A DNA stretch of 64,000 bases from an uncultured Lachnospiraceae bacterium (GTDB lineage Bacteria; Bacillota; Clostridia; Lachnospirales; Lachnospiraceae): positions 124,001 through 188,000 of the forward strand of contig CAMKQH010000002.1 of assembly GCA_946414885.1 (NCBI GenBank). Reading direction: 5' to 3'. This document shows, piece by piece, positions 1 through 64,000 of this stretch; the stretch's first letter is position 1, and each line of letters starts with the position of its first letter. Under the pieces are notes generated by a model, which saw only the letters and a list, made by a program, of their open reading frames with translations, did no database searches and had not been told where the DNA came from. Position numbers and translations under genes: made by a program.

Positions 1-245
1 ATTTCACGCTGAAAGGAGAACTCCATAACGACGTGGAAGTGGAGTGCTCCATGGGTAATATCAGCCTGGATCTGAAGAATTCATATAAGGATTTTGATTA
101 TGAGGTGAAATGCTCAGCGGGCAATATCGATCTGAATGGAAAGAAGTATACGGGCCTTTCCAAGGAAGAGAAGATCGACAATGACGCAGAGCATGAGATG
201 AAGCTGGAATGCTCCGTCGGTAACGTCGACGTTAGCTTTAAATAA
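1..245 (+). CDS. C-terminal end of a DUF4097-like beta-repeat protein (5' truncated)
   Basis: The reading frame is open from base 3 and ends in TAA at 245; the start lies outside the window. About 80 residues remain. They hold three short repeats of the pattern charged-x-C-S-x-G-N-[IV]-[DS]-[LV] (VECSMGNISL, VKCSAGNIDL, LECSVGNVDV) about 25 residues apart. Such repeats are typical of DUF4097/adhesin-like beta-solenoid tails found in Firmicutes membrane proteins, often beside PspC-type regulators. Each repeat carries a Cys-Ser pair. Role unknown; a cell-envelope stress or scaffold protein is a guess from the family only. A strong terminator follows directly. Confidence 0.6.
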   Translation, partial: FTLKGELHNDVEVECSMGNISLDLKNSYKDFDYEVKCSAGNIDLNGKKYTGLSKEEKIDNDAEHEMKLECSVGNVDVSFK

Positions 246-246
246 A

Positions 247-296
247 AAAATGGATCAGGGGGACGTGCCAATAAACACGTTCCCCTGACCCATTTT
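247..296. terminator. Bidirectional intrinsic terminator
   Basis: A 21-bp stem (247-267 with 276-296, two G-T pairs) closes an 8-nt loop. The outer ends are A-run on the left and T-run on the right, so the hairpin can end both the plus-strand gene ending at 245 and the minus-strand operon ending at 308. Confidence 0.85.
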
Positions 297-307
297 AAAT
301 CTGTGCT

Positions 308-1279
308 TTAGGCTTCTTCGTCCGGGGTAACCTGGAGGAAGAGACCTGATTTTTTGAGTGCGGGGCGCAGGGCCAGGTAGAAGATGGATGCGCACGTGAC
401 GGCCACGATCGCGTTGACAAAGGTCGTGAGTGCTGCCATCTTGGCGAAGACGGAAGCAAGATCCTGAGGAATGCCAAGCAGGTAGATCTTGTAGAAATAT
501 CCCACGGTGGGATCTGCCACCACGTTGAATGCCATGCCGCAGATGCTGGCAAGGATCGTTACGGAAGTAACGTATTTTGCTGCATGCGCGCGGCTGAGCT
601 TAAAGATCTTATGGGCCACAAGACCAACGATAAGACCGATCATAAGCTTTAAGATAAAGGTTTTCGGAGCACTGGTGACGTAAGAGGTGGTCAGGTCGCC
701 GATGGTCATGCCGATGGCGCCAGCAAGGCCGCCAAGGTATCCGCCGAGGAACAGTGCCGCAAGAACGCAGAAAACGTTGCCGAGATGGAATGCCGTCTTG
801 TCAGTGCCTACGGGAATGTCGATCTTAAAGAATGCAAATCCGACATAGCAGAGCGCTGCCATGAGACCGGCCATGGCGATCTTCTTGGCATCCATTTGCC
901 CCGCGGGATGCACGCCGATCACTGCGTTATAGAGTCCCTTCAAAAGCAGTGCAAACGCAAGGAAAAGTGCGGTCATGCCAAAGGAGTAGGGCCGCTCCAA
1001 CCGGAGCTTTTCATCCTGCAGGGAGGATAAGTTATGCTTTAGGGAATCCAGATCGCCGTCCTTCGTTCCGGCCTCAACTTCGCTGATCTGTGCCTTAACC
1101 GCACTGATCTCAGTGCCGATGACCTTGGACTGCTGATAGGACTTGCCATGGGCGCTGATGGAGAAGATAAGGCTCCCAATGACAAGGACGGCGCTGACGG
1201 CGAGGAGACGCCATCCGCGCACGCGCGCAGTGTTTTTTTCGTTACTCTTTTCCGCTGATTTTTTTTGTTCCGTACTCAT
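308..1279 (-). CDS. pdxU: ECF-type S component, probable vitamin B6 transporter (PdxU-like), with extra N-terminal hairpin
   Basis: A 323-residue membrane protein. From about residue 128 on it looks like a substrate-binding S component of energy-coupling factor transporters: several hydrophobic helices, a small-residue stretch LGGYLGGLAGAIG, and the general S-component layout. The preceding part is unusual: a basic N-terminus, one TM segment (about 25-45), a polar predicted coiled coil (about 50-95) and another TM segment. The ATPase and T subunits are not in the window, as usual for group II ECF systems. It lies 51 nt downstream of a pyridoxal kinase gene on the same strand, beyond which is a PdxR-type regulator, so B6 vitamers are the likely substrate (inference from context). 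Its start has an AAGAAGG site. Specificity for another vitamin cannot be excluded. Confidence 0.7.
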   Translation of the reverse strand: MSTEQKKSAEKSNEKNTARVRGWRLLAVSAVLVIGSLIFSISAHGKSYQQSKVIGTEISAVKAQISEVEAGTKDGDLDSLKHNLSSLQDEKLRLERPYSFGMTALFLAFALLLKGLYNAVIGVHPAGQMDAKKIAMAGLMAALCYVGFAFFKIDIPVGTDKTAFHLGNVFCVLAALFLGGYLGGLAGAIGMTIGDLTTSYVTSAPKTFILKLMIGLIVGLVAHKIFKLSRAHAAKYVTSVTILASICGMAFNVVADPTVGYFYKIYLLGIPQDLASVFAKMAALTTFVNAIVAVTCASIFYLALRPALKKSGLFLQVTPDEEA

Positions 1280-1300
1280 GATTCTGCCTTCTTTCTTTAT

Positions 1301-1329
1301 GTAAGATTTTTTGACGTAAGATTTTTTGA
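1301..1329. repeat. Two 14-bp direct repeats between pdxK and pdxU
   Basis: The string GTAAGATTTTTTGA occurs at 1301-1314 and again at 1316-1329, just past the pdxK stop codon. It probably arose by slippage. No hairpin is apparent. Confidence 0.7.
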
Positions 1330-1330
1330 T

Positions 1331-2191
1331 TTATTTCTTTTCAAATTTCTCTTTGTTGTTACTGATCTCTTGGATGAGCCAGGGGAGTTCTGCCTCGAAG
1401 TTGACGGCGTAGTTTACGCGATCTGGATCTTCGTAGGTGTTTTGGATGCAGGCCCTCACGTAATCAGCTGCAAGCTTTAGGGCATCATACGTGGATGCAC
1501 CGCGGGTCAGGGCACCGGTAAAGGTGCTTGCGAAAATGTCGCCCGTGCCGTGGGAGCGGAAGGGAATCTGCGGCTGGCCGTAGGAAAAGAATTCGCCGCT
1601 CTTTACGTCCAAACCCATGAATCCAAAGGTTCCGTCCTCCAAGGTCACGCCTGTGATCACGACGATGCCGCCGCAAAGCTTAGCCAGGCCCTTGAGGAGC
1701 TTTTTGGTTTCCGAAGGAGCGGCATCCTCGCCGGGATAGGGAGCCCCCAGCAGTAATGCGGCCTCTGAGAGGTTTGGCAGGATAACGTCGGCGAGGGAAC
1801 AAAGCTTTGCCATCTTTTCGGGGAAATTCTCGTCAAACCCGGAATATAGTTTTCCGTTGTCTGCCATGACGGGATCTATGATAACCTTTGTGTCTTCTTC
1901 CTTAAATTCCTTTACGTAATCCCGTACGATCTCAATCTGTCTTTCGCTTCCCAGGTAACCGGTATAGATGGCCTGGAAGCGGAAGCCTTCTTTTTTCCAG
2001 TGTTCTTTGATGGGATCCATGTCATCCGTGAGGTCACGGAAGGTCATGCCCTTGAACTGTGTGTGGGTGGACAGGATCGCGGTTGGAACGATGGCGGTCT
2101 CAATCCCCAAGGCAGAGATGATGGGAAGCGCCACGGTCAGCGAACATTTGCCAATACAGGATATGTCTTGAATGGTCATGATGCGTTTCAT
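1331..2191 (-). CDS. pdxK: Pyridoxal/pyridoxamine kinase
   Basis: A 286-residue ribokinase-fold enzyme that phosphorylates pyridoxal, pyridoxamine or pyridoxine with ATP in the cytosol, the entry step of B6 salvage. The N-terminal substrate region (QDISCIGKCSLTVALP) and the C-terminal HGTGD motif with the catalytic aspartate are intact, and the length fits PdxY/PdxK enzymes. Similar Firmicutes kinases are sometimes annotated as hydroxymethylpyrimidine kinases, but the motifs and the PdxR neighbour favour B6. It is the first gene of a minus-strand pair with the S component at 308-1279 and is transcribed away from the PdxR gene. Start ATG at 2191 with a GCGAGGA site. Confidence 0.87.
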   Translation of the reverse strand: MKRIMTIQDISCIGKCSLTVALPIISALGIETAIVPTAILSTHTQFKGMTFRDLTDDMDPIKEHWKKEGFRFQAIYTGYLGSERQIEIVRDYVKEFKEEDTKVIIDPVMADNGKLYSGFDENFPEKMAKLCSLADVILPNLSEAALLLGAPYPGEDAAPSETKKLLKGLAKLCGGIVVITGVTLEDGTFGFMGLDVKSGEFFSYGQPQIPFRSHGTGDIFASTFTGALTRGASTYDALKLAADYVRACIQNTYEDPDRVNYAVNFEAELPWLIQEISNNKEKFEKK

Positions 2192-2335
2192 GTTGTTATC
2201 CTCGCTTGCCTTTGTTTTTCTTATGGTTGCAAGTATACGCCTGTTGTGGTATTATTGATAATGCCATTTTAAGAAAATTGAATAAGACCAGATAGGGGGG
2301 CGGAAAGAAACCTAAATGGCAAAAGAGGTGGAAAA
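2192..2335. promoter_or_regulatory. Divergent pdxK / pdxR promoter region
   Basis: On the plus strand, TTGCAA (2227-2232), a 17-bp spacer and TATTAT (2250-2255) form a good sigma-A promoter for the regulator gene. On the minus strand a TATACT box overlaps the same stretch with a TTATCA box 18 bp upstream, giving overlapping back-to-back promoters. PdxR-type regulators characteristically bind such shared regions. No repeat could be assigned with confidence as the operator. Confidence 0.65.
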
Positions 2336-3910
2336 GTGGAACTGATCTATGATCTTGAAAAGCGAGGAAAACATCCGATCTATGAGTATTTGTACCTGTG
2401 TATCCGCGAGGACGTGCTAAGCGGAACGCTAAAGCCCGGAGAAAAGCTTCCTTCAAAGCGGGAGATGGCCAGAAGCCACGACGTGGCATTGATCACGGTG
2501 GAGAATGCCTACGCGCAGCTGATCATTGAAGGGTACGTGACGGCAAGGGAAAAAAGCGGATACTACGTGAATCCTGGGATGGCAGAAGTCCAGACTCGCC
2601 CTGCAGGTGCGCAACAGGAAGGAATAATGCGTGATGGCGCCAGGTACGAAGGAGCGATGCGTGACGGCGCCAGGTACGGTGAGATGATGCGTGACGGCGC
2701 CAGGTACGGTGAGACGACGCATGACGGCACCGGCCGGGGGGATGCAACGCAGGAGGGCATGGGACGTGAGGCGGCAACCGCGAGCCTCGGTGCAGGTGCG
2801 GCTAAGAGTAGTGGCACGCATGCCGGAAGGCAGCTTGTGGATTTCACCTCGGGAGAATTAAAAAGAGACGCCTTTCCTTTTTCCGTGTGGGCAAAGCTCA
2901 TGCGGCGCGTGATGAATGACCGGGAGGAAGCCTTTCTGACGAAGCCGGAAAACCGGGGCGTTCCGGAGCTTCGCGAGGCCATCCGGGAATATCTAAAAAA
3001 AGCAAAAGGCCTCTCCGTACTTTCGGAGCAGATCATTGTTGGGCCGGGGACGGAGTATCTGCATCATATTTTGCTGCAGCTCTTAGGGCGCAGCAGAATC
3101 GTTGCCGTGGAGGATCCGGGATACAAAAAGGTTGGGCAGATTTATGAAGGAAACGGGCTTAAGTGCCTTCACGTGCCGGTGGACCAAAATGGCATGATGG
3201 TCGAGCGCCTCAAAGGGAGCAATGCGACGCTGGTTCACATTTCGCCCTCGCATCACTTCCCGACGGGATGCGTGATGCCCATTGCCAGGCGAAGGGAGCT
3301 TCTTTCGTGGGCAAGAGAGAGCGGGGCCTACGTAATCGAGGATGATTATGACAGTGAATTCCGTTTTGACGGACGCCCAATTCCAACGCTGGTCAGTTTG
3401 GACGGTGACAGAGTGATTTATATGAATACGTTTACGAAGACGCTTGCACCGTCCATACGCATTGCGTATGCGGTATTGCCGGTGGAACTCATGGAGAGAT
3501 ATGAGAAAAAACTCTCGTATTATTCCGGGGCAGTGTCCTCTTTTGAACAATATACGCTTGCAGCTTTCATCGGAGAGGGGTATTATGAAAGACACGTAGC
3601 ACGAATGCGGAATTATTACCGGCAGCAGCGCTCGAAGATATTGACTGCGCTTGCACAGTCGCCGCTTGCAAAGCGCGCCTCCGTGGAAGAACATGCGGCA
3701 GGACTGCATTTTATTCTGAGAATTCACGGGATCAAGGATGAGGAAAAGTGGCTGACTAAGCTGGAAGAAAAAGGGATCCGGCTGCTGCCGGTGTCGGCAT
3801 TTTGCTATGAGAGGAAAGAGAATTACAGGCACAGGTTCGTGGTTTATTATTCGGACATTGACCCGGAAAATCTGAAAGAAGCGTTTGAGATCATGGCGAA
3901 AGAGAAGTAG
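2336..3910 (+). CDS. pdxR: PdxR/MocR-family transcription factor (GntR HTH fused to aminotransferase domain)
   Basis: A 524-residue regulator. Residues about 10-75 form a GntR-type winged helix (PIYEYLYLCIREDVLSG, KLPSKREMA). Residues about 165-520 are a fold-type I aminotransferase domain, including the PLP-lysine region around NTFTKTLAPSIRIAY and the upstream DDYDSEF motif. MocR proteins sense PLP and activate B6 genes; here pdxK and pdxU lie divergently, so control of them is likely. The linker is abnormally long and contains five decapeptide repeats (residues 96-145). The start is GTG at 2336, 5 nt after an AGAGGTGG site. The length exceeds the usual 450-480 by about the size of the repeat linker. 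Confidence 0.85.
   Translation: MELIYDLEKRGKHPIYEYLYLCIREDVLSGTLKPGEKLPSKREMARSHDVALITVENAYAQLIIEGYVTAREKSGYYVNPGMAEVQTRPAGAQQEGIMRDGARYEGAMRDGARYGEMMRDGARYGETTHDGTGRGDATQEGMGREAATASLGAGAAKSSGTHAGRQLVDFTSGELKRDAFPFSVWAKLMRRVMNDREEAFLTKPENRGVPELREAIREYLKKAKGLSVLSEQIIVGPGTEYLHHILLQLLGRSRIVAVEDPGYKKVGQIYEGNGLKCLHVPVDQNGMMVERLKGSNATLVHISPSHHFPTGCVMPIARRRELLSWARESGAYVIEDDYDSEFRFDGRPIPTLVSLDGDRVIYMNTFTKTLAPSIRIAYAVLPVELMERYEKKLSYYSGAVSSFEQYTLAAFIGEGYYERHVARMRNYYRQQRSKILTALAQSPLAKRASVEEHAAGLHFILRIHGIKDEEKWLTKLEEKGIRLLPVSAFCYERKENYRHRFVVYYSDIDPENLKEAFEIMAKEK
2621..2770 (+). repeat. Five 30-bp tandem repeats coding the PdxR linker
   Basis: Five consecutive 30-bp units in frame encode decapeptides of the form x-x-M-R-D-G-A-R-Y-G. 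Units 1-3 are nearly identical and units 4-5 are degenerate, consistent with recent slippage growth. They lie exactly between the DNA-binding and aminotransferase domains. Confidence 0.9.
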
Positions 3911-4070
3911 CTAAGAAAATTTGAAAAATAATTTTGGAATAAAAATGAAATCTATAAGAACCTTTCTGAATGGAAAGCGTCTATATGGACAAAGCGGGAA
4001 ACGTCGATTGTCATTACGATGCTGTTGGAAAATGGCAAACGTCTTACGTTAGAAAGAGGGAGAAGATCAC

Positions 4071-5351
4071 ATGAAAAAGAAGATATTATTGTTACTTTGT
4101 GCATGCATGATGCTGGGGGGATGTTCGGATGCCGGAACCGGAAAACCGTCAGAGACGGAAAAGCCTTCCGTGCAGGAGACGCAAGGCTCGCAGGAGACGC
4201 CGGTGCTCGGGGAAGGAGAAGAGCAGGAAATCCAGCAGGTGGAACTGACGGACGCTTATCAAAAAGCAGCTTATTTTGCGGACCAGATATATAAGGAGAA
4301 GCATGGTAACGTGCTTGTCAGCCCGCTTTCCTTGAACGTGGCGCTTGGCATGGCGACGGAGGGCGCTTCCGGTGAGACGGCGAAGGAGCTGTACCGCTAT
4401 CTGGGCAGGGAGGATTATGCTGACTGGGTAGATGAATACATGACTTATGCCGAGAGCCTGAAGACCGGGAGCGGGAAAAAGTCCGGATATACGTTTAACT
4501 ACAAGCTGGCCAATTCCATCTGGGTAAAGAAGGAGGCAAAGCTTCTCAAGGATTATCAAAAGCTTGTGGAGAAGAAGTTCAGGGCCGAGGCGGAGAACGT
4601 GGACTTTGTGGGAGATGCGGACAGAACGGTAAAGAAGATTAATTCCTGGTGTGACAAGCATACGGAAGGGCTGATCAAGGAAGTTGTTAAGCCGAACATG
4701 TTTACTGCTGATCTGATGGCGATCCTGACCAATTCCGTTTATTTTGAATCTCCATGGGTGGAGGCATGGAACCTTAGAACGCATGAGTTCACGGACCTTC
4801 AGGGAAATAAGAAGGAACAGGAAATGCTGTCCGATACGCTTGGAGCATATTATGAAAACGAGCATGCCACGGCATTTTCCAAGAATTATTATAACGGATT
4901 TCAATTTATCGGCATTTTGCCGAAGGCAGAGGGAGATTTCGAGCTGGGTGACCTTGACCTGAAGAGCCTTTTGGAATCGAAGACGAACGAATATGACGTC
5001 AGAGCACTTATGCCGCAACTGAATTATGAGACGGAGTCGGAGAACGTGATTGATGTGCTGAAAGCCCAGGGAGTTTACAGGGCATTTGATGAGGAACGCG
5101 CAGAGTTTTACCGAATGATCGAGGATGAGCCGCTCTATATCAGCAAGATCATTCAGAAGTGTAAGATTGAGCTCGACAAGGACGGAACCCGCGCGGCTGC
5201 AGTCACGGCGATCTTTATGACAAAGGAATCGGCGGCGATAAGACCGAAGGAAAAGGAAGTGAAAGAGGTGTACCTGGACAGACCGTTTGCGTTCCTGATC
5301 TATGACAGCCAGAAGGACCAGATCGTGTTTGTGGGGAAGGTTGTTGAATAA
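4071..5351 (+). CDS. Serpin-family protease inhibitor, predicted lipoprotein
   Basis: A 426-residue protein with a lipoprotein signal peptide (basic start, hydrophobic core, lipobox LGGC with Cys at about 18), a Glu/Thr-rich spacer and a full serpin fold. Recognisable serpin signatures are NSIWV near residue 143, ILTNSVYFESPW (near 215) and the C-terminal RPFAFLIYD. The reactive-centre hinge reads DGTRAAAVTAI (near residue 370), close to the small-residue pattern of inhibitory serpins, so it may inhibit serine proteases by the trapping mechanism. The scissile bond probably lies in the 15-20 residues after the hinge (FMTKESAAIRP region) but cannot be assigned. Anchored outside the cell, it could protect the bacterium from host or competitor proteases. 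It stands alone between the B6 module and the glycan cluster. Confidence 0.9.
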   Translation: MKKKILLLLCACMMLGGCSDAGTGKPSETEKPSVQETQGSQETPVLGEGEEQEIQQVELTDAYQKAAYFADQIYKEKHGNVLVSPLSLNVALGMATEGASGETAKELYRYLGREDYADWVDEYMTYAESLKTGSGKKSGYTFNYKLANSIWVKKEAKLLKDYQKLVEKKFRAEAENVDFVGDADRTVKKINSWCDKHTEGLIKEVVKPNMFTADLMAILTNSVYFESPWVEAWNLRTHEFTDLQGNKKEQEMLSDTLGAYYENEHATAFSKNYYNGFQFIGILPKAEGDFELGDLDLKSLLESKTNEYDVRALMPQLNYETESENVIDVLKAQGVYRAFDEERAEFYRMIEDEPLYISKIIQKCKIELDKDGTRAAAVTAIFMTKESAAIRPKEKEVKEVYLDRPFAFLIYDSQKDQIVFVGKVVE

Positions 5352-5386
5352 CAAAATCTGAGAAACAAAATAATACAAAAAAAAGA

Positions 5387-5433
5387 GGGAAATGGCAGAA
5401 AAATACATTGAAACTTTTGCCATTTCCCTTTAA
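5387..5433 (+). terminator. Intrinsic terminator of the serpin gene
   Basis: Stem GGGAAATGGCA (5387-5397) pairs perfectly with 5418-5428 and is followed by TTTAAT. The right arm overlaps the -35 box of the next promoter (5417-5422), so the two transcription units abut closely. Confidence 0.75.
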
Positions 5434-5465
5434 TATTGTATTATGAGACGTGTGCGGTCACGTCT
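5417..5465 (+). promoter_or_regulatory. GH94 promoter with palindromic operator candidate
   Basis: TTGCCA (5417-5422), a 16-bp spacer and TATTAT (5439-5444) form a sigma-A promoter. Immediately downstream, a perfect inverted repeat AGACGTG-N6-CACGTCT (5446-5465) would cover the transcription start, a typical repressor position. Confidence 0.6.
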
Positions 5466-5507
5466 GGTAATAGTGCAAGAAACAGTAAAATGCAGGAGGT
5501 TACAAAC

Positions 5508-7901
5508 ATGCAATACGGTTATTTTGACGAGGTGAAGAAAGAGTACGTCATCACTAAGCCCAATACGCCGGCGCCTTGGGCGAATTACCTGGGATCCCCG
5601 GCATACGGTGCCATCATTTCGAACAATGCGGGCGGCTACAGCTTTGTTAAGAGCGGCGCGAACGGAAGAATCATCCGCTATCATTTTAACAGTGACGATA
5701 CGCCTGGCAGATACGTTTATCTGCGCGACGATGACACGAAGGATTTCTGGTCCGCAACCTGGCAGCCTGTTGGCAAGGACCTGAACGATTACAAGAGTGA
5801 GTGTCATCACGGAACCGCTTATTCCAACATGATCGCGGAATACGCAGGGATCCATTCCGAGGTTCTGTATTACGTTCCCCTGAACAAGACCTATGAGGTA
5901 TGGGCTGCAAAGGTGACGAACAAGTCTGCAAAGCCCAGGACTATTTCCGTATTTGGCTACGCGGAGTTCACGAACGACAGCAATTACGAGCAGGATCAGG
6001 TGAACCTGCAGTACACGCAGTTCATTACCGCAACCCATTTTGAGAACAATAAGATTTATCAGAAGATCAATCCGAACTTTGGCAAGGATCAGACCGGCTC
6101 CAACCACAAGGAGCGTTTCTTCGGCATGGCCGGCCAGACCGTTGTTTCCTACAATGGTGACAAGCAGGCATTCCTTGGCAACTACCATTCCTACGGCAAT
6201 CCCATTGCGGTTGAGAACGGTGCGTGCGACAACGTGCTGAATTATAACTCCAACGGATGCGGCGCGCTGCATACCCAGATCACGTTAGAGCCCGGAGAAA
6301 CGAAGGAGGTTGCATTCCTTCTTGGACAGGCTGAGCCTTGGGTGGCTGATGAGATCCTGGCTGCATACAAGGATCTTTCCATTGTGGAAAAGGAGAAGCA
6401 GGAACTCATTACTTACTGGCATTCAAAACTCATGAACTTCCAGGTGAACACCCCGGATCCCGCGTTCAACAGCATGATCAATACTTGGAACGCATATCAG
6501 TGCTTCATCACCTTTACCTGGTCCCGTGCGGCTTCCTTCAGCTACTGCGGACAGCGTAACGGTTACGGATATCGTGACACCGTTCAGGACATCCAGGGAA
6601 TCATCCATCTGGATCCCGCCATGGCAGAAAAGCAGCTGACCTTCATGCTTTCCGCGCAGGTTGACAATGGCGGCGGACTGCCTTTGGTAAAATATGACCA
6701 TAATCCCGGACACGAGGATACGCCGGATGACGAATCCTACGTTCGTTCCACGGGTCATCCCGCATACCGTGCGGACGATGCACTGTGGCTCTTCCCGACG
6801 GTTTGGAAGTATGTTTCCGAGACCGGCGACAAGGATTACGTAAAGAAGGTGATCCCTTATGCGAATAAGGACGAGGGCACCGTTTACGATCACTTAAAGA
6901 GAGCGATCAATTTCTCCATGGAGAGACTTGGCGATCACAAGATGCCCGCAGGACTTCACGCAGACTGGAATGACTGCTTAAGACTCGGCAAGAAGGGTGA
7001 GTCCACGTTCGTGGCACTGCAGCTCTACTATGCATTCACGGTAATGAAGGGCTTTGCGAAGGATCTGAATGATACGGAGTATCTTGGATATCTTGAGGCA
7101 ACCCAGAAGGAGCTTGGCGAGATCATCAACAAGGAATGCTGGGAGGACGACAGATTTGTCCGCGGCATCAAGGAGGATGGCCAGGTCATCGGTTCCAAGA
7201 ACGATCCCGAGGCAAGCATGTGGCTGAATCCCCAGTCCTGGGCAGTTATCAGCGGACTGGCAACAAAGGATCAGGCTGAGAAGGCTTTGGAGAGCGTTCA
7301 CCGCGAGCTGAACACAAAGTATGGCGTTCGCGTAATGGCACCTTCCTACGTGGATCATGCGTTTGACGGCGCACTGGCACTGCTCTTTAACCCCTCCACG
7401 AAGGAGAACGGCGGTATCTTCTCACAGCCTCAGGGCTGGATCATTCTCGCTGAATCCCTGATGGGACACGGCAACAGGGCATTCGAGTACTTCACTGAGA
7501 GCTCCCCTGCATCCCAGAACAATGATGCAGACGTAAGACGCCTGGAGCCCTACGTACACGGCCAGTTTACTGAGGCTGACGAATCTCCTTTCCACGGCAG
7601 AAGCCACGTGCATTGGCTGACCGGTACCGCATCCACCTGTATGGTAGGTTGCGTGGAAGGTATCTGCGGCATGAGACCTGACCTGAACGGCCTTTGGGTT
7701 TGCCCGACCATTCCTTCGGCTTGGAAGGAAATGACCATGGACAAGAATTTCCGCGGCAAGAAGCTTCATATCACCGTTCGCAACGAGAGCGGCGCTGAGA
7801 GCGGATTCAAGGAGTTCTACCTGAACGGGGTGAAACTCGACCAGCCTTACGTTCCCGCAGCTGACATGAAGGACGAGAATGAAGTGGTTGTGATCATGTA
7901 A
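5508..7901 (+). CDS. GH94 disaccharide phosphorylase (cellobiose/chitobiose phosphorylase family)
   Basis: A 797-residue cytosolic glycoside phosphorylase, the normal length for GH94. It starts MQYGYFD...EYVIT, the family N-terminus, and contains the segment HADWNDCL whose second Asp (about residue 489) is at the position of the general acid of characterised GH94 enzymes. The start ATG at 5508 follows AGGAGG by 7 nt; an upstream ATG at 5436 lies inside the promoter and is rejected. GH94 enzymes split a beta-glucosidic disaccharide with phosphate, saving ATP. Features resemble both cellobiose and N,N'-diacetylchitobiose phosphorylases, so the substrate is open. Neighbouring GH51 and GH36 genes point to plant-glycan oligosaccharides. 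Codon use is that of a well-expressed gene. Confidence 0.88.
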   Translation: MQYGYFDEVKKEYVITKPNTPAPWANYLGSPAYGAIISNNAGGYSFVKSGANGRIIRYHFNSDDTPGRYVYLRDDDTKDFWSATWQPVGKDLNDYKSECHHGTAYSNMIAEYAGIHSEVLYYVPLNKTYEVWAAKVTNKSAKPRTISVFGYAEFTNDSNYEQDQVNLQYTQFITATHFENNKIYQKINPNFGKDQTGSNHKERFFGMAGQTVVSYNGDKQAFLGNYHSYGNPIAVENGACDNVLNYNSNGCGALHTQITLEPGETKEVAFLLGQAEPWVADEILAAYKDLSIVEKEKQELITYWHSKLMNFQVNTPDPAFNSMINTWNAYQCFITFTWSRAASFSYCGQRNGYGYRDTVQDIQGIIHLDPAMAEKQLTFMLSAQVDNGGGLPLVKYDHNPGHEDTPDDESYVRSTGHPAYRADDALWLFPTVWKYVSETGDKDYVKKVIPYANKDEGTVYDHLKRAINFSMERLGDHKMPAGLHADWNDCLRLGKKGESTFVALQLYYAFTVMKGFAKDLNDTEYLGYLEATQKELGEIINKECWEDDRFVRGIKEDGQVIGSKNDPEASMWLNPQSWAVISGLATKDQAEKALESVHRELNTKYGVRVMAPSYVDHAFDGALALLFNPSTKENGGIFSQPQGWIILAESLMGHGNRAFEYFTESSPASQNNDADVRRLEPYVHGQFTEADESPFHGRSHVHWLTGTASTCMVGCVEGICGMRPDLNGLWVCPTIPSAWKEMTMDKNFRGKKLHITVRNESGAESGFKEFYLNGVKLDQPYVPAADMKDENEVVVIM

Positions 7902-7908
7902 AAGAATA

Positions 7909-7938
7909 TTTTTAGGGGAGCCTAAACTCCCCTAAAAA
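7909..7938. other. Intercistronic hairpin between GH94 and GH51 genes
   Basis: Perfect 12-bp arms TTTTTAGGGGAG / CTCCCCTAAAAA around CCTAAA. The right side is followed by A residues rather than a T-run, so it is a weak terminator at best. It may act as a processing or attenuation element between the two genes. Confidence 0.6.
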
Positions 7939-7950
7939 AATAGTTCAATG

Positions 7951-7964
7951 ATAAAACGATTTAC
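7951..7964. promoter_or_regulatory. LacI-family operator candidate (ATAAAACGATTTAC)
   Basis: This 14-mer differs by one base from GTAAAACGATTTAC at 16538, which lies just downstream of a strong sugar-transporter promoter. The arms [GA]TAAA / TTTAC flank a central CG, the usual architecture of LacI/GalR operators. It lies 31 nt before the GH51 start codon. Confidence 0.55.
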
Positions 7965-7995
7965 TTTGATAAATTAAAAAATGGGAGGTTACAAA

Positions 7996-9597
7996 ATGGC
8001 AGAAACAGCAAAAATCACAGTACATCCGTCTTTTAAGATCGGAGAGATCTCACCGAGGCTCTTTAGTACGTTCTTAGAGCCCATCGGAACCATGGTGAAC
8101 GGCACCATGTACAATCCCAAGCATCCCACCGCGGACGAGCAGGGATTCCGTACGGACTTTATCAACGGGTTGAAGGGGACGGGCATGCCGGCATGTCGTC
8201 TGCCCGGCGGAAACTTTGTATCCGCATGGCGGTGGAAGGATTCCATCGGCCCCAAGGACCAGAGGAAGGTTCACCTGGATCCCGCATGGTATCAGTTTAT
8301 CCCAAATGACGTGGGACACGACGAGTATCTGCAGTGGGCGGAGAAGGTTGGAACGGAGCCTTTGTACACGATCAATCTTGGCACCGGCACGTTTCAGGAC
8401 GCCATGGACATCGTGGAGTACACGAACTTTGAGGGCGGCTCCTACTGGTCTGACCTGCGTAAGCAGTATGGACATGAGAAGCCTTACGGCGTAAAGACCT
8501 GGTATCTTGGAAATGAGATGGACGGTCCCTGGCAGCTTGGTTCCTGGGACAAGGATCCGAGAGGTTACGGCGTTCGTTGTAACGAGGTTTCCAAGGCCAT
8601 GAAGTGGATCGACGCCTCCATCGAGACGGCAGTATGCGCAAGCTCCGCATTGTTCATGGACCACTATCCCACTTGGGAGGAGACCGTATTGCAGGAGTGC
8701 TATGAGACCGTGGATCTTCTTTCCATGCATCACTATCACAGCGCACCTCCCGGAGACTGGAAGGCCCTGCTCGGCGGTTCCGCATATTACGAGGACTTCA
8801 TCAATACCGAGATCGCAATGTGTGACCTCGTCGGGGCAAAGTGCCGTTCGCCGAAGAAGATCATGCTTTCCTTTGATGAGTATGGCTGCATGGTTCGCCC
8901 GAACAGCCCGCTTCATCCCGGATATGGCTATCACAACATGGCGAGATCGCATTATCGCTTTGATCCGAAGAGACCTTATATCCGCCATGATCCCGACAAC
9001 ATGCCGGACAGACAGTTCCCCGGCGGCGACATGCTTCACGCACTTTCCATGCTGTCCATCCAGCTGGCGTTCCTGCGTCACGCAGACCGCGTGAAGATCG
9101 GATGCATGACGGGCGGTCTCGGAGCACTTTGCAGCTCCAACCATGATCACGTATGGAAGTCTGCTTCCCACTACGCATTCATGGACATGATCAATTACGC
9201 AAAGGGAACCTCCATGCGCACGGACGTACAGAGCGAAACTTATGACATTCCCGGCTATGCGATCGATGACACTTCACAGTACTACGACAAGGAAGGCCTT
9301 ACTTACGTTGACAGCGCTTCCGCCTGGGATGAAAAGGAGGAAACCCTGACGATTTTTGTCATCAACAGAAATGAAGAGACGGAATATCCGATTAGGGTAG
9401 ACGTGCGCGGATTTGAGGAGTATACTTTTGATAAGCATATCGAATTATGCTCAGATGATCTGGACGCTAAAAACAGTTTCGAGGAGCCGGAGCGCATCAT
9501 GCCTGCCCTGAAGTCTGGGGGGACTTTTGAAGACGGCATTTATGCGGGACACGTAAGACCTCTTTCCTGGAACGTTCTTCGTTTCAAGAAGAACTAA
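7996..9597 (+). CDS. GH51 alpha-L-arabinofuranosidase
   Basis: A 533-residue intracellular exo-enzyme that releases terminal L-arabinofuranose from arabinan or arabinoxylan oligosaccharides. The acid/base Glu is in GNEMDGPW (residue 174) and the nucleophile Glu in SFDEYG (residue 295), positions almost the same as in characterised GH51 enzymes. There is no signal peptide. The start chosen is ATG 7996 because GGGAGGT at 7983-7989 is its ribosome binding site; the ATG at 7981 overlaps that site. The gene lies between the GH94 phosphorylase and the sugar-sensing cyclase, and a LacI-type operator precedes it. Other GH51 activities (endoglucanase) exist but this motif set is the arabinofuranosidase one. 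Confidence 0.92.
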   Translation: MAETAKITVHPSFKIGEISPRLFSTFLEPIGTMVNGTMYNPKHPTADEQGFRTDFINGLKGTGMPACRLPGGNFVSAWRWKDSIGPKDQRKVHLDPAWYQFIPNDVGHDEYLQWAEKVGTEPLYTINLGTGTFQDAMDIVEYTNFEGGSYWSDLRKQYGHEKPYGVKTWYLGNEMDGPWQLGSWDKDPRGYGVRCNEVSKAMKWIDASIETAVCASSALFMDHYPTWEETVLQECYETVDLLSMHHYHSAPPGDWKALLGGSAYYEDFINTEIAMCDLVGAKCRSPKKIMLSFDEYGCMVRPNSPLHPGYGYHNMARSHYRFDPKRPYIRHDPDNMPDRQFPGGDMLHALSMLSIQLAFLRHADRVKIGCMTGGLGALCSSNHDHVWKSASHYAFMDMINYAKGTSMRTDVQSETYDIPGYAIDDTSQYYDKEGLTYVDSASAWDEKEETLTIFVINRNEETEYPIRVDVRGFEEYTFDKHIELCSDDLDAKNSFEEPERIMPALKSGGTFEDGIYAGHVRPLSWNVLRFKKN

Positions 9598-9644
9598 ATG
9601 GGTCTCCGCTCCTTGAGTGATATGGTATCTTTTGGAGTTGGGGA

Positions 9645-11585
9645 ATGAAGAAAAAAATAGCGGTATTTGCAAACGGCTGGAGTAACGAGGCACTCTCTAA
9701 CGCCGTTAAGGGAATTAAAAAATATGCGGCACAGGAAGACTTTGACGTATTTGTCTTCCTGTGCTTTGCTAACGTTAGCGCGCAGACGGAATTGATGCAG
9801 GGCGAACTGAACGTATACGGCCTGTGTAACATGGCGGACTATGACGGCATCATTATCTTTTCCAACATGCTGAATTCGGATGAAACCGTGATCTCTCTTT
9901 GCGAAAGGGCAAGGGATCAGGGAGTCCCGGTGGTCAGCATTGGCATGGAGGTGGACGACGTGCCCTGCGTGAGCGTGGACGGAAATACGGGCATGCGCGA
10001 TCTTGTAGCGCATCTGGTGGAAAAGCACGGCGTGCGGGACGTGGTTTACGTGGGCGGCGTGCCCGGTCATGCGGAGAGCGACGCGAGGCTTGAGACTGTC
10101 AGAAAGGTATTAAAAGAGCACGGACACTCCTTAAAGCATGAGAACGTGGTTTACGGCGGCTGGTCAAACCGTCGGACCATCGAGGCGATCCATTCCGTTT
10201 TGAAGACTCGCAAGGGTAAGCTTCCGGATGCCTTTATCTGCGCGAATGACATTATGGCGTTATCAACGGCTACGGAGCTTGGAAACATGGGCTATACGCT
10301 CCCGAAGGACGTCATCGTGACGGGGTTTGATTACGCCAAGGACGGTCAGATCTTTTTCCCGGCACTTACGACCGTGCAACAGAACTATGACGAAGTGGGG
10401 TATCAGTGTTGCAAGATCCTTTTCGAAAACATGAAGCGGGGAAAGTTTAGGGCGCGTTATCTGGTTTCCACCTGCTTGCATCTGGGGGAAAGCTGCGGCT
10501 GTAGCAACACCATGGATGGATGGAAGCTGAGAACGGACTTCTGCAAACACTTTTACCAGAAGTCAACGGATGCGGCTTTTATGGAGCAGACGGAGCGCTC
10601 CATGAGACAGAAGATCTCAGAGGTGAGCAGCTACGCGGACCTAAAGCTTAGCCTTCGCGAACATTTCCATGAAAATCACAGATTTGAAGGCGAGAACCTT
10701 CACATCGTGGTCAATGCCGAGTACTTCCAGAACGTTATGGCCAGCGAGCAGGAGATCTGGGACAAGAAAACCCGGAAAAAGCTTGAAGTGGTGGTATCGT
10801 TAAAGGACGGCGAGATCCAGGAAGTGGAACGGATGGATCGTCGGCAGCTGATCCCGGGATATGAGAAGACGGACGGGGTCCAACACGTGTATTATATCCT
10901 TCCGCTCCATTTTATGCAGTATAATTACGGTTACGTGGTATTTGCGGATGAACCCTATATCCTGACGGAGGAGCTTTTGTATTCCTACATGGAAAAGCTC
11001 CAGCAAGCGTTAAAGCTTCTTCGCACGAACCTTCGCCTGGACGCGCTGAACAAGAATCTGACGAGGTTATACGACAAGGATCCCATGACGGACTTGTTCA
11101 ATCGTTTTGGCTATGAAAATAAGGCCATTCCGCTGTATCAGGACAGCGTCCGCAAGCATGAAAGCATGATGGTCATGTTCGTTGACATCAACTTTATGAA
11201 GCGCATCAACGACCAGCACGGGCACATTCACGGGGATGCAGCGATCCGGACCGTTGCGGAAGCCATCAAGGAGAACATTGATGGAAATTGGATCGCCGTC
11301 CGGTTTGGAGGCGACGAGTTCCTGATCATTGCGCCGGATTGTGACGACGCGGAAGCTGAGGACGTGAAGAAAAACATCCTGGAGTATTTGGAGGGGAAGA
11401 ATAACGACGGGTCGAGACCCTATCACATTTCCGCGAGCTGCGGCTACGTGATCACGGACCCGGAGAGCGGATATCCCCTGCAGGAATACATCCGCGAGGC
11501 AGACCGTCTGATGTACGAGATCAAGCGGGAAGTGCACGCAAAGGATGAAGAGGAGCAAAAGAAGTTAAAGAAACAAAAAGCATAG
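9645..11585 (+). CDS. LacI-type sugar-binding core (no HTH) fused to GGDEF diguanylate cyclase
   Basis: A 646-residue soluble protein. Residues about 1-290 match the periplasmic-binding-protein-like core of LacI/XylR regulators (start MKKKIAVFANGW; later AFICANDIMALS, VIVTGFDY and FPALTTVQQN), but the DNA-binding helix-turn-helix is absent. A cysteine-containing segment and a linker domain (about 295-480) follow, then a GGDEF domain with the exact GGDEF motif at residues 555-559. No RxxD inhibitory site is visible just upstream, so feedback inhibition by c-di-GMP may be missing. No signal peptide or TM helix is seen. It is encoded 47 nt after the arabinofuranosidase gene, so it probably makes c-di-GMP in response to an intracellular sugar (inference). 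The ligand is unknown. Confidence 0.85.
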   Translation: MKKKIAVFANGWSNEALSNAVKGIKKYAAQEDFDVFVFLCFANVSAQTELMQGELNVYGLCNMADYDGIIIFSNMLNSDETVISLCERARDQGVPVVSIGMEVDDVPCVSVDGNTGMRDLVAHLVEKHGVRDVVYVGGVPGHAESDARLETVRKVLKEHGHSLKHENVVYGGWSNRRTIEAIHSVLKTRKGKLPDAFICANDIMALSTATELGNMGYTLPKDVIVTGFDYAKDGQIFFPALTTVQQNYDEVGYQCCKILFENMKRGKFRARYLVSTCLHLGESCGCSNTMDGWKLRTDFCKHFYQKSTDAAFMEQTERSMRQKISEVSSYADLKLSLREHFHENHRFEGENLHIVVNAEYFQNVMASEQEIWDKKTRKKLEVVVSLKDGEIQEVERMDRRQLIPGYEKTDGVQHVYYILPLHFMQYNYGYVVFADEPYILTEELLYSYMEKLQQALKLLRTNLRLDALNKNLTRLYDKDPMTDLFNRFGYENKAIPLYQDSVRKHESMMVMFVDINFMKRINDQHGHIHGDAAIRTVAEAIKENIDGNWIAVRFGGDEFLIIAPDCDDAEAEDVKKNILEYLEGKNNDGSRPYHISASCGYVITDPESGYPLQEYIREADRLMYEIKREVHAKDEEEQKKLKKQKA

Positions 11586-11608
11586 CGCCAAAAAGATTGG
11601 GAAGACGA

Positions 11609-11806
11609 TCACTCGTCTTCCCAAAATAATTCATCCAAAGTTTTTCCGAGAACCTTGCAGATGCTTCTGCAAAGGTTGATGGTGGGGTTATAGTCCCCTT
11701 TCTCAATGGCATTGATGGTTTGTCTTGAAACGCCGACCTTGTCTGCCAGGTCCTGCTGGGAGAGATCCAAAGCAGCCCTGGCGGATTTTAATTTTAAATT
11801 CTTCAT
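11609..11806 (-). CDS. Small XRE-family transcriptional regulator
   Basis: A 65-residue protein that is almost entirely an XRE/Cro helix-turn-helix (LSQQDLADKVGVSRQTINAIEKGDYNPTI), with a short acidic tail LFWEDE. Such minimal regulators are usually paired with a membrane protein carrying a DERQ-type segment, as here. The start ATG has a TTGGAGGA site. It is the last gene of a minus-strand operon with the two membrane proteins upstream, and probably autoregulates it. Convergent with the GGDEF gene, 23 nt apart. Confidence 0.85.
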   Translation of the reverse strand: MKNLKLKSARAALDLSQQDLADKVGVSRQTINAIEKGDYNPTINLCRSICKVLGKTLDELFWEDE

Positions 11807-11836
11807 GAGAAATCCTCCAATTCTTTAGACTGCTTT

Positions 11837-12961
11837 TTATTCATCTTCCTCATCTTCTTCCGCGATCAGCGCATTCTTTTTTGCAATGTCCCGCCTTTTG
11901 AAAAGAACCGTGATGAATAAGGACAGGAACATTAAGGTACAGAACAGGTTTAGGACGCTGTAGCCAAACTGACCGTCCCGGTAGAGCGAACCATCAATGA
12001 CGGAGAAGAGGACCAGTACGAAATTGAATAACGTAATAAAACCGAAGACCGCCATGACGGATGACATTTTTTGATTTAGGGCGAAATAGGCTTCATGCCA
12101 AATGCAATAGTTTACGTGTACGGAAATGCCGAGGAAAAGGCCGATGACGTATAAGACGGCATAATCCATTTCGGGGAAGAGACCGCCCATGTCAAAAGCG
12201 AACGTGATTCCAGTGAAGATCAGCATGACGTAAAAGGTAAGTTTAAACCCGCGCCCGCGTTCCAATTCCTGACGCTCGTCATACTTGGGACTCTCCATGA
12301 TCTTTTTGCTTGTGCTCATTGCGGCAAGCATCAGGACGGCGATGCAAGTACCGATCAGCAGTCCGAAAATCACGCCGTAGAATTGTCCGGATTGGAAAGC
12401 ATCCACGGAAGTAAGGCGGAATTCCTGCTGCATGTTCCACGTGCCGTCGGTCTTTAGGGAAGCAAACGTGGGGGCAAGCTCCTTTGCAAGCTGGGGCGCC
12501 TGATATGCACCGCAGAGATAATTAACTGCCAGCTTTTCGAATTGCTCCGGTTTGGTGACGTAAACGTATTCGGCGCGGTAATTACCGGCAGAGAGCTCCA
12601 TGACGGGATCCGCACTGAGAACGCCGTCGCAGGTTGCATAGATTTCTTCCTCCTTGTCATTAAACAGGATCAGCATGGTGAGAAATCCGAGGTCTGTGGA
12701 GGGATAGGAAGAAAAATCCTTGCTTTTTACGCCTTCCGGAGCCCAGCTAAAGTACGTGCGATACTGACCGCTCTTTTCTACGGTGAATTCAAAGGTGCTT
12801 TTTTCATGATCGGGAGTACCCTGTGTGACTTGAACTTCCGTTTTCCGGATGGAGCTGATCTTGTTGTCATTTTTTGATTCCACGTGGAAGGTGAATGCGC
12901 ACAGGCCGATCAGAATCAGCATGCAAATAATGGCGATGGTGCAAACGGTTGATTTTTTCAC
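11837..12961 (-). CDS. Membrane protein with extracytoplasmic domain and DERQ-type four-helix tail
   Basis: 374 residues. One N-terminal TM helix (about 8-26), an extracytoplasmic domain of about 165 residues, a TM helix (about 200-220), then ESPKYDERQELERGRGFK followed by four hydrophobic helices and an acidic tail (EEDEEDE). The DERQ segment and helices resemble small membrane proteins normally encoded beside XRE regulators. The ectodomain resembles that of the CPBP protease upstream: both show F-x-V...G-x-Y...W, an STD element, an AG turn and a final F...NY. GTG start at 12961 with AAAGGAGG 5 nt before. No function is known; a partner or substrate adaptor of the protease is an inference. 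Confidence 0.6.
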   Translation of the reverse strand: MKKSTVCTIAIICMLILIGLCAFTFHVESKNDNKISSIRKTEVQVTQGTPDHEKSTFEFTVEKSGQYRTYFSWAPEGVKSKDFSSYPSTDLGFLTMLILFNDKEEEIYATCDGVLSADPVMELSAGNYRAEYVYVTKPEQFEKLAVNYLCGAYQAPQLAKELAPTFASLKTDGTWNMQQEFRLTSVDAFQSGQFYGVIFGLLIGTCIAVLMLAAMSTSKKIMESPKYDERQELERGRGFKLTFYVMLIFTGITFAFDMGGLFPEMDYAVLYVIGLFLGISVHVNYCIWHEAYFALNQKMSSVMAVFGFITLFNFVLVLFSVIDGSLYRDGQFGYSVLNLFCTLMFLSLFITVLFKRRDIAKKNALIAEEDEEDE

Positions 12962-12972
12962 GGAAACCTCCT

Positions 12973-14601
12973 TTATGCCCTAAGGAAAACCGGCAGATAA
13001 CTGATCAGGAACAAACCCAAGGTTCCCAGAAGGAATACTAACATAAATTTGCTGGAAAACATTGCCTTGAGTGCTTCACCTCTTGTGGCTTCTCCCTCGA
13101 ATCTCCTCAGACGGAAACGTTTTTTTGCCATAAAGACAATCAGCAGGATCACGCCGATAAGGGCAATCAGGAATAGGATCACGTTCCAAATGGCATATAG
13201 GGCGACGTATAGTCCGGCCACGCCGGAGGTGGTTAAGAATTCTTGCATGGCAGCAACGTCAGTAGTGGTGGGAGCGTATTCAGCATATTTGGAATACAGG
13301 AATGCCGTGATGACGGACGTTGTCATGTTGATGGCCATGTGCAGGCCGATGGTGTAACGGATCCTGCCGGTGCGGGCATATACAAAGGCAAATAATAAAC
13401 CAAGCGCAAATGCGAAGAAGAACTGCTGGAAGTTGCCGTGGAACAGGCCAAACATAAGTCCCGAGGTGAAAATCGCAATGAATTCGCCGTACTTGATCAG
13501 ACGGTCCACAATGAGTTTACGGAAGACGAGTTCCTCGAAAATGGGAGCACCAATGCCGACGGCCAGGATACGCCAGAACGTGCCGGAATTCGCCATGATC
13601 TGGGAGATGGCTGTTTCAGCACCGCCAAAGGGCGCCGTGATCATATTGTGGACGATGCTTCCCACTAAGGCGCCGGGAAGCACGATGCCAAAGCTCATGA
13701 GCACGAACAGAAGGAACGTGCCAGCGCCCATCTTCTTCTCTGGAATGGGCTGGGTGGGAACGCCCTTGCATGCCAGGTAAGCCAAAGGAAAGCCGATCAC
13801 GTCCACGGAAAGGATGGTGAGAATCAGGCTCATGGTAATGGAGTTCTTGCTGGCAAAATCGGCCAGGAAGTTGATGAGAATGACGTTAACGATCATTTGC
13901 GTCAATATTACGGCTGCCAAAAAGATGGAGTGGCTGTTGCCAATCTCGTCAAAGCGTTCTTTTAAGGTTGCGTCAGCTTTGTGTTCCTTGGAAAGGCAAA
14001 GGAACAGGCAGATCAGGATCAGGGCCCCTGCGGCAAGCGCTGCCAGCTGAAACATAAAGGGCGCGGGGACGAGTTGATTTACGGTAATAATGGCATGCAT
14101 GGTACGGTCGCCGTCAGCAGGAGGAGTGGAGAAATCGTACTGGCTGATCATGTTATCCAGGCCTTCACCATCCTCGTAATGATAATAATTTTTTGCAAAT
14201 TCGCGCATGGCATTCTCGTCATCAAGGAAAAAGAGCTCCAACGTCGTTTCACCGGCATTCGCCTGGACCTGACAGGGCAGCTCCTTTGTCTGATAAGCGG
14301 TAAGGGCGGAATTCACATTGCCGGCGGAATCCGTGGATGCAAATGCGGTAATGAAGCCGGGTTCCTCTATGTCCCAGGTCAGGGAATAGAAATACTTGCC
14401 GTCCGCCGGAAGCGAAACCTTGAAAGCGTGGGAATCGGGAGTAGCCTGGCCGTTCTCCACGTGTATGGTAAAGGTCTGGTCGATGGTCGTGATCTCACCG
14501 CCTACGCGGTTGGACATTAAGATAAAGAAGATGATCATCAGGAAGAACGGGATGATCAAAATTAAGGAAATAAGGCACAGAACGTTCTTTTTTGTTTTCA
14601 T
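12973..14601 (-). CDS. CPBP-family intramembrane metalloprotease with N-terminal ectodomain
   Basis: 542 residues. An N-terminal TM helix, an extracytoplasmic domain of about 140 residues, then a multi-helix CPBP (CAAX protease and bacteriocin-processing) domain. Its conserved motifs are present: EELVFR (EExxxR), FGLFHGN (FxxxH) and a C-terminal HMAINM element. These enzymes cleave prenylated or hydrophobic peptides inside the membrane and in Gram-positives take part in peptide maturation or self-immunity. The extra ectodomain is not part of the standard family and is shared with the next gene in the operon, 11 nt downstream. The start ATG has an AAAGGAG site. The substrate is unknown; no bacteriocin precursor was found nearby. 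Confidence 0.8.
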   Translation of the reverse strand: MKTKKNVLCLISLILIIPFFLMIIFFILMSNRVGGEITTIDQTFTIHVENGQATPDSHAFKVSLPADGKYFYSLTWDIEEPGFITAFASTDSAGNVNSALTAYQTKELPCQVQANAGETTLELFFLDDENAMREFAKNYYHYEDGEGLDNMISQYDFSTPPADGDRTMHAIITVNQLVPAPFMFQLAALAAGALILICLFLCLSKEHKADATLKERFDEIGNSHSIFLAAVILTQMIVNVILINFLADFASKNSITMSLILTILSVDVIGFPLAYLACKGVPTQPIPEKKMGAGTFLLFVLMSFGIVLPGALVGSIVHNMITAPFGGAETAISQIMANSGTFWRILAVGIGAPIFEELVFRKLIVDRLIKYGEFIAIFTSGLMFGLFHGNFQQFFFAFALGLLFAFVYARTGRIRYTIGLHMAINMTTSVITAFLYSKYAEYAPTTTDVAAMQEFLTTSGVAGLYVALYAIWNVILFLIALIGVILLIVFMAKKRFRLRRFEGEATRGEALKAMFSSKFMLVFLLGTLGLFLISYLPVFLRA

Positions 14602-14797
14602 GGGTAACTCCTTTACGTAAATAATGAATGGGTCATTGGGATTCTATGATTCCGATTCTTTTTTGCGGCGAACGCACCAAAAAGTCATGCAGAAGGCGAT
14701 CGCCAACGCGCAAACGCCGCAGATGCGGACCCAGGCGTCGCTCAGGGTAAATAAAAAACCTCCTTTTGGGGTGATGGATTTTCTTTGTCCTGAAGTC
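14602..14797 (-). other. Leader of the CPBP operon, possible small TM-coding frame
   Basis: Between the promoter (14798-14826) and the CPBP start lies about 195 nt. It holds an ideal AAAGGAGG site (complement of 14759-14766) and a frame running to a stop at 14644 that would encode one TM helix ending in RRKKESES. No ATG, GTG or TTG lies 5-10 nt after that site, and the ATG at 14802 falls inside the promoter -10 box. Translation is therefore unproven. Confidence 0.35.
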
Positions 14798-14826
14798 ATC
14801 ATAACACCCTCACGACAAAATGTCAA
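14798..14826 (-). promoter_or_regulatory. Strong sigma-A promoter of the CPBP/XRE operon
   Basis: Reading on the minus strand: TTGACA (complement of 14821-14826), a 17-bp spacer and TATGAT (complement of 14798-14803). It drives the three-gene minus-strand operon. Confidence 0.7.
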
Positions 14827-15016
14827 CTATATTTTACAAAAAGTCAAACCGAAAGAGAAGAAAAGATCGAAAGAAATGATTGAAACAAAACGGAATACCA
14901 TGTATAATATTGAGTGCTGACTGAATAAAATGACGTTGGGATCAAAAAGTATTGTTAGTCCGGCGTTATAAAATGATCAGTATTCAGGGATAAAAAGGAC
15001 GCAAGGGAGAGAAAAC

Positions 15017-16207
15017 ATGAGAAGAGTTGGTACGGTTTCAAGAGGAATTCGCGGTCCCATCATCCGTGAGGGGGACAATCTGGTGGAGATCACCGTTGAC
15101 AGCGTGTTGGAGGCAGCCAAGGAAGAGGGCTTTGAGCTCCGCGACAGGGACGTCATCGCAGTGACGGAGTCCATTGTGGCCAGGGCACAGGGAAACTACG
15201 TGACGGTGCAGGACATCGCACAGGACGTTCGTGAAAAGCTTGGCGGCGGCACCGTGGGCGTGATCTTCCCGATCCTTTCCAGAAACCGTTTTGCCATTAA
15301 TCTAAAGGGTATCGCCATGGGATGTAAGAAGGTGGTTTTGATGCTGAGCTACCCCTCTGACGAGGTGGGCAACGCGCTGATCACTTATGACCAGCTGGAC
15401 GAGGCAGGGATCAACCCTTATTCCGACGTGCTGACCCTTGATAGATACCGCGAGCTCTTTGGCGAGAACAAGCATGAGTTCACTGGCGTGGATTACGTTC
15501 AATACTATTCCGACATTATCACCGAGGCCGGCGCAGAAGTGGAAGTGATCTTTGCAAATCAGGCGAAGACCATCTTAAAATACACGGATTGTGTCCTGAC
15601 CTGTGACATTCACACGAGAAAGCGCACCAAGAGAATCTTAAGGGAAGCTGGCGCAAGGATTGTTTGTGGACTTGATGATATCTGCACGGCGCCCATCGGC
15701 GGGAGCGGATACAATTCCAGCTATGGCCTGCTCGGTTCCAATAAATCTACGGAGAGCAAGATCAAGCTCTTCCCCCAGGACTGCAAGCAGCTTGTTTTGG
15801 ACATTCAGGAGCAGATCCTGAAGGCGACCGGCAAGCACGTGGAGGTCATGGTCTACGGCGACGGCGCGTTCAAGGATCCCCAGGGTAAGATCTGGGAGCT
15901 GGCGGATCCCGTGGTATCCCCGGCATTTACGGACGGACTGATCGGCACGCCGAACGAATTGAAGTTAAAATATCTGGCAGACAATGATTATGCGAACTTA
16001 AGCGGCGAAGCGCTCCGACAGGCGATTTCTGACAGCATCAGGGCAAAGAGCGGTAACCTGAAGGGCAACATGGCGTCCCAGGGCACGACGCCGAGACAGC
16101 TGACCGACCTGATCGGATCCCTTTGTGACCTGACTTCCGGTTCCGGAGACAAGGGAACGCCCATCATCCTGATCCAGGGATATTTCGACAATTACACGAA
16201 CGAATAA
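15017..16207 (+). CDS. CofE-like protein (coenzyme F420-0:L-glutamate ligase family)
   Basis: 396 residues that resemble the CofE/F420_ligase family: an N-terminal region with G-x-I...GD-x-L and the segment VIAVTESIVARAQG, plus later LTCDIHTRKRTKRI and VMVYGDGAFKDP blocks. CofE adds glutamates to the F420 side chain in archaea and actinobacteria. The protein is longer than CofE (about 250), and no other F420 gene is in the window. Clostridial members are common and uncharacterised, so a different amide-forming ligase role is more likely. Start ATG 15017 after AGGGAGAGAAAAC. The gene is monocistronic, closed by a strong terminator. Confidence 0.7.
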   Translation: MRRVGTVSRGIRGPIIREGDNLVEITVDSVLEAAKEEGFELRDRDVIAVTESIVARAQGNYVTVQDIAQDVREKLGGGTVGVIFPILSRNRFAINLKGIAMGCKKVVLMLSYPSDEVGNALITYDQLDEAGINPYSDVLTLDRYRELFGENKHEFTGVDYVQYYSDIITEAGAEVEVIFANQAKTILKYTDCVLTCDIHTRKRTKRILREAGARIVCGLDDICTAPIGGSGYNSSYGLLGSNKSTESKIKLFPQDCKQLVLDIQEQILKATGKHVEVMVYGDGAFKDPQGKIWELADPVVSPAFTDGLIGTPNELKLKYLADNDYANLSGEALRQAISDSIRAKSGNLKGNMASQGTTPRQLTDLIGSLCDLTSGSGDKGTPIILIQGYFDNYTNE

Positions 16208-16226
16208 GGCATGAGGCCAAGTGATA

Positions 16227-16256
16227 AAAAACCGTCTGCAACTGCAGGCGGTTTTT
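16227..16256 (+). terminator. Intrinsic terminator after the CofE-like gene
   Basis: Stem AAAAACCGTCTGC (16227-16239) pairs with 16244-16256 around a 4-nt loop, ending in TTTTT. Confidence 0.85.
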
Positions 16257-16495
16257 GCATGCCCGGCGGACCTGCAAAGTGGTCTGGGGTATCGTTTTAT
16301 CGGAAAAACGGGGAGTTTGCAATAATACACAAAAAGCTGAAAAAAGATTGCATTTATCATTTTAGAAAAATTGAGAATTTGGAAGAAAAAAAGTGGACAT
16401 TTTTGCGAAAATGGAGTATCATTGTATAAAATAGACAAAAACTTACAGGCAAAAATGGAAAAACAGGAAAAAGTCTAAAAAATTTAACGTTTTTG
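16257..16495. other. AT-rich intergenic stretch, no gene seen
   Basis: About 240 bp upstream of the transporter promoter is rich in A-tracts spaced roughly irregularly. No convincing coding frame, RNA fold or second promoter was recognised. The A-tracts could bend DNA upstream of the promoter. Confidence 0.4.
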
Positions 16496-16551
16496 TTGAC
16501 TCTGACCTTGTGGCATTGTATTATTAGTGTAAACAAAGTAAAACGATTTAC
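16496..16551 (+). promoter_or_regulatory. Sugar ABC operon promoter with LacI-type operator
   Basis: TTGACT (16496-16501), a 17-bp spacer and TATTAT (16519-16524) form the promoter. The operator GTAAAACGATTTAC (16538-16551) starts about 14 bp after the -10 box, where a bound LacI-family protein would block elongation. The first permease start follows after GGGAGG. Confidence 0.75.
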
Positions 16552-16565
16552 GGGAGGCGATTAAA

Positions 16566-17489
16566 ATGCAGCGCACTTCACTAACAAAAAAGCAGATCAG
16601 GGGTTACCGGGAGTTCTTATACGTACTGCCCTTCCTAATTCTCGTGCTGATTTTTTCCTATTATCCATTGTACGGCTGGGTATACGCATTCTTTGATTAC
16701 AAACCGCCAAAGCCTTTATCCGAGAGTACGTTTGTAGGATTAAAATGGTTCAAATCCATGGTGGAAAACGAAGTCAAGAGAAAACAGCTCGTAAGCGTGC
16801 TTCGTAATACCTTCGCCATGAGTGGAATCAGTCTGTTCTTCTCCTGGTTCCCCATGATTTTTGCAATATTCCTGAATGAAATTAAGTGCAAGCCCTACAA
16901 GAAGTTCGTGCAGACCGTTACGACCCTGCCTAACTTCGTCAGCTGGGTGCTTGTATACGCAGTTGCATACAACGTATTCAGTAACAGTGGTGCACTGAAC
17001 TCCCTGTTAAAAGAGTGGGGAATGATAACGAAGCCCATCGATTACCTGGAGAGCACGAGTCACATCTGGTTCAAGATGTGGTTGTGGCTTACCTGGAAGA
17101 ACGCAGGTTGGGCATCCATCATGTACCTGGCAGCCATCAGCGGCATTGACGAAGAGTACGTGGAGGCGGCAAAGGTGGATGGCGCGTCCCGAATGAAGAT
17201 CATTTGGCACATCACCATTCCCGGCATCCTGCCGACTTACTTCGTTCTGGTTATGCTGAACCTGGCAAGCTTCCTCTCCAACGGCATGGAGCAGTACTAC
17301 GTGTTCCAGAACGCATTCAACAAGGAATACGTTCAGGTGTTGGATCTGTACGTGTACAACCTGGCAATGGGTTCCGGCGGTTACCCGCTTTCAACGGCCT
17401 TCAGTATTTTGAAGAGCTTAGTCAGCGTGCTCCTCTTGTTCCTCACGAACTTTGCTTCTAAGAAGATCAGAGGCGAGAGTATTATTTAA
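16566..17489 (+). CDS. Oligosaccharide ABC importer permease (LplB-like)
   Basis: A 307-residue inner-membrane permease with six predicted helices and the EAA loop (EYVEAAKVDGASRMKIIWHITIPGILP) that contacts the ATPase. It belongs to the LplB/YteP group of carbohydrate permeases, which pair with large (about 550-residue) binding proteins such as the one encoded at 18589. It is the first gene of the operon; ATG 16566 follows ACGGGAGG. No ATPase gene is present, so it probably uses a shared MsmK-type ATPase. Confidence 0.88.
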   Translation: MQRTSLTKKQIRGYREFLYVLPFLILVLIFSYYPLYGWVYAFFDYKPPKPLSESTFVGLKWFKSMVENEVKRKQLVSVLRNTFAMSGISLFFSWFPMIFAIFLNEIKCKPYKKFVQTVTTLPNFVSWVLVYAVAYNVFSNSGALNSLLKEWGMITKPIDYLESTSHIWFKMWLWLTWKNAGWASIMYLAAISGIDEEYVEAAKVDGASRMKIIWHITIPGILPTYFVLVMLNLASFLSNGMEQYYVFQNAFNKEYVQVLDLYVYNLAMGSGGYPLSTAFSILKSLVSVLLLFLTNFASKKIRGESII

Positions 17490-17537
17490 GCATAAACGTG
17501 AGAGATGTTGAAACCGTAAAACGGCTGGAAAGGAAGA

Positions 17538-18497
17538 ATGAAAATGGCTATGAACTTTAAACGTAAGCGGTTTGACGACTTTATGCCGAAGAAAACCGTA
17601 TATCGCGCAAGCGTGGCAGATCGCATTATCAGCGTAGTTATTTATTTGGTGTATGCCATCTTTGCTTTTGTGTGCGCATATCCATTCTATTACATATTTA
17701 TCAATACCATCAGTAACAATGACATGAGTGCAAGGGGAAAGGTTATTTTCCTGCCTCACGAGATTCACTTTAACAACTATGCACAGGTGCTGAAAATCGA
17801 GGGTATCGGACAGGCGCTGAAGATTTCCCTTGAAAGAACGGTCATTGGTACGTTGCTGACTCTTTTGGTTGCGGCTTTTCTCGGCTTTATGTTCACCAGA
17901 GAATCCCTGTGGCACAGAAAGCTTTGGTTTAGAATTGTTGCTGCAACCATGTACTTTAACGCAGGTATCATTCCTACGTACATTACCATGATGAACCTGG
18001 GACTGCTGAATAACTTCTGGGTATATATCTTCCCGTTGGCAGTACAGCCCTTCTACATCATACTATGTAAGACGTACGTGGAGAGCGTGCCGAAGGAATT
18101 GCTGGACGCAGCGGAAATCGACGGCGCGGGAACCTTGCTCCTGTTCTTTAAGATCATCATTCCCGTCATCAAGCCCATTCTTGCAACGATCGCAATCTTC
18201 GCGGCAGTTGCACAGTGGAACTCCTTCCAGGATACGCTGCTCTACGTTACGGACAAGAACTTGTACCCATTGCAGTACTTATTGTACACTTACATGAATT
18301 CCGCAAGCTCTTTGAAGGCATTGGTAAGTAGTACGGCTTCCGCTGCATCGCTGGCTGCTTCGCTTGCACATGCACAGACGGCTACGTCCATCAGAATGAC
18401 GGTTACCATGGTGGTGGTTGTACCTATTATGTTGGTATATCCGTTCTTCCAGAGATATTTCACAAAGGGTATCATGATTGGTGCCGTAAAGGGTTGA
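17538..18497 (+). CDS. Oligosaccharide ABC importer permease (YtcP-like)
   Basis: 319 residues, six predicted TM helices and an EAA loop (ELLDAAEIDGAGTLLLFFKIIIPVIKP). It is the second half of the permease pair with the gene 48 nt upstream. A serine/alanine-rich stretch near residues 270-285 (STASAASLAASLAHA) lies in the last periplasmic loop region. The ATG at 17538 has an AAAGGAAG site; an ATG two codons downstream is possible. Confidence 0.87.
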   Translation: MKMAMNFKRKRFDDFMPKKTVYRASVADRIISVVIYLVYAIFAFVCAYPFYYIFINTISNNDMSARGKVIFLPHEIHFNNYAQVLKIEGIGQALKISLERTVIGTLLTLLVAAFLGFMFTRESLWHRKLWFRIVAATMYFNAGIIPTYITMMNLGLLNNFWVYIFPLAVQPFYIILCKTYVESVPKELLDAAEIDGAGTLLLFFKIIIPVIKPILATIAIFAAVAQWNSFQDTLLYVTDKNLYPLQYLLYTYMNSASSLKALVSSTASAASLAASLAHAQTATSIRMTVTMVVVVPIMLVYPFFQRYFTKGIMIGAVKG

Positions 18498-18521
18498 TTG
18501 GGTTTTTCTAAAGGGGTAACT

Positions 18522-18540
18522 AAACAGCCTAAGCTGTTTT
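18522..18540 (+). other. Intercistronic hairpin before the binding-protein gene
   Basis: AAACAGC-CTAA-GCTGTTT followed by TTGTTAT. It resembles a weak terminator or 5' stabilising hairpin and may allow separate expression levels for permeases and binding protein. Confidence 0.5.
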
Positions 18541-18588
18541 GTTATATGTTTTAATTGCGCTATGCGCAGGAAAGGGAGGATACAAAAT

Positions 18589-20310
18589 ATGAAAGCAAAA
18601 AAGATTATTTCGCTTCTTTGCGTAGTAGCAATGTCTGCTGGCTTACTCGCAGGATGCGGAAAGACGACTGATGGCGGAGATGGCGGCAGTGGCGGCGGCG
18701 CCAGCGGAAAGTCTGGCGGAACTCTTACCCTGGAATTCTTCGACGTTGCTGCTAACTATCAGGGAACTCAGCCCGGATGGTTCGCAAAGGTTGTAAAGGA
18801 CAGGTTTGATCTTGAACTGAACATCATCGCTCCTCAGGTTGGCGGCGACGCTCTGTATCAGACCAGATCCGCAACCGGTAACCTTGGTGACGTCCTGATC
18901 CTTGAGGCAGGACAGTTCCAAGAGTGCGTTGAGCAGGGTCTTGTTAAGGACATTACCGCAGATATTTACAACTATGACAGCTTCAAGACCTTCAAGCAGC
19001 AGATCGATGCTCTGAACAATGGTCTCCCTAACAACGATGGTAAGATCTATGGTATTCCTACTGAGATGATGAATACCTCACCTACCTCTTACTCTCAGGA
19101 CGTTATCTATTCCAGCCCTCAGCTTCGCTGGAATCTGTACAAAGAGATCGGCAGCCCTGAAATCAAGGACCTGAACGGACTTCTTGACGCATTGGCAGCA
19201 ATGCAGGAGAAGCATCCTCAGACCGAGAGCGGTGATCCCATTTACGGCGCATCCCTGTGGCCCGACTGGGACGGCGGCGACGACATGATCGGTATTGCAA
19301 ACGTTGTTCAGCTGACCACTTGGTACGGCGAGAAGATTAAGCAGTCCCTGATCCTGAAGCCCGACGGAACTTTCATTCCTCTGACGGATAAGAAGGGCTC
19401 TTACTACAAGATCCTGAAGTTCTGGAATGACGCTTACAATCGTGGCCTGGTTGATCCCGATTCCTTCTCTCAGGGTTGGAACGAGGCATGTGCTAAGATG
19501 CAGAACGGTCAGGTTCTGTTGTTCTGGTACAGCTGGCAGCAGGGCTTCTGGAATTCCAATGACAGACTGAAGGATGGCAGCGCGTTCATCTTCGTTCCCG
19601 TTAAGGATCAGAAGTACTATGCAGATGCAGACTCCTTCTTCGGAAGCGGCCGCGTATGGGCTATCGGTTCCAAGGTTGACGATGAGAAGTATAAGAGAAT
19701 CATGGACTTCCTTTCTTGGTATGCAAGTCCTGAAGGCGCTATGTTCCAGCATGACGGTATAGAAGGCTTCAACTATGAGAAGGGTGCTGACGGCAGACTG
19801 TATCAGAAGAACGACAACGCTCTGATGGATAACCTTCCCGTTCCCGCTGAGTACGGCGGAGGCGGTTACCAGGATGGTAACAACGCGATCAACCAGTGGA
19901 TCGTAAGTGCAAACTCCACGAACCCTCTGACCAACGAGCCTTATGCTCAGTCATATTGGTCCACCTACAAGGAACTGATGATGACCGACATGAAGAAGGA
20001 ATGGCAGCAGAAGTTTGGTGCAGATGAACCCGCTGAGTACATGAAGAAGAACAACGTTCTCGTTATCAGCCCTAACGTATCCGTTGCACTGCCCGTTGAT
20101 ACCAACGACATCGCAGTGATCCGTAACCAGTGTAAGGTTGCCGTAAACGACTGGTCTTGGAGAATGATCAAGGCTGCTGACGATGCAGAGTTCGATTCCA
20201 TGTGGGATAAGATGACCACCGAGCTGGATGGTCTTGGATTCCAGGATCTGATGAAGTTCGATAAGGATAAGTACACCATCGAGCTGAATGCAAAGAATGC
20301 AGTAAAATAA
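18589..20310 (+). CDS. Extracellular oligosaccharide-binding lipoprotein
   Basis: 573 residues with a lipoprotein signal (MKAKKIISLLC..., lipobox LAGC) and a Gly/Ser-rich tether, then a cluster-type large sugar-binding protein. The size matches LipO/YtcQ-type proteins of LplB/YtcP importers. The start is ATG 18589, 9 nt after GGGAGG; a frame-matched upstream ATG at 18562 lacks a site and would destroy the signal peptide. The gene ends in a strong terminator, so the GH36 gene downstream is a separate unit or a read-through product. Codon use is that of a highly expressed gene. The ligand is unknown; the GH36 neighbour suggests alpha-galactosides. Confidence 0.88.
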   Translation: MKAKKIISLLCVVAMSAGLLAGCGKTTDGGDGGSGGGASGKSGGTLTLEFFDVAANYQGTQPGWFAKVVKDRFDLELNIIAPQVGGDALYQTRSATGNLGDVLILEAGQFQECVEQGLVKDITADIYNYDSFKTFKQQIDALNNGLPNNDGKIYGIPTEMMNTSPTSYSQDVIYSSPQLRWNLYKEIGSPEIKDLNGLLDALAAMQEKHPQTESGDPIYGASLWPDWDGGDDMIGIANVVQLTTWYGEKIKQSLILKPDGTFIPLTDKKGSYYKILKFWNDAYNRGLVDPDSFSQGWNEACAKMQNGQVLLFWYSWQQGFWNSNDRLKDGSAFIFVPVKDQKYYADADSFFGSGRVWAIGSKVDDEKYKRIMDFLSWYASPEGAMFQHDGIEGFNYEKGADGRLYQKNDNALMDNLPVPAEYGGGGYQDGNNAINQWIVSANSTNPLTNEPYAQSYWSTYKELMMTDMKKEWQQKFGADEPAEYMKKNNVLVISPNVSVALPVDTNDIAVIRNQCKVAVNDWSWRMIKAADDAEFDSMWDKMTTELDGLGFQDLMKFDKDKYTIELNAKNAVK

Positions 20311-20361
20311 TAACTTGCGTCTTTTATTTCTCGAACATATGAAGGCATAAGAACAAGCGAG

Positions 20362-20399
20362 AAGGGGTTTGTGAAAGAAATTTCGCAAACCCCTTTTTT
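20362..20399 (+). terminator. Intrinsic terminator after the binding-protein gene
   Basis: A 15-bp stem (20362-20376 with 20381-20395, one G-T pair) followed by TTTTTT. Confidence 0.88.
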
Positions 20400-20452
20400 A
20401 AGGCAGAGGCCCTATTTGACAAACTTGTGATGGCATAAGGAGAAGAAAACCA

Positions 20453-22309
20453 GTGGAACTATTTGCAGAAATGAAACTTCAAGGAGACGGATACGCAGGC
20501 GGTTTTTCCTGTGGCATGACCATGCACGGCAGCCAGACCATGGAACGCTTTGCGTTGACGGATGGAAACGGTGAACTGGCAGAAGGAAAAATGACGTACG
20601 AGACGCCGGAAGGACTTCGGCTTATCGTTGATAAGGTCATGGACGGTGATGCCTTGCGGATCCGGACCAGCGTTCATAACGGGACGAAGGAAGAAATCAC
20701 TCTGGAAGCGCTCACCAGCATGGGCCTTAAAAACATTCCCGTGGATAAGGTACACAGGCTGCAATCCTTTTGGAGCGCTGAGGGAAAGCTTCGCACGGAA
20801 ACCATAGAGGAACTACATCTGGAGCCCTCCTGGAATCGATGCGGCCTTCGATGTGAGAAGTTTGGCAACGTGGGTTCTATGCCCGTAAGAAAGTATTTTC
20901 CTTTTGTGGCATTGGAGGACGGGAAGACTGGCAGTTTTGTGGGAGCGCAGCTGTATCTTGCCTCCAGTTGGCAGATGGAGCTTCTCTGCAGGGAGGATGA
21001 CTCCTTGACGCTTACCGCGGGATTGGCGGACCGGGATTTTGGGCAGTGGATGAAGAAGCTCATGCCGGGCGAGACCTTTGAGGCACCGGAAGCCGTGATA
21101 GCCACGGGCACGTCGCTCCTGGACGTCTGTGACCGCCTGGTAAAGGCACAGCATCCCTTGATCTCCAAAGAGGATCAGGAGATGGCGATTCTGTTTAACG
21201 AGTATTGTACAACCTGGGGAAATCCCTCTTTTGAGAACGTGAAAAAGATCTGTGACAAGATCGCAGACAAGGGAATCAAGTTTTTGGTGATCGATTCCGG
21301 ATGGTATGGAAGTGAGAGATGGTGGGAATGCGTCGGTGACTGGGAAGTGAATGAAAACAGGTTCCCGGGCGGCATGAAGCCCATCGCGGACTACGTAAGG
21401 TCTAAGGGGATGATCCCCGGACTTTGGTATGAAATGGAGGCAGTTTCTGCCGGAAGCAAGCATTATAATGACGCGCAGCACCTGGTAAAAAAGGATGGCG
21501 TTCCACTTACCGTAGGCGGACGACGCTTTTGGGACATGGAAGATCCCTGGGTCGTGGATTACTTAAGTGAAAAGGTGATCGGAATCTTAAAGGATGCCGG
21601 ATTCGGGTATCTGAAGGTGGATTACAATGATACCCTCGGAATGGGGTGTGACGGCGCGGAAAGCATGGGAGAAGGACTTCGGAGAAAAATAGTAGCCTCC
21701 CAGAAATTCTTTGAGAAAATAAGAGAGGAGATTCCGGGGATCGTGATCGAAAACTGTTCGAGCGGCGGTCACAGACTGGAACCCTCCATGATGCAAATAT
21801 GCAGTCAGGCAAGCTTTTCGGATGCCCATGAGATCAAGTCGATCCCGCTGATCGCAGCGAACGTGCAACGCGTGATCCGGCCACAGCAGAGCCAGATCTG
21901 GGCAGTTCTTCGAGCAAAGGACTCTAAGGAGAGAATCGAGTATTCCCTGATTGCAACCTTGTTTGGCAGAATGTGTCTGTCGGGTGACATTTATGACTTG
22001 TCGGAAGAGCAATGGGAATTGGTGAGACAGGGCATGGAGTTTTACAGGCAGGCGGCCGACGTGATCCGCTACGGAAAAACAATTCTTCATGAATATGAGG
22101 AGACGGGATATAATCATCCCCAGGGACAGCAGTTGTCCGTTCGCGAATGGAATGGAAAAGGACTTGCAATCCTTCATCGTTTTGAGAATTCCAAAAAGTT
22201 GATGCCAGACTTTCCGGAGGGCAGCAGGATTTTGGCGGAGTATGGTTCCGGAGACGGCGATTTTAGCGCAAAGGCATGGCTTTATGACAAAGGAGAGAAA
22301 GAGCTATGA
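20453..22309 (+). CDS. GH36-type alpha-galactosidase
   Basis: A 618-residue cytosolic glycosidase. The nucleophile Asp lies in YLKVDYND (residue 390) and the acid/base candidate Asp in SFSDAHE (residue 457), preceded by the ENCSSGGHR element typical of GH36. It should hydrolyse alpha-galactosides (melibiose, raffinose family, galactomannan oligosaccharides) brought in by the ABC importer. It is shorter than the 720-residue classical enzymes and belongs to a divergent branch, so related alpha-glycoside specificities are possible. The GTG start at 20453 follows AAGGAGAAG by about 6 nt. Its stop overlaps the LacI gene start (ATGA), indicating translational coupling. Confidence 0.8.
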   Translation: MELFAEMKLQGDGYAGGFSCGMTMHGSQTMERFALTDGNGELAEGKMTYETPEGLRLIVDKVMDGDALRIRTSVHNGTKEEITLEALTSMGLKNIPVDKVHRLQSFWSAEGKLRTETIEELHLEPSWNRCGLRCEKFGNVGSMPVRKYFPFVALEDGKTGSFVGAQLYLASSWQMELLCREDDSLTLTAGLADRDFGQWMKKLMPGETFEAPEAVIATGTSLLDVCDRLVKAQHPLISKEDQEMAILFNEYCTTWGNPSFENVKKICDKIADKGIKFLVIDSGWYGSERWWECVGDWEVNENRFPGGMKPIADYVRSKGMIPGLWYEMEAVSAGSKHYNDAQHLVKKDGVPLTVGGRRFWDMEDPWVVDYLSEKVIGILKDAGFGYLKVDYNDTLGMGCDGAESMGEGLRRKIVASQKFFEKIREEIPGIVIENCSSGGHRLEPSMMQICSQASFSDAHEIKSIPLIAANVQRVIRPQQSQIWAVLRAKDSKERIEYSLIATLFGRMCLSGDIYDLSEEQWELVRQGMEFYRQAADVIRYGKTILHEYEETGYNHPQGQQLSVREWNGKGLAILHRFENSKKLMPDFPEGSRILAEYGSGDGDFSAKAWLYDKGEKEL

Positions 22310-23349
22310 TCACTGTAAAAGAGATTGCAAAAATGTGCAACGTATCCCCTAGCACGGTTTCCAACATTTTGAATGGGAAACCTAACGTGAGTGACAAAAC
22401 CAGGGAGCGCGTATGGCAGGCCGTAAAGGAGACGGGATACCAGCCGAATTACTATGCGGCCAACATGAGAAAGCAGAGCACCAGGACCATCAGCATCATC
22501 GCAGAGGATCTTGGGCAGTTTAGCACGACTCCCATTTTGGAATCTGCCATGGCTTGCTGTGAGGAGCATGAATATAGAACCGTCATCATGAACCTTCGCC
22601 TCTATGACAAGTGGCGTGACACCTGGTATAATGACGAGGTGAAGCTTCAAAGCGTGCTCAGTCCCGTTCTGAATGAACTGAAATCCATCAAGGTGGACGG
22701 GCTTCTTTACGTAGCGGGACACGGAAGGGCCATCAAATGCCTGCCGGATGACTTTAGTCTTCCGACCGTTGTGGCTTATGCAACTTCTGAGAATCACAGA
22801 TTTCTGTCCATCGTGTTAAATGACGAAAAGGGCGGTTATGACATGATCAAGTACCTGACGAGCATGGGACATCGGAGGATCGGCATCATTGCGGGAACGC
22901 CTGACAACGTGCACACCAGGGACAGACTTCTTGGTTGTCAGAGAGCCCTCTTTGAGGAGTCGATCCCTTATAATCCGGAGTGGACGACGTACGGAGACTG
23001 GGAGAAGCAATCAGGCTATGAATGTGCCAAGAAGCTTGCGAGCCAGAACCTTACGGCCATTTGGTGCATGAATGACCTTATGGCGGGCGGCGCTTATGAT
23101 TACGCGCATGAGAAGGGCATTGTGATCGGCAGGGATCTGTCCATTGTCGGATATGATAACCGTCAGGTTTCTGAGTATCTGTTCCCCGGACTGACTACCA
23201 ACCAGCTCCCGCTGAAAGAGGTTGGATATGCGTCTGCGGAGAAGCTGATCCGCATGCTGGAGAATCCGGAGGAAGAGGCGGATTCCTGTGAGACGATCAA
23301 AATTGACGGCTCCATGGTAATCCGGAATTCCGTTGCAAGATTATCGTAA
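22306..23349 (+). CDS. LacI-family transcriptional regulator
   Basis: 347 residues: an N-terminal LacI helix-turn-helix (ITVKEIAKMCNVSPSTVSNIL, with the VSPSTVS recognition helix) and hinge, then a periplasmic-binding-like effector domain ending in VGYDN...PGLTT. It overlaps the GH36 stop by 4 nt. It is the best candidate for the protein that binds the GTAAAACGATTTAC-type sites at 16538 and 7951, which would join the importer, GH36, GH51 and GGDEF genes in one regulon. That link is inferred, not shown. CcpA identity is unlikely, as the protein is encoded within a sugar locus and its effector domain looks sugar-specific. Confidence 0.87.
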   Translation: MITVKEIAKMCNVSPSTVSNILNGKPNVSDKTRERVWQAVKETGYQPNYYAANMRKQSTRTISIIAEDLGQFSTTPILESAMACCEEHEYRTVIMNLRLYDKWRDTWYNDEVKLQSVLSPVLNELKSIKVDGLLYVAGHGRAIKCLPDDFSLPTVVAYATSENHRFLSIVLNDEKGGYDMIKYLTSMGHRRIGIIAGTPDNVHTRDRLLGCQRALFEESIPYNPEWTTYGDWEKQSGYECAKKLASQNLTAIWCMNDLMAGGAYDYAHEKGIVIGRDLSIVGYDNRQVSEYLFPGLTTNQLPLKEVGYASAEKLIRMLENPEEEADSCETIKIDGSMVIRNSVARLS

Positions 23350-23405
23350 GTATGCTATGATCTGCATGCGAAGCAAACGGCATGTCTGGAAAAGGGTAGG
23401 TGCTG

Positions 23406-24401
23406 ATGAAGAAGCAAACGAAAAAGTGGTTTGTTGCATTTATCTGGATACTTATGACATTGGCCCTCGGCAGTTGTTCTGACGAGGGCAACGTTCGTTA
23501 TGCGGATGATGCATTTATCAGAGAGTTTTGCGGCTTGCCTCCTGCCACGGAAGAAAACACCATGGAACCGACGGAGCCGGAGGAGCCGGTCGAAGCGACG
23601 CAGGAGACGGCCGAAAGCACTGATGAAGCGCAGGAGTCGATGGAAAGCACTGCTGAAACGGAGGTTCCGTCCGAGAGCACGGTGGAAATTACGGAACCTA
23701 CCGAAAGCACCTCTGAAACGGAAGAAACCTCGGAGAGTACTTCCCAGGAAACAGTGACGGTTCCTGAGATTGAGAAGGCGCCCGGTGATTTGGAGCTAAA
23801 GAATCGGATCATTGGTTCCTGGCGAAGCGAACCCATTTCCGTGGAGGCCATGGTAAAAGAGGCAGTACAAGGCGAGAGCTGGCTTGTGCCGTATCTGACG
23901 TTTGATCCGGAAAAGCTGACGGTACGCGTGACCATGGATTTTTCCGATGATGGTAAGGCGATCTTAAACGTGGAGGAAAAGAGCTATCAGGATCTGATGG
24001 CATATATTAAAGAGGCCGTTAGTGACGGCGTGCTTAAGTATTTTGAAAGTTACGTAAAGGCTTTGGGCTTGAAACTTAGCGTAAAGCAGTACCTAAAGAT
24101 GGCAGGTATTTCCATCGACAGCTACGTGGCGAACGTGATCGAGAAATCAGCTGGTGATCTCAGCATAGAGTCCATGCGGTATCAATGTCTTTTTGACGTA
24201 CTAGACGGCAAGCTTTGCGTGAGTGAAAGTGCGATGGGCATCTACTTAAGGGAGTGTTATTTTGAGATGGAGCTCTCGGATTCACAGCTCGAGTTGCTTC
24301 AATACTTTGAAAACGGTAAAGAGGGGAATCGTCCGTTAGGTTTGGACGTAAAGCTCCCCATTTTGTTACATAAGGTTCCAACCTGGAAAGGGAATAACTG
24401 A
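23406..24401 (+). CDS. Lipoprotein with Glu/Ser/Thr-rich stalk and unknown C-terminal domain (paralogue 1)
   Basis: 331 residues. A basic start, hydrophobic helix and lipobox LGSC give a predicted lipoprotein. Residues about 50-125 are a low-complexity stalk built from EST/ETE units. The C-terminal domain (about 135-330) begins with a G-SWRSEPI motif and is homologous to the next gene's (GKWVSEPI). It has alternating strands and a helical SVKQYLKMAGIS element. No known family was recognised. The start is ATG 23406 rather than GTG 23400, because GGTAGG lies about 6 nt upstream. Probably exported and anchored on the outer face of the membrane. Confidence 0.65.
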   Translation: MKKQTKKWFVAFIWILMTLALGSCSDEGNVRYADDAFIREFCGLPPATEENTMEPTEPEEPVEATQETAESTDEAQESMESTAETEVPSESTVEITEPTESTSETEETSESTSQETVTVPEIEKAPGDLELKNRIIGSWRSEPISVEAMVKEAVQGESWLVPYLTFDPEKLTVRVTMDFSDDGKAILNVEEKSYQDLMAYIKEAVSDGVLKYFESYVKALGLKLSVKQYLKMAGISIDSYVANVIEKSAGDLSIESMRYQCLFDVLDGKLCVSESAMGIYLRECYFEMELSDSQLELLQYFENGKEGNRPLGLDVKLPILLHKVPTWKGNN

Positions 24402-24463
24402 TAGAAACACGGAATGGTGACGTTGGAAATGCCAGGCGGAGGCCGGCAAGGGAGGAGAAAAAG

Positions 24464-25474
24464 ATGAAAAAGAAAAGTTACCTGTGGTTGTTGATCGCAT
24501 TACTCGCGATGGCGCTTTGCTTTGGCGGCTGTTCGGACAATGCATCGTCTGATGACGAGGAAACGCGTAAGGAACAGCGGGACAAGAAAGAGGATGACGA
24601 AGACGACAAGAAGGATGACGATAAGTCGGAATCGGATGATAAGTCTGAAGTTGATGCAAAGACCGAGGAGTCTTCCGGGTCCGCGGAAAAGAAATCGGAG
24701 GAGCCTTCCGAATCCGTGGAAAAGAAATCCGAAGAGCCTTCTGAGTCAATAGAGAAGAAGTCCGAAGAGCCTTCCGGGTCTGTAGAGAAGAAGACGGAAG
24801 AGTCTTCGGAACCCGCAGAGTCTACGGAAGTGACTGAGACGCCAGAGCAGAAACCTAACGGCGGCATTACCGTCTCGGATCAGTCCATCGTTGGTAAGTG
24901 GGTAAGCGAACCCATCGACAGTTTAACGGATAAGCTTTTAGACGAACTAGGCGGTTTCGACGAGATGAAGGACTACGTAAACTTCGACCGCAAAAAGATC
25001 AAGTTCTGCATTTATTTCGAGTTTACGGCAGACGGCAGGATGATTTACGGCATGGATGAGGAAAGTCTTGGAGAAACCATGGATTACATCGCTACCAGCC
25101 TGATCGACGGAGTAAAAGTTTATATTGAAAAAATGTTTGAGGAATCGGGCATGGAAATGAGCTTCGCGGACTACCTGAAAGCCACGGGAATGTCTGAGGA
25201 AGAGTTTGAGAGTGAACTGCGAGATGAACTTTATCAATACGTTGATCAGGATGACATGAAGGAAGAAGGCCTTTACGTTGTTAAGAATGGCCGCCTGTAT
25301 GCTGCTGAAGCAAGTGAAGGAACGGTTGACGTCAATCATTGTGAGTCGCTGTCCTATACGATCTCTGGAAACAAGTTGACGCTCCTGGCTTATTTTGATG
25401 AAGACGGACAGAGCCAAAACGTTGACGTTATGGACGATCTTCTCAAACTGCCGATAACGCTTACCCGCAAGTAA
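24464..25474 (+). CDS. Lipoprotein with EKKSEEPSES-repeat stalk and unknown C-terminal domain (paralogue 2)
   Basis: 336 residues: signal peptide with lipobox FGGC, an Asp/Lys-rich segment, four 11-residue repeats (residues 75-118), and a C-terminal domain homologous to the preceding gene's. Shared elements include GKWVSEPI/GSWRSEPI, a YVNFDRKK-/YLTFDPEK- block, an F-DDGK/TADGR turn and ADYLKATGMS/KQYLKMAGIS. A tandem duplication followed by independent replacement of the stalk explains the pair. ATG 24464 follows GGGAGGAG. Function unknown. Confidence 0.65.
   Translation: MKKKSYLWLLIALLAMALCFGGCSDNASSDDEETRKEQRDKKEDDEDDKKDDDKSESDDKSEVDAKTEESSGSAEKKSEEPSESVEKKSEEPSESIEKKSEEPSGSVEKKTEESSEPAESTEVTETPEQKPNGGITVSDQSIVGKWVSEPIDSLTDKLLDELGGFDEMKDYVNFDRKKIKFCIYFEFTADGRMIYGMDEESLGETMDYIATSLIDGVKVYIEKMFEESGMEMSFADYLKATGMSEEEFESELRDELYQYVDQDDMKEEGLYVVKNGRLYAAEASEGTVDVNHCESLSYTISGNKLTLLAYFDEDGQSQNVDVMDDLLKLPITLTRK
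24686..24817 (+). repeat. Four 33-bp tandem repeats in the lipoprotein stalk
   Basis: Four in-frame units encode E-K-K-[ST]-E-E-[PS]-S-[EG]-[SP]-[VIA]. The first two are almost identical at the DNA level. Confidence 0.9.
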
Positions 25475-25519
25475 TTTGATTTTGCAATTTATTGCGTCGT
25501 AGATCAGGGGAGAAGAACA

Positions 25520-26713
25520 ATGGCATTTGGGACTGTTGAATCCGTGTGGTTTGGCGTGTTGGCGATTGCTATCTTAATAGGCGGTTTGGGCATGGTTATT
25601 GGACTTGAAATGAGAGCCAAACGATGCATGACGTATGGCATAGACTATGGTGCCATAAAGCGACGGATGCTGGAATGCCTGGGCGAAGAAAGCGAACCAT
25701 ATTACGTTTTGGCGGGATGGCGCAGATTAGCCTTTAGGAGCCGGTTGGAGGATACGAGCTATCATCAGTGTATTTGCATGGCGGTCATGCAAGACAAAAT
25801 TGCCGTTTTTACGCTATGGAAAACAAACGGATCATTACAGATCAAGCAGATTCACGTTGAGCGCAAGGATTATTTGCAATACGTTCTTCGGAAAAACAAA
25901 ATGGAGCTATTCTTTCACGTGCCGGGTATGAAAGGCGAATTAATCGTTTGCGTGGAACCAAAGTTCTTCAGTCAAGAGGACTGGCATGCGCACAATGCCA
26001 TTGGAATCAGCCAACAGCTGGCATTTGACCGGCTCACGGAGGAATTGAAGGCGAGTAAGGCACTACGTGCCCAGACGTCGGAATGGGTGAATGGAAAGCT
26101 TTCGGGAACCAATCTGTTTATTAGTGGCTGCGGAATCCTTTTTTTCGTTATAGGCGCGTTCCTTTTCCGGATGTTTTGGCCCTTCGCCGCGGAAGAGAGA
26201 AAAGCACCCGTCCCATTGACGACGTTTATGATGGATGCGGGTGATTACTCGAACGGAACGCGAGTGATCGTGGATACGGGATCGGTTTTGACGCTGATTT
26301 ATGAAAAGCCTGAAACATACAATTATTTTGCCAAATCTGGTCCCAAAAAGAATCCGCGAAAGTTGTACTATCTCATGACCGTGGGAAGTGGGGAGGATAC
26401 CCGTTACGTGCTTCTTTCTTCAGGGGAGGAGCTTCTGCTTCAAAATGGTTCCAAAATTGCGAAGCAGGAAACCGGATCCATTCAGCCCATATTTGATTCC
26501 AACGCGAAAAAGAATTACCGTGAGTGGATCGACAAAGCTCAACGTGGACTGGACGGAATGAGTGAAAAAACAGTGCAGGGATGGGATCATCAGGTGACCA
26601 TTTCCCAACTGACGGTACAGGACGAAACGACGTCGTTTGTCGTTGCATGTGTCGTTTGGATGGTTGCCGGCGCTGCATGGTTTATTCTCGGCTTTGACAG
26701 AAAATTGAGTTAA
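25520..26713 (+). CDS. Membrane protein of unknown function
   Basis: 397 residues. One N-terminal TM helix (about 10-30), a 160-residue soluble region with no recognised motif, a TM helix (about 195-215), a second soluble region of about 150 residues, and a C-terminal TM helix (about 372-392). The topology gives two soluble domains on opposite faces. The ATG at 25520 has AGGGGAGAAG. It follows the two paralogous lipoproteins by 45 nt and may be co-transcribed with them. The gene is unrelated to the valS unit that follows, which has its own promoter. Confidence 0.55.
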   Translation: MAFGTVESVWFGVLAIAILIGGLGMVIGLEMRAKRCMTYGIDYGAIKRRMLECLGEESEPYYVLAGWRRLAFRSRLEDTSYHQCICMAVMQDKIAVFTLWKTNGSLQIKQIHVERKDYLQYVLRKNKMELFFHVPGMKGELIVCVEPKFFSQEDWHAHNAIGISQQLAFDRLTEELKASKALRAQTSEWVNGKLSGTNLFISGCGILFFVIGAFLFRMFWPFAAEERKAPVPLTTFMMDAGDYSNGTRVIVDTGSVLTLIYEKPETYNYFAKSGPKKNPRKLYYLMTVGSGEDTRYVLLSSGEELLLQNGSKIAKQETGSIQPIFDSNAKKNYREWIDKAQRGLDGMSEKTVQGWDHQVTISQLTVQDETTSFVVACVVWMVAGAAWFILGFDRKLS

Positions 26714-26718
26714 AAAGC

Positions 26719-26747
26719 TTGACTTTTTGAAAGGCAGGCATTATATT
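26719..26747 (+). promoter_or_regulatory. valS promoter
   Basis: TTGACT (26719-26724), a 17-bp spacer and TATATT (26742-26747), directly ahead of the T-box leader. Confidence 0.8.
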
Positions 26748-26754
26748 TTTCACT

Positions 26755-27137
26755 ATAAGAAATATCCAAGAGTAAAGGCCGTGAGGAAGAAGAGTACGCT
26801 AGAGACCGCCTGACAGAGAAGATGCCTGCCTTCTAAGACCTAACCGGGGAGATTTATCCAAGGGGAGAGGAATGAAGGCGCTGTGAGGGCATTTGAGGAA
26901 AGGAAAGCGGAAGGTAGCTTCGGAGCCGGAGAGCTGAACAAGCCGGGATGCGCTGAATGCCAGCGCTGTGGATTCAGTAGGCTTTCACGAGTGATTCCCG
27001 TTACAGGATCAGACTTTGAACTGAGCATTCAGGAGAAGTCATGGAGAGGATGGTCGTGAGGCCTTCCGAAAACAAAGGTGGTACCGCGTGAATAACGCCC
27101 TTTGCAAACCAATCGTTTGCAGAGGGCGTGTTTTTTT
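26755..27137 (+). ncRNA. T-box riboswitch leader of valS
   Basis: The leader carries the antiterminator T-box AAAGGTGGTACCGCG (27074-27088). It is followed by a 15-bp terminator stem (27095-27109 with 27115-27129) and a T-run to 27137. In the Stem I region, GAA-G-GTA-G followed by a GGAG (26911-26922) fits the usual specifier layout, giving GTA, a valine codon, at 26914-26916. Uncharged tRNA-Val should bind and let transcription proceed into valS. At about 380 nt the leader is longer than most T-boxes; the first 100 nt (to about 26860) may be an added element. Confidence 0.92.
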
Positions 27138-27237
27138 ACGATCTTTTGCAGACTTAATGCGGATTGAAGCGACGGCCAATGGGGACGGAGCCAATGAAGC
27201 AAAAATATCGCGAAGCGATTCAGACAGGAGGAGTAAA

Positions 27238-29898
27238 ATGAGTAAGGAACTGGCAAAAACCTATGATCCTCAAGGCATTGAGGACAAACTCTACCAGAAA
27301 TGGCTCGACAAGAAGTATTTTCACGCGGAGGTGGATCATTCAAAGACTCCCTTCACCATCGTGATCCCGCCCCCAAACATTACGGGACAGCTCCACATGG
27401 GGCATGCGCTTGACAATACCATGCAGGACATCCTGATCCGTTTTAAGAGAATGCAGGGATATAATGCCCTTTGGCAGCCCGGCACCGATCATGCTTCCAT
27501 CGCGACGGAGGTCAAGATCATTGAGAAACTGAAAGAGCAGGGCATCGATAAGCATGATCTCGGCAGAGAGAAGTTTCTTGAGCGTGCATGGGAGTGGAAG
27601 AAAGAGTACGGCGGACGCATCATTTCCCAGCTGAAGAAGATGGGTTCTTCCTGCGACTGGGACAGAGAGCGCTTCACCATGGACGAGGGCTGCAATAAGG
27701 CCGTGACCGAAGTGTTCGTTAAGATGCATGAAAAAGGCTATATCTATAAGGGTTCCAGGATCATCAACTGGTGTCCCGTTTGTAATACCTCTATCTCTGA
27801 CGCGGAGGTTGTTTATGAGGAGCAGGCCGGACATTTCTGGCACATCAAGTACCCCATCATGAACGAGGACGGTACGCCCTCCACGACGGAGTTCCTGACC
27901 TTTGCGACCACCCGTCCTGAGACCATGCTCGGCGATACTGCAGTAGCCATCCATCCCGAGGATGAGAGGTACCAGCACCTGATCGGCAAGAAGGTGATGC
28001 TTCCTCTCATGAACCGCGTGATCCCCGTTGTTACGGATTCCTACGTAGACAGGGAGTTTGGTACCGGCGTCGTAAAGATCACGCCCGCACATGACCCGAA
28101 CGACTTTGAGGTTGGCAAGCGTCATAACCTGCCCGTGATCAACGTGATGAATGATGATGCGACCATCAACCAGAACGGCGGAAAGTTCGCCGGCATGGAT
28201 CGTTACGAAGCAAGAGCCGCCATCGTGAAGGAATTGGATGAGATGGGACTTCTCGTAAAGATCGAGGATCACGTTCACAACGTAGGCACCCATGACAGAT
28301 GTAAGACCACCATCGAGCCCATGGTAAAAGAGCAGTGGTTCGTAAAGATGGACGAGCTGATCAAGCCTGCCGTTGAAGCAGTAAAGACCGGCGACATCAA
28401 GCTCATACCTGAGCGCATGGAGAAGACTTATTATAACTGGACCGACAACATCCGCGACTGGTGTATCAGCCGTCAGCTTTGGTGGGGTCACAGAATTCCC
28501 GCATATTACTGCGACAAGTGCGGCGAGATCGTTGTTGCCGCTGAGGAGCCGAAGGTTTGTCCCAAGTGTGGCTGCGAGCACTTCACGCAGGATCCTGATA
28601 CGCTGGATACTTGGTTCTCCTCTGCACTCTGGCCATTTGAGACGCTGGGCTGGCCTGAGAAGACGGAGGATCTGAAGTACTTCTATCCCACGGACGTGCT
28701 GGTAACCGGTTATGACATCATCTTCTTCTGGGTTATCCGCATGATCTTCTCCGGATTCGAGCAGATGGGCGAGAAGCCTTTCAAGACCGTATTGTTCCAT
28801 GGTTTGGTTCGTGACAGCCAGGGCCGCAAGATGAGTAAGTCCCTTGGCAACGGCATTGATCCTCTCGAGATCATCGAGAAGTACGGCGCTGACGCGCTTC
28901 GCCTTACCCTGATCACCGGCAACGCGCCCGGAAATGACATGAGATTCTATTACGAGAGAGTGGAAAACTCCCGTAACTTTGCAAATAAGGTATGGAACGC
29001 TTCCCGTTTCATCATGATGAACATGGACGGAAAGACCGTGACCACTCCTGCGGAAAGCGAATTGCAACCCGTTGACAAGTGGATCCTGTCCAAGCTCAAT
29101 ACCTTGGTGAAGGACGTTACCGACAACATGGAGAGCTTCGAGCTTGGCATTGCGGTTCAGAAGGTTTATGACTTCATTTGGGATGAGTTCTGTGACTGGT
29201 ACATTGAGATGGTAAAGCCCCGTCTTTACAACACGGATGATGCCGTTAGCCAGAACGCGGCGCTTTGGACCTTGAAGACCGTTCTGATCGACGCGCTGAA
29301 GCTTCTTCATCCTTACATGCCGTTCATTACGGAAGAAATCTTCTGCACGCTGCAGAGCGAGGAAGAGTCCATCATGATCAGCAAGTGGCCCGTTTACGAC
29401 GAGGCAAGAAATTACGCGAAGGAAGAGAAGGCCATCGAGATCATTAAGGAAGCCGTTCGCGGCATCCGTAACGTTCGCAGCGAGATGAACGTGGCACCTT
29501 CCAGAAAGGCGAGCGTTCACCTGGTGAGTGAGGACGCTGAGATCCGTCAGGTATTCACGGAAGGCAAGTTGTTCTTTGCTTCCCTCGCATATGCGAATGA
29601 AGTATTTATTCAGGAAGACAAGACCGGCATCGCGGACGACGCCGTTTCCGTGGTGATCGCAGGTGCTACGCTTTACATTCCTTTTGCGGAGCTGGTTGAC
29701 ATTTCCGCGGAGATCGAGAGACTCGAGAAGGAGCAAAAGCGTCTCGAGGGTGAGCTCGCCAGAGTTAACGGAATGCTTTCCAACGAGAGATTCATCTCCA
29801 AGGCACCTGAAGCCAAGATCGCTGAAGAGAAGGAAAAACTTACAAAGTACACCAACATGATGGAGCAGGTGAAGACGAGACTTTCCCAGCTGCGGTAA
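27238..29898 (+). CDS. valS: Valyl-tRNA synthetase
   Basis: 886 residues, the usual length. The class I signatures are intact: the HIGH-type motif in [15 protein letters not shown] (near residue 45) and KMSKS in [11 protein letters not shown] (near residue 531). Zinc-binding CxxC pairs (CDKCGE, CPKCGC) are present around 425-445, and the C-terminal coiled coil starts near residue 820. It charges tRNA-Val in the cytosol and edits threonine. The start is ATG 27238, 6 nt after AGGAGGAG; earlier in-frame starts fall in the leader. It is regulated by the T-box upstream. Confidence 0.97.
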
Positions 29899-29931
29899 AG
29901 CATGAATTGGTACTGGATGACAGGTATAAAA

Positions 29932-31359
29932 ATGATTAGGCAAGAGATCAAGACATATGAGGAGGCCGTGGAATATTTGTTGAATATTCCACGGTTCACG
30001 AAGAAAAACAGCATGGAGGATACCAAGGCGTTCCTGGGACGCCTTGGGAATCCGGATCGGGATCTGAAGATCCTGCACGTGGCAGGCACAAACGGCAAGG
30101 GAAGCGTTTGTGCCTACTTGCGGTATATGCTGGAGGAGGCGGGATATGCCGTTTGCTCCTTTACGTCGCCGCATCTGGTGGACGTGAGGGAGAGGTTTCT
30201 CATCCGCGGGGAAATGGTGGGCAAGGAAGATTTCCTGAAAGCCTTTCTCGCGATCTATGATCTGATTCCGTGGGAGATCCTTGCAAAGGAGGACGTCTTT
30301 AACGAGGAGGGGAAGCTTCCGGAAGGATTCTACCATCCCACTTTTTTTGAGTATTTGTTCTTTATGGCAATGCTTCTTTTCCGAGAGGCAAAGCCAGATT
30401 ACTGCATTTTGGAGACGGGACTGGGCGGACGATTGGATGCCACGAATTCCGTTGGGAAAAAGGAGCTTTCCATCATCACGAGGATCAGTTTGGATCACAT
30501 GGAATACCTTGGTGACACGGTGGAAAAAATCGCCGGGGAGAAGGCAGGGATCATCGCTGCCGGAACTCCCGTGATCTATTTGGACGACGAAAAAAACGTA
30601 AGCGCGGTATTTGTCGAAAGGGCGAAAGAACTTGGCGCCAAGGCTTGTCCTGCGTCGAAAAATGACTATGCGTTAATAAAATTTCAGAATAAAAACATTG
30701 ATTTTTCTTTACGTACTCGTTATTATAAAGATATTAGCGTGACTCTGCACACGGCGGCTCTGTATCAGATGGAGAACGCCGCTTTGGCCGTGCGCGCACT
30801 TGAGGAGCTCGACAAGGGACGCACCGTAAGGGCGGAGCACGTGATCGCCGGATTGGCAAAATGCTTCTGGCCTGGCAGGATGGAGGAGATTGCGAAGGAC
30901 GTGTTCGTGGACGGTGCGCACAATGAAGATGGCGTGCGGGCATTCCTCGAATCCGTAAGGGCGGACGGCTGGCAGGGAGAGAGAATCCTGCTGTTTTCTG
31001 CCGTAAAGGATAAGCAGTTTGAAAAAATGTTGGGAAAGATCATATCTTCCCGATTGTTTACAAAGGTATTCCTCACGCACGTAGACTCGGGACGCGCTAC
31101 GAAGACGGAAGTCTTGGAGGAAGTAACGGCCCGCCTTCTCAAGGAGAGTTATGCGGGTGAAGAGGAGAAGCGTTTGGAGACGGGAACCTATGAGAACGTC
31201 CTGCAGGCGCTGGGGGACTTACTGGAGAAGAAGCAGGCGCTGCAAAGGATCTATATTGCCGGCAGTCTTTATCTCGTAGGTGAAGTGAAAGCAAGTTTAG
31301 GAGTTTTGAAAGATGATCAATTTCGAAGAAGAACTGAAGAAGTTCCATCCGAGCACTGA
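29932..31359 (+). CDS. folC: Folylpolyglutamate synthase / dihydrofolate synthase
   Basis: 475 residues of the Mur-ligase-like FolC family, with the ATP-binding loop HVAGTNGKGSV (near residue 45), the SPHLVDVRER motif and LETGLGGRLDATN. It adds glutamates to folates in the cytosol. Two starts are possible: ATG 29902, only 3 nt after the valS stop, and ATG 29932, preceded by ACAGGT; the second is preferred because the protein then begins at the family's usual point. It lies directly behind valS, probably in its transcript. The 3' end overlaps a small gene by 47 nt. Confidence 0.9.
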   Translation: MIRQEIKTYEEAVEYLLNIPRFTKKNSMEDTKAFLGRLGNPDRDLKILHVAGTNGKGSVCAYLRYMLEEAGYAVCSFTSPHLVDVRERFLIRGEMVGKEDFLKAFLAIYDLIPWEILAKEDVFNEEGKLPEGFYHPTFFEYLFFMAMLLFREAKPDYCILETGLGGRLDATNSVGKKELSIITRISLDHMEYLGDTVEKIAGEKAGIIAAGTPVIYLDDEKNVSAVFVERAKELGAKACPASKNDYALIKFQNKNIDFSLRTRYYKDISVTLHTAALYQMENAALAVRALEELDKGRTVRAEHVIAGLAKCFWPGRMEEIAKDVFVDGAHNEDGVRAFLESVRADGWQGERILLFSAVKDKQFEKMLGKIISSRLFTKVFLTHVDSGRATKTEVLEEVTARLLKESYAGEEEKRLETGTYENVLQALGDLLEKKQALQRIYIAGSLYLVGEVKASLGVLKDDQFRRRTEEVPSEH

Positions 31360-31480
31360 GGTGGAAGAAATTCAAGATGACATATATAACCGGAGCGCGA
31401 CGGACATTGCGGGCGTGTTTGAGCAGATGTTCGTGCGGAAGGAAGAAGTGCAGCAACAGGAGCAGATGATAGGAGGTTGA
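31313..31480 (+). CDS. Conserved-looking 55-residue protein of unknown function
   Basis: A short frame starting ATG 31313, inside the end of folC, with TTAGGAG 8-9 nt upstream, and ending TGA at 31480. The product starts MINFEEELKKF and is acidic and probably helical, with a hydrophobic face in the middle (TDIAGVFEQMF) and a Gln/Glu-rich end. Its last codons contain the AGGAGG site of the next gene (ATG 31483), so folC, this gene and the zinc-ribbon/TPR gene are translationally coupled. No function can be assigned. It is below usual length cut-offs and easily missed. Confidence 0.7.
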   Translation: MINFEEELKKFHPSTEVEEIQDDIYNRSATDIAGVFEQMFVRKEEVQQQEQMIGG

Positions 31481-31482
31481 GC

Positions 31483-32898
31483 ATGGTTTGTTACCAGTGC
31501 GGTTGCCAACTGTCTGAGCAGGATTACTGTACCTCTTGCGGTGCGGACGTGTCCTTGTACAAAAAGATCATATGCCTGTCCAACCATTATTACAACGAGG
31601 GCTTGGAGAAGGCCAAGGTCAGGGATCTGACCGGTGCCATAGACAGTTTGGAACACAGCTTAAAATATTATAGCAGAAACGTAGAAGCCAGAAACCTTTT
31701 GGGTCTGGTATATTATGAGATTGGGGAAAGCACGGAGGCCATGAGCGAATGGATCCTCAGCATGAACGTGGAACCCAAGAAAAACATTGCGTCGGATTAC
31801 ATTCAGCGGATTCAGAACAATCCTTCCAGATATGACGTAATCCGGCAGACCATGAAGAAGTTTAATCAGGCACTTTCCTATTGCCAGCAGGGCAGTAAGG
31901 ATCTCGCCGTGATCCAGCTTAAGAAGGTTCTTTCCCTGAGTCCCAGATTTATCAAGGCGCACTTGCTTCTCGCCTTGTTACATATTGACAACGAGGATTG
32001 GGAAAAGGCCAGACGCGAGTTGAACAAGACGCTCGCCATCGACCGCGGAAATACCCAGGCGCTTCTCTACATGCAGGAAGTGGACAAGATGCTGGCGCCT
32101 GACGACATTGAAAAGAATGACAAGAAGCGCAAGAAGGAAGAGACGGTCCGCTATCAGAGCGATAATGAAGTCATCATCCAGCCTGCCAATCTTGCGGAAG
32201 GGACCAGGGGCGGTTTGGCCACGATCCTGAACGTGTTTATTGGCCTGGTGCTCGGCGCTGCCGCAATGTATTTCCTTGTGCTTCCGGCGAACCGTAAGGC
32301 AGCGCAGGACGAAGCCCAGGAACGGGTGGAATCTATTGCGGGACAGCTGGATTCCAAGACGAACCAGATCCAGCAGTTGGAAAACCAGGTGAAGGCATTG
32401 GAAGCCGCAAAGGCCCAGTTGGAAGAGGACCTGGACGTTTATGAGGGAAATGAAGGCAAGCTCAAGGAAATGGATCAGCTCTTTGTGGCGGCATCCACGT
32501 ATCTCTCCACAAAGGACGTAAGCCAGACGGCTGAGCGTTTGGATCACGTGCGTGAAACGATCAAGATTGAGGACACCTCAGAGGAATTCCAAAGTCTGTA
32601 TAATTCGCTGCTGGCGCTGATCGGACCAGAGCTCGCGCAGACCTATCGCGATTCCGGATACGTATCCTTCAGAAACAAGGATTACGGTTCGGCCATCGAG
32701 AGTTATTCCAAGGCCGTTTATTATGATCCCAACAATGCTGACGCGCTTTTGGAACTGGGAGACGCTTACCGCATGAATGAGGATTCGGTGAATGCGGTGA
32801 CAATCTACAATCGCGTGATCGAACTGTTCCCGGAATCGGATACGGCAAGACGCGCAAAGCAGTGGCTTCATGACTATAGTGAAGGCGACACGGAATAA
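31483..32898 (+). CDS. Zinc-ribbon / TPR membrane protein
   Basis: 471 residues. N-terminal zinc ribbon (CYQC...CTSC, residues 3-22), then TPR helices up to about 200, a charged linker, one TM helix (about 245-268), a long coiled coil (about 275-325) and a second set of TPR units (about 385-460) on the far side of the membrane. TPR repeats on both sides suggest a scaffold linking cytosolic and extracytoplasmic partners; the partners are unknown. The start is ATG 31483 with AGGAGG 6 nt upstream, rather than the TTG at 31477. It is last in the valS-folC-small gene series. Similar zinc-ribbon/TM layouts occur at 46372 and 48165. Confidence 0.75.
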   Translation: MVCYQCGCQLSEQDYCTSCGADVSLYKKIICLSNHYYNEGLEKAKVRDLTGAIDSLEHSLKYYSRNVEARNLLGLVYYEIGESTEAMSEWILSMNVEPKKNIASDYIQRIQNNPSRYDVIRQTMKKFNQALSYCQQGSKDLAVIQLKKVLSLSPRFIKAHLLLALLHIDNEDWEKARRELNKTLAIDRGNTQALLYMQEVDKMLAPDDIEKNDKKRKKEETVRYQSDNEVIIQPANLAEGTRGGLATILNVFIGLVLGAAAMYFLVLPANRKAAQDEAQERVESIAGQLDSKTNQIQQLENQVKALEAAKAQLEEDLDVYEGNEGKLKEMDQLFVAASTYLSTKDVSQTAERLDHVRETIKIEDTSEEFQSLYNSLLALIGPELAQTYRDSGYVSFRNKDYGSAIESYSKAVYYDPNNADALLELGDAYRMNEDSVNAVTIYNRVIELFPESDTARRAKQWLHDYSEGDTE

Positions 32899-32952
32899 CG
32901 CATGCCGTGCATGGCGCGAAAGTACAAAAGAAATCAAATACCTTACGAAAGA

Positions 32953-32985
32953 AGAAAGCTGACGGGAGATTCCCGCCGGCTTTCT
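32953..32985 (+). terminator. Hairpin terminator candidate before the spoIIA operon
   Basis: A 15-bp imperfect stem (32953-32967 with 32971-32985, loop GAT). The following T-run is interrupted (CTTGTGCG), so termination may be partial. Confidence 0.6.
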
Positions 32986-32994
32986 TGTGCGTTC

Positions 32995-33020
32995 GGGAGA
33001 ATTTTTTGCATTCCGGAATA
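32995..33020 (+). promoter_or_regulatory. Possible sigma-H-type promoter of spoIIA
   Basis: GGGAGAATT followed after about 11-12 bp by a GGAAT element (ending 33019) loosely fits the sigma-H pattern (AGGA-type -35, GAAT -10) expected for spoIIA. The -35 match is imperfect. Confidence 0.35.
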
Positions 33021-33051
33021 GTTTAGCGATAAAGTAAGGAGGAATCTTGGC

Positions 33052-33354
33052 GTGGAAGAGTTTCAAGTCATCGATCATTGTCTGATGGTGAAGCTTCCAA
33101 AGGAGGTGGACCATCATCAGGCAGGGTATTATTGTCAAAAGGCAGACGCGTTCTTGTTTCAGCCGGAGGTCAATCACGTGGTCTTCGATTTTGAGGACAC
33201 GGAATTTATGGATTCTTCAGGCATCGGGATCATCATGGGGCGGTACAAAAAGATCGCGCCCCTGGGGGGAAAGGTCTATGCAATCAACGTGGGAAAACAG
33301 GTCAAACGAATCCTGGACCTGTCGGGAATGAGTAAGCTTTTGGAGGTACTGTGA
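33052..33354 (+). CDS. spoIIAA: Anti-sigma F factor antagonist SpoIIAA
   Basis: A 100-residue STAS-domain protein with the DSSGIGIIMGRYK motif; Ser56 corresponds to the serine phosphorylated by SpoIIAB. Dephosphorylated SpoIIAA frees sigma F in the forespore. The length is slightly below the family's 115. The GTG start at 33052 follows AAGGAGG. First gene of the spoIIA operon, with SpoIIAB starting 1 nt after its stop. Confidence 0.93.
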   Translation: MEEFQVIDHCLMVKLPKEVDHHQAGYYCQKADAFLFQPEVNHVVFDFEDTEFMDSSGIGIIMGRYKKIAPLGGKVYAINVGKQVKRILDLSGMSKLLEVL

Positions 33355-33355
33355 A

Positions 33356-33865
33356 GTGAACGGAAAGATGGAAAACGAAATGGAACTGCTGTTTGACGCG
33401 ATATCTTATAACGAGGGGCTGGCGCGCGTTGCGGTGGCGGCATTTGTATCGAATCTGAATCCGACGCTGGAGGAACTGGCGGACGTGAAGACTGCCGTAT
33501 CGGAAGCCGTGACGAATGCCATCATCCATGGTTACGGGAACGTGGAGGGATATGCGGGAAAGGGACGACCGGTTCAGAAACCGGCAGACGGAAAAAAACC
33601 GGGTAAGGTCAGGATGCTTTGCAAGCTGGAACGAGGCGTACTTAAGGTATTGATCGAAGACCGCGGGAAGGGGATCGTAAACGTGGGAAAGGCCATGGAG
33701 CCACTGTTTACCACGCGGCCGGACCTGGAGCGCTCCGGCATGGGTTTCGCGTTCATGGAAGCCTTCATGGATGATCTTCAGGTGGAGAGCGCGCCAGGCG
33801 TTGGGACCATCGTGCGAATGCAAAAGAAGATGACAAATGATCCCTGGATCGAGGTTGCGCAGTAG
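33356..33865 (+). CDS. spoIIAB: Anti-sigma F factor / serine kinase SpoIIAB
   Basis: 169 residues of the GHKL ATPase fold: N-box EAVTNAIIHGY, then IEDRGKGI and SGMGFAFMEAFMD (G boxes). It binds and holds sigma F and phosphorylates SpoIIAA. Between the N-box and the next strand lies a Gly/Lys/Pro-rich insertion (about residues 62-84) absent from the roughly 146-residue classical protein. The GTG start at 33356 lies 9 nt after GGAGG; ATG 33368 is possible. It is coupled to spoIIAA upstream and sigF downstream. Confidence 0.92.
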   Translation: MNGKMENEMELLFDAISYNEGLARVAVAAFVSNLNPTLEELADVKTAVSEAVTNAIIHGYGNVEGYAGKGRPVQKPADGKKPGKVRMLCKLERGVLKVLIEDRGKGIVNVGKAMEPLFTTRPDLERSGMGFAFMEAFMDDLQVESAPGVGTIVRMQKKMTNDPWIEVAQ

Positions 33866-33867
33866 CC

Positions 33868-34632
33868 ATGGAAGACAGGTCAGTACGGAATCAGGATGCA
33901 CTGAATGAGGAAAGAAAAGCGAGGGAAGTACTGATCGAAAACAATTTGGGGCTTGTCCGGCACGTGGCAAAGCGCTTTGCCGGGAGGGGGACGGAGCTGG
34001 AGGATTTGATTCAGATCGGAACGATTGGGCTGATCAAGGCCGTAGACCGTTTTGACGGAGATCTGGGGCTTGCGTTTTCCACGCATGCCGTGCCATGGAT
34101 CATGGGGGAAATAAGGCAGTTCCTTCGGGATGACGGGCCGGTCAAGATCGCAAGGTCCATCCGGGAAAATGCCGCGGCGCTAAAAAGAATCCGCGACCGG
34201 GAGTATGCGAAGCATGGCAGGGAGCCGGGACTTTTGGAGCTTGCAAGGGAAGCAGGGATGCGCAGGGAGGACGTAATCCTTGCCCTGGAGGCAACGGGTG
34301 CCGTGCTCTCCCTAGAGGGTACGGCGGTTGGCGCGGATGGGGAAATGACGCCATTGGCAGACCGGATCACGGAATATGGCGGAGGAAACGTTGGGTTGGC
34401 GGAAGGGAAAATTGGTCCTCTGGATCCGGAAAAGGAGCGGCTGATCGACCATATTACGCTAAAACAGCTTTGGGGATGTCTGGAACCGGAAGAAAAAAGA
34501 CTTCTTTTTTATCGCTTTTACCGGGACGCTTCACAGGCGGAAACCGCAAAAATACTGGGCGTAAGCCAGGTACAGGTGAGCAGGAGGGAGCAAAAAATAC
34601 TGAAAAAACTGCGAGAGATGATAAAATCTTAA
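33868..34632 (+). CDS. sigF: RNA polymerase sigma-F factor
   Basis: A 254-residue sigma-70 family factor with region 2 (NLGLVRHVAKRFAGRG, ELEDLIQIGTIGLIKAVDRFD), region 3 and a region 4 helix-turn-helix (SQAETAKILGVSQVQVSRREQ). It is the first forespore-specific sigma factor of sporulation. The start ATG lies 2 nt after spoIIAB. The stretch between regions 3 and 4 (around ADGEMTPLADRITEYGGG) is a little longer than in Bacillus. Third gene of the operon. Confidence 0.94.
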   Translation: MEDRSVRNQDALNEERKAREVLIENNLGLVRHVAKRFAGRGTELEDLIQIGTIGLIKAVDRFDGDLGLAFSTHAVPWIMGEIRQFLRDDGPVKIARSIRENAAALKRIRDREYAKHGREPGLLELAREAGMRREDVILALEATGAVLSLEGTAVGADGEMTPLADRITEYGGGNVGLAEGKIGPLDPEKERLIDHITLKQLWGCLEPEEKRLLFYRFYRDASQAETAKILGVSQVQVSRREQKILKKLREMIKS

Positions 34633-34709
34633 AGCTAGGACTATCTTTTTTTGGAAAAATGAAGTAAAATAGAATAGCATGTGATTATCATCGCTAGAAA
34701 GAGGAGTCT

Positions 34710-36014
34710 ATGAAACGCACGAAAGAAAAGAAAAACTACGATGAAGTGGAATTAGAAGTAGTCGACGAAGAACAAGACGGCGTGGATGGGGAAGAACTGG
34801 AAGAATATGAAGGGGAACCCTCCGACGAAGAGTATTCTGACGAAGATTACGTGGAAGAAGAATACGAGGAATACGACGAGGGCTTTGACGAGGAAGATGG
34901 CGGCGAGGAATACGTGGAATACGCGGACGAGCCTGAGAAAAAGAATCCTTACAGCGGTCCCCTGACAATCCTTGGAATGCTTCTGCTGCTTGCAGTCGTT
35001 GCCTTGATCGGGGCGCATATGTACTTTAAGTACTGGAGTCCGGAGGCAAGAGAGGCTGCGTCCGGCGGGAAAGTGGACGAAGAGGCACTCCAGGCGGCCG
35101 TAAACGAGGCAGTCCTGGCGAAGGAACAGGAAATGCAGGGGAGGTTGCTTGAGGAGTATGCACAGGGACTCAGCGTTGGTGAGCAGCAGGTGCTCGACAT
35201 GTTCCGTCAGAATCTGGAGGATGGCAAGAGTCTTGTGGATACGCTTCGCAAGATGTATGCGGATAAGCTGGTGGTTGCGAGCGGCGGACAGTATCACTTT
35301 GTTCCGATCAACGACAAGCTGGCGAAAAACGATTACGCCATGGAGAACCTGGTTGTCACGGGAGATGGCGAGATTCAGTACGTCCAGGGCGGTAACGTGG
35401 TTTCCTATAAGGGAATTGACGTATCGAAGTTCCAGGGTACCATTGACTGGCCGAAGGTTGCTGCTGACGGAGTGACGTTTGCCTATATCCGCGTGGGATA
35501 TCGAGGCTACGGCGAGGCCGGGAAGCTTGTGGAGGATCCCTCCGCGAAGGATAACCTTAAGGGTGCCAATGATGCAGGGATCAAGACGGGAGTATACTTC
35601 TACACCCAGGCCATCACTGAGGCAGAGGCGAAGGAAGAAGTCAACATGCTCCTGGGAATCATTAAGCCCTACCGGATCGATTGTCCCGTCGTTATTGACG
35701 TGGAGAGGGTTGCCAATTCCAGCGCGAGAATGAACAAGCTCGACAAGAAGACCAGGACCAAGATCGTAAAGGCGTTTTGCGAAGCGGTCAAGACGGGTGG
35801 TTATCGTCCCATGATCTATTGCAATCTGGAGATGGCTGCGGTAATGCTTGACATTGCCGAACTCGAAGAGTATGACAAGTGGTTTGCTTTCTATACTCCT
35901 GAGTTTTATTATCCCTATGCATACAGGGTTTGGCAGTATTCTGACAAGGGCAAGGTTCAGGGAATTGCCGGCGACGTTGACATGAACGTTGCATTTGAGC
36001 CACTTTGGAAATAA
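34710..36014 (+). CDS. Membrane-anchored GH25 lysozyme with acidic cytosolic tail
   Basis: 434 residues. Residues 1-76 are extremely acidic, made of Glu, Asp and Tyr (EEYEEYDEGF and similar). A single TM helix (about 85-105) follows, then a linker with a helical stretch, and a GH25 muramidase domain from about residue 235 (GIDVSKFQGTIDWPKV, VVIDVERV with the catalytic Asp/Glu pair, VWQYSDKG near the end). With the basic residues before the acidic tail and no cleavage site, it is a type II membrane protein with the enzyme outside. It lies between sigF and spoVAA, so a role in septal or cortex peptidoglycan during sporulation is possible (inference). RBS AAAGAGGAG. Confidence 0.87.
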   Translation: MKRTKEKKNYDEVELEVVDEEQDGVDGEELEEYEGEPSDEEYSDEDYVEEEYEEYDEGFDEEDGGEEYVEYADEPEKKNPYSGPLTILGMLLLLAVVALIGAHMYFKYWSPEAREAASGGKVDEEALQAAVNEAVLAKEQEMQGRLLEEYAQGLSVGEQQVLDMFRQNLEDGKSLVDTLRKMYADKLVVASGGQYHFVPINDKLAKNDYAMENLVVTGDGEIQYVQGGNVVSYKGIDVSKFQGTIDWPKVAADGVTFAYIRVGYRGYGEAGKLVEDPSAKDNLKGANDAGIKTGVYFYTQAITEAEAKEEVNMLLGIIKPYRIDCPVVIDVERVANSSARMNKLDKKTRTKIVKAFCEAVKTGGYRPMIYCNLEMAAVMLDIAELEEYDKWFAFYTPEFYYPYAYRVWQYSDKGKVQGIAGDVDMNVAFEPLWK

Positions 36015-36019
36015 AATAT

Positions 36020-36049
36020 GCATAAAATGAAGGCATTCAGGAAATGCTG
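36020..36049 (+). promoter_or_regulatory. Sigma-F/sigma-G-type promoter of the spoVA genes
   Basis: GCATA (36020-36024), 15 bp, then GGAAATGCTG (36040-36049). This fits the forespore promoter pattern GYATA - 15 - GGnnAnAnTR with one mismatch, 32 bp before the spoVAA start. Confidence 0.55.
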
Positions 36050-36080
36050 AGGGAAAACCAAGGCTGCGAGGAATGCTTTC

Positions 36081-36713
36081 ATGAATCAAGTAAACGTATA
36101 TCTAAAATGTCTGCGAAGCGCAAAGGTTTCGTCAGCGGACGTCTATCTGAAGGATGTCTGCAGCCTGCGCTGCGCAGACGTTTTTGTTTCTGCAAAACTC
36201 CGGGCGATCAAAATCTGGCACTTTGGAAAAAAGGATCCAAAGCGCCACGTGGTGAGTGCGTTGAGACTGATCGAACTGATGGAGGAGACGTGTCCCCAGA
36301 TCAGCGTGGAGGTCATCGGGGAGACGGACGTGCTGATCGAGAGGGATGGCGGGAAAAAGCCTGCGGCGCCGTTTCAGTTTTTGAAGATTGCCGCGGTCTG
36401 TCTGATCAGCTTTATGGGAACCGCCTTTACCATCATGGCTTATCACAATGACATTGGGATCAACGCCATCTTCACGATGGGCTACCGGATGCTGCTCGGC
36501 GAGGAGCCACACGGCATCAATGCCATGGAGGTGGCCTATTCCGTGGGCGTTGCGCTGGGCATGCTTCTCTTTTTTAATCATGCGGGAGGCGGCACCATCA
36601 CGGAGGATCCGACGCCGATCCAGGTGGCCATGCGTAATTATGAAAAGGACGTGGACAGTGCCCTGGTGGAGACGGCGGGAAGAGAATCGCTGGAGGAAGA
36701 GAATCAAAAATGA
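36081..36713 (+). CDS. spoVAA: Stage V sporulation protein AA
   Basis: 210 residues. An N-terminal soluble domain of about 95 residues (VYLKCLRSAKV..., VFVSAKLRAIKIWHF) and two or three TM helices (about 100-175) match SpoVAA. The SpoVA complex moves dipicolinic acid into the forespore and releases it on germination. It overlaps spoVAB by 4 nt. Confidence 0.88.
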   Translation: MNQVNVYLKCLRSAKVSSADVYLKDVCSLRCADVFVSAKLRAIKIWHFGKKDPKRHVVSALRLIELMEETCPQISVEVIGETDVLIERDGGKKPAAPFQFLKIAAVCLISFMGTAFTIMAYHNDIGINAIFTMGYRMLLGEEPHGINAMEVAYSVGVALGMLLFFNHAGGGTITEDPTPIQVAMRNYEKDVDSALVETAGRESLEEENQK

Positions 36714-37189
36714 GAAAACTTTTCCTGGTTTTTGTGGGGAGCACCTATGGCTTCCTGTCGGCAGCAGGCGTGTTTACCGTGCTTGCCGCGGTGGGGCTGG
36801 TACCACGTTTTGCGGGCAGAACGCATACGGCAGACCGCGTATGGATCTATGAGGAGATGGTGATCTGGGGGACGGTGTTTGGATGCCTTGTCAGCGTGTT
36901 TGAGGAACGGTGCGGTCTGTATGCGTGGCTTATGGGACGCATGCCGGAATATGCTTACGTATGGCATCTTGGCGGAAGTTTTCTCTTGATCGTTGCCGGT
37001 CTTTTTGCGGGTACGTTCGTCGGGTGTCTGGCCCTTGCCATAGCGGAGATGCTGGACAGCATTCCCATTCTGGCAAGGCGCCTCTCTTTTCATGGATATG
37101 TATTCTGGGTGGTCTTTTCCATGGCGCTGGGGAAGCTGGCAGGCTCCCTGTTTTACTTTTGGACGGAATTTCACAGGACGGCGGATTGA
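36710..37189 (+). CDS. spoVAB: Stage V sporulation protein AB
   Basis: 159 residues with four to five TM helices, including the conserved GCLVSVFEERCGLYAWLMG loop and LAIAEMLDSIPILARR segment of SpoVAB. Its ATG overlaps the spoVAA stop. Part of the DPA channel complex in the forespore membrane. Confidence 0.88.
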   Translation: MRKLFLVFVGSTYGFLSAAGVFTVLAAVGLVPRFAGRTHTADRVWIYEEMVIWGTVFGCLVSVFEERCGLYAWLMGRMPEYAYVWHLGGSFLLIVAGLFAGTFVGCLALAIAEMLDSIPILARRLSFHGYVFWVVFSMALGKLAGSLFYFWTEFHRTAD

Positions 37190-37227
37190 CCATGGGAGGA
37201 ACAGGCAGAGGACGAGAAGAAGGGGGG

Positions 37228-37301
37228 AAATGGAGACGGAGAAGGAAAGAAGAAATGGAGACGGAAAAGGAGAGAAGAATGGAGACGGAGAAAGAGAAAC
37301 G
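37228..37301 (+). repeat. Three 25-bp tandem copies of a ribosome binding site/start codon unit
   Basis: Copies at 37228-37252, 37253-37277 and 37278-37301 share AATGGAGACGGA followed by an A/G-rich Shine-Dalgarno-like stretch. Since 25 is not a multiple of three, the ATG at 37230 is out of frame with spoVAC, while those at 37255 and 37279 are in frame. Confidence 0.85.
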
Positions 37302-37728
37302 GGATTATCAGGAATACGTTGGTAAAATGACGCCGAAGGTCAACGCGGGACTGCAGATGGCGAAGGCGTTTGTCCTCGGGGGAGCGATCTGCTGCCTGGG
37401 GCAGTGGATCATAAATATGGGCATGGGGAACTTTGGACTGGACAGGCAGGAGGCGGGGAGCTGGTGTTCCCTGATCCTGATCGCTGCCGCGGTACTGCTG
37501 ACGGGATGGAACGTGTATCCAAGCCTTGTAAAATGGGGCGGCGCGGGGGCGCTGGTGCCCATCACGGGATTTGCGAACTCCGTAGCCGCGCCTGCCATCG
37601 AGTATCAGGCGGAGGGGCAGGTGTTTGGCGTGGGCTGCAAGATCTTTACCATTGCGGGACCTGTTTTGCTCTATGGCATTCTGGCAAGCTTTCTGCTGGG
37701 ACTGGGTCAGTTTTTGCTTGGATGGTAG
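37279..37728 (+). CDS. spoVAC: Stage V sporulation protein AC
   Basis: 149 residues with the SpoVAC signatures YVGKMTPK, GGAICCLGQW, GAGALVPITGFANSVAAPAIE and FTIAGPVLLYG. The chosen start, ATG 37279, has AAGGAG 6 nt upstream and gives the family's normal length of about 150. ATG 37255 would add 8 residues and ATG 37192 about 29. SpoVAC acts as the mechanosensitive DPA channel subunit. SpoVAD and SpoVAE normally follow but are absent here; the next gene is unrelated. Confidence 0.9.
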   Translation: METEKEKRDYQEYVGKMTPKVNAGLQMAKAFVLGGAICCLGQWIINMGMGNFGLDRQEAGSWCSLILIAAAVLLTGWNVYPSLVKWGGAGALVPITGFANSVAAPAIEYQAEGQVFGVGCKIFTIAGPVLLYGILASFLLGLGQFLLGW

Positions 37729-37800
37729 GAGCAAAGCCCTTTATTGACAAAAAATAGGGCGTACTAAACAAGAAAAAAATAGAAAGTCCTTTCTCATAAA

Positions 37801-37809
37801 TGCTATAAT
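37801..37809 (+). promoter_or_regulatory. Extended -10 promoter of the epimerase gene
   Basis: TGCTATAAT is a perfect extended -10 element 80 bp before the start codon. No good -35 box is seen 17 bp upstream, consistent with extended -10 dependence. Confidence 0.55.
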
Positions 37810-37888
37810 TTTCTTATGAATCACAGAAAAAACGGCGGACGTCGCCGGGAAACGTGGGATTGCAAATTTTGTCCTGAAAGGAGATTTT

Positions 37889-38914
37889 ATGAGAAAGGCA
37901 TTGTTTATTGGGGGAACGGGAACGATCAGTATGGCCATCACGAAGCTTTTGGCCGAAGGCGATGAGTGGGAGCTGTATCTGCTCAACCGCGGCAATCGCA
38001 GGGAAGAGCTTCCGGAGGGCGTGAAGGTACTCTGCGCTGACGTGAATGACGAGGCGAAGGTGCTGGAGGTGATGGGGGACCTGCAGTTTGACTTTGTATG
38101 TGATTTTATAGGATTTGTCCCGGAACAGTTGGAACGTGACTATCGCCTGTTTAAGGGAAGGACGAAACGGTTTGGATATATCAGCTCAGCATCGGCTTAC
38201 CAGAAGCCCGTCGGGGATTACCGGATCACGGAGGGAACGCCGTTAGCAAATCCCTATTGGGAGTATTCGCGTAATAAGATTGCCTGCGAGGAGCTTTTGA
38301 TGAAATGGTATCGCGAGGACGGATTCCCCGTGACCATCATTCGTCCGAGCCACACCTATGACGAACGCAACGTCCCCATGGGAGTGCATGGAGACAAGGG
38401 AAGCTATCAGGTGTTAAAGCGCATGATGGAGGGGAAGCCCGTGATCGTACACGGCGACGGGACCAGCCTTTGGACCATGACGCACAACAGTGATTTCGCA
38501 AAGGGCTTTGTGGGCCTGATGGGCAACGTGCATGCCATCGGCGAGTGTTATCAGATCACGAACGACGAGACCCTGACCTGGAATCAGATCTACCAGGCCA
38601 TCGCAGACGCGCTGGGCGTGGAATACAAGCCCTATTACGTGTCGTCGGATTTCCTGGATGCTGCAGGAAAGTATGATTTCCGCGGCGGTCTCATCGGCGA
38701 TAAGTCGAACTGCGTCGTTTTTGACAATGCCAAGTTAAAGAGAGCAGTTCCGGGGCTTTGCATGAACGTCCGCTTTGAACAGGGCGTGAGAAAGACCATC
38801 GAATACGTGCTGTCTCATCCGGAGTGCCAGGTGGAGGATCCGGAGTTTGACGCATGGTGTGACAAGGTGATCGGGGAGCTCGAAGCGGCGAAGAAGCGGA
38901 TCCTGCAAGGCTGA
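37889..38914 (+). CDS. NAD-dependent epimerase/dehydratase-like protein
   Basis: 341 residues of the extended short-chain dehydrogenase superfamily. The nucleotide-binding loop is FIGGTGTIS near the start. A YSRNK element (near residue 130) supplies the Tyr/Lys pair, followed by a substrate domain. It resembles NAD-dependent epimerases acting on nucleotide sugars and a plant/cyanobacterial group of atypical SDRs. The substrate cannot be told. RBS AAAGGAG. It is followed 23 nt later by a classical SDR, probably one operon. Confidence 0.75.
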   Translation: MRKALFIGGTGTISMAITKLLAEGDEWELYLLNRGNRREELPEGVKVLCADVNDEAKVLEVMGDLQFDFVCDFIGFVPEQLERDYRLFKGRTKRFGYISSASAYQKPVGDYRITEGTPLANPYWEYSRNKIACEELLMKWYREDGFPVTIIRPSHTYDERNVPMGVHGDKGSYQVLKRMMEGKPVIVHGDGTSLWTMTHNSDFAKGFVGLMGNVHAIGECYQITNDETLTWNQIYQAIADALGVEYKPYYVSSDFLDAAGKYDFRGGLIGDKSNCVVFDNAKLKRAVPGLCMNVRFEQGVRKTIEYVLSHPECQVEDPEFDAWCDKVIGELEAAKKRILQG

Positions 38915-38937
38915 ACATAAAAAAGGAGTAGAAAAAC

Positions 38938-39684
38938 ATGGTTGACGTAAGAGGAAAATGGGTGCTGATCACGGGCGCCAGCAGGGGAATCGGAAGATTG
39001 GCGGCGCTGTTCATGGCGGAGCGGGGATGTAATCTTATTTTGCACGGCAGGACGAAGGCGCATTGCGAGAAAGTGCTCGAGGAAGTGAAGGCGAAGGGCG
39101 TAGAGGCCTATGCGGTGGAAGCGGAGCTGACGGATCTGGATGCCGTGGCAAAAATGCTTGCGGAGATCGACGAGAAGACGCCGGTGGTTGACGTGGTGCT
39201 AAATAACGCGGGATTGCAGATCGCATACCGCGTGGATTATTACGGGACGCCCGTGAACGATTATCTGGAAAGCTATAAGATCAATACGGTGGCCCCCGCG
39301 ATGATCTGCTATCACTTCCTGCCGAAGATGATCGAAAGAGGTTTTGGCAGGATCGTGAACACCACCAGTGGCATCCGCTTAGAGCCCGAGCAGGCGGGAT
39401 ATTCCGCGAGTAAGGCTGCGCTGGACAAGATCACGATCGATCTGGGCTCAAAGCTTCAGGGAACGGACGTGATGATCAATCTGACGGATCCCGGGTGGTG
39501 CAGGACGGATCTGGGCGGACCCCATGCACCGAATGCACCGGAGAGTGCGATCCCCGGCGTGGTGGTTGGTGCCTTCGTGGATGACAAGAAATCCGGGCGG
39601 TGCCTTGCTGCCGGCCATTTCCACGGCATGACCCTGGAGGAGGCCGTTGCAAAGGCGGAGAGAGAATTTGCAAGTCCGTATTAA
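38938..39684 (+). CDS. Short-chain dehydrogenase/reductase
   Basis: A 248-residue classical SDR: cofactor motif TGASRGIG (residues 14-21), NNAG (near 88) and catalytic YSASK (near 157) with an upstream Ser in NTTSG. An Arg in the cofactor pocket (HGRTKAH) suggests NADP(H). RBS AAAAGGAG. Co-transcribed with the preceding epimerase-like gene; the pair probably acts on one sugar or polyol derivative, but nothing in sequence fixes the substrate. Confidence 0.85.
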   Translation: MVDVRGKWVLITGASRGIGRLAALFMAERGCNLILHGRTKAHCEKVLEEVKAKGVEAYAVEAELTDLDAVAKMLAEIDEKTPVVDVVLNNAGLQIAYRVDYYGTPVNDYLESYKINTVAPAMICYHFLPKMIERGFGRIVNTTSGIRLEPEQAGYSASKAALDKITIDLGSKLQGTDVMINLTDPGWCRTDLGGPHAPNAPESAIPGVVVGAFVDDKKSGRCLAAGHFHGMTLEEAVAKAEREFASPY

Positions 39685-39754
39685 GCTTTGAATGAACCGG
39701 AAATCATAGGCAGGCAAAGGTCAAAAATATTTGAAAAAATTTAGGGAATAGGGG

Positions 39755-39817
39755 TTGCATTTCTCAAAAATGCGAGTATAATGTTAGATAGCTAACAAAG
39801 ATGTTAGTTATCTAACA
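39755..39817 (+). promoter_or_regulatory. MarR-operon promoter with two tandem palindromic operators
   Basis: TTGCAT (39755-39760), 16 bp and TATAAT (39777-39782). Two 16-bp palindromes follow, TGTTAGATAGCTAACA (39782-39797) and TGTTAGTTATCTAACA (39802-39817), whose centres are 20 bp apart, two helical turns. The first overlaps the -10 box. This fits autorepression by the MarR protein encoded next. Confidence 0.85.
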
Positions 39818-39845
39818 TTTTTTATATTCTAGAAAGGAGCGTGTC

Positions 39846-40298
39846 ATGGCAGAGGAGCAAAAGCGTGCAATTGGTTTTGAATTGGGTATGATCAATAATC
39901 TGATTCGAAGGACCCTGAATCAGAGGTTTTCCGAGAATGGCTTAGAAGATCTTGGCGGCGTTCAGGGACCGGTGATCGGTTACGTTTATCAGAATAGCCA
40001 GAAGCAGGACGTGTTTCAGAAGGACATCGAGAAATGGTTTAAGATCCGGCGTTCCACGGCGACGGTGATGCTTCAGAACATGGAGCAAAAGGACCTGATC
40101 GTCAGGGTGCCCGTGCCGAACGACGGGAGACTGAAGAAAATCGTTCTGACGGAAAAGGCGAAGGAACGGCACATGCGGGTGAAGGATCAGATCGAGCGGT
40201 TCCACAAGGAACTGGAGGAAGGCATTTCTCCGGCAGAGAAAAAGCAATTCCTGGAGATTCTGGACCGCATACGCGCGAACCTGGAGTCTGGGAAATAA
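39846..40298 (+). CDS. MarR-family transcriptional repressor
   Basis: 150 residues with a MarR winged helix (DVFQKDIEKWFKIRRSTATVMLQNMEQKDLI, wing PVPNDGRLKKIVLTEKA). It sits ahead of two ABC exporter genes and behind two matching operators, so it should repress the operon and be released by a toxic ligand. ATG 39846 has AGAAAGGAG. Confidence 0.9.
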   Translation: MAEEQKRAIGFELGMINNLIRRTLNQRFSENGLEDLGGVQGPVIGYVYQNSQKQDVFQKDIEKWFKIRRSTATVMLQNMEQKDLIVRVPVPNDGRLKKIVLTEKAKERHMRVKDQIERFHKELEEGISPAEKKQFLEILDRIRANLESGK

Positions 40299-40359
40299 GA
40301 CTGGTTCTAAAAGACGAATGGTAATGCAATCAAAGTGAAATACAAGAAAGGGTAACAAG

Positions 40360-42111
40360 ATGGTAAAGACGTTATTAAAGCAAGTCAAGGAATTCAAAAA
40401 AGATTCCATCCTGACTCCATGTTTTATGATACTGGAGGTCTTGATGGAGACGCTGATCCCCTTGCTCATGGGTTCCATCATCAACGACGGAATTGAGGCG
40501 GGGAACATGACGCACATTTATCTCATGGGCGGCGCGATGCTGGTTGCGGCAGTGGTAGGACTGTATGCCGGCGCCATGGGCGGTAAGTACGGCGCGAGGG
40601 CGTCAACCGGGTTTGCGAAAAACTTGAGGGAAGCGATGTTTACGAGAATCCAGACCTTCTCCTTCGCAAACATTGATAAGTTCTCCACGGCAGGTCTCGT
40701 GACGAGGCTTACCACGGACGTAAGCAATTTGCAGAACGCTTATCAGATGATCCTTCGCATGTGCATCAGGGCACCGTTTTCCCTGGTGATCGCCATGACG
40801 GCAGCGTTCTTTGTAAGCCCCAGGATCGCAAGCATTTATCTTGTGGCAGTGGTGATCCTTGGAATCATCCTTGGCATTATCATGAAATGTGCCATGAAGT
40901 ACTTTTCTCACTTGTTTGAGAAGTACGACGCGCTGAACGAGAGTACGCAGGAAAACGTCAATGCGGCGAGAGTGGTCAAGGCTTACGTGCGTGAGGATTA
41001 TGAGATCGAAAAGTTTAAGAAGGCCAGCGGCGACGTGTATGACCTCGGCGTGAAGGCGGAGAAGATGATCATCTTAAACAGCCCCTTCATGCAGGCAACG
41101 GTTTATACCTGTATCCTTCTCATCAGCTGGATCGGCGCGCACATGATCGTTTCCAGTGAACTGAGACTTGGCGATCTGTCAACGCTTCTTGCATACTGCA
41201 TGAACATTCTGATGAACCTGATGATGCTCTCCATGGTATTCGTAATGATCACCATGAGCATGGCCAGCGCAAAGCGTGTCAGCGAAGTGCTGAATGAAGA
41301 GCCGACCATCACGAATCCTGAGAACCCGGTCATGAACGTGGCTGACGGCAGCATTGTGTTTGACCACGTGACGTTCCGTTATAATGAGCATTCCGAGACG
41401 CCCGTGCTCGACGACGTAAACCTGAAGATCGCTTCGGGTGAGACCATCGGCATCATTGGCGGTACCGGCAGTTCCAAGACGAGCCTTGTGAACCTGGTCA
41501 GCAGACTGTACGACGTCTCCAAGGGCACCGTCCGCGTTGGCGGTCAGGACGTAAGGTCCTATGATCTGGAGGCTCTTAGAAATCAGGTTTCCGTAGTGCT
41601 TCAAAAGAACGAACTCTTCTACGGAACGATCCTGGATAACCTCCGCTGGGGCGATGAAAATGCAACCGACGAGGAGTGTAAGAGGGCTTGCCGCATGGCA
41701 TGTGCGGACGAATTTATCGAGAGAATGCCTCAGAAGTATGAGACCATCATTGAGCAGGGCGGCGCGAACGTATCCGGCGGACAGAAGCAAAGGCTTTGTA
41801 TTGCAAGGGCGCTGTTAAAGAAGCCAAAGGTTTTGATCCTGGATGACAGCACGAGCGCATGCGATACGGCAACGGATGCAAAGATCAGAAAGGCATTTGC
41901 GGAGGAAATCCCGAATACCACGAAGCTGATCATTGCCCAGAGAATTGCCAGCGTGGAGCATGCTGACCGCATCATCGTCATGAATGACGGTAAGGTGGAT
42001 GGCATTGGCACCCATGAGGAATTGCTTGCAAATAACGCAATCTACCGCGAGGTCTACGAAGCACAGACAGGCGGTAACAGAGACTTTGATGAGAATGGAG
42101 GTGAGCACTAA
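40360..42111 (+). CDS. Heterodimeric ABC multidrug exporter, subunit with degenerate ATP site
   Basis: 583 residues: six-helix exporter domain then an ATPase domain with Walker A GGTGSSKTS, signature VSGGQKQ and Walker B VLILDD. The residue after the Walker B Asp is Asp, not the catalytic Glu, which is typical of the TM287/LmrC/BmrC half of asymmetric exporters. Its partner is the next gene, starting in the stop codon (TAATG). Likely exports amphipathic compounds, under MarR control. Confidence 0.9.
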   Translation: MVKTLLKQVKEFKKDSILTPCFMILEVLMETLIPLLMGSIINDGIEAGNMTHIYLMGGAMLVAAVVGLYAGAMGGKYGARASTGFAKNLREAMFTRIQTFSFANIDKFSTAGLVTRLTTDVSNLQNAYQMILRMCIRAPFSLVIAMTAAFFVSPRIASIYLVAVVILGIILGIIMKCAMKYFSHLFEKYDALNESTQENVNAARVVKAYVREDYEIEKFKKASGDVYDLGVKAEKMIILNSPFMQATVYTCILLISWIGAHMIVSSELRLGDLSTLLAYCMNILMNLMMLSMVFVMITMSMASAKRVSEVLNEEPTITNPENPVMNVADGSIVFDHVTFRYNEHSETPVLDDVNLKIASGETIGIIGGTGSSKTSLVNLVSRLYDVSKGTVRVGGQDVRSYDLEALRNQVSVVLQKNELFYGTILDNLRWGDENATDEECKRACRMACADEFIERMPQKYETIIEQGGANVSGGQKQRLCIARALLKKPKVLILDDSTSACDTATDAKIRKAFAEEIPNTTKLIIAQRIASVEHADRIIVMNDGKVDGIGTHEELLANNAIYREVYEAQTGGNRDFDENGGEH

Positions 42112-44099
42112 TGGCAGTTAAGAGACCAGAACCTATGATGAAAATGGGCGGCGGCCGCGGCCCGGGAAGCAGACCCCCCAGAGGCGTAAAGGGAGCCAAG
42201 GTAGAGAATGCCGGAAAGATCTTTAAGCGATTAGTGGCTTACGTAGGAAAGTATTACTGGTTCCATTGGATCGTGGTGGCTGTCTGCATTGTTGGAAGCG
42301 TATTGGCGAACCTGCAGGGTACCATGTTTACGCAAAGCTTGATTGACGATCACATTAAACCCTTATATGCGGCGGCTCAAAATGGCGCCGATCCGGATTA
42401 TGCGGGACTGCTTCACGCGATGATGCGCGTCGTGATCTTTTACGCACTCGGCATTGCATGTACTTACACGCAGGCGCGCGTTCTTTTGGTCGTGACCCAG
42501 GGTACCATGAAGCGCCTTCGTAACGAAATGTTTGAGCACATGGAAAAGCTCCCCATCAAGTATTTTGACACGCACGCTCACGGCGACGTAATGTCACTTT
42601 ACACCAATGACGTGGACACCATGCGCCAGATGATCAGCCAGAGTATGCCGCAGATGTTCAACTCGATCATCACCGTGGTCGGCACCTTTATCGCCATGAT
42701 CGCGCTGAGCGTTCCCCTGACGGGACTCACCATTTTGATGGTGCTCGTAATGCTCTTTACCTCCGGTAAGATTGCGGGACTTTCCGGCAAGAATTTCATT
42801 GCGCAGCAAAGAAATCTCGGCATCGTGAACGGTTACATCGAAGAGATGATGAGCGGCCAGAAGGTAATCAAGGTTTTCTGTCACGAAGATCGTGCCCTTC
42901 AGGATTTCAAGGAGTTGAACAATGACCTCTTTGACAGTGCCTACAAGGCAAACAAGTTTGCGAACATCATGATGCCCATCAACGCACAGCTCGGCACTGT
43001 TTCCTACGTACTCTGTGCCTGCGTCGGCGGCGTCCTGGCGATCAGCGTCGGTGAAACGGGATTCTTTGGTCTGTCCGTCGGCAGTCTGGTGGCCTTCCTG
43101 ACGTTGAACAGAAGCTTTAACATGCCCATCAATCAGGTGAGCATGCAAATGAACTCCATCGTTATGGCAATGGCCGGAGCGAAGAGAGTGTTTGACCTCT
43201 TAGATGAAAAGCCTGAGGTTGACGAGGGTTACGTAACCCTTGTCAGCGTTAAGAAGACGAATACGGATCAGATCGCAGAGGTCTTGGAAGAGACCAACGA
43301 GCGTACCGGACTTTGGGCTTGGAAGCATACGCATCAGGCAGACGGGAGCGTCACCTACGTGCCGCTTCAGGGTGAGGTGGTATTTGACGGCGTGGACTTC
43401 GGTTACAACGATGACAAGATGGTTCTTCATGACATTAAGCTCTTTGCAAAGCCCGGACAGAAAATCGCGTTTGTAGGTTCCACCGGCGCCGGCAAGACGA
43501 CCATCATGAATCTGATCAACCGGTTTTATGACATTCAGGACGGTAAGATCCGCTACGACGGCATCAATGTCAACAAGATCAAGAAGGCGGATCTCAGAAG
43601 GTCGCTGGGCATTGTTTTGCAGGAGACAAATCTGTTCACTGCCAGCGTTAAGGAAAACATCCGTTTTGGCAAGCTGGACGCGACGGACGAGGAAGTCATT
43701 GCGGCTGCAAAGCTGGCAAATGCGGATACGTTTATCAGACAGTTGCCTGACGGTTACGACACCGTGTTGACCGGCAACGGCGCAAACTTAAGCCAAGGCC
43801 AGAGGCAGCTCCTTGCCATCGCCCGTGCGGCGATCGCGGATCCTCCGGTACTGATTCTGGATGAGGCAACCTCCTCCATCGATACCAGAACGGAGAGGAT
43901 CGTGCAGGACGGCATGGATAAGCTGATGCACGGCAGAACGACCTTTGTCATCGCACACAGACTCTCGACGATCCAGAACAGCGACTGCATCATGGTCATG
44001 GAGCAGGGACGCATTATCGAAAGAGGTAATCACGAGGAGCTACTGGCGGAAAAAGGAAAATATTATCAGTTATATACCGGAAAAGCGGTTTCGGCATAA
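42111..44099 (+). CDS. Heterodimeric ABC multidrug exporter, catalytic subunit
   Basis: 662 residues: a basic, Gly/Pro-rich N-terminus, six TM helices, a roughly 50-residue insertion between membrane and ATPase domains (near residues 370-420), then Walker A GSTGAGKTT, signature LSQGQRQ and Walker B VLILDEATS with the catalytic Glu. It matches the TM288/LmrD/BmrD half. Its ATG overlaps the stop of the first subunit by 1 nt. Ends in a strong terminator. Confidence 0.9.
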   Translation: MAVKRPEPMMKMGGGRGPGSRPPRGVKGAKVENAGKIFKRLVAYVGKYYWFHWIVVAVCIVGSVLANLQGTMFTQSLIDDHIKPLYAAAQNGADPDYAGLLHAMMRVVIFYALGIACTYTQARVLLVVTQGTMKRLRNEMFEHMEKLPIKYFDTHAHGDVMSLYTNDVDTMRQMISQSMPQMFNSIITVVGTFIAMIALSVPLTGLTILMVLVMLFTSGKIAGLSGKNFIAQQRNLGIVNGYIEEMMSGQKVIKVFCHEDRALQDFKELNNDLFDSAYKANKFANIMMPINAQLGTVSYVLCACVGGVLAISVGETGFFGLSVGSLVAFLTLNRSFNMPINQVSMQMNSIVMAMAGAKRVFDLLDEKPEVDEGYVTLVSVKKTNTDQIAEVLEETNERTGLWAWKHTHQADGSVTYVPLQGEVVFDGVDFGYNDDKMVLHDIKLFAKPGQKIAFVGSTGAGKTTIMNLINRFYDIQDGKIRYDGINVNKIKKADLRRSLGIVLQETNLFTASVKENIRFGKLDATDEEVIAAAKLANADTFIRQLPDGYDTVLTGNGANLSQGQRQLLAIARAAIADPPVLILDEATSSIDTRTERIVQDGMDKLMHGRTTFVIAHRLSTIQNSDCIMVMEQGRIIERGNHEELLAEKGKYYQLYTGKAVSA

Positions 44100-44109
44100 G
44101 CAAGCATCT

Positions 44110-44142
44110 AAGGACTGTGATGATCATTCACAGTCCTTTTTT
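44110..44142 (+). terminator. Intrinsic terminator of the exporter operon
   Basis: AAGGACTGTGA (44110-44120) pairs with 44128-44138 around TGATCAT, with a following T-run. Confidence 0.9.
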
Positions 44143-44258
44143 GGCGGAGAGGACTTTTGTTTTCTGTTTACGTTTATGCGGTTTCGAGGTAAAATGAAAT
44201 CATGGTGAGAGCCTTTTAGGGCTCTGCGAAGAAAGATTAGGGAAAGCGAGGAAAGGTG

Positions 44259-45506
44259 ATGGAGAAAATATCGCCAGTGGAGCGCTTTTTGCGCTACGTG
44301 AAGATTGACACGCAGTCAGATGACAATTCGGGGACAAGCCCCAGTACGGCAAAGCAGCATGACTTGGCGAAAATTTTGGCGGCGGAACTCAAGGAGATGG
44401 GAGCAAAGGAGATCACGTATGATAAGAAGCATTGTTACGTGTATGCAACAATTCCGGCAACGCCTGGGTATGAGAAGTCGCCAACGCTTGGATTTATCGC
44501 CCACGTGGATACGTCCCCTGCAGTGACGGGAGCAGGCGTGAAGCCGCGACTGATCAAAAAATATGATGGAAAAGACATTGTGTTGAATAAGAAAAAGCAA
44601 GTTGTCATGAAAGTGGAGGAATTCCCGGAACTGGCAGAGTTAAAAGGGGAATCCCTGATCGTGACGGACGGCACGACGCTCCTAGGAGCGGATGATAAGG
44701 CGGGCGTGGCCGAGATCATGGCCATGGCGGATTTCCTGATCAGATATCCGGAAATCGGGCACGGAAAGATCCGGATCGGATTTACCCCGGATGAAGAGAT
44801 TGGAAGAGGCCCGGATCACTTTGACGTAAAGCTTTTTGGCGCAGATTACGCTTACACCGTGGACGGAGGTGCCCTGGGAGAGCTGGAGTACGAAAACTTT
44901 AACGCGGCGGGGGCAAAGCTCATTGTTAACGGCAGAAGCACCCATCCGGGAAGCGCAAAGGGAAAGATGATCAATTCTATTTTGATCGCCCAGGAATTTC
45001 AGGGCATGCTTCCGACTTTTGAGAATCCCATCTACACGGAAGGGTATGAAGGCTTTTATCATTTGGACGGGATAAACGGCAACGTGGAGCAGACAATCTG
45101 TGAGTATATCATCCGTGATCACGACAAAAAGCTCTTTGAAAGAAAGAAACAGTTCTTTGCGGAATGCGCGGCGTTCTTGAACAAAAAATACGGAGAGGGC
45201 GTCGTCTGCGCGGAGATCAAGGATTCGTATTATAACATGCGGGAGGTTGTAGAACCTAATTTGCACCTTGTGGAAACGGCTAAGGCGTCGATGGAGGAAC
45301 TGGGGATTGTCCCGAAGGTCGTGCCGATCCGCGGCGGCACGGATGGCGCAAGATTGTCCTTCCTTGGACTCCCCTGCCCGAACCTTTGCACGGGTGGTGC
45401 AAACTATCACGGCAGATTTGAGTACGTGCACGTGCAGGGCATGGAGCGCACGGCGCAATTGCTCGTAAGGATCGTGGAAGCCTACGCAAAGCGGGAGAAG
45501 TCATGA
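44259..45506 (+). CDS. pepT: Peptidase T (tripeptide aminopeptidase)
   Basis: A 415-residue M20 metallopeptidase. Metal ligands are visible in [28 protein letters not shown] and NYHGR. It removes N-terminal residues from tripeptides in the cytosol. The start is ATG 44259 after AGGAAAGG, rather than the overlapping GTG 44256. Monocistronic, with a strong terminator after it. Confidence 0.95.
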
Positions 45507-45553
45507 TAACCACAAATGTGACTATGTGCTTGTTATTTGCGTAAAGACGTGTT

Positions 45554-45596
45554 AAAATGATCATGGATTCGTGCGTTGAATTCATGATCATTTTTT
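45554..45596 (+). terminator. Intrinsic terminator after pepT
   Basis: A 17-bp stem (45554-45570 with 45578-45594, one G-T pair) around a 7-nt loop, ending in a T-run; the A-run on the left makes it nearly symmetric. Confidence 0.85.
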
Positions 45597-45636
45597 ACGT
45601 GCCGGAGTGGCGGCGGAAAGGAAGGTAAGTGAAGTT

Positions 45637-46329
45637 ATGAAAAAATTAGTGGCAGAATTTATCGGTACTTGCGTCCTTGTGGTGTGTGGTTGCGGAACGG
45701 CGATGTTGGTTGGGTGTGATGCGGCAAACGGCGGCGGATATATCTTGACGGCGCTGGCATTTGGTCTTACCATCGTGGCAATGGCTTACAGCATTGGCAA
45801 TATTTCCGGATGTCATATTAACCCTGCGGTTTCTCTTGGCGTGTTGATGACGGGCGGCATGAAGGTTGATGAATTTATTAAGTACGTGGTTGCACAGTGC
45901 CTTGGCGCATTGGCGGGCAGTGGAATTCTGGCAGCGATCTTTGGACTTGGCGGCGTCACCGACGCAACCGGCGGATTTGGTTCCAATGGACTTGGCGGCG
46001 TGAGCGGAAGCGCAGTTGCAGGACTTTTGGTTGAGGTTGTGCTGACCTTTGTCTTTGTAATTGCAATCCTTGGCGTAACTTCAAAGAAGGCAAATCACGG
46101 TTCCTTTGCGGGCCTGGTGATCGGTCTGTCCTTGGTACTGGTACACATTCTTGGCATTGGCCTGACCGGCACGTCCGTGAATCCCGCGAGAAGCCTTGGC
46201 CCGGCCATCGTGGCAGCAATCACTGGCAATACGGCACCCATCGCGTGCGTATGGGTATTTATTGTTGGACCTTTTGCAGGTGCTGCTCTTGCGGCAGTGA
46301 CTTATAAGTTTCTTGCAGAAGAAAAATAG
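45637..46329 (+). CDS. aqpZ: Aquaporin, water-channel type
   Basis: A 230-residue MIP channel with six helices and both NPA motifs (HINPAV and SVNPAR). The selectivity positions look like AqpZ: Phe in LAFGLT, His in LVHILG, Thr and Arg around TSVNPAR, so water rather than glycerol is the likely substrate. The start is ATG 45637, giving the family N-terminus MKKLVAEFIGT; ATG 45607 is upstream without a site. Confidence 0.9.
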   Translation: MKKLVAEFIGTCVLVVCGCGTAMLVGCDAANGGGYILTALAFGLTIVAMAYSIGNISGCHINPAVSLGVLMTGGMKVDEFIKYVVAQCLGALAGSGILAAIFGLGGVTDATGGFGSNGLGGVSGSAVAGLLVEVVLTFVFVIAILGVTSKKANHGSFAGLVIGLSLVLVHILGIGLTGTSVNPARSLGPAIVAAITGNTAPIACVWVFIVGPFAGAALAAVTYKFLAEEK

Positions 46330-46371
46330 AACGTTATAAAAATTTATATATATGACGGAGGGAAATGACAA

Positions 46372-48129
46372 ATGATAGTATGTCCTAAATGTGGAAAAGA
46401 GCTTCCGGACGGAACGAAGTTCTGTAGCAAGTGTGGAGCAAACCTGGCTGAGTTAGCGGCTCAGGCAGCGCCTCAGGATGCAGCGCCCCAGGCAGCAGCA
46501 CCTCAGGATGCAGCGCCTCAGGCAGCACCTCAGCAGGCAGCGCCCCAGGCGACACCTCAGCAGGCAGCACCTCAGCAGGCAGCAACACCTCAGGCAGTGC
46601 CTCAACAGGCTGCGGCTCAGGACGGTGCGGCTCAGGAAGGCATGAATGAGAAGAAAAAGAAGATCGTGAAGTTTGCAGCCATTGGCGTGGCAGCATTTGT
46701 TTTCCTTTTCCTTGTCATCAGCCTGTTTTCCGGAAATAAGGGTGGCAAGCATTATGCGATCTATCTGAAGGATAAGGAGCTTACCTATTCTAACTTGAAG
46801 GCAAAGGGTTCCTGGCAGATTTCGGAAAAGCTTGCCAAGGACAGTGACATCGGTACTTCTTCCCTGATTGGTGAGAGTGATATTTATGAGTGCGTTCTGT
46901 CCAAGGACGGCAAGACCATTTTCTTCCCGGACAAGAAGGAAAGATCTGACAGCGGTACCAATCTGTTCTACAGAAAGGTAAAGAGCAAAAAGGATCCAGT
47001 AAAGGTTGATTCCTCCATCGCCGTTTATTACGTAAACGATGCATGCAATCTGGTAACTTACCAGAAGACGTCCTCCGATCTTTACCAGTATAAGGTAAAG
47101 AAGGAAGAGAAGGAAAAGATTGCTTCCGAAGTATCTGATTTCAGGGTTTCCGATGACGGCAAGAGGGTTGTATACCGCAAGTCTACTGGAGAAGTTTACG
47201 TTTGGAACGGTAAGGAAAGCGAAAAGATTGACAGTGACTCCTCCCGCGTTAATTCCGTAAACGGCAACGTTGTTTACTATACGAAGGATAACTCCCTTTA
47301 CAAGAAGAGTGGTTCCAAGGATAAGGAAAAGATCCTTTCCGACGTAAGCCGCATTCTGTATATCTATGACAGCGGTGAAATTTACTACGTAAAGGCTGAC
47401 GACAGCGAGAAGAATCTTTACTACTACAATGGTAAGGAATCTGAGAAGATCGCTGAGAATTATGCAAGCGTGTCTGGCATTTGCTACAAGACTCCCGTCA
47501 TTGCGTTTAAGGCAAAGGAATCTGAGAGCAGCAGTAAGGCTACCGCATACGTTGCAGTAAAGAAGAACGTAGCGGAGTTCGAATTCGAAGACGCATCCGA
47601 TATCCAGTTCTCTGAGAATGGCAAGACCATCTTCTTTATGGCTGATCTGTCCAAGGATGGAGACGAGGGCGTGCTTTACAGTGCATCCGTTTCTTCCAAG
47701 GGTCTTGGAAAGGCTAACAAGATTGACGAGGACGTATTTACCGGCTTCTACGGCGTTACGAACAAGAATAAGGCATATTATTTCAAAGAGTGCAATAAAA
47801 AGGGTACTGGCGATTTCTTCTATGACAAGAAGCAGATCGATACGGACGTTTACGCATATGGCGTACAGTACTGCGATGATGCAAAGAGGTTTTACTTCCT
47901 GACCGATTACAACACCAATAATGGCTCCGGAACCTTGAAGACCAGCACCGGCGGCAAGGCCAAGAAGATTGCGGATGACGCATTCATGCCCGTGGCTCTT
48001 CCGAATGGATACGTTCTTTATCTGTCTGATTACAGCACCAAATCCTATAAGGGTGACCTCTACTTCAGCAAGGGTGGAAAGCCCACGAAACTTGATGAGG
48101 ACGTAAACGTAATACTGAGCTTTGAATAA
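46372..48129 (+). CDS. Zinc-ribbon protein with Gln/Ala/Pro linker, TM helix and extracytoplasmic propeller-like domain
   Basis: 585 residues. N-terminal zinc ribbon (CPKCGK...CSKCGA), a 55-residue repeat linker of APQ/QAA units, one TM helix (about 102-122), then 460 residues of repeated strands with SDDGK/SKDGK-type turns (at least SKDGKTIFF, SDDGKRVVY, SENGKTIFF), which look like TolB/WD-type propeller blades on the outside. The role is unknown; sensing or scaffold functions are guesses. ATG 46372 has GGAGGG. Next to a second zinc-ribbon membrane gene 35 nt downstream. Confidence 0.7.
   Translation: MIVCPKCGKELPDGTKFCSKCGANLAELAAQAAPQDAAPQAAAPQDAAPQAAPQQAAPQATPQQAAPQQAATPQAVPQQAAAQDGAAQEGMNEKKKKIVKFAAIGVAAFVFLFLVISLFSGNKGGKHYAIYLKDKELTYSNLKAKGSWQISEKLAKDSDIGTSSLIGESDIYECVLSKDGKTIFFPDKKERSDSGTNLFYRKVKSKKDPVKVDSSIAVYYVNDACNLVTYQKTSSDLYQYKVKKEEKEKIASEVSDFRVSDDGKRVVYRKSTGEVYVWNGKESEKIDSDSSRVNSVNGNVVYYTKDNSLYKKSGSKDKEKILSDVSRILYIYDSGEIYYVKADDSEKNLYYYNGKESEKIAENYASVSGICYKTPVIAFKAKESESSSKATAYVAVKKNVAEFEFEDASDIQFSENGKTIFFMADLSKDGDEGVLYSASVSSKGLGKANKIDEDVFTGFYGVTNKNKAYYFKECNKKGTGDFFYDKKQIDTDVYAYGVQYCDDAKRFYFLTDYNTNNGSGTLKTSTGGKAKKIADDAFMPVALPNGYVLYLSDYSTKSYKGDLYFSKGGKPTKLDEDVNVILSFE
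46462..46620 (+). repeat. Gln/Ala/Pro-coding degenerate repeats
   Basis: Tandem CAGGCAGC(A/G)CCTCAG-like units encode the linker between zinc ribbon and TM helix of the gene at 46372. Confidence 0.85.
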
Positions 48130-48164
48130 TTTGGTGACGTACAACAGAGGAGGGAGAGAAAAGC

Positions 48165-49514
48165 ATGTTTTGTACAAACTGTGGAACGCGTTTGGACGAT
48201 GACGCGTTGTTCTGTCCTAATTGTGGCACGAGGCTAAAAACCGTCGAGGAGAAGCCTGAAGAGAAGCCTGAGGAAGCAAAGGCGGAAGAAAAGCCCGCGG
48301 AAGAAAAGGCGGAGGAGAAGGCGGAAGAAAAGCCCGCCGAGAAGCCTGAAGAAAAGAAGCCTGAGGAAGTAAAGGCAGAGGAGAAGGCGGAAGAAAAGCC
48401 CGCCGAGAAGCCTGAGGAAAAGAAGCCTGAGGAAGCAAAGGCAGAAGAGAAGCCCGAGGAAGTAAAGTCCGAGGAGAAGCCGGCACCGGTGCCTCCCGTA
48501 ATGCCTGCAGCTCCCGTGGCACCGGCGCCTCCCGAGATCCCTTCGGATGGGAAGACGGATAAAAAGGCAGAGAAAAAGGCGAAGAAGGCAGGACTTCATC
48601 CCAAGCCTTCCGGAGGCAAGAAATTCCTTTCCGTTCTGCTTTGCATCGTGATTTTTGCGGCAACGGTGACGGCTGGTCTGGTTCTGGCACTGCGGATGAG
48701 CTGTTCGGGAGCAAATCTGAGAAAAACCTTGGAAAATTTAGACGTGGCTTCCATCACCATGCCTGACCTGAAAACGAAGGAAGCAGTATCCTTAATGGAT
48801 TTCCTCGAAAGCACCAGCGGATTTAATTTTGAAAAGACGGCAGGCATCAAAAAAGCCGATCTCGAGAAGTTCCTGGCAAAGCCGTACGTGGTGGAGCTGT
48901 TTACGGATACGGTTGTGGGATACGCCAATTATTTTATGGACGGAAAGACACCGGATGCATTTACGAAGAAGGATGCGCTTAAGTTCATTGAAAAGCACAA
49001 TGATGATCTCTATTCCCTTACGGGATTCTCTTTCGTGTATCAGGATCCTTCCACCGGAAAGAGCATGGTGTATGACGTGGACGTGAATAATGCCTTTAAG
49101 GATTTGGGCACGGATGAAGTGACGCCCGAATTTTTGGAGAAGCAGCTCGGCCTTTCCTTTGCACCGTTCAAGTTCGCGCTTTCCTTGATCGGCGTGATCG
49201 TATTTGTGGCAGTGGCAGTATTGTTTAGCATTTTGGTTCTGCTTCTTCACAAGAAGACCAAACACAGCGGATATTCGTTTGTGGGAATGACGATCATCTT
49301 GTCCGGCATCGTAATTGCAGGTCTGGCAGGAGCAGGTAAGCTGATCCTTGGCAAATGGAACAGCACGTTCCTGAACGCTCTGCTTTCGCCGCTTACGACC
49401 AACGCGTTGACCATCGGAGGCTGCATTTTTGCACTTGGTTTCCTGATTTTTGTGATCGGTAGGGGAATCTGCACGGCAAAGGCGAAAAAGAGATTAAAGC
49501 AGGCTGAAGCATAA
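48165..49514 (+). CDS. Zinc-ribbon membrane protein with Glu/Lys/Pro repeat linker
   Basis: 449 residues: zinc ribbon (CTNCGT...CPNCGT, residues 3-24), about 95 residues of EEKPAEK/EEKKPEE repeats, a Pro/Ala segment, a TM helix (about 153-175), an extracytoplasmic domain of about 160 residues, then three further TM helices (from about 337) and a basic tail. The layout parallels the preceding gene although the outside domains differ. ATG 48165 has GGAGGGAGAG. Probably an operon with 46372. Function unknown. Confidence 0.65.
   Translation: MFCTNCGTRLDDDALFCPNCGTRLKTVEEKPEEKPEEAKAEEKPAEEKAEEKAEEKPAEKPEEKKPEEVKAEEKAEEKPAEKPEEKKPEEAKAEEKPEEVKSEEKPAPVPPVMPAAPVAPAPPEIPSDGKTDKKAEKKAKKAGLHPKPSGGKKFLSVLLCIVIFAATVTAGLVLALRMSCSGANLRKTLENLDVASITMPDLKTKEAVSLMDFLESTSGFNFEKTAGIKKADLEKFLAKPYVVELFTDTVVGYANYFMDGKTPDAFTKKDALKFIEKHNDDLYSLTGFSFVYQDPSTGKSMVYDVDVNNAFKDLGTDEVTPEFLEKQLGLSFAPFKFALSLIGVIVFVAVAVLFSILVLLLHKKTKHSGYSFVGMTIILSGIVIAGLAGAGKLILGKWNSTFLNALLSPLTTNALTIGGCIFALGFLIFVIGRGICTAKAKKRLKQAEA
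48247..48480 (+). repeat. Glu/Lys/Pro-coding tandem repeats
   Basis: Degenerate units of GAGAAGCCTGAGGAA type encode the acidic/basic linker of the gene at 48165; one block of about 75 bp is duplicated nearly exactly (48318-48400 region versus 48385-48460). Confidence 0.75.
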
Positions 49515-49555
49515 GCGGATTGGCTTGCGGGAGAGATATGTTATGAATCACAAAG

Positions 49556-49599
49556 GTCCCATGAAACTTCCTATAAGGGAGTTTTATGGGACTTTTTTT
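49556..49599 (+). terminator. Intrinsic terminator after the zinc-ribbon genes
   Basis: GTCCCATGAAACT pairs with AGTTTTATGGGAC (one G-T pair), followed by seven T residues. Confidence 0.88.
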
Positions 49600-49669
49600 G
49601 CGCTAAGATAATCTCAAGCAAAGCAAAGGAAATAAAGTTGGCAATAGAAGTGCAAAGGAGGATTAGCGC

Positions 49670-50053
49670 ATGGAAAAGAGAAAGGCATCCGTAATGGGAA
49701 GAGTGTTGCTGGTGGTGTTGGGAGTGGCGTTCCTGATCCTTTGTTTGGGAGTGACGGCCTCCGCCAGAGGCAGGAAGCTGGCGCGGGAGGAGAGACAAAA
49801 GCAATATCTGGAAAGTAAGGAGACGGTAGTCCGGGAGATCCGGGAATACCTGGGAAAGAAAGGCTATCCTAGCAGCGGCGTGACGCTGACCAAGAGGGAG
49901 TTTGGGGAGGATGAGGAAGAATACAGGCTCACGGTACACCATGGGAGAATGGAGCATTTGAGCCAGGAGGAGCGCGACGCGCTGACCGAGGAATTGTCGG
50001 GCTTTGCCAGCGGTTTCGGGCAGGATGCGGTCATGCTTGTGACAATCAGATAA
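49670..50053 (+). CDS. Small membrane-anchored protein of unknown function
   Basis: 127 residues: a basic start, one TM helix or uncleaved signal (about 9-30, GRVLLVVLGVAFLILCLGV), then a charged helical segment and a compact alpha/beta domain (YRLTVHHGRMEHL, AVMLVTIR). No family was recognised. RBS AAAGGAGG, monocistronic between a terminator and the next promoter. Confidence 0.6.
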   Translation: MEKRKASVMGRVLLVVLGVAFLILCLGVTASARGRKLAREERQKQYLESKETVVREIREYLGKKGYPSSGVTLTKREFGEDEEEYRLTVHHGRMEHLSQEERDALTEELSGFASGFGQDAVMLVTIR

Positions 50054-50077
50054 AACGAGGATTTGTAAAAGAACTAC

Positions 50078-50106
50078 GTGACATTTGCCGTCAAATGGGG
50101 TATACT
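50078..50106 (+). promoter_or_regulatory. Promoter of the DUF1653 gene
   Basis: GTGACA (50078-50083), 17 bp and TATACT (50101-50106). Confidence 0.7.
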
Positions 50107-50150
50107 ATCTGAAAGGGCGTTTTGCCGCGCTGCTTAAGGAGGAAAAGGCA

Positions 50151-50789
50151 ATGTCATATGTTCCAAGACCCCAAGAGATTTATAAACATTTCAAAGGAAA
50201 CCTATATCAGATCATTACGGTGGCAGAGCATTCCGAAACCGGGGAAAAGCTGGTAATCTACCAGGCCCTGTACGGAGATTTTAAGATTTATGCAAGGGAG
50301 CTCGGCATGTTTACCAGTAAGGTGGACAGGAGTAAGTATCCTAACGCCGCGCAGGAATATCGTTTTGAACTGCAGAACGTGCAGGCGAGCCAACCTGCTC
50401 CGCAGAGCGTGCAGAACGTGCAGGCGAACCGGCAGGCTCCGCAGGCCGCTCAGGCAAATCAGTGGAGCGTGCAGAACGCACAGACGGAGCGGCAGGCTAC
50501 ACAGGCCGCGCGGGCAAGTCAGCCGGCTTCGGCGTCCGTCATGAATGAAGTGACGGAGGCGGAAGCGAATCTGGATCCCCTGATCCTGGAATTTCTGGAT
50601 GCAGATGATTACGAGGCTAAGCTCAATGTTCTGGCCGCATTGCATCACCGCATCACGGATGACATGATCACGATCATGGCCGTGGCCAGTGACGTGGAAG
50701 TAGAGGAGGGCGATCTGGAAGACCGTTACACTCAGTTGCGAAACTGCCTGCTGACCTTGGAAAAATATGAAAGCAGCCGCGTGAGATGA
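50151..50789 (+). CDS. DUF1653 protein with Gln-rich repeat linker
   Basis: 212 residues. Residues about 8-65 match DUF1653 (YKHFKGNLYQIITVAEHSETGEKLVIYQAL, ELGMF). A linker of VQN-[VA]-Q-[AT] repeats (about 78-135) follows, then a helical domain (LDPLILEFLDADDYEAKL). The start is ATG 50151 after AAGGAGG; ATG 50085 lies inside the promoter. DUF1653 function is unknown. The 5'-nucleotidase gene follows at 43 nt. Confidence 0.8.
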   Translation: MSYVPRPQEIYKHFKGNLYQIITVAEHSETGEKLVIYQALYGDFKIYARELGMFTSKVDRSKYPNAAQEYRFELQNVQASQPAPQSVQNVQANRQAPQAAQANQWSVQNAQTERQATQAARASQPASASVMNEVTEAEANLDPLILEFLDADDYEAKLNVLAALHHRITDDMITIMAVASDVEVEEGDLEDRYTQLRNCLLTLEKYESSRVR

Positions 50790-50832
50790 CGTAGGGTTCC
50801 TGAAGGTGAAGAGCCGGAAAGGAGCTGGAAGC

Positions 50833-51795
50833 ATGGCAAAGTCATTGACGGATAAGATGGTGATCGGAGTATCCTCCAGGGCGCTGTTTGACCTGAGCGC
50901 GGAGAATCACATTTTTGAGACGGAAGGGACGGAGAGCTATTGCCGGTATCAGGTTGAGCATGAAAATGACGTGCTGAAGCCGGGACCGGGGTTTGAACTG
51001 ATCCGCTCATTGCTCACGCTGAACCAGGTAAAGCCTGGCAGGGAGCTTGTGGAAGTGATCGTTATGTCGAGAAACAGTCCGGATACTTCCCTGCGCGTGT
51101 TTAATGCCATACGGCATTACGGGCTCCCCATCACGAGGGCCGTTCTTGCCAGCGGGGCTTCCCTTGCGCCTTATCTCAACGCATTTCATACGGATCTGTT
51201 TTTGTCCGCCTGCGAGGATGACGTGCAGTCGGCCGTGGACAGCGGGATCGCGGGCGGCATCATCTGCACGGAGCACGTGATGAAGGTGAAGGCCTTTCCC
51301 GACGCGCAAAGAGAGCCGGCGAGGATCCGCATCGCGTTTGACGGGGATGCCGTGCTTTTTACGGACGAGTCGGAGCAGATCTTTCAGGAAAAAGGCTTGA
51401 AGGCCTTTGAAGAAAATGAGAGTAACTTGGCGAAGACGCCGCTTCAGGAGGGGCCTTTTGCAAATTTCCTGAGAAAGCTGTCAGACCTGCAGCGGGAGCT
51501 TGGCGTGGAGGATTGCCCGATCCGCACGGCGCTTGTTACCGCAAGGAGCGCGCCGGCGCATGAGAGAGTGATACGGACCCTGAGGGCATGGAACGTCAGG
51601 GTGGATGAGGCGTTCTTCCTGGGAGGCCTGGAGAAAAAAGAGATCCTGCGGGCTTTTGGAGCCCAGATCTTCTTTGACGACCAATCCATTCACACCATGA
51701 GCGCGTCGCAGGCAGTACCAGCAGCAAGGGTGCCTTATCGAAACAGAAAGAGACCACTTACGTCGAATGAAGAAACAAACGTCAAAACAGGATGA
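50833..51795 (+). CDS. 5'-nucleotidase (cytosolic NT5C1-like family)
   Basis: 320 residues resembling the 5'-nucleotidase family PF06189: IGVSSRALFDLS with the nucleophile-type motif at the N-terminus, VIVMSRNSPDTSLRVFNAI, ITRAVLASG, IAFDGDAVLF and FFDDQ. These HAD-like enzymes dephosphorylate nucleoside monophosphates. The start is ATG 50833 after AAGGAG; ATG 50806 has no good site. Its 3' end overlaps mutY by 29 nt, so the two are coupled. Confidence 0.85.
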   Translation: MAKSLTDKMVIGVSSRALFDLSAENHIFETEGTESYCRYQVEHENDVLKPGPGFELIRSLLTLNQVKPGRELVEVIVMSRNSPDTSLRVFNAIRHYGLPITRAVLASGASLAPYLNAFHTDLFLSACEDDVQSAVDSGIAGGIICTEHVMKVKAFPDAQREPARIRIAFDGDAVLFTDESEQIFQEKGLKAFEENESNLAKTPLQEGPFANFLRKLSDLQRELGVEDCPIRTALVTARSAPAHERVIRTLRAWNVRVDEAFFLGGLEKKEILRAFGAQIFFDDQSIHTMSASQAVPAARVPYRNRKRPLTSNEETNVKTG

Positions 51796-52921
51796 GATTT
51801 TAGAAAATCTTAAGGAAGAATTTAGCTTAGAAGCGTTAAAATGCATTCCCAAGTCGCTACTGAAATGGTATGATGGTAACAGACGGATTTTGCCGTGGCG
51901 GGAAGAACCGACGCCTTATCGGGTCTGGGTTTCGGAGATCATGCTCCAACAGACCAGGGTGGAGGCGGTGAAGCCTTATTATGAAAGGTTTATGCGTGCG
52001 TTGCCAGAGGTGGCGGCGCTCTCGGAAGCACCGGAGGAAACCTTGCTAAAGCTTTGGGAAGGGCTTGGATATTATAATCGCGTCAGAAATCTGCAAAAGG
52101 CTGCCCGCGTGGTGATGGAACGCCACGGCGGGAAGATGCCTGCGGACTATGACGCGCTTTTGGCGCTTCCGGGGATTGGAAATTATACGGCCGGCGCCAT
52201 AGCGTCCATTGCCTTTGGGATTCCGAAGCCGGCGGTGGACGGAAACGTGCTCCGGGTTCTTGCAAGGGTGCGCGCGGACGGCCGGTGTATTTCGGAGGAG
52301 AAGGTCCGCAGGGCCGTGGAGGCAGAGCTGGAGAAGGCAATGCCCAAGGACCGTCCCGGTGATTTTAATCAGGCGATGATGGAGATTGGCGCCTGCGTAT
52401 GCGTGCCAAATGGGCAACCTCATTGTGAGCAGTGCCCGCTTGCCGTGATCTGTAAGGCGCGCGAGGAAGGAACCGTTCTTAGCTATCCGCGAAAAGAGGC
52501 CAAGAAGGCGCGAACGGCGGAGGAAAAGACGGTGCTTGTGATCAGGGATGAAGGGAGAGTGGCGCTGCGTAAGCGTCCGGCCAAGGGCTTGCTCGCGGGG
52601 ATGTACGAGTTTCCCTGCCTTCCCGGAAAGATCTCTGAACGAGAAGTGATAAAATACCTGTCGGAAAATGGCATGAAGGTGCTGAGGATCCTTCCCATGG
52701 GTGAGACGAAACATGTCTTTACGCATAAGGAGTGGCACATGCAGGGCTTTCAGATCAGAGTGGACGAATTGGAGAAAAACGCGTCAGGCGGTTCGGGAGA
52801 CTGGATCTATGTTGAACCTTGGGAGACAAGGGAGAATTATCCGATCCCATCCGCATATGAGTTTTACGCGAAGGCCCTGTCCATGATCCGCGGGAAAAAT
52901 AGATTTTTGGAGGACAAATGA
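51767..52921 (+). CDS. mutY: A/G-specific adenine DNA glycosylase
   Basis: 384 residues. HhH-GPD domain with catalytic Glu in MLQQTRVE and Asp in AVDGNV, the hairpin LPGIGNYTAG, an iron-sulfur cluster loop of four cysteines (C...CEQC...C near 215-230) and a C-terminal NUDIX-like recognition domain (RPAKGLLAGMYEFP). It removes adenine opposite 8-oxoguanine. The start inside the 5'-nucleotidase gene lacks a strong ribosome binding site, consistent with coupled translation. Confidence 0.94.
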   Translation: MKKQTSKQDEILENLKEEFSLEALKCIPKSLLKWYDGNRRILPWREEPTPYRVWVSEIMLQQTRVEAVKPYYERFMRALPEVAALSEAPEETLLKLWEGLGYYNRVRNLQKAARVVMERHGGKMPADYDALLALPGIGNYTAGAIASIAFGIPKPAVDGNVLRVLARVRADGRCISEEKVRRAVEAELEKAMPKDRPGDFNQAMMEIGACVCVPNGQPHCEQCPLAVICKAREEGTVLSYPRKEAKKARTAEEKTVLVIRDEGRVALRKRPAKGLLAGMYEFPCLPGKISEREVIKYLSENGMKVLRILPMGETKHVFTHKEWHMQGFQIRVDELEKNASGGSGDWIYVEPWETRENYPIPSAYEFYAKALSMIRGKNRFLEDK

Positions 52922-52922
52922 A

Positions 52923-53957
52923 ATGAAGCTTTTATCTATTGCCATCCCTTGTTATAATTCGGAAGGGTACATGGCAAAGTGCATTGAATCCCTGCTTGTG
53001 GGAGGGGAGGAGGTGGAGATCCTGATCGTGGACGATGGTTCCGCGAAGGACCGGACGGCACAGATCGCAGATGAATATGCCGCAAAATATCCTTCCATCA
53101 TCAAGGCAATCCACAAGGAAAACGGAGGCCACGGTTCCGCGGTCAACTCGGGGATCGATCACGCAACGGGATTGTATTTTAAGGTGGTTGACAGCGATGA
53201 CTGGGTGAAAAAGGATGCCTACCTGAAAATATTGGAAAAGCTTCACGAGTTTTCCGGGGAGCAGGAACCCCTGGACATGATGATCAGTAACTTTGTCTAT
53301 GACAAGGAAGGCGCAAAAAAGAAGAAGGTCATGCAGTATCGCAAGATCCTTCCGGAAGGCCAGGTGTTCACCTGGAATGATTGTCATCATTTCTCAAAGG
53401 GTCATTACATTCTGATGCATTCCGTGATCTTTAGGACGCAGCTTTTGAAGGATTGCGGCATCCGTTTGCCGGAGCATACGTTTTACGTAGATAATCTTTA
53501 CGTGTTTGAACCGCTGCCGTACGTAAAGAGAATGTATTACCTGAACGTGAATTTTTACCGCTATTACATAGGACGCGCAGACCAGTCGGTGAATGAGTCC
53601 GTCATGATCTCGAGAGTGGACCAGCAGGTGCGCGTCAACAAAATCATGATCGATTACATGGTTGCCCACAGGCAGGAGATCATGCCCAACAAGAGGCTGT
53701 ATCAGTACATGAGAAGCTACCTGGAGATCATCATGGCGGTTTCCTCCATTATTCTGATCCGGTCGGAAACGGATGAGAATCTGGAAAAGAAGAAAGAATT
53801 GTGGAGATATTTCAAGGAGAAGGATAAGAACGGAAAGCTTTATCATTATATCCGCAGCGGATTCCTTGGCATCTTGCTTCACCTTCCGGGAAAGCCGGGT
53901 AGGAAATTCTGCGTGGGATTCTATCATATCGTGCAGAAGATCTTTAAGTTTAACTAA
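52923..53957 (+). CDS. GT2-family glycosyltransferase
   Basis: 344 residues with a GT-A fold: IAIPCYNSEGY, IVDDGS, NGGHGSAVNSGI and the DSDDW metal motif (near residue 90). It transfers a sugar from a nucleotide donor to an unknown acceptor, perhaps a cell-surface glycan or glycolipid. No TM helix is obvious. ATG 52923 lies 1 nt after the mutY stop, with GGAGG upstream. Ends in a bidirectional terminator. Confidence 0.87.
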   Translation: MKLLSIAIPCYNSEGYMAKCIESLLVGGEEVEILIVDDGSAKDRTAQIADEYAAKYPSIIKAIHKENGGHGSAVNSGIDHATGLYFKVVDSDDWVKKDAYLKILEKLHEFSGEQEPLDMMISNFVYDKEGAKKKKVMQYRKILPEGQVFTWNDCHHFSKGHYILMHSVIFRTQLLKDCGIRLPEHTFYVDNLYVFEPLPYVKRMYYLNVNFYRYYIGRADQSVNESVMISRVDQQVRVNKIMIDYMVAHRQEIMPNKRLYQYMRSYLEIIMAVSSIILIRSETDENLEKKKELWRYFKEKDKNGKLYHYIRSGFLGILLHLPGKPGRKFCVGFYHIVQKIFKFN

Positions 53958-53971
53958 GGAAAAGAATAAAG

Positions 53972-54010
53972 AAAGACCAGTGCCTGGGTTCCCGGGCGCT
54001 GGTCTTTTTT
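53972..54010. terminator. Bidirectional terminator between convergent genes
   Basis: A 16-17 bp stem (AAAGACCAGTGCCTGGG with the facing arm) around TTC, T-run on the right and A-rich on the left; serves the glycosyltransferase (plus) and PAP2 (minus) genes. Confidence 0.85.
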
Positions 54011-54019
54011 GATCGAAAA

Positions 54020-54703
54020 CTATTTATGATATGCCAACAATTCTCTCTTGTAGATTAGTACGTACATTACGGCGGCCAGACCAAGTGCGGTCAACACGTC
54101 AAAGAAGGAATGCTGCTTGATGAACATGGTGGAAAGGATGATGGACAATGCCAACGTAAGGGAGGCGTTTTTCAGCAGCTTGTGATTCTCAAATGCCTTG
54201 CTCTTGGCGATGGCGAAATGTGCGCCTAAGGAATTGTACACGTGGATGCTGGGCCAAAGGTTTGTGGGCGTGTCCGACTGCCACAGGGCGGCGATCATTC
54301 TCGTGAACACGTTGTCCCTGGGCATGACCGCAGGCCGCAGCTGGTGGCCGTTGGGCATGATCGTGGAGATCAATAGGAACAGCGTCATGCCGGTAAAGAG
54401 GAAGGCCAGGCACCGGTAATAATCTCTCTTCGTCTCGTCCTTGAAAAACAAGGCCAATACCGTAACGGATACGTAGGCAAACCAGGCGAGATAGGGGATG
54501 ATGAAGATCTCCAGGAAGGGGATGCGGTCATCAATTCCCATGTGGATCACGCGGAACTGCGTGGTCACGGTGTCCTCTAAGTGACTCCACCAGGTCATGT
54601 AAAATAACATGTATGCAAATAGAGGAAGCAAGTGCCTGTACTGTTGCCAAAACTTTTGGCGGTTTGTCTTCTCGTGGATCAATTGTATAATCTTTTCTTT
54701 CAT
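54020..54703 (-). CDS. PAP2-superfamily membrane phosphatase
   Basis: 227 residues with about six TM helices. The phosphatase motifs are LWPSIHVYNS (PSxH, near residue 150) and the later KQHSFFDV (HxxxD). The first basic motif (KxxxxxxRP) is replaced by GHQLRPAVMP. It resembles the Aur1/Ipt1-like branch of lipid phosphatases/transferases. The start is ATG 54703, about 11 nt after GGAG; a GTG four codons upstream overlaps the site. Role: probably recycling of a polyprenyl or lipid phosphate. Confidence 0.83.
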   Translation of the reverse strand: MKEKIIQLIHEKTNRQKFWQQYRHLLPLFAYMLFYMTWWSHLEDTVTTQFRVIHMGIDDRIPFLEIFIIPYLAWFAYVSVTVLALFFKDETKRDYYRCLAFLFTGMTLFLLISTIMPNGHQLRPAVMPRDNVFTRMIAALWQSDTPTNLWPSIHVYNSLGAHFAIAKSKAFENHKLLKNASLTLALSIILSTMFIKQHSFFDVLTALGLAAVMYVLIYKRELLAYHK

Positions 54704-54731
54704 GCTTATTCTCACTCCAAATCTAGCGATT

Positions 54732-54759
54732 AGTATATCACTTGTTAATTTATTGTCAA
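54732..54759 (-). promoter_or_regulatory. Promoter of the PAP2 gene
   Basis: On the minus strand TTGACA (complement of 54754-54759), 16 bp and TATACT (complement of 54732-54737) with an extended TG. Confidence 0.78.
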
Positions 54760-54823
54760 TATCTTTAAGAAAAAGTTAAGATTTAAAAAAACGTGGCATT
54801 CCGGACGCGAACGTGATATACTT

Positions 54824-54832
54824 TATTCGCGC
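54824..54832 (+). promoter_or_regulatory. Extended -10 promoter of the 54898 gene
   Basis: TGATATACT, an extended -10 element, 65 bp before the start codon. No good -35 box. Confidence 0.5.
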
Positions 54833-54897
54833 GTGTTTTTGAAGCGAAACGGTGAAAATGACCATGCGCGTTTGCAGTAAAAATGGGAGGTTGCGCC

Positions 54898-55776
54898 ATG
54901 TCTTCAGACGTATTGAATTTTTATCTTCCGGACTTTTATACGAACGTAAATCTTTTCTGTTTCTTTCACGACATGCAACAGAGCGCGCCGTCCTGTTTTT
55001 ATGACGACGTAAAGATCACTTCGGCATACGGCAGCTTTCCGAACTGTATCTGGAATGGCGGAAGGGTGATCCTGGACCGCGTTTCCAAGGACATGATCGA
55101 AGCCGTTCTGAAGCAGTATCGCGACAGGGGGATCAAGGTCCGCTTTACCTTTACGAATCCTTTGATCGAAGAGAAACATTTGGCGGATCATTTCTGTAAC
55201 ATGGTCATGGAGCTTGCAGACCATGCCGGAAATGAGGTGCTGGTCAATGCCCCCGTTTTGGAACAATACATCCGTGAAAAGTATCCGGATTACGCGCTGA
55301 TCTCGTCCACGACGAAGTGCTTAAATGACTTTGAACGCATCAAGGAAGAGCTTGAAAAGGATTATTCCCTGGTGGTGCTGGATTCAGCCCTGAACAACAC
55401 GCCGGAGATCTTTGCCATGGATCACAGGGACCGCGTGGAACTGATCGTCAATCACTATTGCGCGGACAACTGTCCCAGAAGAAAAATGCATTATAACGTC
55501 ATTGGAAAGGCACAGCTGGAGTATTCCAACACGCCGCCTGACTGGCAGTGCAACAACGTAAACCGTGAATTCTTCCGGGTGATGGAGAACCGCTCCTTTA
55601 TTTCGACAGAGTTAATTTTTGGCAAGTACCGTGAGGCGGGATTCCGTCATTTCAAATTGGACGGAAGAGGCTTCCCGGCCCACAGGCTGATCGCGGCGAT
55701 GCTCTATTATTTCGTAAAGCCGCAATGGCATGATCAGTTTTGGCAGATTATTCTTCGTGAGATTTATAAGATTTAG
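54898..55776 (+). CDS. Conserved-looking protein of unknown function with CxxxCP motif
   Basis: 292 residues, soluble, no signal peptide. The order of strands (VKITSAYGSFPNCIWNGGR, GIKVRFTFTN, EVLVNAPVLEQYI, ALISSTTKCLND, SLVVLDSALN) suggests a TIM-barrel-like fold. The motif NHYCADNCPRRKMHY (near residue 190) recalls the cysteine cluster of the U32 peptidase/RNA-hydroxylation family, but the match is only partial. ATG 54898 follows GGGAGGT. It is next to glyA with a 70-nt gap. The function cannot be named. Confidence 0.5.
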   Translation: MSSDVLNFYLPDFYTNVNLFCFFHDMQQSAPSCFYDDVKITSAYGSFPNCIWNGGRVILDRVSKDMIEAVLKQYRDRGIKVRFTFTNPLIEEKHLADHFCNMVMELADHAGNEVLVNAPVLEQYIREKYPDYALISSTTKCLNDFERIKEELEKDYSLVVLDSALNNTPEIFAMDHRDRVELIVNHYCADNCPRRKMHYNVIGKAQLEYSNTPPDWQCNNVNREFFRVMENRSFISTELIFGKYREAGFRHFKLDGRGFPAHRLIAAMLYYFVKPQWHDQFWQIILREIYKI

Positions 55777-55846
55777 ATTCGGAATCTCCGGTGGGAGAGT
55801 TTGAATAGAAGACTACAGAATTGAATGGAAAGCAGGAGGAAAAAAC

Positions 55847-57085
55847 ATGTATTCTTTGGATGAAGTGAGAAACGTGGATCCCGAGATCGCGCAGGCCATC
55901 GTGGACGAGCAGGCTCGTCAGAACAGCCACATTGAGCTGATTGCGTCGGAGAACTGGGTATCCAAGGCCGTTATGGCAGCAATGGGCAGCCCTTTGACCA
56001 ACAAGTACGCGGAAGGTTATCCCGGAAAGAGATACTACGGCGGATGCGAGTGCGTTGACGTGGTTGAGAATCTGGCTATCGAGAGGGCAAAGGAGCTGTT
56101 CGGCTGTGATTACGCGAACGTTCAGCCTCATTCCGGCGCACAGGCAAACATGGCAGTACAGTTTGCGGTATGCCAGCCTGGCGATACCATCATGGGCATG
56201 AACCTTGCTCACGGAGGACATCTGACCCACGGCTCACCGGTAAACATGTCCGGTAAGTATTTCAACGTCGTTCCTTACGGCGTGAATGACGAGGGCTTTA
56301 TCGATTATGACGAGCTTCGCAGAATCGCCCTGGAAGCTAAGCCGAAGCTGATCATCGCAGGTGCGTCCGCATATGCGAGAACCATCGACTTCAAGAAATT
56401 CCGCGAGGTTGCTGACGAGGTTGGCGCCGTTCTCATGGTAGACATGGCTCACATTGCCGGCCTGATCGCTGCTGGACTTCATCCCTCACCCATTCCTTAC
56501 GCAGACGTGGTTACCACCACGACGCACAAGACCCTGCGCGGTCCCAGAGGCGGTCTGATCCTCTGCAACAAGGAAGCGGCAGATAAATTTAACTTCAACA
56601 AGGCAATCTTCCCCGGCATTCAGGGCGGCCCTCTGATGCACGTGATCGCAGCAAAGGCAGTTTGCTTCAAGGAAGCTCTGTCTGATGACTTCAAGACTTA
56701 TCAGAAGAACATTGTTGACAATGCACAGGCACTTTGCAAGGGCCTTATGAGCCGCGGCATCAAGATCGTTTCCGGCGGCACCGACAATCATCTGATGCTG
56801 GTTGACCTGACCAACTTTGGTCTCACCGGCAAGGCTGTTGAGAAGCTTCTTGACCAGGCACACATTACCTGCAACAAGAATACCATTCCCAATGATCCTC
56901 AGTCTCCTTTCGTAACCAGCGGCATCCGTCTTGGCACGCCTGCAGTTACCAGCAGGGGTATGAATACGGAGGACATGGACAAGATCGCAGAGGCCATTGC
57001 CCTCGTGATCAAGGGCGGCGAGGAGAAGGTTCCCGAGGCAAGAGCCATCGTTCAGACCCTCACCGACAAGTATCCTTTGATCTAA
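55847..57085 (+). CDS. glyA: Serine hydroxymethyltransferase
   Basis: 412 residues. Typical motifs: [24 protein letters not shown], the PLP lysine in [14 protein letters not shown] and [14 protein letters not shown]. It interconverts serine and glycine with tetrahydrofolate in the cytosol, supplying one-carbon units. AGGAGG lies 7-8 nt upstream. Codon use is that of a highly expressed gene. Its PLP cofactor connects it loosely to the B6 salvage genes at the start of the window. Confidence 0.97.
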
Positions 57086-57101
57086 TCCCCCAAAAACGAC
57101 A

Positions 57102-57138
57102 AAACTCCGACTGCCATTGAGGCGGCCGGAGTTTTTTT
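57102..57138 (+). terminator. glyA terminator
   Basis: AAACTCCGACTGCC (57102-57115) pairs with 57121-57134 (one mismatch, one G-T), then seven T residues. Confidence 0.85.
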
Positions 57139-57170
57139 GTACAGATTAACGAAAGGAATTCCCCTAAAAA

Positions 57171-57184
57171 TGAAAGCGCTTTCA
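57171..57184. promoter_or_regulatory. Perfect catabolite-responsive element (cre) candidate
   Basis: TGAAAGCGCTTTCA is a perfect 14-bp palindrome and a full match to the CcpA cre consensus TGWAANCGNTNWCA. It lies about 180 bp upstream of the lipoprotein gene at 57366 and ahead of the sugar importer region. A smaller palindrome AACACAGGTGTT follows at 57212-57223. Confidence 0.7.
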
Positions 57185-57365
57185 GCAACACGCACAAAAA
57201 ATACCTTAAAAAACACAGGTGTTATTGTTGAAAAACACAAAAGAAGTAAAAAAGATGCTTATTGAGGTAAAAGAATTCCATTTACTTCAAAATTGTGCTG
57301 AATTATACTTGAAAGCAAGGTAAGGGTTTCTTATGGGGTATTTTGTATAATTTAGGAAGAAGAAG

Positions 57366-57962
57366 ATGAAAAGAAATCGATTAATTACCTTAGGATGCTT
57401 GATTATCTGCCTAATGATTCTTGCGTGCGGTTGTGAGAAGGAACCGGATCACAAGAAAACAGGCGAGAGTTGGGCTTACGTACATGAACCGGCAGCAGAG
57501 ATTCTTTGGCTTGGGGAAAATGGAAAGGCAACGTTCAAGGGAGAGGATTATGACTTCGTCAAGGATGACTCGTTCATCACTTTGACGGACAAAAACCAGA
57601 AGGCCTTGAAGATGCATTATTCCATGAACAAAGATCAGATGTTGTTATACGAGATCAATGAGTACCATTTTGTCGCGACGGATGGCTCGGGGGAGCCGGA
57701 TGGCCTTGTGGGGACTTGGAAGGGCGGCGAAGAGGACAGAAGTTCTTTCCAGTTTACGGAGGAAGGCATCTTCATGGAGGATGAATTTTTCCCGGGGCAC
57801 TATACCGTAGACGAAAAGAACGGAACGGTCAAGTTAATGTACGAGGATCATTTTGCTGACACCGTCTTTTATTTTCATTTGGATGGGGAAAAGCTGACGA
57901 TCGAATATCCTTGGCCCATGGTTAAAACGGATTTTGAAAAGAAAGATTCTGCTAAGGAATGA
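57366..57962 (+). CDS. Lipoprotein of unknown function
   Basis: 198 residues. Signal peptide with lipobox ending in ...MILAC (Cys at about 19), then a beta-rich domain in which the pattern W-x-G/hydrophobic strand/GEx recurs (ILWLGENGKATFKGEDYDF, LVGTWKGGEEDRSSFQF, GKLTIEYPW-like end), suggesting a lipocalin-like or repeated small beta-barrel. RBS AGGAAGAAG. It sits between glyA and the sugar importer; link to either is unproven. Confidence 0.6.
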   Translation: MKRNRLITLGCLIICLMILACGCEKEPDHKKTGESWAYVHEPAAEILWLGENGKATFKGEDYDFVKDDSFITLTDKNQKALKMHYSMNKDQMLLYEINEYHFVATDGSGEPDGLVGTWKGGEEDRSSFQFTEEGIFMEDEFFPGHYTVDEKNGTVKLMYEDHFADTVFYFHLDGEKLTIEYPWPMVKTDFEKKDSAKE

Positions 57963-58033
57963 TGAAAGTCATCCGGACGCCCGGGAGGGCACTAATTTTG
58001 GTCATTAGGCAATAAAGCCTGTGATATAGTTAC

Positions 58034-58055
58034 TATAATGGGGCATTCCCCATTA
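58034..58055 (+). promoter_or_regulatory. TATAAT box overlapped by perfect palindrome ahead of the importer
   Basis: TATAAT at 58034-58039 and the inverted repeat TAATGGGG-CATT-CCCCATTA (58036-58055) overlap. The palindrome may be an operator or 5'-end hairpin. No good -35 box is seen, which would suit an activated promoter. Confidence 0.55.
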
Positions 58056-58084
58056 CACGTATTCAAAAAGGAGGAGAAAGTATT

Positions 58085-59386
58085 ATGAAACTGAAAAAAG
58101 TTGCAGCAACTCTGCTTGCAAGCGTAATGGTTCTTTCCATGGCAGCATGTGGCACTGGCTCTGACAAGGGCGGTGACGGCAAGGGCGGCGCAGCTCAGCT
58201 GAGCAAGGACGACAAGATCACCCTGAGCATGTGGTGTATCGCTACCGAGAGCGATTCCAACCGTAATTCTTACGAGCTGGCTATCGACGAGATGAAGAAA
58301 GAGTATCCCAACATCACCCTGAATTGGGAAGCTTTTGAGAACCAGTCTTACAAGACCAAGATTAAGGCAGCAGTTGCAGCTGACGAGCTTCCTGACATCT
58401 TCTTTACCTGGTCTTGCGCATTCCTTGGCGATTTCGTAAAGTCCGGTAAGGTTTACTGCCTGGATGAGGCTTACAAGAGCTATGCAAGCGAGCTTCCTGA
58501 AGTTATGATGGGCAACTCCACTTACGACGGAAAGCACTACGGCGTGCCTCTGACCATGAACATCGTTGGTCTGTTCGCTAACATGGACCTTCTGAAGGAA
58601 GCTGGATACAACGAGATCCCTGGCACCTATGATGATTTCATTAAGTGCTGTGACGCTCTGAAGGCTAAGGGAATCATGCCTTTCGGATGTGCTGGTTCTG
58701 AGACCTGGTGCGTAACCGAGTACCTTGAGTCCGTAATCGAGAAGTCCATCGGTGCTGACGCGCTGAACGACATCTTCCTTGGCAGAGCTACTTGGAACAA
58801 TCCTGACGTTGCTAGCGCAGTTGATACCTTCCAGAAGATGGTTAACGACGGCTACTTTGATCCCAACGGCATCTCCCTGACCAACGACGAAGTTAAGGCT
58901 AACTTCATGAAGGGTCAGTATGCATTCTACATGAACGGTACTTGGAACTGCGCAGACTTCGCAGGCGATGCAAACTTCTTCCCTAAGGTAAAGGTTGCTG
59001 AGTTCCCTGTTATCAACGCAGACAAGGCTAAGCTTGGTCAGCTTATCGGCGGTCCTTCCGATACCCTCGCAGTTGCAGCTTCTTCCAAGAACGCAGCAGC
59101 AGCAGCTACCTACACCTTTGAGCTTGGTAAGAGAATCTGCCACTATGGATATCTTGATGGTTGTGGACTTCCTGCTTGGACGCCTTACGGTGACACCAGC
59201 AAGGTTAACGGCCTGACCCAGGCAGTAGCTGAGATTTGTAACAAAGCTAACGGTTACGTTCTGTTCGGTGATACCGCTATGAACGCTGACGAAGCTAATA
59301 CCTATCTTGATTACGTAGCACAGGTTTACGGATGCAAGGTTGACGGCGCTGGCTTCATCAAGGGCCTTTCCAAGGACATCAGATAA
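58085..59386 (+). CDS. Sugar ABC importer binding lipoprotein
   Basis: 433 residues. Signal peptide with lipobox MAAC (Cys near 20), Gly/Lys-rich tether, then a family-1 (UgpB/MalE-like) sugar-binding fold (ITLSMWC, LPDIFFTWS, YGVPLTMNIVGLFANMDLLKEAGY, NGTWNCADF, AVAASSKNAAAA). It captures an oligosaccharide outside the cell for the permeases encoded next. RBS AGGAGG. Codon use indicates very high expression. A terminator separates it from the permeases. Confidence 0.92.
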   Translation: MKLKKVAATLLASVMVLSMAACGTGSDKGGDGKGGAAQLSKDDKITLSMWCIATESDSNRNSYELAIDEMKKEYPNITLNWEAFENQSYKTKIKAAVAADELPDIFFTWSCAFLGDFVKSGKVYCLDEAYKSYASELPEVMMGNSTYDGKHYGVPLTMNIVGLFANMDLLKEAGYNEIPGTYDDFIKCCDALKAKGIMPFGCAGSETWCVTEYLESVIEKSIGADALNDIFLGRATWNNPDVASAVDTFQKMVNDGYFDPNGISLTNDEVKANFMKGQYAFYMNGTWNCADFAGDANFFPKVKVAEFPVINADKAKLGQLIGGPSDTLAVAASSKNAAAAATYTFELGKRICHYGYLDGCGLPAWTPYGDTSKVNGLTQAVAEICNKANGYVLFGDTAMNADEANTYLDYVAQVYGCKVDGAGFIKGLSKDIR

Positions 59387-59423
59387 TTGATTTCCTTAAT
59401 GGAACAGTAATTAAATAATGATT

Positions 59424-59473
59424 TGCGGTCTTTCCCAATCCTCCGTAAGGGGAACCGGAAAGACCGCATTTTT
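59424..59473 (+). terminator. Attenuating terminator between binding protein and permeases
   Basis: TGCGGTCTTTCC (59424-59435) pairs perfectly with 59457-59468, followed by TTTTT. Partial read-through would give more binding protein than permease. Confidence 0.88.
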
Positions 59474-59498
59474 AATTCACCGGAAGGTAACGATTGGA

Positions 59499-60416
59499 AT
59501 GAAAGAGAAAACTTTTAAGAAAATAAGCATATTTTTGTTCTTATTACCTGCATTACTCTTATTCATCGGCGTGCTGATCTACCCGATCATCATGTCCGTT
59601 TGTTACAGCTTCTATGATCTGAGAAGCGTTTCTACGACTGGAATGCAATGGTGTGGCCTGGATAACTATAAAGAACTTTTCACCAGCGGCTCCATAAGTT
59701 TCTGGCGGGCACTTGGAAATTCATTACTCTTGGCTGCACTTTCCGTATTTATACAGTTACCCCTGGCTTTGGGACTGGCGCTCATGTTGGGTAAGGGAAT
59801 CAAGGGAGAGAGAGCTTATCTTTCCATTTACTTCCTGCCCGTATTGATCTCCACGGTAGTAATCGGTCAGTTGTGGCGTAAGATCTACAACCCTGACTAC
59901 GGTATTCTGAACGCGGTATTATCCTTGCTTGGAATCACCAACGTGATGCCGAACGGCGGCTGGCTCGGAAATGAAGCCTCCGCGCTTTGGTGCGTATTTA
60001 TTCCCACGCTGTGGCAATACGTTGGTTATCACATGCTTCTGATGTACGCAGGCGTTCGAAGCGTTTCCCCTGAGCTTCGCGAAGCAGCAAAGCTTGACGG
60101 CGCAACCGATGCTCAGGTTGACTGGTACGTCGTGATTCCCGTCATCAAACCCATCATTAAGGTAAGCGTAATCTTCGCAGTAACCGGTTCCTTGAAATCC
60201 TTCGACTTGATCTACGTCCTGACGAATGGCGGACCTTATCATGCGACGGAAGTGCCGAGTACCTTGATGATCAACATGCTGTTCCTGCGTAACCGCTACG
60301 GTATGGGCAGTACGATCGCGGTTATGCTGATCTTGTTGTGTTTTGCCTTTGCATTACTGATTAACTGGGCATTTAAGGAGAAGGATATCTATGGAAAAAA
60401 AGAGCATGTTGAATAG
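59499..60416 (+). CDS. Sugar ABC importer permease (MalF/UgpA type)
   Basis: 305 residues, six TM helices, EAA loop (ELREAAKLDGATDAQVDWYVVIPVIKP). The start is ATG 59499, which gives a normal short cytosolic N-terminus; an in-frame ATG at 59418 lies in the terminator hairpin. Its last 26 nt overlap the second permease gene. Confidence 0.9.
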   Translation: MKEKTFKKISIFLFLLPALLLFIGVLIYPIIMSVCYSFYDLRSVSTTGMQWCGLDNYKELFTSGSISFWRALGNSLLLAALSVFIQLPLALGLALMLGKGIKGERAYLSIYFLPVLISTVVIGQLWRKIYNPDYGILNAVLSLLGITNVMPNGGWLGNEASALWCVFIPTLWQYVGYHMLLMYAGVRSVSPELREAAKLDGATDAQVDWYVVIPVIKPIIKVSVIFAVTGSLKSFDLIYVLTNGGPYHATEVPSTLMINMLFLRNRYGMGSTIAVMLILLCFAFALLINWAFKEKDIYGKKEHVE

Positions 60417-61275
60417 TAGCGTAGATCTGGATCAATTTCAGGTCCAGAAGACGAATAAGTTTGTAAAAGTATTGATTTACATTGGCTTGGTGATTTGGGC
60501 CTTGATCGACCTGTTCCCCATTTACTGGATGTTCACGTTCTCTTTGAAGAATAACGAAGAAGTGTACGGCATGAACGTTATGGGCTTGCCCAAGCAGTGG
60601 CTCTGGTCCAACTACGAAAGAGCCATGACCACCGGTAACATGCCGCTCTACTTCATGAACAGTATCATTGTTACGGTATGTGCGATTGCATTGTGTCTGA
60701 TCGCTGCATTGATGGCAACCTATGCGATCACGAGAATCATTTGGAAGGGAAGCCAGCTGATGAACAGCTTCTTTATGCTGGGTATCACGATTCCCGTACA
60801 TGCATCCGTCGTTCCGATCTTTATCACGCTGAGCAGAGCTCACATGGTGAATTCCCGTATAGCGCTGATCGTTCCTTACGCGGCATTCTCGCTTGCCATG
60901 GCTATCCTGATCTGTACCGGTTTCATGAACGACATCCCGAAGGATCTGGATGAGGCAGCTTACATCGACGGATGTAACGTTTGGAAGACTTTCGTCATGA
61001 TCATTTGTCCGCTGATGAAACCCGCGCTTGCAACCATCACGATCTACACGTTCCTGCAGTGCTGGAACGAGCTGATGTTCGCAAACGTATTTATCAGCAA
61101 GAACGCACTGAAGACGCTTCCCGTTGGTATCCAGGCATTGTCCGGACAGCATACCACGGACTGGGGTCCCATCGGTGCGGCACTGGTTATCGCAACGTTC
61201 CCTACTTTGCTCGCATACGTATTCATGAGCAAATCCATTCAGGAGAGCTTCATTGCGGGTGCAGTTAAGGGTTAA
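60391..61275 (+). CDS. Sugar ABC importer permease (MalG/UgpE type)
   Basis: 294 residues, six TM helices, EAA loop (DLDEAAYIDGCNVWKTFVMIICPLMKP), C-terminus FIAGAVKG typical of the family. ATG 60391 follows TTAAGGAGAAG and overlaps the first permease stop. No ATPase gene follows, so it must share an ATPase encoded elsewhere. Confidence 0.9.
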   Translation: MEKKSMLNSSVDLDQFQVQKTNKFVKVLIYIGLVIWALIDLFPIYWMFTFSLKNNEEVYGMNVMGLPKQWLWSNYERAMTTGNMPLYFMNSIIVTVCAIALCLIAALMATYAITRIIWKGSQLMNSFFMLGITIPVHASVVPIFITLSRAHMVNSRIALIVPYAAFSLAMAILICTGFMNDIPKDLDEAAYIDGCNVWKTFVMIICPLMKPALATITIYTFLQCWNELMFANVFISKNALKTLPVGIQALSGQHTTDWGPIGAALVIATFPTLLAYVFMSKSIQESFIAGAVKG

Positions 61276-61314
61276 CGTAATAATTGAATCATCCTAAGAG
61301 AAAATAACGGAAGA

Positions 61315-61342
61315 GGGCAGACGAAAACGTCTGCTCTTTTTC
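61315..61342 (+). terminator. Terminator of the importer operon
   Basis: GCAGACG-AAAA-CGTCTGC followed by TCTTTTT. Confidence 0.82.
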
Positions 61343-61344
61343 GT

Positions 61345-61373
61345 TTGCCAGTTTTCAAAAAAAGTGCTAGAAT
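61345..61373 (+). promoter_or_regulatory. Promoter of the two-component system
   Basis: TTGCCA (61345-61350), 17 bp and TAGAAT (61368-61373). Confidence 0.72.
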
Positions 61374-61415
61374 ATAAAAAGTGGCAACATAGGCTCTTGT
61401 GGATGGGAGAACGTC

Positions 61416-63239
61416 ATGGAAGAAACGCCGGTGGAAGGAAAAGTTAATCAGGAAAAGAAAAAACATTGGTCGTTGTCGGCGAAGCTTCGAATGGTCGTGT
61501 TTCTCATTATTTTTATCATTATCACGGCTTTTTTGATCTCCATGTTTTATTTTTCCTTGAGGGAGCGCATAGATAATGCGGAGCGCGAGGCGGACAGCCT
61601 CCTCAACACGATCTCCAACAGTATCGTCTCCGACGTTGACGGATACAAGGAACTGTCCCGTCTGATCATGATGGACTCTACGGTGGTTACCTTTCTTCGC
61701 TCCAGCACGAAGAACGTGACTGACAAAATGAAAAATCAGGCGAGGAACGGTATTTTTAACATTTTGAACGTTACGGAAGACGTGCACGCCGTATTCGTAT
61801 TTCGCGAAGACGGGGATTACGTGAGCACAAACCGGAATGCGTATTATTTCGACGTGGAGCGAATGGAAGTAGGAAGGTGGAAGTCAGACATTTTAGCCAG
61901 TCTGGGACGCGCCGTCATTTCCATCAACAGCAACAACACGATTTTCAAGACGCGCGGAGGCGCCGTTCTTACCATAGGCCGTGCCATTTATGACATCTAT
62001 ACGCAGGAAAGAACGGGAATGCTTTTGATGAATCTCTCGGATTCCGTATTGGAGAAAGAGATCCATGCCACCAAGAATGATAACGTGTGCATCACGGACT
62101 TGAAGGGGAGTTATCTTGCAGGGGATGAAAATCTCGTAAAGTATTATAGCGTGGATTTCGCCAATCCCAAGGTGATACACAAGGAAGTGCGCGCCACGAC
62201 GGGAAGGAGATTGATTTCCGGATGCCGTATTCCGGAAATGCCTTTGATTATCATTACTTCCGCGAATCTTAACTCTGGCCGCATCCCGTATGAGACGGGT
62301 TATATTTTGATCTTTCTGCTGATCACCGTCATTATTGCCGCGTTCAGCGCAGGAACCTTTATTACCAGAAACATCACGACTCCCGTGTTCGAACTGACCA
62401 GGGCCATGGAAAAAAACAGGGAAGAGGGGAAGCTGGAACGGGTTAACGTCGTGTCTGTTGACAATGAGATCGGCATGTTGGAGGAAGGCTATAACAACAT
62501 GATCGATCACGTAAATGATCTGATCAAAAGGCTGATCGAAAACGAGAAGATCCTGCAGAAATCGGAAATGCGCGTGCTTCACGAGCAGATCAAGCCCCAT
62601 TTCCTGTATAATTCACTGGAGACCATAGGTTTTCTTGCCATGGACGCAGGTGCGGAGGAGGTACATGCCGCACTGGAGACCCTGGGAAGCTTTTACCGGA
62701 ATTTCTTGAGCAAGGGTGACAGGGAGATTCCACTAAAGCGCGAGATCTGCATCGTGCAGGATTACTTGTCCCTGCAAAAGCTTAGATACGGAGACATTCT
62801 GCAGGATGAATATGACATTGCGAAGGATACGGAGGATTTTGTCATTCCGAAGCTGATCCTGCAGCCCCTGGTGGAGAACAGCATTTATCACGGCATCCGT
62901 TTAAAAGGCGAAGAAGGCGTTATTAAGATTACAAGCTGGATGGAGGAGGGCGTGCTGCACATTTCGGTGCGGGATAGCGGCGTTGGCATGACCCAGGAAC
63001 AGATCGAGCATGTTCTTAGAAAGCGAAATGAAAGTGAGATGGAGATTTCCTCTGATCCTTCCGAGAGCTTTGGCCTGTGGGGGACCATCGAAAGGATCCG
63101 GTGCTTCTGTGATGAAGACGACGTAGTAAAGATCCGAAGCGAAGAGGGCGAATACACGGAGGTGGAATTCGTCATACCGCCTAGGAGAATGGAGAGGGAT
63201 AACGGAAACGATGAGAAAGTACAGAGTGATGCTCATTGA
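61416..63239 (+). CDS. Sensor histidine kinase, YesM type
   Basis: 607 residues: TM helix (about 24-48), extracytoplasmic Cache-like sensor (about 50-290), TM helix (about 293-315), HAMP, then a His_kinase domain with PHFLYNSLE (His395, the likely phosphorylation site) and an ATPase domain (LVENSIYHG, DSGVGM, GLWGTIERI). Such kinases with YesN-type regulators control adjacent carbohydrate importers, here the one at 58085-61275. The stop overlaps the regulator gene by 29 nt. Confidence 0.92.
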   Translation: MEETPVEGKVNQEKKKHWSLSAKLRMVVFLIIFIIITAFLISMFYFSLRERIDNAEREADSLLNTISNSIVSDVDGYKELSRLIMMDSTVVTFLRSSTKNVTDKMKNQARNGIFNILNVTEDVHAVFVFREDGDYVSTNRNAYYFDVERMEVGRWKSDILASLGRAVISINSNNTIFKTRGGAVLTIGRAIYDIYTQERTGMLLMNLSDSVLEKEIHATKNDNVCITDLKGSYLAGDENLVKYYSVDFANPKVIHKEVRATTGRRLISGCRIPEMPLIIITSANLNSGRIPYETGYILIFLLITVIIAAFSAGTFITRNITTPVFELTRAMEKNREEGKLERVNVVSVDNEIGMLEEGYNNMIDHVNDLIKRLIENEKILQKSEMRVLHEQIKPHFLYNSLETIGFLAMDAGAEEVHAALETLGSFYRNFLSKGDREIPLKREICIVQDYLSLQKLRYGDILQDEYDIAKDTEDFVIPKLILQPLVENSIYHGIRLKGEEGVIKITSWMEEGVLHISVRDSGVGMTQEQIEHVLRKRNESEMEISSDPSESFGLWGTIERIRCFCDEDDVVKIRSEEGEYTEVEFVIPPRRMERDNGNDEKVQSDAH

Positions 63240-63969
63240 CGATGAGCAATCAGCGAGGAAATTAATGCGGGCCTCCATTGGGTGGGAGAGCCTGAACATG
63301 GAGGTCGTGGGAGAGGCCGCCAGCGGGATCGAGGCGATCAACGTCATTGATGAGATGAAGCCGGACATTGCCTTTGTGGACATTTCCATGCCATTTATGA
63401 ACGGGATTGAGTTTACGGAGGTCGCGACGACGCGCTACCCCAATTTGATCATCATTATCATGACGGCGCTGGACCAGTTTGAATACGCAAGGAGATGCGT
63501 GAGCCTGCCGGTATTTGAATACATGCTGAAGCCCCTGGTAAGGGCTGAGGTGACGGCGGTCTTAACCAACGTGAAAAAGAAGCTGGATGCGACGATTGAC
63601 CTGGAAAGTGAGAGCGCGGCGGAGAACGCGCCCGGACCGGAGATCGAACCCAACACCATTGAGCAGATCAAGAAATTCATTGAGACGGGTTATACGGATT
63701 CGAAGATCAATCTTGCGTCCGTGGCAGAGCAGTTTGGCTTTAGCGCCAGCTATCTGTCCCGTAAGTTCAAGCAGGAGACGGGGAAAAACTTTGTGGAGTA
63801 TCTGACGGAATGTCGCATGGAGAAGGCAATGAAACTCGCGGAGGCTGGAAAGAAGATGTTTCTGGCATCGGCGGAGGTTGGCATCCCGGATCCCAATTAC
63901 TTTGGACGGTGCTTTAAGAAATATGCCGGGATGAGCTATTCGGAGTACATGGCATCCCATGCAAAATAG
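63211..63969 (+). CDS. Response regulator with AraC-type DNA-binding domain, YesN type (short form)
   Basis: 252 residues: receiver domain (residues 1-120; acidic pair DD at 11-12, phospho-acceptor Asp57 in FVDISMP, Lys in MLKPL), a short linker, and an AraC domain with two helix-turn-helices (INLASVAEQFGFSASYLSRKFK and the later GIPDPNYFGRCFKKY). It is about half the length of common YesN proteins, lacking the long middle region. It is coupled to the kinase gene and probably activates the importer. Confidence 0.92.
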   Translation: MRKYRVMLIDDEQSARKLMRASIGWESLNMEVVGEAASGIEAINVIDEMKPDIAFVDISMPFMNGIEFTEVATTRYPNLIIIIMTALDQFEYARRCVSLPVFEYMLKPLVRAEVTAVLTNVKKKLDATIDLESESAAENAPGPEIEPNTIEQIKKFIETGYTDSKINLASVAEQFGFSASYLSRKFKQETGKNFVEYLTECRMEKAMKLAEAGKKMFLASAEVGIPDPNYFGRCFKKYAGMSYSEYMASHAK

Positions 63970-64000
63970 GAAAGAAGGACTCAAGGCTGCAAAAGTCGTG

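Follow-up and report, generated by a model that had tools for sequence, protein, structure and literature searches.

The cyclase gene and its surroundings

The window (the whole 64-kb stretch of Lachnospiraceae DNA analysed here) carries a run of three genes on the same strand, the third of which specifies a protein that joins a LacI-type ligand-binding core to a GGDEF domain. The features of this run, together with one that faces it from downstream, are as follows.

5436..7901, plus strand: GH94 phosphorylase (Pfam, PDB relatives)
7981..9597, plus strand: GH51 alpha-L-arabinofuranosidase, no signal peptide by eye (Pfam, relatives)
9645..11585, plus strand: LacI-core/GGDEF diguanylate cyclase (DGC) gene, 646 aa (open reading frame, Pfam, homologues)
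9645..10502, plus strand: LacI/GalR-type ligand-binding core, residues 1–286, without a helix-turn-helix (HTH) domain, and with R148, W173, N201, D229 and Y248 as the pocket (Pfam, LacI alignments, conservation)
10485..10502, plus strand: junction motif GESCGC, residues 281–286 (Cys conservation in relatives)
10503..11009, plus strand: middle transducer domain, residues 287–455, of no named family (Pfam matches at chance level only, none in PDB)
11010..11078, plus strand: linker, a presumed signalling helix, residues 456–478 (two linker lengths in relatives)
11079..11534, plus strand: GGDEF catalytic domain, residues 479–630, with VRFGGDEF and no RxxD (Pfam, conservation)
11597..11624, minus strand: hairpin with a T-run where a small convergent HTH gene ends, directed towards the cyclase gene (weak, as six terminator-like hairpins were found against 6.6 expected in shuffles)

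An earlier note on this DNA had described the third gene as a cytosolic diguanylate cyclase in which a LacI core without an HTH is fused to an intact GGDEF domain, and had placed it behind GH94 and GH51 genes. The open reading frame and its coordinates are exact, both glycosidase genes lie upstream on the same strand, and the domain composition is borne out. Pfam searches at E≤1 returned the expected Peripla_BP_3 (residues 121–284, 1.3e-22), flanked by overlapping matches to Peripla_BP_4 (5–264) and Peripla_BP_1 (20–269), and GGDEF (PF00990, residues 478–629) at 4.4e-34 and 118 bits against a curated cut-off of 23.8; a sub-cut-off Cas10 palm match falls within the GGDEF domain. No HTH family was matched in the protein at the same threshold. 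An overlooked HTH in the same frame upstream, which the note had raised as a challenge to its own reading, can be ruled out, since only 8 codons are open in frame ahead of the ATG and the gap to the GH51 open reading frame is 47 nt, too little for an HTH of about 50 aa. Because the protein opens with the first strand of its core (the Peripla_BP_4 match starts at residue 5) and there is no room upstream, we conclude that this is an HTH-less core with a cyclase domain. Neither a signal peptide nor a transmembrane segment was seen by eye, and the protein thus appears cytosolic, as proposed.

The likely true start of the GH94 protein is Met 25 of its open reading frame, which aligns with the start of its PDB relatives. 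The closest of these is Blautia producta BpGH94MLG (PDB 8bou, 1186 bits), whose PDB entry names it an N,N'-diacetylchitobiose phosphorylase, followed by a chitobiose phosphorylase (536 bits) and by chains named cellobiose phosphorylase (416 bits or less). A passage of PMC10318527 describes BpGH94MLG as a cytoplasmic enzyme that cleaves cellotriose and mixed-linkage oligosaccharides and not cellobiose. In sequence, the neighbouring GH94 resembles such a cellodextrin/mixed-linkage-glucan phosphorylase not acting on cellobiose, which makes cellobiose, one of the sugars the earlier note had suggested for assays, doubtful as a substrate of this operon. The GH51 protein is similar to intracellular exo-arabinofuranosidases.

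Several further features were observed around the run. Between the GH94 and GH51 genes lies a hairpin with a 13-pair stem and no plus-strand T-run (7909–7938), a possible RNA processing or stability element. The translation of an open reading frame at 4071–5351 resembles, by eye, a secreted serpin; the related locus L042 carries this gene twice, at 55% and 95% identity. Convergent to the cyclase gene is a small XRE-type HTH gene (11609–11806, minus strand, 65 aa, by eye), and beyond it are dn374 and CPBP-protease genes, which also lie downstream of the cyclase in L041, L042, L043, L138, L140 and L141.

A family of fused proteins in the Lachnospiraceae

The earlier note had described an apparent loss of the HTH in this one gene; what we find instead is a widespread family with an extra domain of its own. 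A search at E≤1e-20 gave 690 homologues, and the best 120 of these 690 all bear the same Pfam set, which excludes a chance fusion. The idea of a one-off fusion was likewise rejected, homologues being many and spread across genomes of the family and the genus. In a family-level sample, relatives occur in at least 79 of 299 genomes, own included (E≤1e-25; a lower bound, as 4 candidates were scored per genome), and at the genus level matches were obtained in 25 of 101 genomes (E≤1e-100). The genome from which the window derives contains 34 GGDEF matches and 13 Peripla_BP_3 matches. Among the latter, 6 share their frame with a GGDEF match, another 6 belong to proteins in which an HTH is seen by eye, and the last is in a protein that resembles a lipoprotein. 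One of the six fused frames, L035 (G000:C32:21466-23199), has a degenerate GGDEF domain with an EAL motif and is a possible sugar-gated phosphodiesterase.

The ligand-binding pocket

Residues R148, N201, D202 and D229 are invariant in all 82 rows of our alignment, whose identity to the query goes down to 24%; position 173 is Trp in 75 of the 82 rows, and position 248 is Tyr, Phe or Trp in 75. When aligned to E. coli LacI, W173, N201, D229 and Y248 fall on W220, N246, D274 and F293, while R148 aligns with a conserved Arg of ancestral LacI, a position that we take to be LacI R197. In LacI, R197, W220, N246, D274 and F293 are inducer contacts, and this sugar-contact set is kept in the cyclase core, with Tyr for F293. 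The earlier note had held open a pocket devoid of sugar-binding residues; the five LacI-anchored positions are present. (A ten-position version of this test was biased, as five positions had been picked post hoc, and we used the five LacI-anchored ones alone.)

The pocket also varies little among close relatives. Twelve of the 26 members of the near clade (loci at 43% identity or more), which differ in their neighbours, are identical at 13 sensor positions save for one S145N and for position 15, which is E, D or G; apart from the five anchored in LacI, these positions were picked with conservation in view. Since this near-identical signature occurs beside GH51, GH94, GH43, GH27 and GH115/GH8 genes, it suggests that the near clade would share one ligand whatever GH gene adjoins, and a ligand specific to each operon, as the earlier note implied, becomes doubtful. 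Three paralogues of the same genome (L172, L173 and L174; G000:C3, C32 and C8), by comparison, differ at 6–7 of the 13 sensor positions, one of them having Ser at N201, and on the strength of these differences they probably bind other ligands.

Linkage to glycoside hydrolase genes

The order GH94-GH51-DGC is found in six genomes (window, L041, L042, L043, L138 and L140), and the cyclases of these six loci form one clade with support of 100/100. Linkage to GH genes, whose conservation the earlier note had proposed to survey, holds in the closest relatives: an adjacent GH gene was present in 13 of 24 informative near-clade loci. None was found among 29 upstream neighbours of members outside the near clade (E≤1e-25). 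By comparison, 1 of 21 control GGDEF genes had such a neighbour (Fisher p=0.0004), a contrast to be read in the light of the near-clade loci being related rather than independent (the 13 GH-linked ones represent about five lineages) and of unequal Pfam cut-offs (1e-5 for family neighbours, 1e-25 for controls) and listings capped at 25 families, such that weak GH matches among the controls could escape. The sole control GH neighbour was a GH77 gene, and a phmmer search of the control neighbours with nine queries for seven GH families gave nothing at 1e-3. The GH types adjoining the 13 cyclases were GH51 (6), GH115 and GH8 (3), GH94 (2), GH43 (1) and GH27 (1). Among 77 downstream neighbours there were also GH53, rhamnosidase, GH10, a second GH43 and a third GH94, and in L157, L163, L168 and L170 a GH51 gene lies within a few kilobases of the cyclase. 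Around three other LacI-core cyclases of the own genome, the 6 neighbouring genes had no match to the GH families tried.

For these counts, two of the 26 near-clade loci were dropped (L050, which begins at a contig end, and L141, whose upstream region is off the contig), L143 was retained although its upstream gene is off the contig, and L137 and L139 duplicate L042 and L043. An antisense open reading frame first picked as the neighbour in L140 was replaced by the GH51 found with tblastn; the GH94 genes of L046 and L047 were identified by tblastn at 31%, that of L047 from its last 154 residues alone, where the contig ends; and L052 was compared with L051 by blastp (82% and 96%). The controls were 21 of the 28 own-genome GGDEF matches outside LacI-core proteins, and of their 40 distinct neighbours 38 were used, the other two being GGDEF genes that adjoin each other.

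Linkage of this kind could reflect co-expression only, with the core binding something other than a sugar, such as a purine, an AI-2-like compound or, as in CcpA, a partner protein. PurR and CcpA are indeed among the sequence relatives, and 11 of the 24 near-clade loci lack an adjacent GH gene, two of them having an EAL (L044) or HD-GYP-type (L144) gene in its place. We nonetheless consider a non-sugar ligand unlikely, given that the LacI-type sugar-contact set, including the counterparts of W220 and N246, is kept and that GH neighbours are so much more frequent than among the controls.

Other c-di-GMP genes also stand close to the cyclase in L144 and L045. In L144 the HD-GYP-type (HD_5) gene (5403-7049) lies directly upstream of the cyclase relative and is itself preceded by a GH94 gene (87%). 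In L045 a LacI-core cyclase (50% identical) is preceded, 86 nt upstream and in the same orientation, by a PTS_EIIC-EAL fusion (7818-9914), and a GH43/carboxylesterase gene converges on it from downstream; the PTS_EIIC-EAL protein and the cyclase are possibly a sugar-linked cyclase/phosphodiesterase pair.

The cyclase changes much faster than its neighbours. Compared with L043, L138 and L140, its LacI core is 57–69% identical, its middle domain 59–79% and its GGDEF domain 75–83%, versus 89–94% for GH51 and 96% for GH94; for the HTH-type LacI of the window, identity to the L043 counterpart is 88.8% over 197 aa. Such divergence fits surface drift around a fixed pocket, but also relaxed constraint, as would be expected if the cyclase were constitutive or controlled by transcription, its production following induction of the GH operon and its LacI core no longer answering to ligand. 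The gene is well placed for co-transcription with its neighbours, as third in the run, across a short gap and without a terminator-like site on the plus strand to separate it from GH51. Against an unresponsive core speak the twelve near-clade members that agree at nearly all sensor positions, and of the alternatives to a sugar-responsive core we rate this one the least probable by some distance.

The Cys junction, middle domain and linker

The earlier note had left residues 295–480 unassigned and had placed a Cys-rich GESCGCS within them. The segment does lack an assignment, whereas the motif lies ahead of it, at residues 281–287, where the LacI core ends. Among the best 120 of the 690 homologues, 118 have both C284 and C286, all 120 have C300, and 104 contain the exact string ESCGC; one homologue lacks C286 and another lacks both C284 and C286. 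In the own genome, SCGC occurs in 5 of 6 fused proteins versus 0 of 6 HTH-type LacI proteins, and [ST]CGC is present at 28 of 30 middle-domain loci from a class-wide search. A four-ligand metal site formed by C284, C286, C300 and H302 is unsupported, position 302 being His in only 79 of the 120.

This conservation raises the question of whether the protein chiefly senses redox state or a metal, by way of the Cys trio (C284, C286 and C300), the LacI core serving mainly as a dimerisation scaffold or tuning the response. The near-universal Cys of the close homologues, their recurrence at the class-wide loci and their restriction to fused proteins in the own genome would all suit such an input. 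They are, however, less widely kept than the pocket: R148, N201 and D229 are invariant across a wider range, and C300 is missing from the three paralogues compared and from distant rows, in addition to the two exceptions noted above. We judge a Cys-centred input to be improbable, marginally more so than a non-sugar ligand, and favour the pocket as the sensor.

The middle segment matched no named domain. With 12 representatives of residues 287–472, Pfam gave six single-member chance families (best E 0.058) and no GAF match, and a comparison of the segment with PDB sequences gave no match at E≤10. When a profile of the middle domain was compared with a 23-sequence GAF profile, the hhalign probability was 0.7%, with the best local match at a PL...G motif; as unrelated control pairs gave 0.1–0.8% (with the exception of middle versus core, at 14.1% over six columns at the core's end), we make no claim of a GAF identity. 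In the class-wide search, the domain was detected in 11 of 245 genomes, own included (E≤1e-6). By regular expression, the 30 loci carry a GGDEF motif in 21 cases and an EAL motif in 7 (two have both), and 4 have neither, one of which has GGDEY.

The linker (columns 462–479) contains 18 residues in 49 of the 82 rows and 11 in the other 33, a step of one heptad, as expected for a coiled coil that holds its register. A separate regular expression for the linker matched 58 of the best 120 of the 690 homologues, 44 and 13 of them in the two lengths and one at 33.

Following the linker, the catalytic residues D514, N522, D531, G555, G556, D557 and E558 are invariant in 82 of 82 rows; residues of this kind in GGDEF domains include the metal Asp and the guanine-contact Asn and Asp. 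The RxxD inhibitory site is common in diguanylate cyclases but not obligatory, and the earlier note was right that it is absent here, the position reading DGNW. Among 129 relatives (134 rows examined, less 5 with no GGDEF motif by regular expression), RxxD occurs in 2, P0081 and L046, whose letters are identical. The c-di-GMP signal has readers in the genome, as judged from three c-di-GMP-I riboswitches (L251, G000:C18:50000-60000; L252, G000:C6:13000-20000), which precede zinc-ribbon-like, lipoprotein-like and other genes (by eye), and one PilZ match; the window itself had no Rfam match of any kind, c-di-GMP riboswitches included.

A proposed model for sugar control of c-di-GMP

The fused architecture and the gene linkage are firm. 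Taking them together with the pocket, we think it reasonably probable that the protein is a cytosolic one-component sugar-to-c-di-GMP receptor that signals through the C-terminal side of its core. In LacI repressors, the ligand-induced change is read N-terminally by the HTH. In the cyclase, two LacI-type cores would dimerise and close on an intracellular sugar released as hemicellulose is broken down. This would most likely be a monosaccharide that several hemicelluloses have in common (for example L-arabinose, xylose or glucose). The signal would leave by the C-terminal strand at the ESCGC junction and enter the transducer domain of ~180 residues, and the coiled-coil linker would set the alignment of the two GGDEF domains and change c-di-GMP synthesis, in a direction that the model leaves free. 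As there is no I-site, the product would not shut the cyclase off by the classical route. On the evidence of sequence, then, this is likely a sugar-gated cyclase, and the gene probably lets the cell turn its internal sugar level into a behavioural signal.

A broader proposal, which we hold tentatively and rate a little below evenly balanced, extends this to the family. Lachnospiraceae of the gut and rumen may possess a whole set of paralogous sugar receptors in the cytosol, equal in number here to the HTH-type LacI proteins (six and six). These would couple different intracellular sugars directly to c-di-GMP synthesis and, in the EAL members, to its breakdown, by a route that runs through the C-terminal side of the core, a Cys-built junction and a new transducer domain. 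The pocket signature of each clade would correspond to a sugar of its own, in the near clade a hemicellulose sugar. Were a cyclase under direct sugar control, a single protein would connect the digestion of fibre with the c-di-GMP lifestyle signal in Firmicutes of the rumen and gut. Because the pocket signatures are distinct, the search for ligands can be put to direct test.

Comparison with known systems

The LacI/GalR repressors (E. coli LacI, PurR and CcpA) share a homologous ligand-binding core with the cyclase, with sugar-contact residues that align with those of LacI; the cyclase differs from them in having no HTH and in sending its output from the C-terminal end of the core. In cyclases of the GAF- or PAS-GGDEF type that have a signalling helix, a heptad-spaced linker precedes the GGDEF domain. 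The window cyclase has such a linker in common with them, but neither Pfam nor a profile comparison identifies its middle domain as GAF.

Among the open-access papers retrieved (subscription papers being mostly outside this set), none was on such a protein by its title or the start of its abstract, and passages of PMC1183210, PMC9540692 and PMC12268683 do not describe the architecture. Passages of a 2022 J Bacteriol review (PMC8846402) list a LacI-like Periplas_BP domain among the sensory domains of GGDEF/EAL/HD-GYP proteins, with no experimentally validated role; they note that it is also found in LacI regulators and may bind sugars, describe the PBP clan as periplasmic, and name SBP_bac_3 alone within that clan as studied. 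As the domain is listed there without a validated role, LacI-core c-di-GMP proteins are a catalogued but unstudied kind, of which the window cyclase is one member. It has the same kind of domain pair as the review's Periplas_BP proteins but appears to be a cytosolic protein, and it adds an unnamed domain and a junction with conserved Cys residues. In the same passages, RmcA of Pseudomonas aeruginosa also combines a PBP-fold sensor with c-di-GMP domains, but its sensor belongs to another PBP family, SBP_bac_3, and senses L-arginine. The V. cholerae EIIA-Glc/PdeS system, as presented there, likewise sets c-di-GMP by intracellular sugar status, but through a PTS protein that acts on a phosphodiesterase, without direct sugar binding. 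Beside these systems, the newly described details are the conserved Cys trio, the one-heptad linker step and a pocket signature shared beside different hemicellulase genes.
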